The position numbers were made by a program, and so were the translations under genes. This document shows positions 1 to 39,358 of a stretch of DNA of 39,358 bases, one piece after another. The stretch covers positions 1 through 39,358 of the IMG/VR virus record IMGVR_UViG_3300042864_002105; one strand, given 5' to 3'. Position 1 is the stretch's first letter, and each line of letters begins with the position of its first letter. Origin of the DNA: a virus. The notes beneath the pieces were generated by a model. That model was not told the origin of the DNA and made no database searches. It saw nothing but the letters and a program-made list of their open reading frames with translations.

Positions 1-373
1 TAAGAGTTACAAGGTTATGTTCCTCTTCTGTCAATGTAACGGTGGAAGCATACTTCTTACATAACAAAATAAAATCATCCAAAGAAATAGATGGGTTTAC
101 AACAAGTTCATCCATAATGAAACCCATAGCAATCTTACGAGGGATATAGTGGTCCTTAACCTTTTTACCCTTACCATACTTTACACCATTAGATGACAAA
201 CCTGTTTCCCAAAACTTTGTGTTTGTCATATCAAACAATGGGTTTCGGTTTCGTGAAAGAAACATATCATAAAGTTTCGCATTACCCTTAACCTCAAGAT
301 AACGTGGGACAAGACACAAGAAATCCTTTAATGTTTCTTCGACTCTAACTCTTTGTTCAGTGGATAATTTCAT
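1..373 (-). CDS. Hypothetical protein, C-terminus off the window
   Basis: The frame reads leftwards to the window edge without a stop, so only about 124 N-terminal residues (MKLSTEQRVRVEE...) are seen. I do not recognise the family. A basic stretch at residues 67-80 ends in DHYIPRK; the D-H-x-x-P core loosely recalls HNH nucleases, but one short motif does not support an assignment. The start is supported by a TATCTTTG element ending 4 bases before the ATG. Confidence 0.6.
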   Translation of the reverse strand, partial: MKLSTEQRVRVEETLKDFLCLVPRYLEVKGNAKLYDMFLSRNRNPLFDMTNTKFWETGLSSNGVKYGKGKKVKDHYIPRKIAMGFIMDELVVNPSISLDDFILLCKKYASTVTLTEEEHNLVTL

Positions 374-377
374 ACCA

Positions 378-385
378 CAAAGATA
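378..385 (-). promoter_or_regulatory. TAnnTTTG-type -7 element, near-leaderless
   Basis: TATCTTTG on the minus strand, followed by TGGT and then the ATG of the edge gene. It fits the Bacteroidota -7 consensus TAnnTTTG; no convincing TTTG lies about 20 bases upstream, so the -33 part is weak. Confidence 0.45.
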
Positions 386-437
386 AACAAAAAGGGGGTA
401 GGGGGAATCGGAACGACGAAAAAAATTATTTTTTATT
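386..437. other. G/C-run and T-run intergenic segment
   Basis: Contains AAAAAGGGGGTAGGGGG followed by an A/T-rich stretch. A near copy (GGGGGTAGGGGGG) lies at about 778-790 upstream of the next gene, so this is a recurrent intergenic element. On the coding strand it reads as CCCCCTACCCCC then T-runs; it could end transcription of the gene to its right, but there is no stem. Confidence 0.35.
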
Positions 438-749
438 TTACACAAACACAACATCCCATACAGAAGTGGGACGGTCATCTTTATCTTTAGGAAATAATGA
501 TTTAAACATAGTTTCAATACTATCCTCAATATCCTCACCTTCGTCATATGCATGATAACTTATTCCACCTGTATCTACCAAAATTTCATATAAAGGATAT
601 ACCCTATCACCCTGAGTAAAAGTTGTTACATTTATCTTAACATCACCATTAAACCATTCGTATTTAGATAATAGTTTCTCAACATAGTTCTTTAAAAAAT
701 TAATTTTCCTAAGTTGTGAATTCTGAGACTCGGTAATAATATATTTCAT
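438..749 (-). CDS. Small ITESQ-tagged protein (103 aa)
   Basis: Begins MKYIITESQ, the tag shared with the array at 5848-10838; the rest (LRKINFLKNYVEKLLSKYEWF...) is unrelated to those paralogues. Predicted mixed alpha/beta, acidic middle (DEGEDIEDS). No known domain recognised. ATAAATA in plus-strand orientation at 756-762 (TATTTAT on the coding strand) sits 6 bases before the ATG. By inference the first seven residues could be a cleavable capsid-targeting peptide (cut after ITE); the function of the remainder is unknown. Confidence 0.75.
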   Translation of the reverse strand: MKYIITESQNSQLRKINFLKNYVEKLLSKYEWFNGDVKINVTTFTQGDRVYPLYEILVDTGGISYHAYDEGEDIEDSIETMFKSLFPKDKDDRPTSVWDVVFV

Positions 750-816
750 ATATCAATAAATATATCAAATAAAAAAAGGGGGTAGGGGGGATTACAAACC
801 CGAAGGGAAAAATTTT

Positions 817-1503
817 TTATCCGTTACCAAATCTAGATTTATATTTCTTTTCAATATTTTTAAAATCAACGCCATTTTTTTCGGCCCAATCAGATATTAA
901 AGGAATGGATACGTGACTAGGAATTCCAATACGTGCAAAATCGTTAATAACATCTTCAAAACTTTTATTAGATACATCCATATTATCCAATCTAGTTTCA
1001 ACGGTCTTCTGAAACTTTGACCCCTTCATCTTATGAGGTACCGATTTGCCCTGAATGGGAACTTTTCTTAATAGACTAAGTCCAACCAAGGCCGCGCTAA
1101 TTATTCCAAACATCAAAACCCCCGATTCATCAGGAACTTCTCTATTCATTTGACCAATTCCCGCAGCTGCGGTTAATGGTAAAGCCGCCATAGATATTTG
1201 ACCGATTAATTCTTTTAGTTTATTAATCCTTTCAATATCAGATGAGTCTTTAACTCTAAAAGATATTTCAGATAACTCACCTTGGGAATCTTCATTCTCA
1301 ATAACATCTTGTGTAATGTCCTTGAACTCCTCGGGACCAAGTTCATTATACATCTTTCCAAGGAATATTAAATCTTCCTTTGATATACTTTGAATGATTT
1401 CGTTTTTTACATTGTCAATCATTTCAGATTCCATATTTTCAGAAATGACCCTTTTAACTATACTAGTTAGTTGTGACTCGGTTAATCTAATAATTTTTCC
1501 CAT
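817..1503 (-). CDS. LTESQ-tagged protein with two likely membrane segments (228 aa)
   Basis: N-terminus MGKIIRLTESQ is followed by an amphipathic IVKRVI helix. Residues about 97-145 hold two hydrophobic stretches (ISMAALPLTAAAGIGQM and VLMFGIISAALVGLSLL) separated by a short charged loop, so a two-pass membrane or membrane-active protein is likely. The C-terminal 80 residues are soluble and basic. TATTTAT lies 4 bases upstream of ATG. It follows a terminator hairpin at 1525-1551, so it appears to be its own transcription unit. Function unknown. Confidence 0.75.
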   Translation of the reverse strand: MGKIIRLTESQLTSIVKRVISENMESEMIDNVKNEIIQSISKEDLIFLGKMYNELGPEEFKDITQDVIENEDSQGELSEISFRVKDSSDIERINKLKELIGQISMAALPLTAAAGIGQMNREVPDESGVLMFGIISAALVGLSLLRKVPIQGKSVPHKMKGSKFQKTVETRLDNMDVSNKSFEDVINDFARIGIPSHVSIPLISDWAEKNGVDFKNIEKKYKSRFGNG

Positions 1504-1524
1504 ATAGATAAATATAGTAAAAAT

Positions 1525-1551
1525 AAAAAACCCCTCATATTGGAGGGGGTT
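1525..1551 (-). terminator. Rho-independent terminator after the 1554-1859 gene
   Basis: On the minus strand CCCCTC, a 6-base loop and GAGGGG are followed by a T-run. It starts a few bases after the stop of the gene at 1554-1859. Confidence 0.8.
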
Positions 1552-1553
1552 AA

Positions 1554-1859
1554 TTATTGTTCCATATAATTTGAGTAACCCTTTTTGATTTTCTTCACAA
1601 ATTCAGGTTCACTTATAATTGAAAAGAATTCCTCCACATCTTTCATTTCACCAAATAGGTCTTCATATAAACCCAAAGTGGACCACTCAATCTCTGACTT
1701 ATAGTCATTGAAATTCACAGCTGGATATTCATCAGGAGTTTTTTCAGAAATTGCCATATCAATAAACTTATTAATCATAAATTTTTTTCTTTCGTAGGTA
1801 AGTTTATTCTCCACGATTTTAATAAGTTGGGACTCTGTTAGTCTTATAATCTTTTTCAT
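1554..1859 (-). CDS. LTESQ-tagged small protein (101 aa)
   Basis: The start is placed at the internal ATG giving MKKIIRLTESQ, not at the in-frame upstream ATG, because the tag must be N-terminal in all relatives and a TATTTAT element is 5 bases before it. The upstream extension would read through the preceding terminator. The body is acidic and helical (EEFFSIISEPEFVKKIKKGY). No domain recognised. Confidence 0.75.
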   Translation of the reverse strand: MKKIIRLTESQLIKIVENKLTYERKKFMINKFIDMAISEKTPDEYPAVNFNDYKSEIEWSTLGLYEDLFGEMKDVEEFFSIISEPEFVKKIKKGYSNYMEQ

Positions 1860-1881
1860 ATATGATAAATATATAAAAAAT

Positions 1882-1907
1882 AAAAAACCCCTCTGATTGG
1901 AGGGGTT
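1882..1907 (-). terminator. Rho-independent terminator after the 1929-2264 gene
   Basis: AACCCCTC pairs with GAGGGGTT (8 bp, 6-base loop) with a T-run on the minus strand, just past the stop of the 1929-2264 gene. Its sequence is almost the same as the terminator at 1525-1551. Confidence 0.8.
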
Positions 1908-1928
1908 ATAAAATACCATATATAATTT

Positions 1929-2264
1929 TTACATATCATCATCTTCTTCCTCTTCATCAGAGAATGCATAATTGAGTTCGTCAAGAATTGCACTAACAGG
2001 TAATGATTTACCCTTAGCATTTACAAACTTACCATCCTCAAATGAACTCAACTTTGGAGTGTCTCCCATAGTGTCAGGTAGAACATACTTATTCCAAAAC
2101 TTTTTAATATCACTTGGAGTTGCCTCAGCCCCAAGTTCACCTCTCAATGCTCTAAATCTCTTTGGGATTTTTATCATATTATCTTTTTCCTCTTTCTCCT
2201 CGTTAATTACTCTTTTAATGATTCTCATTAAATCCGACTCTGTTAATTTTACAATCTTTTTCAT
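1929..2264 (-). CDS. LTESD-tagged small acidic protein (111 aa)
   Basis: N-terminus MKKIVKLTESD plus IIKRVINEEKEE, the same tag and helix as its two downstream neighbours. The body contains a RFRALRGELG segment and ends in a very acidic tail (DEEEEDDDM). TATTTATA lies about 17 bases upstream of ATG, farther than for most tagged genes. Function unknown. Confidence 0.75.
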   Translation of the reverse strand: MKKIVKLTESDLMRIIKRVINEEKEEKDNMIKIPKRFRALRGELGAEATPSDIKKFWNKYVLPDTMGDTPKLSSFEDGKFVNAKGKSLPVSAILDELNYAFSDEEEEDDDM

Positions 2265-2337
2265 AGTATATTATTTTAGTTATAAATATATAAATTTTCC
2301 AAAAATTTTATTTTGAGTTCCCACAAATTTTTATATA

Positions 2338-2530
2338 TAGGGGGTCATGTTCTACAAATTTTTTCTGGAAAATTTTATCGACGGTATTATCCCCCCTATT
2401 AGACCCAAAAAACCCCTATATAAGGGGGGATACGGGAGGGGGGAGGGGGTACCCATACCGTATAGGGGGGTATATGGGGGGTCTGATTATTATATTAGGG
2501 GGAGTGGGTGTAATATAATAAAGAAGGGGA
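2338..2530. other. G-run-rich intergenic region with G-quadruplex potential
   Basis: No convincing gene. The plus strand has many runs of 3-6 G. Four consecutive runs at 2424-2449 meet the usual G-quadruplex pattern. ATCCCCCC (2389-2396) can pair with GGGGGGAT (2424-2431), so a hairpin competes with the quadruplex. The region lies between the 3' end of the lipoprotein gene and the promoter side of the gene at 2264. An open plus-strand frame here (2347-2844) is low-complexity and not believed. Confidence 0.5.
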
Positions 2531-2531
2531 A

Positions 2532-2732
2532 CTATTGTCCCCCCTCTATTGTGTCTGACTCCATAATGAAGTCCTCATCCTCGGTTGGTCCACTTAGCGT
2601 GTCCGAGGGGGAAGAACAAGAGCTTCCGCATTGTTCACATTTACAATTACAGTTGTATGTATTATGTGTTGTTGTGTTTGTGCATCCGATTAATAAAAGG
2701 GATGCAAAGAGTGTTAATAAAATGTTTCTCAT
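2532..2732 (-). CDS. Small lipoprotein (66 aa)
   Basis: Starts MRNILLTLFASLLLIGC: a short signal peptide with a lipobox (L-I-G-C, Cys17), so lipidation and membrane anchoring are expected. The mature part is cysteine-rich (CNCKCEQCGSSC) and then acidic. The internal ATG at 2732 was chosen over a longer frame because it gives a proper signal peptide and has TATTTAT 5 bases upstream. A role as a lysis spanin-like or superinfection-exclusion lipoprotein is possible but unproven. Confidence 0.7.
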   Translation of the reverse strand: MRNILLTLFASLLLIGCTNTTTHNTYNCNCKCEQCGSSCSSPSDTLSGPTEDEDFIMESDTIEGGQ

Positions 2733-2912
2733 ATTATATAAATACATTTGGTGGTTAATTTTATTCGCCATATCTTTGTGTTGGTGCTTTATTGTTTGGG
2801 GGAAATATATAAGCAGGGTGGAGTATACTCGGTCCCGCATGTAACGTTACAATAGTACAAAGGTCGGGCAAAAAAAGTTAGTATCCAATTTTTTTATTTG
2901 AAATGTTTGCCG

Positions 2913-2920
2913 TATATTTG
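2913..2920 (+). promoter_or_regulatory. TATATTTG promoter element, near-leaderless
   Basis: TATATTTG ends 4 bases before the ATG at 2925, so transcription would begin at or next to the start codon. The -33 position holds a T-run rather than a clear TTTG. Confidence 0.55.
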
Positions 2921-2924
2921 TTGA

Positions 2925-3251
2925 ATGTTCAAATTTATAACAACCCTTTTACACAAAGACCTTCACCCTTTAAATGAGGCGGCAGTTCGAATCACAAAGA
3001 ACAAGTGGTTTGATTTTGCCCGTGGTATTCAAACATACCCAAGTGGCAAGTTTAAAGTTACAAGAATGAGAATGGTTGATGGGGAGAATGTTGTTGATGT
3101 TGAGGTAAAGATTACAAGCAAAGATAAATCCCCAAATAGAGTTGATGAATCAATTCAGTTCTTTATTCCAAAGAGTGAGTTGATTGAAAGACTCCACTTG
3201 ATTGGGATTAAAAACTATAAGCTCGGAACAGTTAAAATGAAATGGCTATGA
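2925..3251 (+). CDS. Hypothetical protein (108 aa), first gene of a three-gene cassette
   Basis: MFKFITTLLHKDLHPLNEAAV...; basic, predicted beta-rich, no recognised domain. It follows a host-type promoter element directly and its end overlaps the start of the next gene by 10 bases, so the three genes at 2925-3893 are co-transcribed and probably translationally coupled. Confidence 0.65.
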   Translation: MFKFITTLLHKDLHPLNEAAVRITKNKWFDFARGIQTYPSGKFKVTRMRMVDGENVVDVEVKITSKDKSPNRVDESIQFFIPKSELIERLHLIGIKNYKLGTVKMKWL

Positions 3252-3535
3252 GTTCCCTAATTTTAATATTCTCCGTAGCATTTGTCTTTAAGGTCCTTGG
3301 TGTTGCAAAGCAAGGAATCATTAAGGGCATATGGGAATCCATCGAAATGGTTGGAAGAATCATTGGGTGGATTGTTGGAATATTATTGCTTATCATATGT
3401 GCAGTTATTGGAATATTCCTTATCTTTGGTATTGTTCGAGGAACCCTTATTCTTATTACACTTTCAATTTTAATCTATTACATATATGGTCACATTAAAA
3501 ACAGATTTACAAAGCTTATCCAAAAAAGAGATTAA
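3242..3535 (+). CDS. Small integral membrane protein (97 aa)
   Basis: Three hydrophobic stretches: residues about 3-19 (SSLILIFSVAFVFKVLG), 35-60 (MVGRIIGWIVGILLLIICAVIGIF) and 60-82, ending in a basic cytoplasmic-type tail (KNRFTKLIQKRD). Overlaps both neighbours in other frames. A holin-like or membrane-anchor role for the next gene's peptidase is possible; nothing in the sequence decides. Confidence 0.6.
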   Translation: MAMSSLILIFSVAFVFKVLGVAKQGIIKGIWESIEMVGRIIGWIVGILLLIICAVIGIFLIFGIVRGTLILITLSILIYYIYGHIKNRFTKLIQKRD

Positions 3536-3893
3536 GGTTCTCAATGAATCCCTCGTTGAGGCTTGTGCCAAATATATGGGTAAGAAAAAGGGAGTGAAGG
3601 TGAGAATGATTGGTCGTGGTAATAGGTACTACGGTCAGTATGACTATGATAAAAATGTAATTAAGATTTGGAAGAAGTCATGTACTAGCATACATGGTTA
3701 TGTTAGAACCTTTGTTCATGAGTATGCTCACGCAAAACAAAGAGGTCTTGCTAAGAACTATACAGTTTACCACTTTAAGTATGGTTATTGGGACAACCCC
3801 TACGAAGTTGATGCTCGTAAGAAAGAAGGAGAGTATCGTTCTGTGATTTGGAAAGAGGTGAAGAAACTATACAAACAAAAACTTGACATCTAA
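3486..3893 (+). CDS. Putative zinc metallopeptidase (135 aa)
   Basis: Residues 78-82 are HEYAH, a classic HExxH zinc site, preceded by a hydrophobic helix (YVRTFV). A second acidic ligand is likely at Glu107 in NPYEVDA, the E-x-x-A pattern of gluzincin-type and SprT-like peptidases. Small for a stand-alone peptidase but typical of phage versions. Overlaps the membrane gene by 50 bases and overlaps the converging gene at its 3' end. Substrate unknown. Confidence 0.7.
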   Translation: MVTLKTDLQSLSKKEIKVLNESLVEACAKYMGKKKGVKVRMIGRGNRYYGQYDYDKNVIKIWKKSCTSIHGYVRTFVHEYAHAKQRGLAKNYTVYHFKYGYWDNPYEVDARKKEGEYRSVIWKEVKKLYKQKLDI

Positions 3894-4151
3894 GTTGTGG
3901 GACTCTCCTGTTAATGTGAATACTTTGTAGAGTCCTTCTATATCTGAAAGGAATTTATCAAACCTTTCTTCCCCAAGTAATGAGTATATTCTAAGGAGTC
4001 CCATAATCTTACTCTCAGTTTCCTCGAACTCATTATCTTTTGTGGAGAAGAATACATATAGGGTTTGGTCCTTTTCTTTTACCTCTACCTTTTTTGCAGA
4101 TGGAATATGTTTCTTAACCACCTTGAAAAATTCCTGTTCTATTCTTGTCAT
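3867..4151 (-). CDS. Hypothetical protein (94 aa)
   Basis: MTRIEQEFFKVVKKHIPSAKKVEV...; alpha/beta, no recognised domain. Its start overlaps the stop of the upstream gene (ATGA at 4148-4151), so the two form an operon. Its last 27 bases overlap the 3' end of the converging metallopeptidase gene. Confidence 0.6.
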   Translation of the reverse strand: MTRIEQEFFKVVKKHIPSAKKVEVKEKDQTLYVFFSTKDNEFEETESKIMGLLRIYSLLGEERFDKFLSDIEGLYKVFTLTGESHNLDVKFLFV

Positions 4152-4450
4152 ATCAGTGTTTGTATATAACTATCGATTACTGTGATTGGGGCCTTACTTG
4201 TCTCGTACTTATTAAGTTCCTCTTGTATGGAGGAGAAATCATAAGAGGTAAGTATCTTAACATCCCCTTGGAGTTTACTCTTAAACTTTGTATACTCCAT
4301 CTTTCCCACCTTTTTATTGTCCCTGTCCTTGAAAATGACAATTGTATTGTTGTCTAATTCTTCTATGTCCTTTCTTAGGGTCCTTAAATATAGTATTATG
4401 TCAGGATAGGTTTCCTTGCTGGCAGTAGTGTTAGGGGTAATTTTGTTCAT
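4148..4450 (-). CDS. Hypothetical protein (100 aa)
   Basis: MNKITPNTTASKETYPDII...; alpha/beta, charged, no recognised domain. The TATTTAT element runs directly into the start codon (ATATATTTATG), the tightest case in the window. Upstream lies the structured non-coding region 4500-5155. Confidence 0.6.
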   Translation of the reverse strand: MNKITPNTTASKETYPDIILYLRTLRKDIEELDNNTIVIFKDRDNKKVGKMEYTKFKSKLQGDVKILTSYDFSSIQEELNKYETSKAPITVIDSYIQTLI

Positions 4451-4499
4451 AAATATATGTTAAAAAATTTGATTTTGTCAAAATGTCAGTTGAGTGTCA

Positions 4500-5155
4500 G
4501 GATGGGGATAATCCCTTTCCCCACTTTTTACCACTCTACTAACATATAAATATAGTCATTATTGTTATATAGACAAGTGTAGTTTCTCCCACAATTTACC
4601 ACTGGTGATATCTGTATGACCACTTATGAAATAGTAAAAGTGAAAAAAGTGGTCCTCTTGATACTGTGAGAAGGGATTTTTTTAATATACATATTTTCCA
4701 GCTAAAAAAGTAATGTACTATGTACATAGCGGTGAGGGACGTTAGTCCCCTTTAAACAAGGACTATAACCCCTTGCATATGTCTACTTCAACGGACCTTC
4801 TAAGGTTTTTCCCTTAGGATTAGACACATTTATGTGGACAACTATAGTGGTGGTAAAGTGTGGGAGTTATTTTAAATGTCACAAAGTGACCTGTTACAAA
4901 CTCCCCTAATTGTCCACCATATTTTATACCCTTTAGTATAATACCTCATAGTATATTCATTATCCCTTATAGGGATTTACTTACTACTTTCATATATTAT
5001 TTAAAAGGGTTACTTATTGTCCCCTAACATTATGTGTCTTTCTTTAGTGGGGGAGAATTAATAAGATAAACGAATGGACCCATTAGTGAAACGGAACGTT
5101 AGTGTAGTGGAACGATTACGCAGTAAAATGGGGGAATGAGATTATCTTATTAATT
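4500..5155. ncRNA. Candidate large structured non-coding RNA
   Basis: About 650 bases with no gene but a chain of paired segments: GACCACTT 4618-4625 with AAGTGGTC 4647-4654; ATGTAC/GTACAT 4713-4727; GGGAC/GTCCC 4736-4749; CAAGG/CCTTG 4757-4775; TGTCTA/TAGACA 4780-4826 enclosing CTAAGG/CCTTAG 4800-4817; a three-level stem GTGGACAA 4834-4841 with TTGTCCAC 4910-4917, GGGAGTT/AACTCCC inside it and GTCAC/GTGAC at the tip; TATAC/GTATA 4925-4940; ATCCCT/AGGGAT 4962-4976; and a 14-bp terminal inverted repeat at 5056/5142. Strand is not settled. It lies next to a GIY-YIG gene. It could instead be a replication or regulatory DNA region. Confidence 0.5.
5056..5155. repeat. 14-bp perfect inverted repeat with 72-base spacer
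   Basis: AATTAATAAGATAA at 5056-5069 and its exact complement at 5142-5155. The right arm overlaps the stop end of the GIY-YIG gene. The spacer has two imperfect copies of TTAGTGnAnnGGAACG. Confidence 0.7.
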
Positions 5156-5698
5156 ATCTACCACAAATGTGATTGACATCTTATTACGTCCGAACATTCT
5201 ACACAGTTGATATAGTGTATCAGTTTGGAAATTTGTCTTTGTCCCCTGTTCGAATTCTCTAATGAATCGTAGTCCGAGGCCTGACTTTTCAGCAAGTTCT
5301 TTCTGACTTAACTTTAACATCTTTCTTCTCGTCTTTACAAAGTTCCTGAGTTCTAATAGGTAATCATCCTCATTCTCGTTCTTTAGTTGCGTGTGATAGA
5401 AATAGTATGGTTTGATTCCCGCTTGATTTAGTAATACATTCCCGTCATTGATGAACTTATTAATCCAAAACAACTCCTTATCATTTGTATATTTGTTTGG
5501 GAAGTTTTGTTCTAATATAACTAATACGGGACTTTGTCCATCCTTCTTTAGAAACTTAACCCATTCATTTACTTTATCATTATGTGACTTCTCATTTATA
5601 TGTGCAAATGGTCTATCTAACCCCACCTTTGATTGTCCCACATATACTGGCTTATTTGTATTCGGACAATATAATCCGTAAATCATCATTTGTTCCAT
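5150..5698 (-). CDS. GIY-YIG nuclease fused to an XRE-type HTH (182 aa)
   Basis: Residues about 5-65 match a GIY-YIG nuclease core: MIYGLYCP (the GIY part), VYVGQS (the YIG part, 18-23), then Arg29. Residues about 120-175 are a HipB/XRE-type helix-turn-helix (RKMLKLSQKELAEKSGLGLRFIREFEQG). Nuclease plus DNA-binding domain suggests a homing-type endonuclease or a restriction/repressor hybrid. It has its own host-type promoter (5728-5758) with a 29-base leader, unlike the tagged genes, and its 3' end abuts the structured region 4500-5155. Confidence 0.75.
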   Translation of the reverse strand: MEQMMIYGLYCPNTNKPVYVGQSKVGLDRPFAHINEKSHNDKVNEWVKFLKKDGQSPVLVILEQNFPNKYTNDKELFWINKFINDGNVLLNQAGIKPYYFYHTQLKNENEDDYLLELRNFVKTRRKMLKLSQKELAEKSGLGLRFIREFEQGTKTNFQTDTLYQLCRMFGRNKMSITFVVDN

Positions 5699-5727
5699 AA
5701 TTATACCCTTTACATTATAAATATATA

Positions 5728-5758
5728 CAAATATACGTATATTTTATAAAATATCAAA
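5728..5758 (-). promoter_or_regulatory. Bacteroidota-type promoter for the GIY-YIG gene
   Basis: On the minus strand TTTG (5758-5755), 19 bases, TATATTTG (5735-5728). Good match to TTTG-N19-21-TAnnTTTG. Confidence 0.7.
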
Positions 5759-5802
5759 CTTTAAGGGTATAAATTTATATTTCATTTCTCTTTATTACTA
5801 TT

Positions 5803-5834
5803 TTTGTCATTAAAAAGAAATGAAACTATCTTTG
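5803..5834 (+). promoter_or_regulatory. Bacteroidota-type promoter for the ITESQ array
   Basis: TTTG (5803-5806), 20 bases, TATCTTTG (5827-5834), then TATTTATA (5835-5842), 5 bases and ATG. Drives the first gene of the array and possibly the whole block to 7883. Confidence 0.75.
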
Positions 5835-5847
5835 TATTTATAATCAT

Positions 5848-6204
5848 ATGAAATATCTTATCACCGAATCTAAATTAAAATCCTTCATTAAGGATAAGTT
5901 TGGACTTGACTTCACTGGTGATATTGAGTTGGACCCGAACATATATAAGATATTAAATGATTTTGATGAGTGTGTTTCTTATGGGGGTTTACATAAAAGA
6001 CGCAGTTCAGATAACTACGGACCGATGTATCTTATTACCATTGACGACCATTTTAAAATACTATATCAAAAGAATTATATAACAGGTATGGATTGGATTA
6101 TTAGTAACGGGTGTGATGTTTATGAGGAGTCTGACTTTATGGATTTACTTGGTATTCGCCCGCTTGGGATAACTATGGAACAATTTCTTAATTTATATAT
6201 ATGA
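5848..6204 (+). CDS. ITESK-tagged protein, first of the array (118 aa)
   Basis: Begins MKYLITESK; the body (FIKDKFGLDFTGDIELDPNIYK...) differs from the paralogues that follow, so only the tag is shared. No known domain. Its stop overlaps the next start by 4 bases (ATGA), giving coupling. Reached by the host-type promoter at 5803-5834. Confidence 0.75.
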   Translation: MKYLITESKLKSFIKDKFGLDFTGDIELDPNIYKILNDFDECVSYGGLHKRRSSDNYGPMYLITIDDHFKILYQKNYITGMDWIISNGCDVYEESDFMDLLGIRPLGITMEQFLNLYI

Positions 6205-6542
6205 AATATCTTGTAACAGAATCACAATTTGATAAAGTAATCTTTAAGTACTTGGACAATCAAGACTTTGTTAAAGATGTAACACCGAAAGAGATATTCT
6301 TTCTTAACTCAATTAATGATGAACAAGGTGTTATTATATTTGACAAGAAGAAAGGTATGTTATATATAAGTTTTGATTTAGTTAGTGAGATTGCAAGTTT
6401 CTTCTCCATATCTAAAGTTCATTCTTCTAATTTAATAACCGATTGGGCTCAAGGTTATATTGACCAACGTATTAGACTCAATTACATTGCCGCAACAAAT
6501 CACAGGGGATTACTTGCAAGGTCATATCACTCAAGAACATAA
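6201..6542 (+). CDS. ITESQ-array paralogue 1 (113 aa)
   Basis: MKYLVTESQ, then the array signature VIFKYLDNQDF, a central variable part with NSxxDEQ, a conserved EIASFFS segment near residue 65 and a GRWVE-like position replaced by ITDWAQ. More diverged than the others and with a longer C-terminal extension (HRGLLARSYHSRT). Function unknown. Confidence 0.75.
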   Translation: MKYLVTESQFDKVIFKYLDNQDFVKDVTPKEIFFLNSINDEQGVIIFDKKKGMLYISFDLVSEIASFFSISKVHSSNLITDWAQGYIDQRIRLNYIAATNHRGLLARSYHSRT

Positions 6543-6554
6543 TATTTATCCTAT

Positions 6555-6872
6555 ATGAAATATCTAATCACCGAATCACAATTAGACAAAGTAATCTTTA
6601 AGTACTTGGACAATCAGAACTTTATTATAAGAAATTCAACTAAAACATCTTTTGGGGTTAGCAATATAATTCACTTTCTTAAATCTGAAAGTTCTTTCCG
6701 CGCTGATTCATTAATTAATTTCTATAGAGATGGCGAGTGTTTTATAAATTTTGAATTGATTGATGAGATTGCCAAATTCTTTTCATTGGATTTTGATGAT
6801 TCAAAATATGTTATTGCCAGATGGGTTGGATATAAATTGGATACGGGAGTTGGGGAAGTACACGTTAGATAG
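6555..6872 (+). CDS. ITESQ-array paralogue 2 (105 aa)
   Basis: MKYLITESQ tag, VIFKYLDNQNF, then a variable centre, a conserved EIAKFFS and VIARWVGYKLD near the C-terminus. TATTTAT is 5 bases before ATG. Closest in the second half to the paralogue at 7237. Confidence 0.8.
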   Translation: MKYLITESQLDKVIFKYLDNQNFIIRNSTKTSFGVSNIIHFLKSESSFRADSLINFYRDGECFINFELIDEIAKFFSLDFDDSKYVIARWVGYKLDTGVGEVHVR

Positions 6873-6891
6873 TAATTAATATTTATATCAT

Positions 6892-7218
6892 ATGAAATAC
6901 CTAATAACAGAATCTCAACTTGATAATATAATCTTTAAGTATTTGGATAACCAAGACTTTATTCAGTTTGAAAGGAATGATAGTATATACTTCGTCAACT
7001 CGGAAGGTGACAGATATCCTCAAATTAGATATGATAAAGATGATAATTGGTGTATAATTTATTATGGATTAGTTAGAGAAATTTCTACCTTCTTTTCTAT
7101 GAAAGGTTCTGATTCTGAGTCACTTATAGGTAGATGGGTTGAAAATACCCTCCAAATGAAAGTCAAAAACATCTTTCGTGGTGATTACTACGAATTAACC
7201 GAGGTTGAGAATACCTAA
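6892..7218 (+). CDS. ITESQ-array paralogue 3 (108 aa)
   Basis: MKYLITESQ tag and IIFKYLDNQDFIQFERN; centre YFVNSEGDRYPQIRYDK; C-terminal EISTFFSMKGSDSES and GRWVENTLQMKVKN. Very like the paralogue at 7566 over its full length, a sign of recent duplication. TATTTATA is 4 bases upstream. Confidence 0.8.
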   Translation: MKYLITESQLDNIIFKYLDNQDFIQFERNDSIYFVNSEGDRYPQIRYDKDDNWCIIYYGLVREISTFFSMKGSDSESLIGRWVENTLQMKVKNIFRGDYYELTEVENT

Positions 7219-7236
7219 CTAATATATTTATTCTAT

Positions 7237-7542
7237 ATGAAATATCTTATAACAGAATCACAATTAGACAAGGTTATCTTTAAGTACTTGGACAATCAGG
7301 ATTTTATTATTAAGAAAATGTCTAGTGATAATATAACTTACTTCGTTAATTCAGAAAATGATGAATTTTCGGGCGGATTAATCCAATACTATAGAAGTGG
7401 TGGTGAGTGTGTCATAAGTTATGAGTTAATCAATGAGATTGCCACATTCTTCTCTATGGAATTTGATGGTTCTAAATATGTTATCGCCAGATGGGTTGAA
7501 AATACTTTGGATAGAAGAGTTAAAGAAATTATAATTAGGTAG
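7237..7542 (+). CDS. ITESQ-array paralogue 4 (101 aa)
   Basis: Tag and VIFKYLDNQDFIIKKM; then TYFVNSENDEF, EIATFFSMEF and VIARWVENTLDRRVK. Looks like a mosaic: the centre resembles paralogue 3 and the C-terminal part resembles paralogue 2. TATTTAT is 5 bases upstream. Confidence 0.8.
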   Translation: MKYLITESQLDKVIFKYLDNQDFIIKKMSSDNITYFVNSENDEFSGGLIQYYRSGGECVISYELINEIATFFSMEFDGSKYVIARWVENTLDRRVKEIIIR

Positions 7543-7565
7543 ATAGTAATTAATATTTATATCAT

Positions 7566-7883
7566 ATGAAATACCTAATCACCGAATCACAATTTGATAA
7601 AGTAGTCTTTAAGTACTTGGATAATCAGGACTTTATTCAGTTTGAAAGGAATAATGGAATCTACTTCGTTAATTCAGAAGGAGATAAATATGCTCAGATT
7701 AGATTTGATAAAAAATATGGTTGGTGTGTAATTTATTATGAATTAGTTAATGAAATTTCCGCCTTCTTTTCTATGAAAGGTTCTGATTCTGAATCAGTTA
7801 TAGGTAGGTGGGTTGAGAATACCCTCCAAATGAAAGTCAAAAACACCTTACGCTCTTCAGTTTTGTTATACGAAATCAGTTGA
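7566..7883 (+). CDS. ITESQ-array paralogue 5 (105 aa)
   Basis: Tag and VVFKYLDNQDFIQFERN; YFVNSEGDKYAQIRFDK; EISAFFSMKGSDSES; GRWVENTLQMKVKN. The C-terminus diverges abruptly (TLRSSVLLYEIS) where the DNA runs into a partial duplicate of the gene's own 3' end. Confidence 0.8.
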   Translation: MKYLITESQFDKVVFKYLDNQDFIQFERNNGIYFVNSEGDKYAQIRFDKKYGWCVIYYELVNEISAFFSMKGSDSESVIGRWVENTLQMKVKNTLRSSVLLYEIS

Positions 7884-7955
7884 GAATACCCTCCAAATGA
7901 AGGTCACAAACACCCGATTCCATTACGAGCACATTGAGAATACCTAACTAATATC
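7879..7955 (+). pseudogene. Remnant copies of array-gene 3' ends
   Basis: GTTGAGAATACCCTCCAAAT, present inside paralogue 5 at about 7811, recurs at 7879 out of a gene context with GAAGGTCACAAACACC after it. GAGAATACCTAACTAATAT at 7935-7953 repeats the segment after paralogue 3 (7207-7225). These are leftovers of further array units at the edge of the inserted block 7956-9370. Confidence 0.65.
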
Positions 7956-8669
7956 TTACACCACCACTATTTTCCACTCCCCGTTATAATCCTCCACAAG
8001 ACAAGTGGAGTTTTCACAAAAGTCACCTGAATTCATATAATCACTTTCTAATTTCGGATGATGAATATGCCCACACACGGCAACATCATATCCCTTTTGT
8101 TTTGTTAGACCCTTTGCGTTCTCCTCAAAATCTGACACAAAGTTAATTGCCCCTTTTACAGATTGTTTTACAGAGTTTGCCAGTGAATGATATGGTAGAT
8201 TAAACTTCTTTCTTATGTAGTTGTATATTGTATTTAACTTAATAACAAAATCATATGACCATCCACCAATTACGGCAAGCCATCTTGCTTTCATTATAAC
8301 AAAATCCAATACATCCCCGTGGAAACAAAAGTATGTTCTTCCATCAATACCATAATGAACATACTTCCTTACAATCTTTATATTGTTTAATGTGAATGGA
8401 ATGAATGGTTTTAGAAAGTCATCGTGGTTTCCTCTTATGTATATAACCTCCGTTCCTTTCTCTGACCTCTTCATAAACTTTCTGAATATCTTTGTGCAGT
8501 CCTTCTTCCACTTTCCACCATTCTTCAGTGCCCAACCATCAATTATATCTCCGTTAAGAATTAGTTTATCTGATTGGTTATCCTCTAAAAACTTTAATAT
8601 CTTCTCTGTCTGTGATTGTCTTGCACCAAGATGTAAATCACTCATTATAATTGTTTTGTAATGATTCAT
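7956..8669 (-). CDS. Calcineurin-like metallophosphoesterase (237 aa)
   Basis: All five metal-site blocks of the metallophosphoesterase fold are present: MSDLHLG near residue 9, LNGDIIDGW, IRGNHDDFL, FCFHGDVLD and VCGHIHHPKLE. The order and spacing resemble the LpxH/UDP-2,3-diacylglucosamine diphosphatase branch, though the substrate cannot be fixed. The ATG at 8669 forms an ATGA overlap with the stop of the upstream glycosyltransferase gene, so the two are one unit. They sit on the minus strand inside the plus-strand ITESQ array, as an inserted cargo pair. Confidence 0.85.
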   Translation of the reverse strand: MNHYKTIIMSDLHLGARQSQTEKILKFLEDNQSDKLILNGDIIDGWALKNGGKWKKDCTKIFRKFMKRSEKGTEVIYIRGNHDDFLKPFIPFTLNNIKIVRKYVHYGIDGRTYFCFHGDVLDFVIMKARWLAVIGGWSYDFVIKLNTIYNYIRKKFNLPYHSLANSVKQSVKGAINFVSDFEENAKGLTKQKGYDVAVCGHIHHPKLESDYMNSGDFCENSTCLVEDYNGEWKIVVV

Positions 8670-9370
8670 TTCCAATATGAATTATGATTTGAAAAGAACT
8701 TCTTATTGTTCCTATTGAAGAATGATTTAACCATTAGTTTTGTCATATACCATAGTCCTTTATTCTCAAATCTTCTTGGTGGTGTGAATATTGTTCTGTT
8801 TAATATCTTAAACTTATCGCTGAATACTTTTTTTGATAGTAGGTAATCCTCGGCAACCTTTGCTTCTTCATCAAATCCCCCGAGTATATTAAATGTCTCA
8901 GTTTTAAATAACATAAACCCGCCAAGACAAAATGGCGTGAATGGTTTAATTGACTTTTGTATTACATCAAAGAACCTGAATACATAGTTATATTTTCCAT
9001 TTGTTGTTCTAACCTTTGTTGTAAGTAAGTCATAGTCATTTCTTCTCATTAACTTAATCGCATCAGTTAGTAAATCAGGGTCAAGGATAAACATATCAGC
9101 ATCCAAGAATAATACATATGGAGTTTCAACTCTTTCTGCTCCTCTGTTTCTTGCATAACTTGGAAGTCCTCCTTGTATAATCATTAAATTAAAATAATCC
9201 CTATTTCTAATTTCAAGACTATACGTTGTCCCGTCATCAGAAGAATCTGAAACAATAACTCTTACGTTATTAATGTTTTTTTGGAAATTAAGTAATGATA
9301 ATGTCGTGTCTATGATTTTGGATTCATTCTTGCACGGAATAACTATTGTAAGAAATCTTGATAGTTCCAT
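8666..9370 (-). CDS. Family 2 glycosyltransferase (234 aa)
   Basis: The start is taken at MELSRFLTIVIPCKNE because TATTTAT lies 4 bases upstream; the longer frame adds five residues. TIVIPCKNE, SDSSDDGT and FLDADMF (the DxD metal/sugar-nucleotide site) identify a GT-A fold family 2 enzyme, and GGFDEEAKVAEDYLLSKKV matches the family's acceptor-side ED motif. No membrane segment. Probably adds sugar to a surface glycan or phage component; acceptor unknown. Co-transcribed with the phosphoesterase. Confidence 0.85.
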   Translation of the reverse strand: MELSRFLTIVIPCKNESKIIDTTLSLLNFQKNINNVRVIVSDSSDDGTTYSLEIRNRDYFNLMIIQGGLPSYARNRGAERVETPYVLFLDADMFILDPDLLTDAIKLMRRNDYDLLTTKVRTTNGKYNYVFRFFDVIQKSIKPFTPFCLGGFMLFKTETFNILGGFDEEAKVAEDYLLSKKVFSDKFKILNRTIFTPPRRFENKGLWYMTKLMVKSFFNRNNKKFFSNHNSYWK

Positions 9371-9412
9371 ATTAATAAATATCAAAAGTAAATGGTTAGT
9401 TAGATTACCGAA

Positions 9413-9442
9413 TTGTTAAGTGGAAAAAATTTATTATCTTTG
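9413..9442 (+). promoter_or_regulatory. Bacteroidota-type promoter for the second array block
   Basis: TTG (9413-9415), 19 bases, TATCTTTG (9435-9442), followed by TATTTATA (9443-9450), 4 bases and ATG. Nearly the same arrangement as at 5803-5842, as if the promoter moved with the array unit. Confidence 0.65.
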
Positions 9443-9454
9443 TATTTATATCAT

Positions 9455-9751
9455 ATGAAATACCTAATCACCGAATCACAGCTTGATAAAATAGTATTTA
9501 AGTACTTGGATAATCAGGACTTTATTCAAATTAAAAAAGATAATAAAATATACTTCGTTAATTCTGAGGGGGATAAACACGCTCAAATTAGCTATGATGA
9601 AAGTAATGGTTCGTGTGGAATTTATTATAGATTAATTAACGAAATTTCTCGCTTCTTCTCTATTGAAAAATCTGATTCTAAAGAAGTTATCGGTAGATGG
9701 GTTGAGAATACCTTGCAAATGAGAGTCTCAAACATCAAGAAGCGTATGTAA
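9455..9751 (+). CDS. ITESQ-array paralogue 6 (98 aa)
   Basis: The start is the ATG giving MKYLITESQ, not the in-frame upstream ATG. Signature IVFKYLDNQDFIQIKKD, YFVNSEGDKHAQISYDE, EISRFFSIEKSDSKE, GRWVENTLQMRV. Close to paralogues 3 and 5, now on the far side of the inserted pair 7956-9370. Confidence 0.8.
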   Translation: MKYLITESQLDKIVFKYLDNQDFIQIKKDNKIYFVNSEGDKHAQISYDESNGSCGIYYRLINEISRFFSIEKSDSKEVIGRWVENTLQMRVSNIKKRM

Positions 9752-9801
9752 TTGTCGACAAAAACTGTTGGGAATACCTTCTAACTAATATTTATTATCA
9801 T

Positions 9802-10119
9802 ATGAAATACCTTATCACCGAATCTCAACTTGACAGCATCATTTTTAGGTATTTAGATATGCAGAACTTTTATAAAATGAGATATGCTAAGGGTTATATA
9901 TTTTGGGAATCTAAAGAAGTTTGGGAAAGTGGTGGTAATATACTAATCTCCGCCTATCGTGACCGTAATGAAGGTTTTGTTAATTCAGATTTGCTTGTTG
10001 AGGTTGCATCAATCTTTAGTTTGGAGTTAAATGACTCTTTGAATGTTATTGGTGCATGGGTTAAAACTCAGATTGATTTTGATATTGAGGATTTCTTTTC
10101 TGATTACGGAGCGGATTAA
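9802..10119 (+). CDS. ITESQ-array paralogue 7, diverged (105 aa)
   Basis: Tag plus IIFRYLDMQNFYK; the centre is new (GYIFWESKEVWESGGN), with VEVASIFSLELNDSLN and VIGAWVK keeping the fold pattern. TATTTAT is 6 bases upstream. Acidic C-terminus (DIEDFFSDYGAD). Confidence 0.75.
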   Translation: MKYLITESQLDSIIFRYLDMQNFYKMRYAKGYIFWESKEVWESGGNILISAYRDRNEGFVNSDLLVEVASIFSLELNDSLNVIGAWVKTQIDFDIEDFFSDYGAD

Positions 10120-10132
10120 TATTTATAATCAT

Positions 10133-10525
10133 ATGAAATATATAATTACAGAATCTCAGTTTAAACTTATCTCCGAGCTTGAAAGAACTTGGAGAGATTT
10201 TGAATATGAGAACGATTATAACAAGATAAAGGATAAAGTTGTCCCTTATATTGCCAATCAATTTGATTTTTATGATTTTGAGGGCGAGGACCTTTATCTA
10301 TATGATTCTGATAAGAAATTGATTGCAAAGTTTCATTTCTATGAAGATGATGAAGAGGGAATAAGAGGAGAATTATATTTTAGTAGGGACCACGATGAAT
10401 TACTTGAGAAGAGATTTCCCCACCCTTTTTGGATGAGACACGGCAAGTATTTGGTATCGGACGCTTTTAATATTTTATTCCCCGAATATAAAGTACTGGA
10501 TGTAAGAACAGGTTATTTGTTTTAA
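10133..10525 (+). CDS. ITESQ-tagged protein, unrelated body (130 aa)
   Basis: MKYIITESQ followed by FKLISELERTWRDFEYEN...; acidic, no similarity to the array bodies, ending in AFNILFPEYKVLDVRTGYLF. TATTTATA is 5 bases before the chosen ATG. Shows the tag moving onto a different protein within the array. Confidence 0.75.
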   Translation: MKYIITESQFKLISELERTWRDFEYENDYNKIKDKVVPYIANQFDFYDFEGEDLYLYDSDKKLIAKFHFYEDDEEGIRGELYFSRDHDELLEKRFPHPFWMRHGKYLVSDAFNILFPEYKVLDVRTGYLF

Positions 10526-10526
10526 T

Positions 10527-10838
10527 ATGAAATACATTGTAAACGAAACCCAAATTAATAAAATAGTATCTAAGTATCTTGACAATCAGGACTTTGTTTA
10601 TATGGAATATGGAATAAACGGTTATTTCCTTAATTCAGAGAAAGATGAATACGCCCAAATTAGATTCAATAGTTATTGGTGTACGATTGATAGAAAATTA
10701 ATGACTGAGGTTGCTTCTTTCTTTTCTTTAGAGAATGTAGATTCCCTTTCCGCAATTGCTAAATGGGTTGAGAGTAAAACTGGAACTCGTTACGGAGCGG
10801 TCGATGCTCAATCAGATATAATTGTATATTACTTTTAA
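10527..10838 (+). CDS. ITESQ-array paralogue 8 (103 aa)
   Basis: MKYIVNETQ, a variant tag, then IVSKYLDNQDFVYMEYG, YFLNSEKDEYAQIRFNS, EVASFFSLENVDSLS and AIAKWVES. It starts directly after the previous stop and has no TATTTAT of its own, so it depends on the upstream unit. Confidence 0.75.
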   Translation: MKYIVNETQINKIVSKYLDNQDFVYMEYGINGYFLNSEKDEYAQIRFNSYWCTIDRKLMTEVASFFSLENVDSLSAIAKWVESKTGTRYGAVDAQSDIIVYYF

Positions 10839-10841
10839 AGG

Positions 10842-11192
10842 TTAATCAAACTTACCTGAGTTAATGTCTTTCCACCTTTCTTCCATTAAATCCGAATAAT
10901 GGTTCAATAAGAATTCCCACGTTTGGTCATAGAAATCTTTCCCTCCATAACATATGTCAGAATATTTTACACATAAATCAACAATGACATATGATACAAT
11001 TCCTGACTTAAACTTATAGAGATTCATTTTATGCCAATTATGTTTGTTCTGAAGGTATCTTTTTGTCATTGTATCAAGACCATATTCGAATATCTTATCC
11101 ATACTATCAGGTTCGGCTCTTCTGAATATCCTTTTCATAGTGGAATTAGTTTCCTCCTTTAATACTTTTCTTATGTGTTCTTGTAGTTTCAT
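10842..11192 (-). CDS. IRKVLKEE-tagged protein (116 aa)
   Basis: N-terminus MKLQEHIRKVLKEE is a second tag type shared with the next two genes. The body (FEYGLDTMTKRYLQNKHNW...HYSDLMEERWKDI) is a paralogue of the first 95 residues of the protein at 11779-12240 (...HYSDEIEERWDEL). Soluble, helical. Starts 3 bases after the upstream stop; operon of three. Converges on the plus-strand array. Confidence 0.7.
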   Translation of the reverse strand: MKLQEHIRKVLKEETNSTMKRIFRRAEPDSMDKIFEYGLDTMTKRYLQNKHNWHKMNLYKFKSGIVSYVIVDLCVKYSDICYGGKDFYDQTWEFLLNHYSDLMEERWKDINSGKFD

Positions 11193-11194
11193 TC

Positions 11195-11782
11195 TTAATT
11201 TAATCTATCATCAATATCACTATGAACAATTGGTAATAGTTTATCCATAACCATATTATAAACCTCAGGTAGATAAAACTCTTTATACCAATTAAATAAC
11301 TCTTCAACGTTTTCAAAACTTGTTTGGTGTTTGAGTTCCTTGTAGTAATCTCCCGCACCCTCCTCTTCAATAATAGTATTCAATTTATCATCAAGTAATG
11401 AAAACCAATCAATCTCAACTGGAGTATATTGTCCTCCATCCCAAAATGGAGTAGCCATAACTGATATTTGTTCAATAATTTCAGGTGCGAAGTGACCCGT
11501 TTTTATATTACAATACCAACCTACAACACCATCTCCAGCATTATAAATATGAAAATGATTATATCTAAGAGGTAAATTACCATTAAACATATTTTCAATT
11601 AGTAACTGATTTGCCAAAATTGAATTTATTGGTAAATTTGAAAGTTGGGCAAGTTTTGTCATACTTACTCCAATCATTCTTGCAGCTTGATTTAAACCAA
11701 ATTCATCAATGAGTCCGATTAACTTTTTTTGACCCTTTGATTCTTCCCTTAATACTTTTCTTATGGATTCTTTTAGGTTCAT
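11195..11782 (-). CDS. IRKVLREE-tagged protein (195 aa)
   Basis: The start is MNLKESIRKVLREES, whose ATG overlaps the upstream stop (ATGA). After the tag comes a segment resembling a helix-turn-helix (LNQAARMIGVSMTKLAQLSN), then an alpha/beta body with YNHFHIYNAGDGVVGWYCN. No confident family. By inference the tag would be removed after LRE. Confidence 0.7.
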   Translation of the reverse strand: MNLKESIRKVLREESKGQKKLIGLIDEFGLNQAARMIGVSMTKLAQLSNLPINSILANQLLIENMFNGNLPLRYNHFHIYNAGDGVVGWYCNIKTGHFAPEIIEQISVMATPFWDGGQYTPVEIDWFSLLDDKLNTIIEEEGAGDYYKELKHQTSFENVEELFNWYKEFYLPEVYNMVMDKLLPIVHSDIDDRLN

Positions 11783-12240
11783 TTCTTTTTCTTTGTCTTC
11801 TTTACACAATTTGGATATCTTTTACCAAACATAGTTTTCATTCCTTTTTGAGTATAACCTGGCCAACATTTTTCAGTTAGTTCACCCTCTTTCATTTCTT
11901 GAGTTTTCTTTTTGGATTCTTCTCTTAATACTTTTCTTATAGATTCTCTTATATCAAACTCTTGTAATTCATCCCATCTCTCCTCAATTTCATCTGAATA
12001 ATGCTTCTTTAGATATTGATGAATATCATAATATGTCCCATCATTAATTTCCAATTCTTTTGTTCTACCAAAAGACATAATAAGATTTGCAATTACATAG
12101 TTTTTAAACCAATCCAGACTTTGTGGATAGTTTTTTTTAGTTTTATTATATCTTTCAGAACTTTTATTTAATGCCGATATGAACTTATCATTCATCAAAG
12201 ACAAATCAAATCTTCTTAAAAGAGTTAAAGCTGAATTCAT
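11779..12240 (-). CDS. Fusion-like protein with an internal tag (153 aa)
   Basis: Residues 1-95 are a tagless paralogue of the 10842-11192 body; residues about 99-111 are the tag itself (RESIRKVLREESK), now internal; the C-terminus is a GYTQKGMKTMFGKRYPNCVK segment, a basic Cys-containing tail that I recall from other phage small proteins. It looks like two neighbouring genes joined in frame. TATTTAT lies 6 bases upstream. Confidence 0.65.
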   Translation of the reverse strand: MNSALTLLRRFDLSLMNDKFISALNKSSERYNKTKKNYPQSLDWFKNYVIANLIMSFGRTKELEINDGTYYDIHQYLKKHYSDEIEERWDELQEFDIRESIRKVLREESKKKTQEMKEGELTEKCWPGYTQKGMKTMFGKRYPNCVKKTKKKK

Positions 12241-12288
12241 ATTATAATAAATACCTAATAAAAATGATATTTTTGCTATAAGACCATA

Positions 12289-12606
12289 TTAGTATTTTAT
12301 TCGAACAACCTGTTTTCCAAATGCTTCTTGAAACCATCCCTTGAATGCACTTTTCCATATCTGTCCAAACTCTTCATCAAGCTCACTGGCAATTATTCCA
12401 TATATTTTAACTACTGGTGCTTCCCCATCAACCCAAGTGAATACCATATTTCTTCCACCCTTTTCTTCTGTGTAGAAATCCCATACGTCTTCATCTTCTT
12501 CTGAGTTGGCATACATTAGATTATCAATATCAAACACGCTATCAAATACTGTGTTTAAATAGTTGTTGTATGTCTCAATCTGTGATTCTGTGATGATGTA
12601 TTTCAT
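12289..12606 (-). CDS. ITESQ-tagged protein (105 aa)
   Basis: MKYIITESQ then an acidic body (NSEEDEDVWDFYTEEKGG, WVDGEAPVVKIYGIIASELDEEFG). TATTTAT is 5 bases upstream. Not clearly related to the plus-strand array beyond the tag. Function unknown. Confidence 0.75.
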   Translation of the reverse strand: MKYIITESQIETYNNYLNTVFDSVFDIDNLMYANSEEDEDVWDFYTEEKGGRNMVFTWVDGEAPVVKIYGIIASELDEEFGQIWKSAFKGWFQEAFGKQVVRIKY

Positions 12607-12630
12607 ATTGTATAAATATCTGTATTAATG

Positions 12631-12948
12631 TTATCCATATACTATTTCACCATTAGGATTTTTAACTAAAACTGAAATTTGTATTATGTCTCTTGTACTA
12701 ATACCAGCCATTTTCAACATAAATTTTAAATATGTTTGAACCAAATGGTGAGGGTCAAATCCTTTTTCGTACATATTGTTGTTATTGATGCTATGGTCAT
12801 TTAAATGAACTACAATGAATAAAGTATATAATGGAAATTCATCATCTTCATCTGATACAACATGCGTTTCTATTCTATCAATCATAGGATATATATCCTT
12901 GATATAATCACTATTGAATAGTTTGTTTGCAATTTTGTTGGTTAACAT
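12631..12948 (-). CDS. Hypothetical protein (105 aa)
   Basis: MLTNKIANKLFNSDYIKDIY...; alpha/beta, no tag, no recognised domain. TATTTAT is 4 bases upstream, so this element is not confined to tagged genes. Confidence 0.65.
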   Translation of the reverse strand: MLTNKIANKLFNSDYIKDIYPMIDRIETHVVSDEDDEFPLYTLFIVVHLNDHSINNNNMYEKGFDPHHLVQTYLKFMLKMAGISTRDIIQISVLVKNPNGEIVYG

Positions 12949-12970
12949 ATTGATAAATATCTTATAAATG

Positions 12971-13007
12971 TAAAACCCTGATGAGTAGCGAATTCACCAG
13001 GGTTTTT
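12971..13007 (-). terminator. Terminator downstream of the 39-aa gene
   Basis: AAACCCTG (12973-12980) pairs with CAGGGTTT (12998-13005) around a 17-base loop, with T-runs on both strands. It follows the stop of the gene at 13039-13158. Confidence 0.7.
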
Positions 13008-13038
13008 GTAGCCGAAACTACAACGGGTCCTAAGTCCG

Positions 13039-13158
13039 TTATCTTTGGTTTTCTAAAATCATTTTAAGTACTCTGTTGTTCTCTTCGATTCTTTTGAGAT
13101 TCTTATTAATGTTTTTTTTGTTTTTTGGTTTTGGAGTTTCTTTCTTTGCCTTTCCCAT
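13039..13158 (-). CDS. Very small basic coiled-coil protein (39 aa)
   Basis: MGKAKKETPKPKNKKNINKN followed by LKRIEENNRVLKMILENQR. A lysine-rich head and a short leucine heptad, compatible with a nucleic-acid-binding or scaffold peptide. A terminator follows the stop. It is divergent from the gene at 13206. Confidence 0.55.
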   Translation of the reverse strand: MGKAKKETPKPKNKKNINKNLKRIEENNRVLKMILENQR

Positions 13159-13205
13159 ATCTTTATTCTTTAATAATAAATACAAAAGAATTAATATTTA
13201 TCAAT

Positions 13206-13718
13206 ATGTCTTATGCAAAAGCAATTCAAAAAATGATTGATGAAGGAAATGATATCCTTCAGATTGCAAAACTTTTCGGTGGTATTGACCGTCTTTTAGA
13301 ATTGTCAAAAAGTATTCCTTATTTAACTGCTATGATACAAACCAAACTTGGTGGTTCTTTAGATTGTTCCGCTGAGGGTGAGGGCGGAGAAATGGTTATG
13401 TTTTCTTTGAATTTTATATTGACTGATTTAGAGGCAATAGATGTAGACGATATCAATCATTATAACGCCACGGTTGATATTATAATTCCTGAAATTCAGA
13501 AATCACCAGCACTCATGCAAATGTTATTAACTTGGTTGGATGATTACTTGTCAGATATGGGGAATGAAGTTGGTTCATTCAATGATAATAATTTAAACGA
13601 TAAAATGATTTGGGTCTATGCCGAGTCAATAAATGGTAAAAGTTTCGAAAACATTAAGAGTGGAGTAAGTGACCAAGAAGTTTTGAGAATAATACCTGAA
13701 AAATATATAAGAGACTAA
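13206..13718 (+). CDS. Hypothetical protein (170 aa)
   Basis: The start is MSYAKAIQKMIDEGND, because TATTTAT is 4 bases before this ATG. The N-terminal third (DILQIAKLFGGIDRLLELSKSIP) resembles a DNA-binding helical segment, similar in style to residues 21-45 of the protein at 11195-11782 (LIDEFGLNQAARMIG...). The rest is acidic alpha/beta. No family assigned. Confidence 0.65.
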   Translation: MSYAKAIQKMIDEGNDILQIAKLFGGIDRLLELSKSIPYLTAMIQTKLGGSLDCSAEGEGGEMVMFSLNFILTDLEAIDVDDINHYNATVDIIIPEIQKSPALMQMLLTWLDDYLSDMGNEVGSFNDNNLNDKMIWVYAESINGKSFENIKSGVSDQEVLRIIPEKYIRD

Positions 13719-13723
13719 AAAAA

Positions 13724-13755
13724 TTTGTCTGTCTAAATTTTTATTCTTACATTTG
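13724..13755 (+). promoter_or_regulatory. Bacteroidota-type promoter upstream of the CYTH operon
   Basis: TTTG (13724-13727), 20 bases, TACATTTG (13748-13755). It starts within 6 bases of the preceding stop. Confidence 0.7.
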
Positions 13756-13770
13756 TAAAAAATTAAACAA

Positions 13771-13863
13771 GTGTTAGGAGTAATATTAGCAATTATATCG
13801 TTTTACGTATACTTGTTCTTAATTTGTGTAATAACAATTAAAACCGAAAAACCCAATGATTGA
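13771..13863 (+). CDS. Possible 30-aa membrane peptide
   Basis: A GTG-started frame, LGVILAIISFYVYLFLICV followed by ITIKTEKPND, with one clear membrane helix. Its stop overlaps the CYTH start. The position right behind a promoter supports it; the short length and GTG start do not. Confidence 0.4.
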   Translation: MLGVILAIISFYVYLFLICVITIKTEKPND

Positions 13864-14359
13864 AAGGGAACGTAAATTCAGACTCAAATATCTACCTGAA
13901 GGTCTAACTCCAATTCACATCAAACAAGCATATCTTATGTTTGATAAGAAGAAACAATTCAGGGTTAGAATCATTGATGATAAGGAAGCATGGGTTGCCT
14001 ACAAAGTTAAGATTGATAAGACAACAAAGTCTGAGTATGAATATGAAATTCCTATACAGGACGCAAATCACCTGTATCAATCTACCGATATAAAACTTGA
14101 AAAAACAAGATATAAAACTACATTTGAGGGTAATAAGGTTGATATTGATGTATACCCTGATGGAAGAACCTCTGCCGAAATAGAATATGAAATTGGAATT
14201 ATCAATATTCCTGACTATTGTGGCGAAGAAATTACAGGTAATAAAGAATGGTCAAATCTAAACATTGCAAAGAAAAATAGTAATAATAATGGAAAATCTA
14301 ATAGAAGAAGAAAAGATTCCCCTGTCAACTCACTGGGAAAGGAATCTAAGAGAGTTTGA
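13856..14359 (+). CDS. CYTH-domain triphosphate tunnel enzyme (167 aa)
   Basis: N-terminal E3-x-E5-x-K7 (MIERERKF) is the CYTH signature; FRVRIIDDKEAWVAYK and YEYEIP supply the next basic and acidic tunnel strands, and SAEIEYEIG plus EITGNKEWSNLNIAKK is the usual C-terminal end. CYTH enzymes cleave triphosphates (triphosphatase, thiamine triphosphatase or class IV adenylate cyclase); which one cannot be told here. The last roughly 25 residues (NSNNNGKSNRRRK...) lie beyond the domain and overlap the next gene in another frame. Confidence 0.8.
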   Translation: MIERERKFRLKYLPEGLTPIHIKQAYLMFDKKKQFRVRIIDDKEAWVAYKVKIDKTTKSEYEYEIPIQDANHLYQSTDIKLEKTRYKTTFEGNKVDIDVYPDGRTSAEIEYEIGIINIPDYCGEEITGNKEWSNLNIAKKNSNNNGKSNRRRKDSPVNSLGKESKRV

Positions 14360-14498
14360 ACTACCTCACGAAGTTATTGAACGTATTGAGCATCTTCGTT
14401 ATAATGATGGTATTATGATGAAGAAATATATGGACGAGTCCAATGAATGGAGAGTTAAGTATTTCACACTACAAAGACAATTAAGGGATTTGTTGTAA
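14289..14498 (+). CDS. Small coiled-coil protein (69 aa)
   Basis: MENLIEEEKIPLSTHWERNL...WRVKYFTLQRQLRDLL; helical and charged. The start is chosen at MENL. It overlaps the tail of the CYTH gene by about 70 bases in another frame, unusually long for this window, so one of the two ends may be non-functional. Confidence 0.5.
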   Translation: MENLIEEEKIPLSTHWERNLREFELPHEVIERIEHLRYNDGIMMKKYMDESNEWRVKYFTLQRQLRDLL

Positions 14499-14517
14499 CA
14501 TTTGTTAACAACTTAAT

Positions 14518-14549
14518 TTTGTGGGAACGGAATGATTGCCGTATATTTG
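14518..14549 (+). promoter_or_regulatory. Bacteroidota-type promoter, near-leaderless
   Basis: TTTG (14518-14521), 20 bases, TATATTTG (14542-14549); ATG begins 4 bases later at 14554. Confidence 0.8.
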
Positions 14550-14553
14550 TGAT

Positions 14554-15036
14554 ATGAATAACGAAATCAAATACATACCCACCAAAGAGGCAATTATTGG
14601 ATACTCTGATTCAACAATTGCTAAAACCGAATCAAATGATTGTGTCGTAAGAGCAATTGCATCATCTTTTGAAATGAGTTATGATGATTCCCACAAGTTT
14701 GTTGCAAAGATTTGGTTTCGTCGAAATCGTGAAGGTACAAGAAACTTTGTTGGTGGATTGCGTCATATGATTAACAATAAAGTTAAAATCAACGATAAGT
14801 TATTTGAAACTATGGGTAATGAATATGGTCACGTTAGTTATGAAGTTAAGGTTAAAGGTCAGATGGTTAAACGCAATATGACAACTGGTACATTCATTAA
14901 GAAATACCCTGTTGGTAAGTATCTTGTGGTTGTTCGTGGTCACGCATTCTCAATCATTGATGGACAAGTTGTTGGTAACACATCTGATGCAACAATGAAG
15001 AAACGAGTTATTTGCAACGCATTCAAAATTTCTTAA
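14554..15036 (+). CDS. Papain-like putative cysteine peptidase (160 aa)
   Basis: The start is set by the promoter: TATATTTG ends 4 bases before this ATG, whereas the longer frame begins upstream of the promoter element. Cys30 (NDCVVRAIA) heads a helix, and His130 (VVRGHAFSIID) with Asn142 or Asp136 completes a C-H-N/D order typical of papain-fold phage proteins. Could be a peptidase or a transglutaminase-like or deubiquitinase-like effector. Expressed early if the host sigma factor is used. Confidence 0.6.
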   Translation: MNNEIKYIPTKEAIIGYSDSTIAKTESNDCVVRAIASSFEMSYDDSHKFVAKIWFRRNREGTRNFVGGLRHMINNKVKINDKLFETMGNEYGHVSYEVKVKGQMVKRNMTTGTFIKKYPVGKYLVVVRGHAFSIIDGQVVGNTSDATMKKRVICNAFKIS

Positions 15037-15045
15037 TAACTTAAT

Positions 15046-15075
15046 TTTGTGGTAACATAGTTTGTTGTATATTTG
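15046..15075 (+). promoter_or_regulatory. Bacteroidota-type promoter for the 46-aa gene
   Basis: TTTG (15046-15049), 18 bases, TATATTTG (15068-15075). The 15 bases leading into it (ACTTAATTTTGTGG) repeat the upstream part of the promoter at 14518. Confidence 0.7.
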
Positions 15076-15097
15076 TATACTTAAAAAAAATAAAACT

Positions 15098-15238
15098 ATG
15101 GAATTTATCGGCGTATACAAGAAAAACAAAATGATTGGAACTATTGACCTTGATGAAATAACTATTGAATTTTTGGATAGAATGTTTCAAGAAGGTTATG
15201 AGTTTATGAAATTATCAAAAAAAGATTTGGTAGAATAA
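15098..15238 (+). CDS. Small protein (46 aa)
   Basis: MEFIGVYKKNKMIGTIDLDE followed by ITIEFLDRMFQEGYEFMKLS. No family. Preceded by a full promoter and an A-rich 22-base leader; the next promoter begins inside its 3' end. Confidence 0.6.
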   Translation: MEFIGVYKKNKMIGTIDLDEITIEFLDRMFQEGYEFMKLSKKDLVE

Positions 15239-15257
15239 AAGATTCTCAGTATATTTG
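15226..15257 (+). promoter_or_regulatory. Bacteroidota-type promoter, near-leaderless
   Basis: TTTG (15226-15229), 20 bases, TATATTTG (15250-15257); ATG is 4 bases downstream at 15262. Confidence 0.75.
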
Positions 15258-15261
15258 TCCA

Positions 15262-15444
15262 ATGAAACAAGAAACAATATGGTGTGAAAGATGTGGTGAA
15301 AAACTTAACCCATCAAAAGCCGTATGGCTTGAGTTGTCAATGACCGATGGAAAATACTATAATCAAGTTCCTGATGGTCACGATAGTCAAGGAGCGTTTA
15401 GTTTTGGTAAAGCATGTTCTAAAACACAATTAAAAGAAATATAA
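15262..15444 (+). CDS. Small CxxC zinc-ribbon-like protein (60 aa)
   Basis: WCERCGEKLNPSKAVWLELS is a CxxC knuckle typical of zinc ribbons; a partner pair is less clear, with one further Cys in GKACSKTQ and a His in DGHDSQ. Probably a zinc-binding regulator. Nearly leaderless behind its own promoter. Confidence 0.6.
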   Translation: MKQETIWCERCGEKLNPSKAVWLELSMTDGKYYNQVPDGHDSQGAFSFGKACSKTQLKEI

Positions 15445-15446
15445 AA

Positions 15447-15478
15447 TTTGTTGGAATAGAAATTTAGCTGTATATTTG
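15447..15478 (+). promoter_or_regulatory. Promoter of the RNA/tRNA-like locus
   Basis: TTTG (15447-15450), 20 bases, TATATTTG (15471-15478). No start codon with a usable frame follows; the transcript would begin at about 15483 and enter the structured RNA segment. Confidence 0.75.
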
Positions 15479-15504
15479 TAGAAGTTCTTTGAAAATATTT
15501 AAAA

Positions 15505-15628
15505 GGTGGGGTGGCAGACGAAAGTTAGATATATCCAAGTCAAACGTAGCTACGGTGTTTTTTAAACACGATGGATAAACGACAAGTAGAGCTCTAAGGG
15601 AATAAGTCGCTCTTATTCCTCCCCCACC
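15505..15628 (+). ncRNA. Structured RNA domain A
   Basis: Closed by GGTGGGG (15505-15511) with CCCCACC (15622-15628). Inside: TATCC/GGATA (15532-15536/15573-15577), GTGTTT/AAACAC hairpin (15557-15571) and GGAATAA/TTATTCC with a 7-base loop (15599-15619). The outer 7-bp stem and the last hairpin imitate a tRNA acceptor and T arm, but the T-loop consensus is absent. Confidence 0.5.
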
Positions 15629-15640
15629 GACCACATTATA

Positions 15641-15770
15641 GGTTGATTGGGGAATGATTATACCAATAGTTTGAGAGTGGATACCGACTGGTATAATCGG
15701 AGTTGACAGGTATTCACCTGAAGTAATGCCAATCGTAAAAGGGGTTGTCCACTCGACCATCTTCCCCTTA
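15641..15770 (+). ncRNA. Structured RNA domain B with a pseudoknot
   Basis: GATTGG (15645-15650) pairs with CCAATC (15729-15734). Within it GATTATACCA (15656-15665) pairs perfectly with TGGTATAATC (15689-15698). The loop of that hairpin carries GAGTGGA (15675-15681), which is complementary to TCCACTC (15748-15754) outside, a 7-bp pseudoknot. A CAGGT/ACCTG hairpin (15707-15720) lies between. The arrangement recalls ribozyme or riboswitch folds but matches none that I can name. Confidence 0.55.
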
Positions 15771-15781
15771 CCTAAAATACA

Positions 15782-15863
15782 GAGTGGCGCAGGTTGATGC
15801 TACCTTAGCGGGTAGACTGATACAGAGTAAGAAGAGGTGGGGGAAACCACTCATTAACCCACC
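15782..15863 (+). ncRNA. Structured RNA domain C with a pseudoknot
   Basis: GAGTGG (15782-15787) pairs with CCACTC (15847-15852); GGTGGG (15836-15841) pairs with CCCACC (15858-15863), interleaved as an H-type pseudoknot. A CTACC/GGTAG hairpin lies inside. It ends 6 bases before the first tRNA-like RNA. Confidence 0.5.
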
Positions 15864-15869
15864 CAATAT

Positions 15870-15949
15870 AGTCAGGTATGCGTAATGAGGATTGGTTCCA
15901 AATCCTAGAAATAGGTTGCCTTGGTGAGGTTCGATTCCTCGCCTGACTA
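15870..15949 (+). tRNA. tRNA-like RNA 1 (atypical)
   Basis: Acceptor AGTCAGG (15870-15876) pairs fully with CCTGACT (15942-15948); T8 and A9 are present; the T arm TGAGG/TTCGATT/CCTCG is canonical. Between them is AGGATT/AATCCT (15888-15893/15901-15906) with loop GGTTCCA, lacking U33, and only about 10 bases remain for the D arm. CCA inside the loop can pair with TGG (15922-15924). No anticodon can be assigned. CCA tail not encoded. Confidence 0.55.
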
Positions 15950-15956
15950 CAGAAGG

Positions 15957-16011
15957 TGTCAACCCCGAAACATTGAAAGAAAAAGTTGATGACAGCTTGG
16001 AAAGACAAGCA
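15957..16011 (+). other. Hairpin-rich spacer
   Basis: TCAAC/GTTGA and GCTTG/CAAGC hairpins lie between tRNA-like RNAs 1 and 2. The opening GTCAACCCCGAAAC resembles GTCAGCCCGAAAC at 17075-17087, so it may be a repeated processing or structural element. Confidence 0.4.
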
Positions 16012-16015
16012 ACAT

Positions 16016-16124
16016 AGTCAGGTGGCGGAATTGGCGCCAGTAGTAGTATCACGAGTTCAGTAATCCTCCCAATCGGACGTGAATCAAGGAGGTGACTATA
16101 CAAGTTCGATTCTTGTCCTGGCTA
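16016..16124 (+). tRNA. tRNA-like RNA 2 (oversized, Leu-like D arm)
   Basis: Acceptor AGTCAGG with CCTGGCT (16117-16123), a GGTGGCGGAATTGG D region as in tRNA-Leu and a canonical T arm ACAAG/TTCGATT/CTTGT (16100-16116). About 60 bases replace the anticodon and variable arms. GTAGT (16040 or 16043) can pair with ACTAT (16095-16099) right against the T stem; inside, TCACG/CGTGA and CCTCC/GGAGG interleave as a pseudoknot. It could be a tRNA with an insertion in the anticodon loop or a tRNA mimic. Confidence 0.55.
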
Positions 16125-16140
16125 CTAAAAATTAAAAGTT

Positions 16141-16260
16141 ATGAAAAAGATGTTTATTAATACACATAGGGAAATAGAAAAAATACTTCACCCATTTGAC
16201 CCGGTTGGATTTTACGTTCTAATGCCTTTTATATTAATCCTATTGTATATGTTCACATAA
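16141..16260 (+). CDS. 39-aa membrane protein between tRNA-like RNAs
   Basis: MKKMFINTHREIEKILHPFD then a hydrophobic tail, GFYVLMPFILILLYMFT, forming one membrane helix at the C-terminus. Preceded by an A-rich spacer right after tRNA-like RNA 2. Function unknown. Confidence 0.55.
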   Translation: MKKMFINTHREIEKILHPFDPVGFYVLMPFILILLYMFT

Positions 16261-16266
16261 AAAAAT

Positions 16267-16400
16267 AGTCAGGTGGCGGAATGGTAGACGCTAAGATGTA
16301 GTATTAGATAACCCACGGAACGGTTATATCATTGAGGTAAAATCCGATAAGTAAATTCCTCATAAACTAATACATACAGGTTCGAATCCTGTTCTGGCCA
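16267..16400 (+). tRNA. tRNA-like RNA 3 (oversized, Leu-like D arm)
   Basis: Acceptor AGTCAGG with TCTGGCC (A1-C72 mismatch, two G-U), D region GGCGGAATGGTAGACGC, T arm ACAGG/TTCGAAT/CCTGT. Eighty-four bases lie between D and T arms. ATAACC/GGTTAT (16308-16327) and TGAGG/CCTCA hairpins follow each other; CGGA in the first loop (16316-16319) can pair with TCCG (16343-16346). GTATTAG (16301) is also complementary to CTAATAC (16367), and GTAGT/ACTAA (16298/16366) could be an anticodon stem split by a 63-base insert. Confidence 0.55.
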
Positions 16401-16415
16401 CTAAACAATAGAAAA

Positions 16416-16865
16416 ATGAAACAATTTTTAAAACAACTATTTAATAAAAAGCAAAAATCAAAAACAATGGTAGGAAAAAAAGTAAAATTAGTAAGTGCTC
16501 CATCAGGTAAGCTGAGTTCACGCAATGGTTTTATTGGTACAGGACGTGAGTTTACTGTAATATCTCCGAGCGGACAATCAAATTCATGGAATATTGTAGA
16601 CCAATTCGGCAATGCACAAGGATGGGCATATGAATGGGAAATGGAAGGTTTTAAGTTAGGAATTAAAGAACTGGAAAAAGAACTTTCAGAGGCACAAACA
16701 AAACTTAACAACATCCAATTCAAAATTGATTGGTTGACGGAAACCGGTTCGGATGAATTTTCAGAAGATGAATTTAAAGTTTATCAAACTCTTAAATTAC
16801 TAGAAGATGAGAAACTTTCACGACTTGAAAAAAGTAAATTGATTGCTGAATTGATTAAGAAGTAA
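16416..16865 (+). CDS. Basic-headed protein with SH3-like and coiled-coil parts (149 aa)
   Basis: A lysine-rich start (MKQFLKQLFNKKQKSK), then residues about 19-75 with a small beta-barrel style (GKKVKLVSAPSG...FTVISPSGQSNSWNIVDQFG), then a long amphipathic helix (LEKELSEAQTKLNNIQFKID). The tRNA-like RNAs flank it closely. A nucleic-acid-binding role is conceivable but not shown. Confidence 0.6.
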   Translation: MKQFLKQLFNKKQKSKTMVGKKVKLVSAPSGKLSSRNGFIGTGREFTVISPSGQSNSWNIVDQFGNAQGWAYEWEMEGFKLGIKELEKELSEAQTKLNNIQFKIDWLTETGSDEFSEDEFKVYQTLKLLEDEKLSRLEKSKLIAELIKK

Positions 16866-16872
16866 AAATGCT

Positions 16873-16973
16873 AGTCAGGTGGCGGAATGGTAGACGCACT
16901 CCCCAAGTGAGAGAGCACCTCTAGAATCACTCAAATCCATAAGGTGTTACAGGTTCGAGTCCTGTCCTGACTA
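16873..16973 (+). tRNA. tRNA-like RNA 4 (oversized, Leu-like D arm)
   Basis: Perfect acceptor AGTCAGG/CCTGACT, D arm GCG...CGC with AATGGTAGA loop, T arm ACAGG/TTCGAGT/CCTGT. Fifty-one bases lie between D and T arms, against about 32 in an ordinary tRNA-Leu. AGTGA (16906-16910) pairs with TCACT (16927-16931) and CACCT (16916-16920) with AGGTG (16942-16946), interleaved. CTCAAAT (16930) contains a Leu CAA anticodon preceded by U, but no stem surrounds it. Confidence 0.55.
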
Positions 16974-16974
16974 C

Positions 16975-17167
16975 ACGTTCCGACTAATCATCGGATAGTA
17001 TACCCAATACGATGAGAAATAGATTGATTATCTATATGGGAACGTAGAATGTATAGGGAAAACATTCAGGTTTGTCAGCCCGAAACCCGCAAGGTTCAAA
17101 AGATTATTCCTAACTCAAGTAATTGAGGACAGCCACAACACCTGTTAGTTGGATAAAGGAGGGTGTT
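16975..17167 (+). ncRNA. Structured RNA domain D
   Basis: ACGTTCC (16975-16981) pairs with GGAACGT (17039-17045), enclosing TCATCG/CGATGA (16988-17015) and ATAGAT/ATCTAT (17019-17035), a three-way junction. Then come GAATGT/ACATTC (17047-17067), AACC/GGTT (about 17084-17096), CTCAA-GTAA-TTGAG (17114-17127, a GNRA tetraloop) and AACACC/GGTGTT (17137-17167). It is bounded by tRNA-like RNA 4 and tRNA-Ile. Confidence 0.55.
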
Positions 17168-17172
17168 AATAT

Positions 17173-17246
17173 AGTCGGATAGCTCAGGTGGTGAGAGCGG
17201 CACGCTTATACCGTGATGGTCGTGGGTTCAACTCCCACTCCGACTA
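17173..17246 (+). tRNA. tRNA-Ile(UAU)
   Basis: Full cloverleaf: acceptor AGTCGGA/TCCGACT, D stem GCTC/GAGC, anticodon stem GCACG/CGTGA (base pair 27-43 mismatched) with loop CTTATAC giving anticodon UAU, variable TGGTC, T arm GTGGG/TTCAACT/CCCAC, discriminator A. It reads the AUA codon, common in this AT-rich sequence. CCA not encoded. This normal tRNA next to the four odd ones shows that the odd folds are not a reading error. Confidence 0.85.
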
Positions 17247-17313
17247 CAACTGAAAAACTATAGTTCATATCTAACTCGCGTTTTGTTCAAGATATTTACT
17301 ATAAAACCTAACA

Positions 17314-17814
17314 ATGAAACACGTATTTTTTGTACTATGTACAATTTTAACCATTAATGCCTTTTCACAAACTTTTAAAGACCCTGTGTCTTTTAAGTCC
17401 GACTTATGGCTTGTTCAAACTTTTGAGGAAGGCACATTCGTTGCCCCTGATACTATCTCAATAACTTGGGATATTAAAAAAGTTAAAAAAGGTAAACACG
17501 CCATTTATGTTGACATTTCTGAAAAAGGAACCATGATTGGAATCAAGTATCCAAATAAAGTTAAATTAAGTTCTGAAGGATTACCCAATAATGGATTTAT
17601 GGTTGAGAAATGGCTTAGCCGTTACTCAATGTATATCCAAAGTATGGTAAAGGATGAAGATGGTTATATTTGGACAGTTACCGTTGGTAAAGATGCGTTT
17701 TCTGATGATTATACGGGTTTAGAAAATGGTAGAATATATGTGGTTATACAGGACCCAAAACATATAAAACCAAGTTGGTACTTTACCATTAAAACTTTTG
17801 GAGGTAAAAAATAA
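17314..17814 (+). CDS. Secreted protein of unknown function (166 aa)
   Basis: Signal peptide MKHVFFVLCTILTINAFSQ with a typical Bacteroidota cut before or after Q. The mature part is beta-rich (SDLWLVQTFEEGTFVAPDTI, TVTVGKDAF, YVVIQDPKH...). No domain recognised. Likely periplasmic or exported. Confidence 0.7.
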   Translation: MKHVFFVLCTILTINAFSQTFKDPVSFKSDLWLVQTFEEGTFVAPDTISITWDIKKVKKGKHAIYVDISEKGTMIGIKYPNKVKLSSEGLPNNGFMVEKWLSRYSMYIQSMVKDEDGYIWTVTVGKDAFSDDYTGLENGRIYVVIQDPKHIKPSWYFTIKTFGGKK

Positions 17815-17834
17815 ATTAAGTTAAAACTATTAAT

Positions 17835-17927
17835 ATGGAAAAGAAACCTTTTGTAGACGGGGGAAAATTATTTATCGTATCAGTTGCCCTTTTTATTATT
17901 CTGATGATTGTTATGTTTTTCCTGTAA
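17835..17927 (+). CDS. 30-aa membrane peptide
   Basis: MEKKPFVDGGKLFIVSVALF followed by IILMIVMFFL: charged head and one membrane helix. Fits well between its neighbours. Confidence 0.5.
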   Translation: MEKKPFVDGGKLFIVSVALFIILMIVMFFL

Positions 17928-17954
17928 TAGTATAGATTAACATATTTATAAGTA

Positions 17955-18473
17955 ATGAAAATCATCATTACAGAAAGTCAATACGAGAATGTTGCAAACA
18001 GGTTTAAGCGGATTCTCTTCAAATTTTGGGACGTTAATGGTCCAACTCTGTCTCGTCAAATGTATAAACTAATAGGTATTGACTTGTATCACGCCTACAA
18101 ACTTGAACCTTTCTTTCAGGATTTTTTGGTTGAATGGTTTGGTGGTGAAGAAAAGTTTATTCAATTCTTAAAAAAAAATGAAGGTGAAATTTTTCAAATC
18201 ATAGACGGAGGATATAATTTTCAAATCATATTAGATGAAGTTACTGTAAATGAATATCAGGTTTATCTGGATGTAAGAGTAGTGCCAGGTGGAACTGTAA
18301 CTTTAATATTTGACGAGGGTCAACCAACTATACCACTTGAGGAGGCATTAACAAATGACAAATATGGTTGGGAAATTAATAGTGAAGTTGCTGAAGTAAT
18401 ACACAACAAGTTTTTTAAATTCTACTCAGACCTTGGTATTACAATCGCGGATATAGATGTTGACTATATGTAA
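17955..18473 (+). CDS. ITESQ-tagged protein (172 aa)
   Basis: MKIIITESQ then YENVANRFKRILFKFWDVNG...; the body is alpha/beta, acidic, longer than the array members and not their paralogue. TATTTATA is 4 bases upstream. The tag appears here 7 kb away from the array, supporting independent spread of the N-terminus. Confidence 0.75.
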   Translation: MKIIITESQYENVANRFKRILFKFWDVNGPTLSRQMYKLIGIDLYHAYKLEPFFQDFLVEWFGGEEKFIQFLKKNEGEIFQIIDGGYNFQIILDEVTVNEYQVYLDVRVVPGGTVTLIFDEGQPTIPLEEALTNDKYGWEINSEVAEVIHNKFFKFYSDLGITIADIDVDYM

Positions 18474-18494
18474 TATTCTTTTTATAATTATATT

Positions 18495-18860
18495 ATGAAA
18501 AATTTATTTACACTTAAAACTTTGGGTTGGGTTCTTTCAGCTCTTGTTGCAATTATGCTCGGTATGGGTGCAATTGGCAAAATCACACAATCAGAAGAAA
18601 TGGTTAAAAACTTCACATTCTTCAATATGATGCCTCAGATGGTATTTGTTGGACTTGTAGAACTTGCTGCCGTTGTTCTTCTTATGATTCCACGCACATC
18701 AATGTTTGGAGCTCTTGGTGTGTCACTAACAATGGCTGGAGCAGTTGCTGTCCATTTTGCTCTTCTTGGTGGAGTAGGTATCTTTATGCCGATTCTACTT
18801 GGAACTCTTGCATGGTCAGGTCACTGTCTAAGAACCTATGAACTTAAAAGTATTATCTAA
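18495..18860 (+). CDS. DoxX-like four-helix membrane protein (121 aa)
   Basis: Four membrane helices, with GMGAIGKITQSEEMVKNFTF and VFVGLVELAAVVLLMIPRT matching the DoxX-like family layout (short periplasmic loop after helix 1, E in helix 2). Members are host-type inner-membrane proteins of uncertain role, some redox-related. Probably acquired from a host. Ends in a bidirectional terminator. Confidence 0.65.
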   Translation: MKNLFTLKTLGWVLSALVAIMLGMGAIGKITQSEEMVKNFTFFNMMPQMVFVGLVELAAVVLLMIPRTSMFGALGVSLTMAGAVAVHFALLGGVGIFMPILLGTLAWSGHCLRTYELKSII

Positions 18861-18866
18861 TCAAAA

Positions 18867-18897
18867 AGAAACCCCTCAAATTTGAGGGGTTTTTTAT
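18867..18897. terminator. Bidirectional terminator
   Basis: A perfect palindrome at 18870-18891 (AACCCCTCAAA and its complement) with a T-run on one side and an A-run on the other, placed between converging genes. Confidence 0.85.
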
Positions 18898-19763
18898 TTT
18901 GAGTAGTTTGTTATATCAATCTCTTTTCGAGTGTTTTTATCGTAGATTTTACCGTTCCCAATTCCAATCCAATCAACCTTATAATCACCCAAATTTTCCC
19001 ATTTTGGTCCTGATGACTTAACTTGAATTAGTACAATACCTTTATCAAATCTTTCGGCAATTATATCAGCCCCAAATATCATATCTACAAGGTCTCCATT
19101 CCCACCTCTGTAAAGAATATTAAAACCATTTTTTTCGAGTAATGATTCAATTCTTCTCTCAGCATCTTCTCCAATTTCAGTGTTGTACTTTGTATTTCTT
19201 GTAAACTGAAGAATCTCAATCTTGTCTTTAAAAAATGTATTTAAAAACTTGGATATATTAGGTTTAATTGACTTTAATAAAAAATTCTTAACTCTTTCAG
19301 GATTAGGGTCTTTTATTAGCCAATTATAAACTTCATCCATCTTTCCCATCTTTTCAATGATTGTTGTAAGAAGCTCTGATGAGTCGCTGTAATTAGTATT
19401 TAGTTTGTTAGCGTAGTGCCACTCTCCATCAATATAGATTAGTTTGGAATTTTTAATTCTTTCAACTTTTTTTTCTATGTCTCCGTCTGAGTATTTACCA
19501 GTTTGTTTTATAAACTCCACCCCTTTCATAAATTTATCTAAGTCTTCTTGTGGGATGTTGGTATACAGTTCATTTAGATATGTTTCAATATCTTTACGAA
19601 GGTCGAGACCCTTATAAGAGGATATCCAACTCTGTAGTGAGTTGAATGATTTACAAACCTCTAAGGAGTTACCTGTGAAAATTTCGCATGGGGTATACCT
19701 CTCTTCTAATAGTAATCCCATTATAGACTTTATTCTACTAATATCCTCATTCAAAGATGGCAT
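18894..19763 (-). CDS. Tagged PD-(D/E)XK-like nuclease (289 aa)
   Basis: N-terminus MPSLNEDISRIKSIMGLLLE is a third tag type. The C-terminal 100 residues look like a PD-(D/E)XK restriction-type fold: Glu202 in GEDAERRIESLLEKNGF, then GGNGDLVDMIFGADI (Asp227/Asp233) and IVLIQVKSS (QVK 247-249). The middle is helical. TATTTAT lies 4 bases upstream. If the tag directs packaging, this would be a nuclease delivered with the phage DNA. The middle domain gives no further clue. Confidence 0.65.
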   Translation of the reverse strand: MPSLNEDISRIKSIMGLLLEERYTPCEIFTGNSLEVCKSFNSLQSWISSYKGLDLRKDIETYLNELYTNIPQEDLDKFMKGVEFIKQTGKYSDGDIEKKVERIKNSKLIYIDGEWHYANKLNTNYSDSSELLTTIIEKMGKMDEVYNWLIKDPNPERVKNFLLKSIKPNISKFLNTFFKDKIEILQFTRNTKYNTEIGEDAERRIESLLEKNGFNILYRGGNGDLVDMIFGADIIAERFDKGIVLIQVKSSGPKWENLGDYKVDWIGIGNGKIYDKNTRKEIDITNYSK

Positions 19764-19893
19764 ACTAATAAATACATAATTTCGTTAATTAATCAAATAA
19801 AATAAAAACATTATTATAAAAAATAGTGTGTGAGCACCTATCAAATGACTAAAATAATTCTCTAACTCTTTGTTAAAAGATGGTTTAGGAGTC
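19764..19893. other. Intergenic segment with nothing recognised except TATTTAT
   Basis: AT-rich. Only the TATTTAT element at 19768-19774 (minus strand) is seen; no credible frame. Confidence 0.5.
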
Positions 19894-20283
19894 TTAAATG
19901 CCAGAGTATAAAATCTCATCACCACTATGAGAAGATTCATTATTAGGATTGATTGTAACATTCTTTTTAAAATCTAATATAAGTCCATTTTTATCAATTT
20001 CAAATCCATAGTTTAAAAGTTGTTGGTAAATTCCTTTTGTGAGTTTACCTACTTCTTGTCTTTCAACAAACAAATAGTCTTCATTCTTCTTTATTTTACC
20101 TGTTGTTGTGGTGTATAAGAATCTTTCATCTGTGTTTCTAATATTCGAATCGAAAGTCTCATCACACTTTTTGCAAGGTTTTGAAGTGATGGACCACTTA
20201 TCGTTTGTCATTCTATCACCGTAGATTTCAACAAATGTGTCAACGGCATACTTCACCTCATAATAAGGATAAATTGGTTTCAT
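19894..20283 (-). CDS. Hypothetical protein (129 aa)
   Basis: MKPIYPYYEVKYAVDTFVEI...; one CKKC pair near residue 38, no second pair seen. ATGA overlap with the upstream gene. Part of the glutamine synthetase operon. No family recognised. Confidence 0.6.
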   Translation of the reverse strand: MKPIYPYYEVKYAVDTFVEIYGDRMTNDKWSITSKPCKKCDETFDSNIRNTDERFLYTTTTGKIKKNEDYLFVERQEVGKLTKGIYQQLLNYGFEIDKNGLILDFKKNVTINPNNESSHSGDEILYSGI

Positions 20284-20564
20284 ATAAGATTTAAAAGGTT
20301 TTCTGTTTTGTTTCCTGATTCAACTACAATATTATCAAGCTTCTTTTTTGTTGTGATATAACAGATTGTTGATATTTCATCATAAATCCTTTCTGCTTTA
20401 TTATACCACTCCATTATATCTTCAATGCGTCTACCTTGAATAAGGTATTGCATTATGAAGAACTCGTCATTCTTTGAAAATGATATATCATTCTTTGTGA
20501 GACCATACTTTGGGAGTATTTTGGTCTTTACATAATTAAGAAAATAAATCTCCTCGGGTTTCAT
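20280..20564 (-). CDS. Hypothetical protein (94 aa)
   Basis: The start is MKPEEIYFLNYVKTKILPKY, whose ATG overlaps the synthetase stop by one base; the longer frame runs back inside the synthetase gene and is rejected. Helical, no known domain. Confidence 0.6.
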   Translation of the reverse strand: MKPEEIYFLNYVKTKILPKYGLTKNDISFSKNDEFFIMQYLIQGRRIEDIMEWYNKAERIYDEISTICYITTKKKLDNIVVESGNKTENLLNLI

Positions 20565-21586
20565 TATTGGAGAGTTAGTATGTTTTGTTGAGCTTGCTTG
20601 AGTGATTCTGTAAGTTGTTTTGCTATCTTGTAGGGGCAAGCATTTGATGCTGGTCTTCTGTCCTCCAAATAACCTCTCCAACCATTTTTAACTGTAGATT
20701 GTGGAATACGGATTGATGCTCCCCTATCACTTACACCCCAAGAGAATTTATCAATTGATTGTGTTTCGTGTTTACCTGTAAGTCTCTTATCATTATCTGA
20801 ACCATAAACTTCAATATGTTTTTGGTGGTTAGATTTCAATACACGGAATATTTCATCGAACAGTTCCTTACCACCTTCTTCTCGCATTAGTTTAGTTGAG
20901 AAGTTTGTATGCATTCCTGAACCATTCCAATCTGTATTACCAAGTGGCTTTGGGTGGTATTCTATCGATACTCCATAAGTTTCTGATAGTCTATTAAGTA
21001 GATATCTTGAAATAATTAGTTGGTCACAAGCTTCTAATGTTCCCTTACCCATAACTTGGTATTCCCATTGTCCAAGTGCAACTTCAGCGTTAATACCTGT
21101 CATATTTAATCCCGCAGATATACAAACATCCAAGTGGTGTTCAATAATATCTCGGCCTGAAACATTCTCGTGACCTATACCGCAATAGTATTCTCCTTGG
21201 GGTCTCATACTAACTTCACTATGACCAAGTGGTAAACCTTTTTTATAGATAAAGAACTCTTGCTCGAATCCTAACCATAGGTTTGAGTCATCAGTAATTT
21301 TTGACCTAGTATTTGAGATGTGAGGAGTTTCATCAGGGTTTAATACCTCACACAAAACCAAATAACCATTCTTTCTTTGGGGGTCCTTAATCATCTTTAC
21401 AGGTTTCAAAAGACAATCTGAATCAATACCTTCGGCTTGTTTGGTTGATGAGCCATCAAAAGTCCACATTGGTAGGTCAGAGATTGTAAAATCTTCTTTT
21501 GTAAAGTTGATTACTTTTGTTTTACTTCTAAGGTTTGGCTCTGGCGTATATCCATCTAACCAAATATATTCAAATTTATATATCAT
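20564..21586 (-). CDS. glnA: Type II glutamine synthetase (340 aa)
   Basis: Full length for the GSII (eukaryote-like) class. Beta-grasp N-terminus with LPMWTFDGSSTKQAEGIDSD; catalytic domain with WLGFEQEFFI (metal Glu), PQGEYYCGIG, NAEVALGQWEYQVM, SGMHTNFST and the SDRGASIRIP nucleotide/arginine segment. It makes glutamine from glutamate, ammonia and ATP. No truncation or lost key residue seen, so it may be active as a metabolic gene carried by the phage. It follows the 57-aa gene by 2 bases. Confidence 0.92.
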   Translation of the reverse strand: MIYKFEYIWLDGYTPEPNLRSKTKVINFTKEDFTISDLPMWTFDGSSTKQAEGIDSDCLLKPVKMIKDPQRKNGYLVLCEVLNPDETPHISNTRSKITDDSNLWLGFEQEFFIYKKGLPLGHSEVSMRPQGEYYCGIGHENVSGRDIIEHHLDVCISAGLNMTGINAEVALGQWEYQVMGKGTLEACDQLIISRYLLNRLSETYGVSIEYHPKPLGNTDWNGSGMHTNFSTKLMREEGGKELFDEIFRVLKSNHQKHIEVYGSDNDKRLTGKHETQSIDKFSWGVSDRGASIRIPQSTVKNGWRGYLEDRRPASNACPYKIAKQLTESLKQAQQNILTLQ

Positions 21587-21588
21587 TA

Positions 21589-21762
21589 TTAATCGGGTAT
21601 TTCAATATTTAATTCTTTGGCGGCAAGTTCGAAAGACCTTGTTCTGTCAACCATTTTATCCATTTGGATTTTATTTGCAACATCCATCAGAAGTCCACCT
21701 TTACCTTTTTGGTAAGCAACAACCAAAAGTTCTTCAATATAATCTTCACTTGACCAGCCCAT
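21589..21762 (-). CDS. Small protein before glutamine synthetase (57 aa)
   Basis: MGWSSEDYIEELLVVAYQKG...RTRSFELAAKELNIEIPD; helical, acidic. Ends 2 bases before the synthetase start, so probably co-expressed. No family known. Confidence 0.65.
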   Translation of the reverse strand: MGWSSEDYIEELLVVAYQKGKGGLLMDVANKIQMDKMVDRTRSFELAAKELNIEIPD

Positions 21763-21790
21763 TATATAATATAATTTTTATAATGATAAT

Positions 21791-21832
21791 AAAAAAAAAG
21801 GGACTGAAAAGTCCCAATTCAAAAAAAGTTTT
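21791..21832 (-). terminator. Terminator of the giant surface-protein gene
   Basis: GGGACT (21800-21805) pairs with AGTCCC (21810-21815), with a long T-run on the minus strand, just after the stop at 21834. Confidence 0.8.
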
Positions 21833-21833
21833 T

Positions 21834-24800
21834 TTATACTCCTGTATCTCCTGTAATTATCCAATTGTTTGGTGAGCCTGTAAGGGTATTTCTTGCAGCT
21901 TGAGCAGTTGCGATTGAATATGTTCTTCCTGAAGCCCCGAGAGTTACTCCTATCTTAATAGAAGGTAAAGATGCCCAACTTACCAAAGTACTACTATAAT
22001 TTGTAGTATCCATAGCAGAATTATTTAACATATTATCCATAAATTGAACATTAATAACATTCCAACCACTAAGAGATTGATTAAATAAAGATGCGTTTCT
22101 AAACATTGAGGTCATACTTGTAATTCCTGTAACATTCCAAGAATTAAGGTTTTGATTGAATGACGTTGCACTTAAAAACATTTGTCCAGATTGCTGAACG
22201 GCAGCGACATTCCAACTATTTAAAGGTTGGTCAAAGCTTGTTGAACCTGAAAACATGTTACTAATACTTTGTACTTTTGATACGTTCCACCCATTCAAAG
22301 GCTGATTAAATGCAGTGTTTCCAGCAAACATTGATGTCATGCTTGTTACCGCCGAAGTATTCCAACTATTAATTGGTTGATTAAATGGTGTTAAGGCAAA
22401 AGTTGCACCGAAATTATCTACTTTAGATACGTTCCAACCACTAATTGAGTTACTTCCAGCATTGTTAAATTGTGAACCTACAAACATACTTGACATATCT
22501 GTAGCCGCTGATACATTCCAATTACCAATATCTTGATTAAATAATGTGTAAGCTAACATACTACTAAAAGACTGACCATTAGACACATTCCATCCACTAA
22601 TTGGTTGATTAAATGCTGAAGCCAATTGGAAAACAGAACTGAAATTATTACACCCTGAAACATTCAAACTATTTATCGGTTGATTAAATGATGATGCTCC
22701 ATAAAATGCAGAAGCAACGTTACTTAAAACTGGTGTATTATAGAACATTCCACTATCGAAACTAGTCGCATCACGGAAAATTTGGTTCATGTTTTGGAGT
22801 AGCGTTGGGGTCCATGCACTAACCGGTTGATTAAATGATGTTGCGCCTTGGAACATACTAAACATACTAGTAACTTTTGAAACGTTCCAATTATTAATTG
22901 TATTACTTCCTCCATTATTAAATGCCGTCGCTGATTGGAACATCGACACCATATTTGTAACTGCCGATACATTCCAAGAACCTATGTTTCCATTAAATGC
23001 CGTCGCTGATTGGAACATCGACACCGTATTTGTAACTGCCGATACATTCCAAGAACTAATATTACCATTAAACACATTTGCCGATTGGAACATCGAAGTC
23101 ATAGCCGTAATCCCTGATACATTCCAAGAATTTAATGATTGGTTAAATAAAATCGCACTTTGGAACATTGATGAAGTGTTAGTAACTGCAGACATGTTCC
23201 AAGAATTTAATGCCTTATTAAATTTGGATGCACTTCTAAACATACTGTTCATTGTTGTTACCTTTGAAACATCCCAAGCGTCAATGTTTTGGTCAAAATT
23301 AGCCGCACTTTGGAACATTGAAGCCATCCCTGTTGCTGCCGATGTTGTCCAACCACTTATCGATGAACTTCCTCCGTTATTAAATTGTGTTGCGGTGTTA
23401 AACATATTGGACATTGATATAACATTCGAAACATTCCAGTTACCAATATTTTGATTAAACAACGAGGCAGTTTGGAACATTGAAGCCATAGCTGTTACTG
23501 CGGAAACTGTCCAAGCACTTAATGGTTGGTTGTAAGATGTTGCCCCTTGGAAAGCAGATACCATATTTTGTACATTAGAAACGTTCCATCCACTTAATAT
23601 TTGGTTAAATGATGACGCCCCTTGGAAAATCGCCGAGATATTATTTACACTTGATAAATCCCAATCATTAACTCTATTGATGGTTGCCAATGACGTACAA
23701 CTTCTAAACATGTCAACCAAGCTAGTTTGTCCAACAAGATTTGGGGTGTCTGTCACTCCTGTCAGACGTAAATTTGTGCAACCAAAGAACATTTGATTAG
23801 TACCAGGAGATAAAGGCCTAACACTACCCCATTGTTTTACTTCTCTTATTTTTAATCTATCCCCTCCATTGGCAAATGCAAAACCTGTCACTTGACCATC
23901 AATTGTTACAGTATATTCACCAGGAGTTGTATATACGTGAACTCTATTATTATAAATATTAGGAGATGATGTACTATCACCCCAGTTGATTGTTCCAGTG
24001 TATGCACCAGTTATACTATATGGTAATGTTATACTTTCATTTGCAGTTGTTGTTCTCCAAAGTGTAATAAATGCTGCAGGTGGAGTTGTGGAAGGTGTCT
24101 GTGTTTGAGTATTTGTTTGAGTTGGAGTTTGACTACTAGTTTGTGTTTGAGTATTTGTTTGTGTTGGAGTTTGACTTGATGTATTTGTTTGTGTTTGAGT
24201 ATTTGTTTGAGTTGGAGTTTCTGTATTAGTATTTGTAGGAGTCTGTGTTTGAGTATTAGTTGGAGTTGAAGTATTAGTATTAGTTGGAGTCGAGGTATTG
24301 GTCTGAGTTACGGTATTACTTGGTGTTTGAGTGTTAGTTGGAGTCTGTGTTTGAGTGTTAGTTTGAGTTACAGTATTAGTAGGAGTTTGAGTGTTAGTTT
24401 GAGTCACAGTATTAGTAGGAGTTGAAGTATTAGTCTGAGTTACGGTATTAGTTGGGGTTTGGGTCTTGGTCTGTGTCTGAGTATTAGTAGGTGTAAGTGT
24501 TACAGTTGTAGTATTAGTTGGGGTAGCAGTATTTGTTTGTGTTTGAGTTGGGGTTAAGGTTACACAAACAATTGAATTACTTGTTAAACAAGTAGGACAA
24601 TCTGTCTGAAGTGTAATTGTATCAGATAAGTTATATGCATAGTTATTTGGTGATGATGAAATCGATGTAGTATACGTAGCACAACCAGTAAAACTAGAAC
24701 TTGTAATATAATAAACACTACTATTTGTCAGTCCTGAGAATACCGAAAACGGCATACTGAATATTTGGAATGGGTCATTTGGTGGACAACAGTTAAAGAA

Positions 24801-27800
24801 GAAAGCGTTTTCAGGTGGATATCCAGTTGGGGTAACTGTTTGAGTGGCTGTGTTAGTAGGAGTTTGAGTATTAGTTCGAGTATTAGTTGGGGTTACGCTA
24901 GCAGTTGGTGTTTGAGTTGAAGTTTTAGTCGGTGTTTGACTTTGGGTAGATGTGTTAGTGACTGTTGAGGTATTAGTTTGGGTTGGGGTATTAGTTGAAG
25001 TTTGAGTATTAGTATTAGTTGGTGTCGAAGTTTTTGTTGGAGTTTGGGTATTTGTTGGAGTTAAAGTACTAGTTTGTGTCGGAGTCTGCGTAGGTTCAGG
25101 TGTAAAGCTTACGTTCAAACATCCAATTCCATAAATTTGTGAAACTCCGTTACCATATTCGATTCCTGTAGCCCAAGCTGGTGATTGTGGAGTGTAAGGA
25201 TATGTAGTCGGTATTGGATACCATGACTGATTACCATAGTAAATGTTTCCTGAATTTTGTATTATCAAACCTACATCATTAAAATCAACATCAGGAATTA
25301 TATCCACTTCAAAAACCCCAGTTGTATAGTCATATTGTGTGATATATTCTGAATTATTAACAGTATTTATATTTTTTACTATAAATTTACCAGAATCTGT
25401 TAAAATAAAGTCACTTCCAGAGTTTCTGTTAATCTTTGTGTAAATCTTAGGAGTTGTTACTAATGTATTTGTATTGATTTCAATTACTGTCTGCTGAGTT
25501 GTATCTCCAGTAACGGCAATTAATGTAGTGTCATTAATTGCAAATATACCATTTCCAATTGTAAACCCTAAAGAGATATCTCTAACAAAAGTGGCAATAA
25601 ATGGTTGTGGACTCATTGTTATATTCCATTCTCTAATTGTTGTTGATGTTGTACTTGTACCATAACTAATAAATAATTTATTCATGGTGTGAGCAATATC
25701 AGTTGCAAATGAAGATGGAATATTTGGTATTGGTAACTCTGTTAACGATGTTGTTGAGACATTTAAATTCCAAGAATAAACTTTAGCAGGATTTAAATTT
25801 GATACAATTAATGGATTACAATCTAATAAGTAAAATGGAGTAGTAACAGTTGGGGTTGCGGTTTTAGTAGGGGTTTGCGTTTTTGTTGGAGTTTTAGTCA
25901 CAGTATTTGTTGGAGTGTTAGTCTGAGTAGAAGTTTTAGTATTAGTAGGTGTTTGAGTTGAAGTTCTTGTTGGTGTTTTTGTTTGGGTGTTTGTTGGGGT
26001 TTCTGTTCTTGTTGCAGTATTAGTTGGAGTTACAGTTCTTGTGTTAGTTGGGGTATGAGTTGAGGTTCGAGTATTAGTCTGTGTTTGAGTATTTGTTGGG
26101 GTTTCTGTTCTTGTGGGTGTAGATGTTCTTGTAGGTGTTTTAGTATTAGTAGGAGTTTGGGTATTAGTTTTAGTATTGGTTGGGGTTTGAGTATTAGTTG
26201 GGGTTTCGGTTCTTGTCGGAGTATTAGTTGGGGTTTCGGTTCTTGTTGCCGTTTGAGTATTGTTAGGAGTTTTGGTTTGAGTTGACGTTTGAGTGTTAGT
26301 TGGCGTTTCAGTTCTTGTTGGGGTAGGCGTTTTAGTGTTGGTTGCTGTTTGAGTGTTAGTTGGAGTTTCAGTTCTCGTAGGCGTTTTAGTATTGGTAGGT
26401 GTTTTAGTATTGGTTGCCGTTTGAGTATTAGTGGGTGTTTCAGTTCTAGTTTGGGTGTTAGTTGGAGTTTCTGTTCTAGTTGGAGTTTGAGTACCACCTG
26501 GTGTTTTAGTATTAGTAGCGGTTTGTGTATTAGTTGGAGTTTCTGTTCTAGTTGCGGTATTAGTTGGGGTTTCTGTTCTTGTGGGCGTAGATGTCTTTGT
26601 TGGGGTCTTTGTGTTAGTTGGTGTCGAAGTATTAGTTGGGGTTTCTGTTCTTGTGGGTGTAGATGTTCTTGTAGGTGTTTTAGTATTAGTAGGAGTTTGA
26701 GTGTTAGTAGGTGTTTCAGTTCTAGTTTGAGTGTTAGTAGGTGTTTCAGTTCTCGTAGCTGTATTAGTTGGGGTTTCGGTTCTAGTTGGTGTTTGTGTAC
26801 CAGCCGGAGTTTTTGTATTAGTTGGGGTTTGTGTATTAGTAACAGTATTTGTTGGTGTCTGTGTTGATGTTCTTGTTGGTGTTTTTGTTTGGGTATTAGT
26901 TGGAGTTTCTGTTCTTGTATTAGTATTGGTTGGAGTTTCTGTTCTTGTATTAGTAGGTGTTTGAGTTGGTGTTTTTGTATTAGTTGCCGTTTGTGTGTTT
27001 GTAGGAGTCTCGGTTCTTGTCGGGGTATTAGTAGGAGTCTCGGTTCTTGTCGGAGTTTGCGTCCCTCCAGGTGTTTTAGTATTAGTGGCGGTTTGGGTAT
27101 TAGTTGGGGTAGATGTTTTAGTTGGGGTAGATGTTTTAGTTGGAGTTTTAGTTTGTGTTAGTGTCTTTGTTTGCGTTGGCGTTTCAGTTCTAGTTGCGGT
27201 ATTAGTTGGCGTTTCAGTTCTAGTTGCGGTATTAGTTGGCGTTTCAGTTCTAGTTGGTGTTTGAGTACCAGCCGGAGTTTTTGTATTAGTTGGGGTTTGT
27301 GTATTAGTAACAGTATTTGTTGGTGTCTGTGTTGATGTTCTTGTTGGTGTTTTTGTTTGGGTATTAGTCGGTGTCTCGGTTTTAGTTGGTGTATTAGTTG
27401 GAGTCTGAGTTCTTGTATTAGTTGGAGTCTGAGTTGAGGTTTTTGTATTTGTTGGGGTTTGAGTATTAGTAGGAGTCTCGGTTCTTGTCGGGGTATTAGT
27501 TGGGGTTTCGGTTCTTGTCGGAGTTTGCGTCCCTCCAGGTGTTTTAGTATTAGTGGCGGTTTGGGTATTAGTTGGGGTTTCAGTTCTAGTTTGAGTATTA
27601 GTTGGTGTCTCGGTTCGAGTAGGCGTAGAAGTTTTAGTTGGTGTTTTAGTGTTTGTTGGTGTTTTAGTGTTTGTTGGAGTTTCTGTTCTAGTTTGGGTGT
27701 TAGTTGGAGTTTCTGTTCTTGTCGGAGTTTGAGTACCACCGGGTGTTTTAGTGTTTGTTGGAGTTTTAGTATTTGTAGGGGTCTCGGTTCTTGTTGGTGA

Positions 27801-29330
27801 TGGAGTCTTCGTTGGTGTTTTGGTATTTGTAGGAGTATTAGTTGAGGTTTTAGTATTGGTAGGAGTTTGGGTACTTGTTCTTGTTGGTGTGGACGTTTCT
27901 CCAGGTGTTTTAGTTGGGGTTTTGGTTTGAGTATTAGTTGGGGTTTCGGTTCTTGTCGGGGTATTAGTTGGGGTTTCGGTTCTTGTCGGGGTGTTAGTTC
28001 TTGTCGATGTTTTAGTTTGAGTAGGACTATTTGTATTTGTTGGGGTATTAGTTTTGGTCGGAGTATTAGTTGGGGTTTCAGTTCTAGTTTGGGTGTTAGT
28101 TGGAGTTTCTGTTCTTGTCGGAGTTTGAGTACCACCGGGTGTTTTAGTGTTTGTTGGAGTTTTAGTATTTGTAGGGGTCTCGGTTCTTGTTGAGGTACTA
28201 GTTTTGGTTGGTGTTTTGGTGTTTGTAGGAGTTTGAGTATTAGTTCTAGTTGGCGTTTTTGTTTGAGTTGGTGTTTTTGTTTGAGTTGGTGTTGTAGTAT
28301 TTGTTGGTGTTTCTGTCCTTGTTGGAGTTTGAGTACCAAAAGGTGTTTTAGTATTAGTGGCGGTTTGGGTATTAGTTCTAGTTGGTGTTGGAGTTTGAGT
28401 ATTAGTTCTAGTTGGTGTTTTAGTATTCGTTGGAGTTTTAGTATTAGTTCGTGTTTGAGTATTGGTTGGGGTTTCAGTTCTTGTTGAAGTTGCGGTTCCC
28501 CCAGGAGTTTTAGTATTAGTTGGAGTTTGGGTGTTAGTTCTTGTTGGGGTTTTGGTTTGAGTATTAGTAGGAGTTTGTGTTTTAGTTGGCGTATTAGTTC
28601 TAGTTTGAGTTTTTGTTTGAGTGTTTGTAGGCGTATTAGTTGGGGTTCCAGTTTTTGTTGGCGTTTCCGTTCTTGTTGGAGTTTGAGTACCAAAAGGTGT
28701 TTTGGTGGAAGTTTTAGTTTGGGTTGGTGTTTGGGTATTGGTTTTGGTCTGTGTTGGTGTTTGGGTATTGGTTTTGGTCTGTGTTGGTGTTTTGGTGGAA
28801 GTTTTAGTTTGGGTTGGGGTTTGTGTATTAGTTCTTGTTGGGGTTTTAGTCCCTATTGGGGTTCTTGTTTGTGTTTTCGTCGGAGTGTTAGAAGGAGTTT
28901 CTGTTCTTGTAGGTGTATTAGTTGGGGTTTGAGTTCTTGTAGGTGTATTAGTTGGGGTTTGAGTTCTTGTTGGGGTGTTAGTTCTAGTCTGAGTTCTAGT
29001 CTGAGTTCTTGTTGGGGTGTTGGATGGAGTTTCTGTTCTTGTCGGAGTTTCTGTTCTTGTTGGTGTTTTAGTTGAGATTGGAGTCCTTGTCTGAGTTCTT
29101 GTGGGTGTTGGGGTTCTAGGTTGGGTTTTTGTAGCAGTATAAGTTGGGGTTTGTGTATTTGTTGGATTTGGAGTTCTCGTCTGACTTCTTGTAGGGGTTG
29201 GAGTTCTTGAAGATGGGGTATTACTTGGAGTTGCATTTGGCGTTGGTGGTGGCTCACCTGGCAATAAAGCCCCAGGTTTATTGGGTTTTACAAGAATACA
29301 GTTAACTATCTCACAAAAACTATAAGCCAT
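21834..29330 (-). CDS. Giant Thr/Pro-repeat and BspA-like surface protein (2498 aa)
   Basis: Domain order: a short head ([20 protein letters not shown]); residues about 30-1160 a nearly unbroken (T-P/x-T) low-complexity stalk built from [15 protein letters not shown]-like units; about 1160-1410 a globular beta-rich, propeller-style part; a second stalk to about 1500; a small Cys-containing domain (CCPPNDPF...CPTC) to about 1590; a third stalk to about 1750; a PKD-like strand set (TINWGDS...[14 protein letters not shown]); then about 20 DUF285 repeats ([20 protein letters not shown] style) to about 2440 and a typical BspA C-terminus. No signal peptide. Most likely a long receptor-binding fibre or adhesin. 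Confidence 0.8.
22015..23730 (-). repeat. BspA/DUF285 repeat tract
   Basis: About 20 units of 24-27 codons, each with FNQ...W-N-V-S-x-V-x-x-M-x-x-M-F. Units near 22930-23050 are almost identical at DNA level (AATGCCGTCGCTGATTGGAA twice), showing recent duplication. PF03382-type repeats occur in bacterial and phage surface proteins. Confidence 0.8.
25860..29240 (-). repeat. Thr-Pro coding minisatellite
   Basis: About 3.4 kb of short repeats, with blocks such as the one at 26760-26880 and 27240-27360 repeated nearly word for word. All frames stay open on both strands because of the periodicity, creating false Ser/Cys/Gly-rich and Lys/Gln/Leu-rich reading frames that should not be annotated. 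Confidence 0.85.
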
Positions 29331-29344
29331 TTACTTAATAAGTT

Positions 29345-29899
29345 TTAATTATTTCCAAATTCTTTAAGTAATGTGTATGTGAAAGTTTTTAATCCTGACT
29401 TTTTACATTTACCAAGTAATTGTGCAAACTCTTCTGAGTTGTTTAAAACCTGACAACCTGCAGACCACTTATCAATGTATTTACTAACACCTTTTGGATT
29501 TGCTCTGTGAATATTAATGCCAAAAAGTCCTGTATCAGTAACCGCAGTTTCCTCAGCGATACTGTCTTTGTCTTTATCTCTGAATACTGTAATTGATTTA
29601 CATTGCACTAAAGCTTCATACTTTCCTTGGTGCATTCCCACTTTCCAAGAATCAACCCATTGTCCTGGCTTGAGAAGTGCAGTCCCTTTTGGGTTCATTA
29701 GGTTTTTGAGCCAGTGTGTTCCAGGGTTAGTTGTTGCAGTATACCAAGATACTTTTTCACCTTCTACAACACCAACAAGGTCATCAAATTCATTTGGGAT
29801 GTTTGCAAAGGAACGAATTCCAACTAACATAAATGGATACCAAGTGTATCCGAGTTCAGCAAACTTTGTTTTAAGTTCATCAACAGTATATCTTTTCAT
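29345..29899 (-). CDS. YkuD-like putative cell-wall enzyme (184 aa)
   Basis: The C-terminal half holds GLFGINIHRANPKG...WSAGCQV: His131, Ser146, Cys149 follow the H-(x)n-S-x-G-C catalytic pattern of L,D-transpeptidase/YkuD-fold enzymes. The N-terminus (YTVDELKTKFAELGYTWYPF) is unassigned. Without a signal peptide, and next to the fibre gene, a phage lysin or virion-associated wall enzyme is likely. TATTTAT lies 15 bases upstream. Confidence 0.6.
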   Translation of the reverse strand: MKRYTVDELKTKFAELGYTWYPFMLVGIRSFANIPNEFDDLVGVVEGEKVSWYTATTNPGTHWLKNLMNPKGTALLKPGQWVDSWKVGMHQGKYEALVQCKSITVFRDKDKDSIAEETAVTDTGLFGINIHRANPKGVSKYIDKWSAGCQVLNNSEEFAQLLGKCKKSGLKTFTYTLLKEFGNN

Positions 29900-29933
29900 A
29901 ATTTAATTTTATTTATAAATACTAAATAAATAA

Positions 29934-29960
29934 AAAAAGGAGACCTAAGTCTCCTTTTAA
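29934..29960. terminator. Terminator after the subtilisin-like gene
   Basis: AAAAGGAGAC and GTCTCCTTTT (10 bp) with loop CTAA, 20 bases past the stop at 29979; symmetrical, so it can act on both strands. Confidence 0.85.
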
Positions 29961-29978
29961 TATTAATAATTTATTTCT

Positions 29979-32303
29979 TTAATTAACAGAAATCTTTTTA
30001 ATTTCTACCGTTCCATCAGAGTAATGAATGTGAATTACATTAAGTCCCTTTTCGAGTATTGCTTCGTCAATACTACCGTACCTAATTGGTTTTTCATATA
30101 AATTACTAAACTGTCTAACTTCAACAAATTTAACTTCAGGTGCGTCAATAACCTCTTCATTGTTAACCGCAGTCGCAAGTCTTGTTACAGTACATTCAAC
30201 TTGGTTATTTGCTAGGTTTTCATCACCCGCACCACCATTTACGGTTAGAATTCTTATTCTGAAAGTGTTTGTTGAGCCAAGTGGTAAAGCACAAGTGTTC
30301 GCACTAAAACATACCGCTGCTGATAAATAAGATACACTTACTCTATTAGTTGGTATGCCTCCACCCGGTAGATAAATCCACTGACCTGGAAGTAATGGTC
30401 CTTGCCAAGAACCTGGAAAACTCCCATTTGGGGGTGTGGGCCAAGTTCTAGGTGCTTCAGGAATATTCACCCACATTCTGTCCCAAGTAAATGATGTAAT
30501 TGGAACTGTACCTGTATTTGTAACTTTCCACTGAAAAGTAACTGTGTTTTGAGTTGATGAAATTGTTGCAGTTGGTGTTGACGGGATAGTCAGAGCAACT
30601 GATAAGTCACCACCTGATACAACAGGTTGAGTAACATTGAAACTTGTTTGTCTTGTATTATCATTTGTATTAGTTTCAGATATAGTACCCATATAATTAA
30701 CTCTACTTATAATATATCTGAGTCCTGTAATGTTACCAACATTATAAGTTATTGTTTCAACGTCAGTTGCAACTCCACCACCAAGATTACCACTTGTTGT
30801 TCCAATAACAATATCATCAGAGTCACCCCAAGTTGTGTTGGTTGATAATCTGTGTTGTGTCATTACATTAACCGATGGATATGTAGGATTTTGTGTTGCA
30901 ACATTTGCAGTAATTGTAATATTAGAACCTACTGTAACCGCCGCAGGACTTACAGTTAAAGTATTAATTACAAAGTTATGAATAAGTGTAGGAGGTGGTG
31001 GAGGTGGAGTTACACCACCTGGATTTGGTGTTGCAATAATAGCGTCTTTCAAATTAATTCTACCATAACCAAGTTCATTACTTCTTGTTGATAACGGCCA
31101 TCCACTAACATTTGAGTAAGTATAACCACCGACTTTTTGAGCCGTTTGAGCAAGTATTTGTAAAACTTGGTCATCGGTTAATTCCCAATTCTTGTAGAAC
31201 ACAAAAGCGGCCGCTGCCGCAGTAATAGGACAAGAGAATGAAGTACCATTTATTGAAGTATAGTCACCTGAGTTATAACCCGCAGTACCCAATCTATCAG
31301 TAGTTCTAATACCAACGCCTGGCGCCGATATATCACAAATTTGACCGAAGTTAGAAAAACTTGCTCTAACATCTGATTGTGATGTAGCTCCAATTCCCCA
31401 TACAGCACTGTATTGTGCGGGATATTGATTTGCGGTTCCTGAAAACCCATTTCCCGATGATGCAACCACAACCATACCTTTTCCACCTCTTGCGGTGGTT
31501 CTAGCCGCGTTAAAAGCCGCTTCAAGTGCCGCCGAATATGATGAACCGCCATATGACATCGCAATTGCGACACAGGTCGGATTAGCCATTGCCGCATTTA
31601 CACCATTAATCTGAATTACGTCCGAGGTTCCAAAACTTCCTCCCGCATAAACTTGTGACATAATATTCACCGGCATAACTTTAACTTTGTTGTTACCAAC
31701 ACTACTAACACCAATTCCATTGTTTGTTACCGCGGCAATTGTACCAGAACAAGTTGTTCCGTGTTTATCCTCAGCATTAACATAAGGAATATTTGTGGTA
31801 CTATTAACAGCATTGAATGGGCTATTTGTGTTACCAACCAAGTCAGGAATAGTCAAATCTAACCCTCCATCAAACATTGCAACACTTACAAATGGATTAT
31901 TTGCCGGTACTAAATCCCAAGCTTCATCAGCATCTATATCAGCATCTGAAGTTTGACGCAAGTGCCAGCATTGATTAAATTCCACATCATTTGGAATGTA
32001 ATCCAATTGCATTTGTCTTGCTTCGTCTTTGTAAAGATTTTGAACGAAACTTAAACTTTTGTTTCGATTAATAAATTCGTCTTGGTTTACACCATTAGGA
32101 ATCAGAATAACATACCATCCAAGTTGGTCGAACTCGACAACAACTTTTGTATCACCTTGGTTAAAGTGATTTTTTGCTTGTAGTTCCATTCCTTTTTTTG
32201 GAACCACAATAATTTGTCTATCTATATTTTTGGATAGGTCATACTGACTATATCCTAAAATAAACGAGAGACAAAATGAAAGTAATAAAACGATTTTTTT
32301 CAT
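29979..32303 (-). CDS. Secreted subtilisin-like serine protease (774 aa)
   Basis: Signal peptide MKKIVLLLSFCLSFILGYSQ; a propeptide-like region to about 110; an S8 catalytic domain with Asp145 (VAMFDGG), His181 (EDKHGTTCSGT), the oxyanion Asn285 (ASSGNG) and Ser355 (NGTSFSCP); a Pro-rich linker (GGVTPPPPPP) at about 430; then two CARDB-like Ig domains and an acidic end. All catalytic residues are intact. The C-terminus (GTVEIKKISVN) is short and does not look like a standard T9SS type A tail. Rare in phages; may cut host surface proteins or mature other exported proteins of this cluster. Confidence 0.85.
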   Translation of the reverse strand: MKKIVLLLSFCLSFILGYSQYDLSKNIDRQIIVVPKKGMELQAKNHFNQGDTKVVVEFDQLGWYVILIPNGVNQDEFINRNKSLSFVQNLYKDEARQMQLDYIPNDVEFNQCWHLRQTSDADIDADEAWDLVPANNPFVSVAMFDGGLDLTIPDLVGNTNSPFNAVNSTTNIPYVNAEDKHGTTCSGTIAAVTNNGIGVSSVGNNKVKVMPVNIMSQVYAGGSFGTSDVIQINGVNAAMANPTCVAIAMSYGGSSYSAALEAAFNAARTTARGGKGMVVVASSGNGFSGTANQYPAQYSAVWGIGATSQSDVRASFSNFGQICDISAPGVGIRTTDRLGTAGYNSGDYTSINGTSFSCPITAAAAAFVFYKNWELTDDQVLQILAQTAQKVGGYTYSNVSGWPLSTRSNELGYGRINLKDAIIATPNPGGVTPPPPPPTLIHNFVINTLTVSPAAVTVGSNITITANVATQNPTYPSVNVMTQHRLSTNTTWGDSDDIVIGTTSGNLGGGVATDVETITYNVGNITGLRYIISRVNYMGTISETNTNDNTRQTSFNVTQPVVSGGDLSVALTIPSTPTATISSTQNTVTFQWKVTNTGTVPITSFTWDRMWVNIPEAPRTWPTPPNGSFPGSWQGPLLPGQWIYLPGGGIPTNRVSVSYLSAAVCFSANTCALPLGSTNTFRIRILTVNGGAGDENLANNQVECTVTRLATAVNNEEVIDAPEVKFVEVRQFSNLYEKPIRYGSIDEAILEKGLNVIHIHYSDGTVEIKKISVN

Positions 32304-32328
32304 TTTTTATTGGTTTAATTGTTTATTA

Positions 32329-32916
32329 TCATTTGACCTTGTAATTGTTGTAGTCAGACGATTTCGGCTCTTCATTTTTGAAGAAATATTTTTCTTTCTT
32401 ATTTCCATAAGTTATTATTTTTGTGAAGGAATCAGGCACAGTTGCCCCTGTAGATAATACTTTTGAATTTTTACTATAATTCATCCTGATTTGAACTGAG
32501 ACTGTGTTAGTTTTTGCTATTTCTCTCTCGTGAGCTTCAAGAAGTCTCCATGTACCCCGATTTAGTTTCTCATGTTGGAGTGTGCAATTAAGATAGGAGA
32601 AACTTTGTTTTAGATTTTCTTTGTTGCAGTTAAAGTCAGCAGCTGGTGCCAAATGACCTTTGTCGTACACATTATTTTCGTAGTCTTCATTTGTCGAGGT
32701 GACAATTCCTTTAACAGGATAAAAATCAAGACCTTTGCGAGATATTGTACCATCAGTACATAATACCTTATATTCAACCCATTTTGGTTGTTGCAACTTT
32801 TCAGAATATACTACATCAAATATAGGTGTCGTTACAAAAACAGAATCCCTAAGTTGTGCGAGTGATAATAAAGGTAAAAAAAATAAAATAAATAAAACGT
32901 AACGCATTATAAACAC
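32329..32916 (-). CDS. Secreted NUC1-type DNA/RNA nuclease (195 aa)
   Basis: Signal peptide ending LLSLAQ; the start may be the first Met or the fourth residue. DKGHLAPAADF (85-95) is the DRGH-type catalytic motif with Lys replacing Arg, and Asn119 in EKLNRGTWRLLE is the metal-binding Asn of the beta-beta-alpha-metal non-specific endonuclease family. Export suggests degradation of extracellular DNA or biofilm. TATTTATA lies 8 bases upstream of the first ATG. Confidence 0.75.
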   Translation of the reverse strand: MFIMRYVLFILFFLPLLSLAQLRDSVFVTTPIFDVVYSEKLQQPKWVEYKVLCTDGTISRKGLDFYPVKGIVTSTNEDYENNVYDKGHLAPAADFNCNKENLKQSFSYLNCTLQHEKLNRGTWRLLEAHEREIAKTNTVSVQIRMNYSKNSKVLSTGATVPDSFTKIITYGNKKEKYFFKNEEPKSSDYNNYKVK

Positions 32917-32931
32917 ATTTGTTTATAAATA

Positions 32932-33285
32932 CTACTTAGTTGGTTTAACAAACCTCTGTACTGAGTAATTTCTGCCGTCAGAATATACTATTTTGTCTAC
33001 ATAAAATTCATATAAAATGGTTCTTCCCTCATCATAGATAAAAAGCTCGCCATATACTTTAGTTCCTTCTGAATTTACAAAATTGTAATTTCCTTCTTTA
33101 ATCTTTTCGTTCTTATCAATTTTTAAACAGAAAAAATCTCCGATAAAATATCTCTCATCGTGAGTAGAATTGAAGACGCTAACTAAATTACTTTTTCTCC
33201 ATGATTTAACAATTCCGTAAACCCCGTCTTGGGAAAATGTAACAAATGGAATAAGTAAAAATAATAATAGAATAATTTTTTTCAT
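32932..33285 (-). CDS. Small secreted protein (117 aa)
   Basis: Signal peptide MKKIILLLFLLIPFVTFSQ, then a beta-rich mature part (GVYGIVKSWRKSNLVSVFNS...). No domain recognised. Confidence 0.65.
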   Translation of the reverse strand: MKKIILLLFLLIPFVTFSQDGVYGIVKSWRKSNLVSVFNSTHDERYFIGDFFCLKIDKNEKIKEGNYNFVNSEGTKVYGELFIYDEGRTILYEFYVDKIVYSDGRNYSVQRFVKPTK

Positions 33286-33288
33286 TTT

Positions 33289-33465
33289 TCAGTCATTTAA
33301 AGATGACTTGAGAATAGAAAAATAATTGCCAAGATATTCCCCATGAATTTCTGTTTGGGTTTCGTGTGTTTTTTTAAAATCTGATAATACCATACTCATC
33401 TCATCCCAATTTTTTTCTGAAACTGGTCTGAACTTAACTCTCTTTTTTGTCGTCGTAGAAATCAT
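33289..33465 (-). CDS. Small hypothetical protein (58 aa)
   Basis: MISTTTKKRVKFRPVSEKNW...; basic head, helical tail. Overlaps the end of the upstream gene by 32 bases in another frame and stops 3 bases before the next start; the dense packing supports it. Confidence 0.5.
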   Translation of the reverse strand: MISTTTKKRVKFRPVSEKNWDEMSMVLSDFKKTHETQTEIHGEYLGNYFSILKSSLND

Positions 33466-33637
33466 TTAAGAAGATAATATTTTTGCTTTCTTTGTCTACT
33501 ACACAAGTTGTTATTGGACTATCAATCCTATACATATAAATATCTTCTTTTACCGTTTCACCACCATTCATTACCTGAAAATTATTAAAATCTTCAGGTA
33601 ATGAATTAATCCATTCTTTGAGTTCTAAGAAAGTCAT
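33434..33637 (-). CDS. Small hypothetical protein (67 aa)
   Basis: MTFLELKEWINSLPEDFNNF...; resembles the small proteins of phages that start with a (L/V)-x-E-W-I-N-x-L-P helix. The start overlaps the upstream stop (TAATG). No function known. Confidence 0.6.
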   Translation of the reverse strand: MTFLELKEWINSLPEDFNNFQVMNGGETVKEDIYMYRIDSPITTCVVDKESKNIIFLNDFYDDKKES

Positions 33638-34161
33638 TAATTTAAATAATAAGTTATACCTTTACTCCAGTAATCCCCAAACTCTTTATAAGAACTTAGT
33701 TCAACTTCATTATACATAAGGTCTGTGATAATCTCAACTCTCTCTCCAATTTCTGTTACAATTGGGACCAAAAGAGCCGGGTCAAAATCTTTTTCAAGTT
33801 CAATTTCATAGAAATAAAACTGACCTTTAATGTAGTCTTCAACTATTAAAACTTGGTCGGTTTCAAACTTAAATTCCATTTGAGCATCATCAAACTCGTG
33901 ATTATTGGGTGATTCCCAAATCATATTTTCATTCTCATCATATACCGTGATGTAATAATTTTCAGGGTGATTATAGGGACCGATAAAAATATCATCGGAG
34001 TCTGTTACAAAATCAATTCCCAAAATTTCGGCAATTTCTGTTGATTCAAGTTTATCCTCTTCAACCCTTCCTTCAATTAATCTAACTCTTTTGTCAGTAT
34101 TAACTCTGTGGATATAGCATTCGGCTCCTCTTCCACCTACAATAATCTTATACTTCTTCAT
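33637..34161 (-). CDS. Hypothetical acidic protein (174 aa)
   Basis: MKKYKIIVGGRGAECYIHRV...; beta-rich first half, acidic throughout, no recognised domain. ATGA overlap with the upstream 72-aa gene. Confidence 0.6.
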   Translation of the reverse strand: MKKYKIIVGGRGAECYIHRVNTDKRVRLIEGRVEEDKLESTEIAEILGIDFVTDSDDIFIGPYNHPENYYITVYDENENMIWESPNNHEFDDAQMEFKFETDQVLIVEDYIKGQFYFYEIELEKDFDPALLVPIVTEIGERVEIITDLMYNEVELSSYKEFGDYWSKGITYYLN

Positions 34162-34376
34162 TTAATAATTCGCATGTTGGTTGCGCAAATCGGGAGACGC
34201 AGTACTGGAATAGCTGAATAACCTGATGGAGCGGTATCACTATCGACACGCTGCATAACTTCATAATATCCGTCAAGTGGTTTTACTGTTGTGATGTTTT
34301 CCAAGTTATAAAGGACAACTCCTCCTTCATTAACTTCGATTGTTTTTTCTGTTGTGTTAAAAATTAGTGTTTGCAT
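34158..34376 (-). CDS. Small hypothetical protein (72 aa)
   Basis: MQTLIFNTTEKTIEVNEGGV...; beta-rich, no known family. First gene after the promoter at 34392-34423, with a 15-base leader; heads an operon of overlapping genes to about 32932. Confidence 0.6.
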   Translation of the reverse strand: MQTLIFNTTEKTIEVNEGGVVLYNLENITTVKPLDGYYEVMQRVDSDTAPSGYSAIPVLRLPICATNMRIIK

Positions 34377-34391
34377 TAAAATGTATTTTTA

Positions 34392-34423
34392 CAAATATAT
34401 ATCAGGGAATTAGTATTGTCAAA
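34392..34423 (-). promoter_or_regulatory. Bacteroidota-type promoter
   Basis: On the minus strand TTTG (34423-34420), 20 bases, TATATTTG (34399-34392). Precedes the 34376 gene. Confidence 0.75.
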
Positions 34424-34428
34424 TGTTT

Positions 34429-35001
34429 TTACCTAACAACAGTAACGTGTCCAAAAATTATTTCAGGTTCATTGTCAATTCCTTTCCAAGTAACTTTGTA
34501 TTCATAAACATCATTTTGAACATAATAGTCACCACCTCTAAAATTTCCAATCCATTGTCCTTTGGGGTCAACCGATTTAAATACAAGCTCACCCCATCTA
34601 TCGAATACAAGAACCTCAATACTTTCCCATCCCATTCCTTGAGGAAACCAAGTATCATTAAACCCATCAGCATTTGGAGTAAATGCGTTTGGAATATAGA
34701 TTGAGGAGCATTCACCTATATGGACTTTAAATTCCATTGGCTCTGACCTACAATCCCCACTTTTACCGTAAACTTTTATGATATGAACACCAGGTGAATA
34801 GGTTTCCCAATTAACCGTTAAAGTTTGTCCAAAATGGTAAACACCATCAACATACCAATAAAATGTTGTATTTGGTGTGTCAGACTGTATTGAATAGGTA
34901 TATTCTTTTTTGGACTCCTCTTCACAAATGTCTATTTCTTGTTGCTGTCCAAGCATAATCATAACTAAAAACAACAACAGAATTGTTTTTATGTTTTTCA
35001 T
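34429..35001 (-). CDS. Secreted protein with a gliding-motility/T9SS type B C-terminal domain (190 aa)
   Basis: N-terminal signal segment (MKNIKTILLLFLVMIMLGQQ), an Ig/PKD-like domain (FYWYVDGVYHFGQTLTVNWE) and then a complete CHU_C-type C-terminal domain: IPNAFTPNADGFNDTW, VFDRWGELVF, WIGNFRGGDY, YEYKVTWKG. In Flavobacteria this domain sends proteins out through the type IX secretion system. In a phage it implies use of the host T9SS or a fibre of host origin. Two bases separate it from the next gene. Confidence 0.85.
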   Translation of the reverse strand: MKNIKTILLLFLVMIMLGQQQEIDICEEESKKEYTYSIQSDTPNTTFYWYVDGVYHFGQTLTVNWETYSPGVHIIKVYGKSGDCRSEPMEFKVHIGECSSIYIPNAFTPNADGFNDTWFPQGMGWESIEVLVFDRWGELVFKSVDPKGQWIGNFRGGDYYVQNDVYEYKVTWKGIDNEPEIIFGHVTVVR

Positions 35002-35003
35002 TC

Positions 35004-35561
35004 TTAGTCATGGGAAATATTGTCTAAAACAGGAATTGGGTAGACGGTCATATCAGCTGTCGCAGTAAATGTACATCCCGCCTCAGTTATGGTGTAAGTC
35101 ACCGTTTCTGTTCCTGCCGTTTGTGGGCAATATTGACCATTAACAATGTTTGGTCCTGAGAATACACCACCAGCTGGTGTTGCAACCAAATCTTCGCAAG
35201 GGTCACCTTCACAAAATACAAGTGGAGTAACCACAGGGTTGATTTCAAGAATAAACACATTCATTGTGATTGGAGGTCCGTCACAACCAGCGGGTGTTGT
35301 CGCATAAACACTAACCGCATCTACAATAGGACCACCAGCAGGAGCCGCCGACCAATCAACAGTTATTTCATTTGTTCCTTGTCCTGATGTTAAAACGCCA
35401 GGAGCTGAAACTGACCACACATAAGTGTAGTTTGGGGTATTTGCTACCTGATAAGTTGCAAAAGGGTCATTTATACAAACTGTATCAGGATTGATTGTTG
35501 TAAATTGAGCAAAAAGTGTTATGGGCAGAACCACCAATAACAGCAGAATAAGTTTTTTCAT
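35004..35561 (-). CDS. Secreted Ig-like protein ending in ISHD (185 aa)
   Basis: Signal peptide MKKLILLLLVVLPITLFAQ, two Ig/PKD-like domains (YTYVWSVSAPGVLTSGQGTN; GTETVTYTITEAGCTFTATA), Pro- and Gly-rich. It stops at DNISHD, just where such sequences in Bacteroidota adhesins normally continue into another domain. Lies in a tight row with the T9SS type B gene. Confidence 0.75.
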   Translation of the reverse strand: MKKLILLLLVVLPITLFAQFTTINPDTVCINDPFATYQVANTPNYTYVWSVSAPGVLTSGQGTNEITVDWSAAPAGGPIVDAVSVYATTPAGCDGPPITMNVFILEINPVVTPLVFCEGDPCEDLVATPAGGVFSGPNIVNGQYCPQTAGTETVTYTITEAGCTFTATADMTVYPIPVLDNISHD

Positions 35562-35608
35562 GTTTAAAGTAGTTAGAGTTTATTCTACTATAAATATCTT
35601 GAAAAAGA

Positions 35609-36757
35609 CTAATCGTGACTTATAATACCAGGAATTATTGGGATTTCATAGACTTCAACTTCACAATTTGCGATATCTGTACAGTTTGTACCCACAACAT
35701 GTGCAGTCATTGTTACATTATAAACACCGGAAGAAATATAGGTATGTGATGGAGAATATAAATTTGAAGTTTGCCCGTCATCAAAGTCCCATAAATATGT
35801 GGTTTCATAACCCTGAATTGGTGGTGTTAAATTTATGAAATTATTAACATTTGGGAAACATATATCTTCGCATTGAATACTCGATAACAACGGTATTGGG
35901 TTAAGAACTATTTGAAGGTCTAAAACACATCCTGTTACTGTGGTTACGGTTAATGTTAAATTGGTATAAACATTTGATGGTATAGTTATTACTCTTTCGG
36001 TGTCTCCTGTCGGACTCCAAGAATATGTTGCGAAACCTTCAGGTCCCTCAATTAATGTTGAGTCACTCGCTTGACAGTAATAAACTTTCGTTTCAATCGG
36101 ACCACAAGATATGGCATCGATGTAAGCATAACCATAGTGAGCTCCCAAATCACAATCACCTGTTTCAAATTCCAAAGTAACACTCTGACCTATATAACCT
36201 GATAAGTCCAAAGAAATTACTCTCCAATCACTATAAGCAACAGGAGTTGGGTTACCAGGTATTGTACAATAATTAAACCCTGGTAGGTTCGGCCCTGCTG
36301 TTACAACATATTCCGTACAAGGTATAACAGTACCATTGGCAAGTCGTACCCTTGATTGAAACCTTGGTTGGTCACCATCACTATGTCCTGGGTCTTGTAA
36401 TACAACCGCATAAGCGTATTGTATCAAAGTGGTCGCAGGACTTACTGTAAATGTATAATATAAACCTTCGGCCCTTGCGTTGTTTTGGTTGTTACCTAAT
36501 CTTGCCGAAAAGTTACCTTCATAAACCGTATTTAATCCACCACAAGTATTGGGGTCAAGTCCCGCGCTTACAATTGTTTGTCTGCCGGGGAATATTCCTG
36601 GAAGTGGTAAGTTAATCGGACAACAAGTTCCTCTTCTTCCCGTCCAATTTGTAAAGGTACCAAATTCAAAATTAGCATTTGGACATTGGGCAATGGAAAT
36701 TAACCCACATAATGTGAGTATTATTAAGACAATAATATTCTTAAATCTCTGAGCCAA
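35609..36757 (-). CDS. Secreted PKD-domain protein ending in ISHD (382 aa)
   Basis: Signal segment MAQRFKNIIVLIILTLCGLI; residues about 25-220 form a beta-sandwich with CPNANFEFGTFTNWTGR and an EFETGDCDLGAHYGYAYIDA strand typical of Bacteroidota carbohydrate or adhesin modules; then Ig-like and PKD (YLWDFDDGQTSNLYSPSHTY). Ends GIISHD, the same last four residues as the neighbour. Its start overlaps the thioesterase end by 17 bases. Confidence 0.75.
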   Translation of the reverse strand: MAQRFKNIIVLIILTLCGLISIAQCPNANFEFGTFTNWTGRRGTCCPINLPLPGIFPGRQTIVSAGLDPNTCGGLNTVYEGNFSARLGNNQNNARAEGLYYTFTVSPATTLIQYAYAVVLQDPGHSDGDQPRFQSRVRLANGTVIPCTEYVVTAGPNLPGFNYCTIPGNPTPVAYSDWRVISLDLSGYIGQSVTLEFETGDCDLGAHYGYAYIDAISCGPIETKVYYCQASDSTLIEGPEGFATYSWSPTGDTERVITIPSNVYTNLTLTVTTVTGCVLDLQIVLNPIPLLSSIQCEDICFPNVNNFINLTPPIQGYETTYLWDFDDGQTSNLYSPSHTYISSGVYNVTMTAHVVGTNCTDIANCEVEVYEIPIIPGIISHD

Positions 36758-37193
36758 TTCTAAATTTTTCTTCAGGGGTTAGGAGACCCTTTCCAAATTT
36801 TTCTTTTCTATCCCAGTATCTTTCTTTAACATGATGATGAATCGGTCTGGGTTTCCCGTCCTCATCAATTCTAACAAAAACAATTTTTGTTTGAGTTACA
36901 ATGTCTTGCTCACCTGTATAAACATTGTGTTTTCTAACTTCGATATAAAGTGTGACAGAGGTGTTACCGAATGAAACAACTTCACCATAGACTTTTAAAA
37001 TGTTTCCAACCTTCACCGCTCGTTTAAATAACAACTCGTCAATTTTAAGTGTTACAATCTTTTGGGTGTCGCATATTTGTGAGGCGTATGAAGCCGCGGC
37101 ATCATCAATAAGTCCGAGTATTAAACCTCCGAACATATTTCCGTGAACACCCTCGTCACCTTTCTTGCAAATGTATGTTGTTATTAATTCCAT
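36741..37193 (-). CDS. Hotdog-fold acyl-CoA thioesterase (150 aa)
   Basis: HGNMFGGLILGLIDDAAASY is the hotdog helix with its Asp, and VTLKIDELLFKRAVKVGNIL the following strands, as in YciA/acyl-CoA thioesterases. Length is normal for a single-domain enzyme. The C-terminal tail (KERYWDRKEKFGKGLLTPEE) is extra. Hydrolyses an acyl-CoA; probably a host-derived metabolic gene. Confidence 0.75.
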   Translation of the reverse strand: MELITTYICKKGDEGVHGNMFGGLILGLIDDAAASYASQICDTQKIVTLKIDELLFKRAVKVGNILKVYGEVVSFGNTSVTLYIEVRKHNVYTGEQDIVTQTKIVFVRIDEDGKPRPIHHHVKERYWDRKEKFGKGLLTPEEKFRIGSEI

Positions 37194-37194
37194 T

Positions 37195-37395
37195 TTAGTT
37201 ATTAAACTGACCGATGTTCATCAGATAATTTATATAATCTCTTTTGGATGCGAGTTTTTGAAGGCTCTGATTAACTTGAATGATGTAATCATCCGTGTTC
37301 ATTCTTCCTTTTCTAAATCTTTCCGTAATTAATTCAATTCTTTTAATTGACTCTTGTTTGTCAACATAACTAACAGTTCCAGTATTATTTTCCAT
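37195..37395 (-). CDS. Small helical protein (66 aa)
   Basis: The start is MENNTGTVSYVDKQESIKRI, avoiding a 41-base overlap with the upstream gene that the longer frame would need. Helical, charged, unknown. Confidence 0.5.
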   Translation of the reverse strand: MENNTGTVSYVDKQESIKRIELITERFRKGRMNTDDYIIQVNQSLQKLASKRDYINYLMNIGQFNN

Positions 37396-37399
37396 TGTA

Positions 37400-37747
37400 T
37401 TACTTATTTTCATCATTAAATTCTTCATCGTCAAGTCCATCCATTAATGTATTATCCCAATCTTCAATATCATCTGTATGTTCATATGCCCCATCTGGTC
37501 CAATCTGAAAATCATCTGATACATAAGGTTCAATATTTTCTTCGGCACATTCCTCTGCCATTTTCATCGCATAGTCTTTTTTTCTTGCGAATGGTTTCTC
37601 GGGACATAGTTCTTCTTTTCCTCTATAAACCGCCCACCACCATTGTTGCTCCTCCATCTTTTCAACTCGGAGCCTCATATCACGATACTTGGCAACATAA
37701 TCGTCCTCGTCAATTTGTTCCCACTTATGTTTTAAATCTTCCATCAT
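37400..37747 (-). CDS. Very acidic small protein (115 aa)
   Basis: MMEDLKHKWEQIDEDDYVAK...; strongly acidic C-terminus (DDIEDWDNTLMDGLDDEEFN). Such charge suggests a DNA mimic or a partner-binding protein, but there is no direct evidence. Confidence 0.6.
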   Translation of the reverse strand: MMEDLKHKWEQIDEDDYVAKYRDMRLRVEKMEEQQWWWAVYRGKEELCPEKPFARKKDYAMKMAEECAEENIEPYVSDDFQIGPDGAYEHTDDIEDWDNTLMDGLDDEEFNDENK

Positions 37748-37750
37748 ATA

Positions 37751-37969
37751 TTATTCGTAACTTTCTATTTTTTTAATTTCTACTACTATTTTCTCACCAT
37801 CAACAAACAAAGGAATACTAATTAAATCATCAATTGGGTGATACATTTTAGGAAATTGTTTAATTTCATATTCTCGTTTTATTTCTGGAGAACCTCCAAT
37901 TGTTTCCCACATTTGAAGTCCTTCTTGAATCTTTGTTGCAATTCTTTCTACTTGTTTTGATTTATTCAT
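37751..37969 (-). CDS. Small hypothetical protein ending IESYE (72 aa)
   Basis: MNKSKQVERIATKIQEGLQM...; shares its last five residues and the DNA around its stop with the next upstream gene (37962-38351). Confidence 0.55.
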   Translation of the reverse strand: MNKSKQVERIATKIQEGLQMWETIGGSPEIKREYEIKQFPKMYHPIDDLISIPLFVDGEKIVVEIKKIESYE

Positions 37970-38351
37970 AACTTTCTATTGTTTTATCGTTGTATGTTAT
38001 TGTGATTAGTTTGGTTGGGATATTTGCGTCATCCATAACTTTATTATGACCATCAGGATAGTGTAACATTTTACTTTGTGCTTCTAATTTCTTTCTTAAT
38101 TCTAAATTTTTGTAAGCAATTCTAAACCTTTCATCGTGACTCAACTCTCGTTCTTCAATCTTTAATCCCCACTTTTCAGAGAACTCTGTATCGGTTTTAC
38201 ATTTGTTGATGAATTCTTCTTGTGATAATTTCAAATCCGGTGAATATTCAGAGTCATTTAGTTTTTTGTGTCCAAAAGCTTCTCCTTTATAGTATTTGTT
38301 CTCATATGATTTATAAGCATTACCTACTAGTTCTTGTTGTTCTTTACTCAT
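37962..38351 (-). CDS. Hypothetical protein ending IESYE (129 aa)
   Basis: MSKEQQELVGNAYKSYENKY...; helical, basic, no family. Overlaps the next start by 8 bases. A short direct repeat (ATAACTTTCTATT / GTAACTTTCTATT) lies at the ends of this gene and its neighbour. Confidence 0.55.
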   Translation of the reverse strand: MSKEQQELVGNAYKSYENKYYKGEAFGHKKLNDSEYSPDLKLSQEEFINKCKTDTEFSEKWGLKIEERELSHDERFRIAYKNLELRKKLEAQSKMLHYPDGHNKVMDDANIPTKLITITYNDKTIESYE

Positions 38352-38354
38352 AAC

Positions 38355-38813
38355 TTATATTTTTTTCCACTTATTATCTGAATCCAATTCAAATGTTCCA
38401 ATGTGGTTTTCTTTCCACTCGGTTGGTTTGATTAATGATAAGAAATATTCTCCACTTTTTCTACGATACAAATAATATTCTTGTCCAATAATTGGTTGAA
38501 AATTATATGTTGCATTATACACAATACTATTCCACTCAAATTCCTGAAGTAGTTTTTCATATTGTTCTTTTATCTCCTCGTATTTTCTGTTGAAGTAATG
38601 ATTGGTTTTTAAAATCTTTTCATTCTTCCAAGTTGATACATTGTCAGGTGTTATGACTGGTGCTCCAATGTTTGTCGCATATGGAAGAAGGTGAGCATAA
38701 TAACCACGCTCTTCACTCCATACAACATTGTCGGGATATTTCTTTTTTGGTTGTTCGTAACTCATTACACTTGGTAGGTCAGAATAATTACACCACAGGT
38801 CATTTTCCATCAT
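38355..38813 (-). CDS. Hypothetical protein (152 aa)
   Basis: MMENDLWCNYSDLPSVMSYE...; Tyr/Trp-rich with a C-terminal beta part (GEYFLSLIKPTEWKENHIGT). Lies between thyA and the small genes; function unknown. Confidence 0.6.
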   Translation of the reverse strand: MMENDLWCNYSDLPSVMSYEQPKKKYPDNVVWSEERGYYAHLLPYATNIGAPVITPDNVSTWKNEKILKTNHYFNRKYEEIKEQYEKLLQEFEWNSIVYNATYNFQPIIGQEYYLYRRKSGEYFLSLIKPTEWKENHIGTFELDSDNKWKKI

Positions 38814-38819
38814 AGTGGA

Positions 38820-39358
38820 TTAATTGGATAACGGCATTTTAATTGTTGGGTGGCTTTGGTAATTCTCCAAAATAATATCATCCAAAGTATATTCCGAAAT
38901 ATCATTAACAACTCTGTCAGATATCTTTACTGTTGGTAGTGGATATGGTTCTCTCGTTAATTGTTCTTTAACACCATCAATTTGATTGAGGTATATATGA
39001 CAATCACCTAAACTACAAATAACCTCATCAGGAACCATGTTGACTTGTTTTGCCAACATCATAAGTAACAAAGAATATGAGCTGACGTTATACGGCCAGC
39101 CAAGTGCCGAATCGACACTGCGTTGGACCCACATCAAAGAGATTGCTCTGGTTGGAATATTTAATTTTTCACATTGTTCTATCCAACCTTCTTCACTTTG
39201 GTTTCCTAAAAATGTATTCAATATTGGTAATACTTTTTTAGCAATAACTTTTCTTTCCTCTAAACTCAACTCTCTTGTATAAACTTGAAATCCATAATGA
39301 CAAGGTGGAAGTACCATACTACCACTTTCAACATCCGACACATTCCAGGCCGAAACAA
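38820..39358 (-). CDS. thyA: Thymidylate synthase, N-terminus off the window
   Basis: The frame is open to the window edge (reads VSAWNVSDVESGSMVLPPCH), so the ATG is outside. LPPCHYGFQ holds the catalytic Cys; QRSVDSALGWPYNVSSYSLL is the phosphate/dUMP loop with the conserved Asn; GDCHIYLNQIDGVKEQLTRE is the usual C-terminal block. It makes dTMP from dUMP with methylene-tetrahydrofolate and is common in large lytic phages. The final residues (KMPLSN) replace the usual C-terminal Ala-Val type end. Confidence 0.9.
   Translation of the reverse strand, partial: VSAWNVSDVESGSMVLPPCHYGFQVYTRELSLEERKVIAKKVLPILNTFLGNQSEEGWIEQCEKLNIPTRAISLMWVQRSVDSALGWPYNVSSYSLLLMMLAKQVNMVPDEVICSLGDCHIYLNQIDGVKEQLTREPYPLPTVKISDRVVNDISEYTLDDIILENYQSHPTIKMPLSN

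Follow-up and report, generated by a model that had tools for sequence, protein, structure and literature searches.

The window, the whole stretch of DNA that was analysed, is a 39-kb phage contig of 39,358 nucleotides (IMG/VR record IMGVR_UViG_3300042864_002105). Four tRNA-like RNAs lie on its plus strand, followed on the same strand by a structured RNA and an ordinary tRNA. Coordinates of the RNAs include the discriminator base. Other loci are given L numbers; they are partial contigs, and counts of members taken from them are lower bounds.

RNA 1 (15870-15949) was located by descriptor match and family alignment. Its acceptor strand 15870-15876 pairs with 15942-15948, the discriminator A73 is at 15949 and the T arm occupies 15925-15941. 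It has a D stem of 3 bp, a D loop containing a conserved hairpin (GAGGANNGGTTCC) and no anticodon arm. RNA 2 (16016-16124), also matched by the descriptor, has homologues in L213 and L236-L239. It consists of an acceptor stem (16016-16022 with 16117-16123), a D arm at about 16023-16038, an inserted segment referred to here as the cargo (16039-16099) and a T arm (16100-16116); in the cargo, TCACG/CGTGA can pair interleaved with CCTCC/GGAGG. RNA 3 (16267-16400) has near-identical copies in L240-L243. Its acceptor (16267-16273 with 16393-16399) is followed by a D arm (16274-16291), a cargo (16292-16375) with an outer stem TATTAG/CTAATA, two hairpins and a possible loop-loop contact CGGA/TCCG, and a T arm (16376-16392). 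RNA 4 (16873-16973) lies in a hypervariable slot and comprises an acceptor (16873-16879 with 16966-16972), a D arm (16880-16897), a cargo (16898-16948) and a T arm (16949-16965). Homologues were found in L127 and L230-L233, and distant ones in L178, L185, L138 and L013.

Directly 3' of the RNA 4 slot is a conserved, structured non-tRNA RNA of about 200 nt (16974-17172), reading CACGTTCYGACTAATCATCRGATAG ... TATTCCTAAC ... GGACAGCCA. It directly follows a tRNA-like RNA in many phages, where it marks the slot, and was also found in L028, L079, L096, L114, L115, L213, L219, L243 and L245. In an alignment of 10 sequences, 18 of its 27 predicted pairs had changed on both sides with pairing kept; no Rfam family matched it. 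The array ends with an ordinary tRNA-Ile(TAT) at 17173-17247. Upstream of RNA 1, positions 15507-15860 are structured and apparently non-coding, with long closing stems GGTGGGG/CCCCACC and GGGGAA/TTCCCC. This region is about 96% conserved in L213 and L236 although the adjoining genes differ.

Detection of the tRNA-like RNAs

ARAGORN and an Rfam scan at gathering scores called the tRNA-Ile at 17173-17247 and none of RNAs 1-4. Once filters were relaxed, the tRNA model aligned the full length of RNA 4 with the middle skipped, scoring 42.1 bits against a gathering cut-off of 29. A descriptor of a 7-bp acceptor and a 5-bp T arm matched RNAs 1, 2 and 4, the tRNA-Ile and one overlapping spurious site, and gave no matches in shuffled windows. 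RNA 3 was missed because of a single acceptor mismatch that is absent in its relatives: the first pair is A·C in the window and A-U in L240, L241 and L243.

The four tRNA-like RNAs described in the first-pass annotation were thus confirmed by sequence, by the descriptor and by the model alignment of RNA 4, and the ordinary tRNA-Ile placed after them by ARAGORN and Rfam. The Leu-type D region that had been assigned to three of the four was present in RNAs 2-4 and absent from RNA 1. The proposed pairing of AGTCAGG with the 3' end held by descriptor for RNAs 1, 2 and 4, but is mismatched at the first pair of RNA 3 in the window.

Extent of the class

RNAs 1-4 are members of a large virus-borne class that is apparently undescribed. 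IMG/VR was scanned with the 16-mer AGTCAGGTGGCGGAAT, giving at least 120 matches, nearly all with one chassis, and with the 3' half of the chassis, again giving at least 120 matches. The chassis has the order AGTCAGG-TGGCGGAATNGGTAGACGC, a variable insert, then ACAGGTTCGAATCCTGTCCTGACTA. Near-fixed in sequence are the acceptor (AGTCAGG/CCTGACTA), the T arm (ACAGG-TTCGAAT-CCTGT) and A73. Leu-type D arms are common on it and other types also occur; in some members (L031, L088, L116) the D loop holds an additional insert. At least 277 distinct members, mostly about 70-145 nt long, were extracted from the fetched loci; some measure only 69-80 nt. At 65% identity their cargos fell into at least 203 clusters, of which 166 had a single member, and a rough Chao1 estimate put the number of cargo families at about 800. 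The constancy of the acceptor is not merely a product of the search, since among 50 candidates of any acceptor that were neither bait matches nor ARAGORN calls, 24 had exactly AGTCAGG and several more had close variants. Acceptors of ordinary tRNAs in the same arrays are diverse. One phage (L088) encodes more than 25 ordinary tRNAs plus five tRNA-like RNAs.

The RNA 1 family was matched on 22 contigs, and 16 distinct members were aligned. They are 75-85 nt long, have the conserved D-loop hairpin and lack an anticodon arm. A further tRNA-like family, in which the acceptor is of TGTNAGG type, the discriminator is G and the core (GGCAGACA..CCACTCGTCTCGTGGGCGCTGA...GGTTGACCACAAAGCCGGC) is conserved, was seen at L048 5302-5469, L106 836-992, L129 587-742 and L142 12256-12431.

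Among 84,980 species genomes of bacteria and archaea, 20 contigs matched the 5' pattern. About 7 of these contain a true member; most of the 7 are MAG contigs of Bacteroidota (Sediminibacterium, Flavobacterium, Chitinophagaceae) or else are very small. Judged from these few MAGs and from promoter boxes (below), hosts of the carrier phages are probably Bacteroidota. DNA searches of annotated phage genomes gave no match to RNA 1-type sequences, none to RNA 4 taken together with the RNA that follows it, and none to 15490-15960. The chassis query returned short tRNA pieces only and led to the cultured Tenacibaculum phage pT24 (LC168164.1, L234). This phage has two near-identical RNAs annotated tRNA-Undet (2790-2868 and 3157-3235), each with an anticodon arm of a 3-nt loop, and a 'tRNA-Pro' without U33; it is a possible laboratory model. 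A PMC literature search, with most subscription papers and preprints outside its scope, found no such RNA class described.

Absence of an anticodon arm

The 7-bp acceptor, the D arm and a T arm with a TTCRANY loop, all expected of a decoding tRNA, are present, and many members score 34-45 bits with the tRNA model (cut-off 29). The anticodon arm expected of such a tRNA, with a 5-bp stem and a 7-nt loop containing U33, is lacking in the class. Such an arm was possible in 2 of 121 parsed Leu-type members (1.7%), in 82% of 351 ordinary tRNAs from the same phages and in 0.7% of shuffled sequence. The earlier statement that RNAs 1-4 have no normal anticodon arm is therefore borne out, and extends, at near shuffle level, to the parsed Leu-type members of the class. 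Where ARAGORN called members, it gave scattered identities (Ser, Pro, Glu, Tyr, Ile, Val, '???'). The candidate assignment as decoding tRNAs is not supported, for want of an anticodon arm in the Leu-type members; the tRNA-like RNAs would be unable to decode.

Folding and covariation

Cargos were compared with dinucleotide shuffles. The 255 cargos fold better than their shuffles (mean MFE z -0.60; 36% below -1), and interleaved helices reached p ≤ 0.05 in 16.5% of them, against 5% expected. The interleaved pairings noted at first in the window are significant in RNA 4 (p = 0.020) but not in RNA 2 (0.054) or RNA 3 (0.40). The example that had been given, AGTGA/TCACT with CACCT/AGGTG in RNA 4, survived in one half. 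By hand reading of the alignment, distant homologues favour GAG/CTC and CACCT/AGGTG over AGTGA/TCACT. CACCT/AGGTG becomes CAGCT/AGCTG in L185 and is unrecognisable in L138 and L013. The pseudoknot with AGTGA/TCACT was rejected, as the homologues prefer another pairing.

Covariation in relatives, which had been put forward as a check, was found for several elements. In the RNA 1 family, AGTCAGG/CCTGACT in the acceptor is replaced by ATCTGAG/CTCAGAT, which still pairs, and the T stem covaries. A six-member cargo family has one helix with three pairs changed on both sides, which beats slid controls. In another family the 3' cargo hairpin runs from AGTG/CACT through GGTG/CACC to GCTG/CAGC. The helices of RNAs 2 and 3 are almost invariant among homologues and covariation is therefore uninformative for them. 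To judge from these comparisons of sequence, the structure of the tRNA-like RNAs is under selection.

Exchange of cargos between phages

One slot (slot 1) is common to 11 related phage contigs and holds seven unrelated cargos. It lies between terminase/structural genes and a tape-measure-like gene. The 500 bp upstream are about 90% identical, as is the downstream side (one contig diverges there). Within the slot, the 3' end made of T arm and acceptor is 98% identical, and mean cargo identity over length is 27%. A second slot has the same pattern (L040/L118 versus L069/L084/L111). Pairs of contigs that have the same cargo in slot 1 or in slot 2 are 93-100% identical in the cargo and 87-95% in the flanks.

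The RNA 4 slot of the window also exchanges its cargo (L213, L243, L028, L245, L115, L096 and others). The close relative L213 has a different cargo there, L243 has the cargo of the window's RNA 3, and L028, with slot flanks as in L243, has yet another member inside. Similarity of RNAs 2, 3 and 4 to their distant copies stops at the RNA ends. This was seen for RNA 2 in L238 and L239, and for RNA 3 in L240-L243, where copies are 93-95% identical and the likeness is essentially confined to the RNA. Among pairs with similar cargos from different loci, 124 of 146 had no detectable flank homology, which indicates that the whole RNA moves as a cassette. The tRNA-like RNAs are modular and are exchanged as cassettes, a conclusion that we hold with high confidence. 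Exchange at the slots could reflect a recombination hot spot and not selection on cargo function.

At the array end, the position of the window's tRNA-Ile(TAT) is occupied in L213 by a tRNA-Glu(TTC) (6951-7023), with ends and flanks shared. Ordinary tRNAs are thus also exchanged in these arrays.

Expression and processing signals

Sixteen members, most of them belonging to the two slot families, have a Bacteroidota-type TAnnTTTG box whose end lies exactly 4 nt upstream of A1, and A1 is therefore probably the transcription start in those members. A few independent cases have the box near A1 at similar spacing. In total, no more than about 20 of 283 RNAs have it near A1. A uniform promoter belonging to the class itself was accordingly rejected as a candidate; the rarity of the box indicates that most members are array genes, and those without it probably rely on an array or operon promoter further upstream. 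T predominates at base -1 and A at base 73; base 74 is C in 270 of 277 members, and a full encoded CCA is usually absent. These are normal features of tRNA substrates.

Coding, antisense and neighbour analysis

When cargos of unequal length were paired, the net difference was divisible by 3 in only 4 of the 45 pairs; such differences break the frame, and the cargo is therefore not coding. For 239 cargos, the longest exact antisense matches to segments of their own contig were no longer than those to unrelated phages. Neighbouring genes were annotated with Pfam, PHROGs and PADLOC and were diverse, with no common protein, defence or anti-defence partner and no recombinase family in common. With Rfam, run on about 50 loci, cargos matched no family apart from the general tRNA model.

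Proposed function and alternatives

The reading that we propose, and to which we give even weight for and against, is that of a tRNA chassis with exchangeable structured cargos, used to counter host factors. Acceptor stem, D arm, T arm and A73 are kept, and the cargo takes the place of the anticodon arm; in RNA 1 the D loop bears it instead. Transcription would start from a Bacteroidota-type promoter of the RNA's own or would run through a tRNA array, and host RNase P, RNase Z and CCA enzyme would trim and stabilise the product. The chassis would serve maturation and stability. The cargo would be the effector and, as a folded RNA, would bind or block some host factor, e.g. a defence protein or toxin, and its exchange would reflect an arms race between phage and host. 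Unrelated cargos that replace each other under one promoter and move horizontally are expected of counter-defence genes. Against this reading, the neighbouring genes share no defence or anti-defence partner, and the almost invariant acceptor suggests recognition of its sequence, for which a chassis with a structural role alone would have no need. Taken by itself, a counter-host function of the cargos is a serious candidate, which these comparisons leave somewhat short of an even balance. More tentatively still, phages, probably of Bacteroidota, may carry a shared and horizontally exchanged repertoire of several hundred folded RNAs on a tRNA chassis, each against a particular host defence or factor, which would amount to a natural library of inhibitory RNAs.

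Under the main rival, the RNAs would act as decoys, drawing in host enzymes or toxins that recognise the acceptor end or the elbow, and the cargo would do no more than keep the decoy off the ribosome or block its release. Conservation is highest in the acceptor, T arm and A73, and candidate readers include toxSAS, nucleotidyltransferase or acetyltransferase toxins, RNase P/Z and EF-Tu. Published toxins read the acceptor stem, as FaRel2 does (PMC11559606), and phages answer with tRNAs (PMC10264068, PMC11555353). However, an end decoy has no use for hundreds of distinct cargos, conserved internally and exchanged at a single slot, and the RNA 1 family can replace its acceptor by a different paired sequence. 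Decoys account for the conserved ends and not for the conserved and exchanged cargos, and we consider them unlikely. The first-pass annotation had offered such a role, and it is compatible with the data except in two of the targets named: anticodon nucleases are unsupported because the anticodon loop is absent, and one single synthetase because D arms other than Leu-type occur.

It is doubtful that the elements matter mainly as DNA, with the acceptor inverted repeat as an exchange site, or as punctuation for RNase P/Z, the cargo being a passenger. Exchange units do end at the acceptor repeats, an ordinary tRNA of the window's array is exchanged too (Ile versus Glu), and members are located between protein genes. 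No recombinase family is common to the neighbours, however, and cargos that are more closely conserved than their flanks, fold above chance and covary are not passenger DNA.

A role as translation factors is improbable. The RNAs would be charged and, as the tRNA part of tmRNA does, would reach the ribosome with no codon involved, or they would supply a different user of aminoacyl-tRNA. Bacterial LeuRS needs no anticodon, and the frequent Leu-type D arm and A73 would suit charging. Like the phage RNAs, tmRNA joins a tRNA part without an anticodon to pseudoknots, and phage tmRNA lies near tRNA-like RNAs at three loci. Against this, the same chassis carries other D arm types, the alanine signal G3-U70 is absent, cargos conserve no reading frame and the tmRNA model gave no match to these RNAs.

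Very little probability falls to antisense or immunity RNAs like P4 CI RNA, whose cargo would pair with the phage's own genome. A polymorphic small RNA at a fixed slot does recall immunity alleles, but the 239 cargos showed no antisense excess over unrelated phages, and cargo sequence is mostly within helices.

It is highly improbable that the RNAs are tRNAs interrupted by tiny structured introns, as had been suggested at first. An extra structured insert does sit between the tRNA halves. RNA 1 and many relatives, however, are only 69-85 nt long, too small for an anticodon arm plus an intron; anticodon arms occur near the level of chance (1.7% against 0.7% in shuffles), and members have no conserved insert ends and no common splice motif. 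GTAGTAT, which had been noted in both RNA 2 and RNA 3, is not a conserved element, being GTAATAT in L213 and GTTGTAT in L236.

Decayed tRNA genes or attachment-site remnants, which the tRNA-end look of the 3' half and the common use of tRNA genes as integration sites would recall, have practically no chance of being correct, since both halves still pair with compensatory changes, copies 93-98% identical stand in unrelated contexts and some members have their own promoter box; pseudogenes are refuted for the class by covariation and mobility.

Current tRNA finders skip members or mislabel them with random amino acids, and a large class of RNA may thus be hidden in phages. If the cargos are active, as the reading of chassis and effector holds, they would be a reservoir of natural RNA inhibitors with a ready expression chassis and a route to their host targets. 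Alleles of a slot differ only in cargo, which makes RNA-based arms races directly testable.

Comparison with known systems

Ornate structured RNAs of viruses include the phage RNAs GOLLD and ROOL, which are large single families. Plant-virus 3' tRNA-like structures are likewise viral, but form the 3' ends of RNA genomes and have a pseudoknotted acceptor. The Bacillus cereus pseudo-tRNA tRNA-Other is also a tRNA-like element outside translation; it is one chromosomal element embedded in a larger regulatory RNA (PMC3399842), whereas the phage class is a family of swappable cassettes. Phage tRNAs that evade tRNA-targeting defences (PMC10264068, PMC11555353) are phage-encoded, occur in arrays and plausibly belong to the same conflict. 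They decode and have anticodon loops, in altered form, which the tRNA-like RNAs lack.

YrlA (RF02553), a bacterial Y RNA with a tRNA-mimic module, is likewise non-coding and uses the elbow of D arm and T arm. In YrlA the T arm precedes the D arm, a Ro-binding stem is expected and there is no acceptor; the phage class has the normal order acceptor-D-cargo-T-acceptor, with the acceptor its most conserved part. The only YrlA-like matches were two other RNAs at L038 2752-3052 (minus strand), in which the T arm precedes the D arm; they scored 34.6 and 25.3 bits, below the cut-off of 69. Next to them lie one of the tRNA-like RNAs, a tRNA that is atypical in its D-loop insert, and a GOLLD RNA (1477-1884, 298.8 bits).

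In tmRNA (RF00023), too, the tRNA-like part lacks an anticodon arm and has a pseudoknot-rich RNA instead. The phage RNAs differ in being far shorter and in having no tag reading frame and no G3-U70; pair 3-70 is U-A and members gave no match to the RF00023 model. True phage tmRNA genes were present on contigs with tRNA-like RNAs at L088 5724-6218, L129 1088-1533 and L079 553-939.

The layout is identical to that of the engineered tRNA scaffold: there, an RNA of interest is inserted at the anticodon stem-loop, acceptor, D and T arms are kept and the tRNA part gives processing and stability (PMC3753655). The phage class likewise keeps the elbow and acceptor and has an independent folded RNA for the anticodon arm. 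The scaffold is a laboratory device, whereas the phage class is natural, mobile and highly diverse. By analogy, its chassis may do the job of the engineered scaffold.
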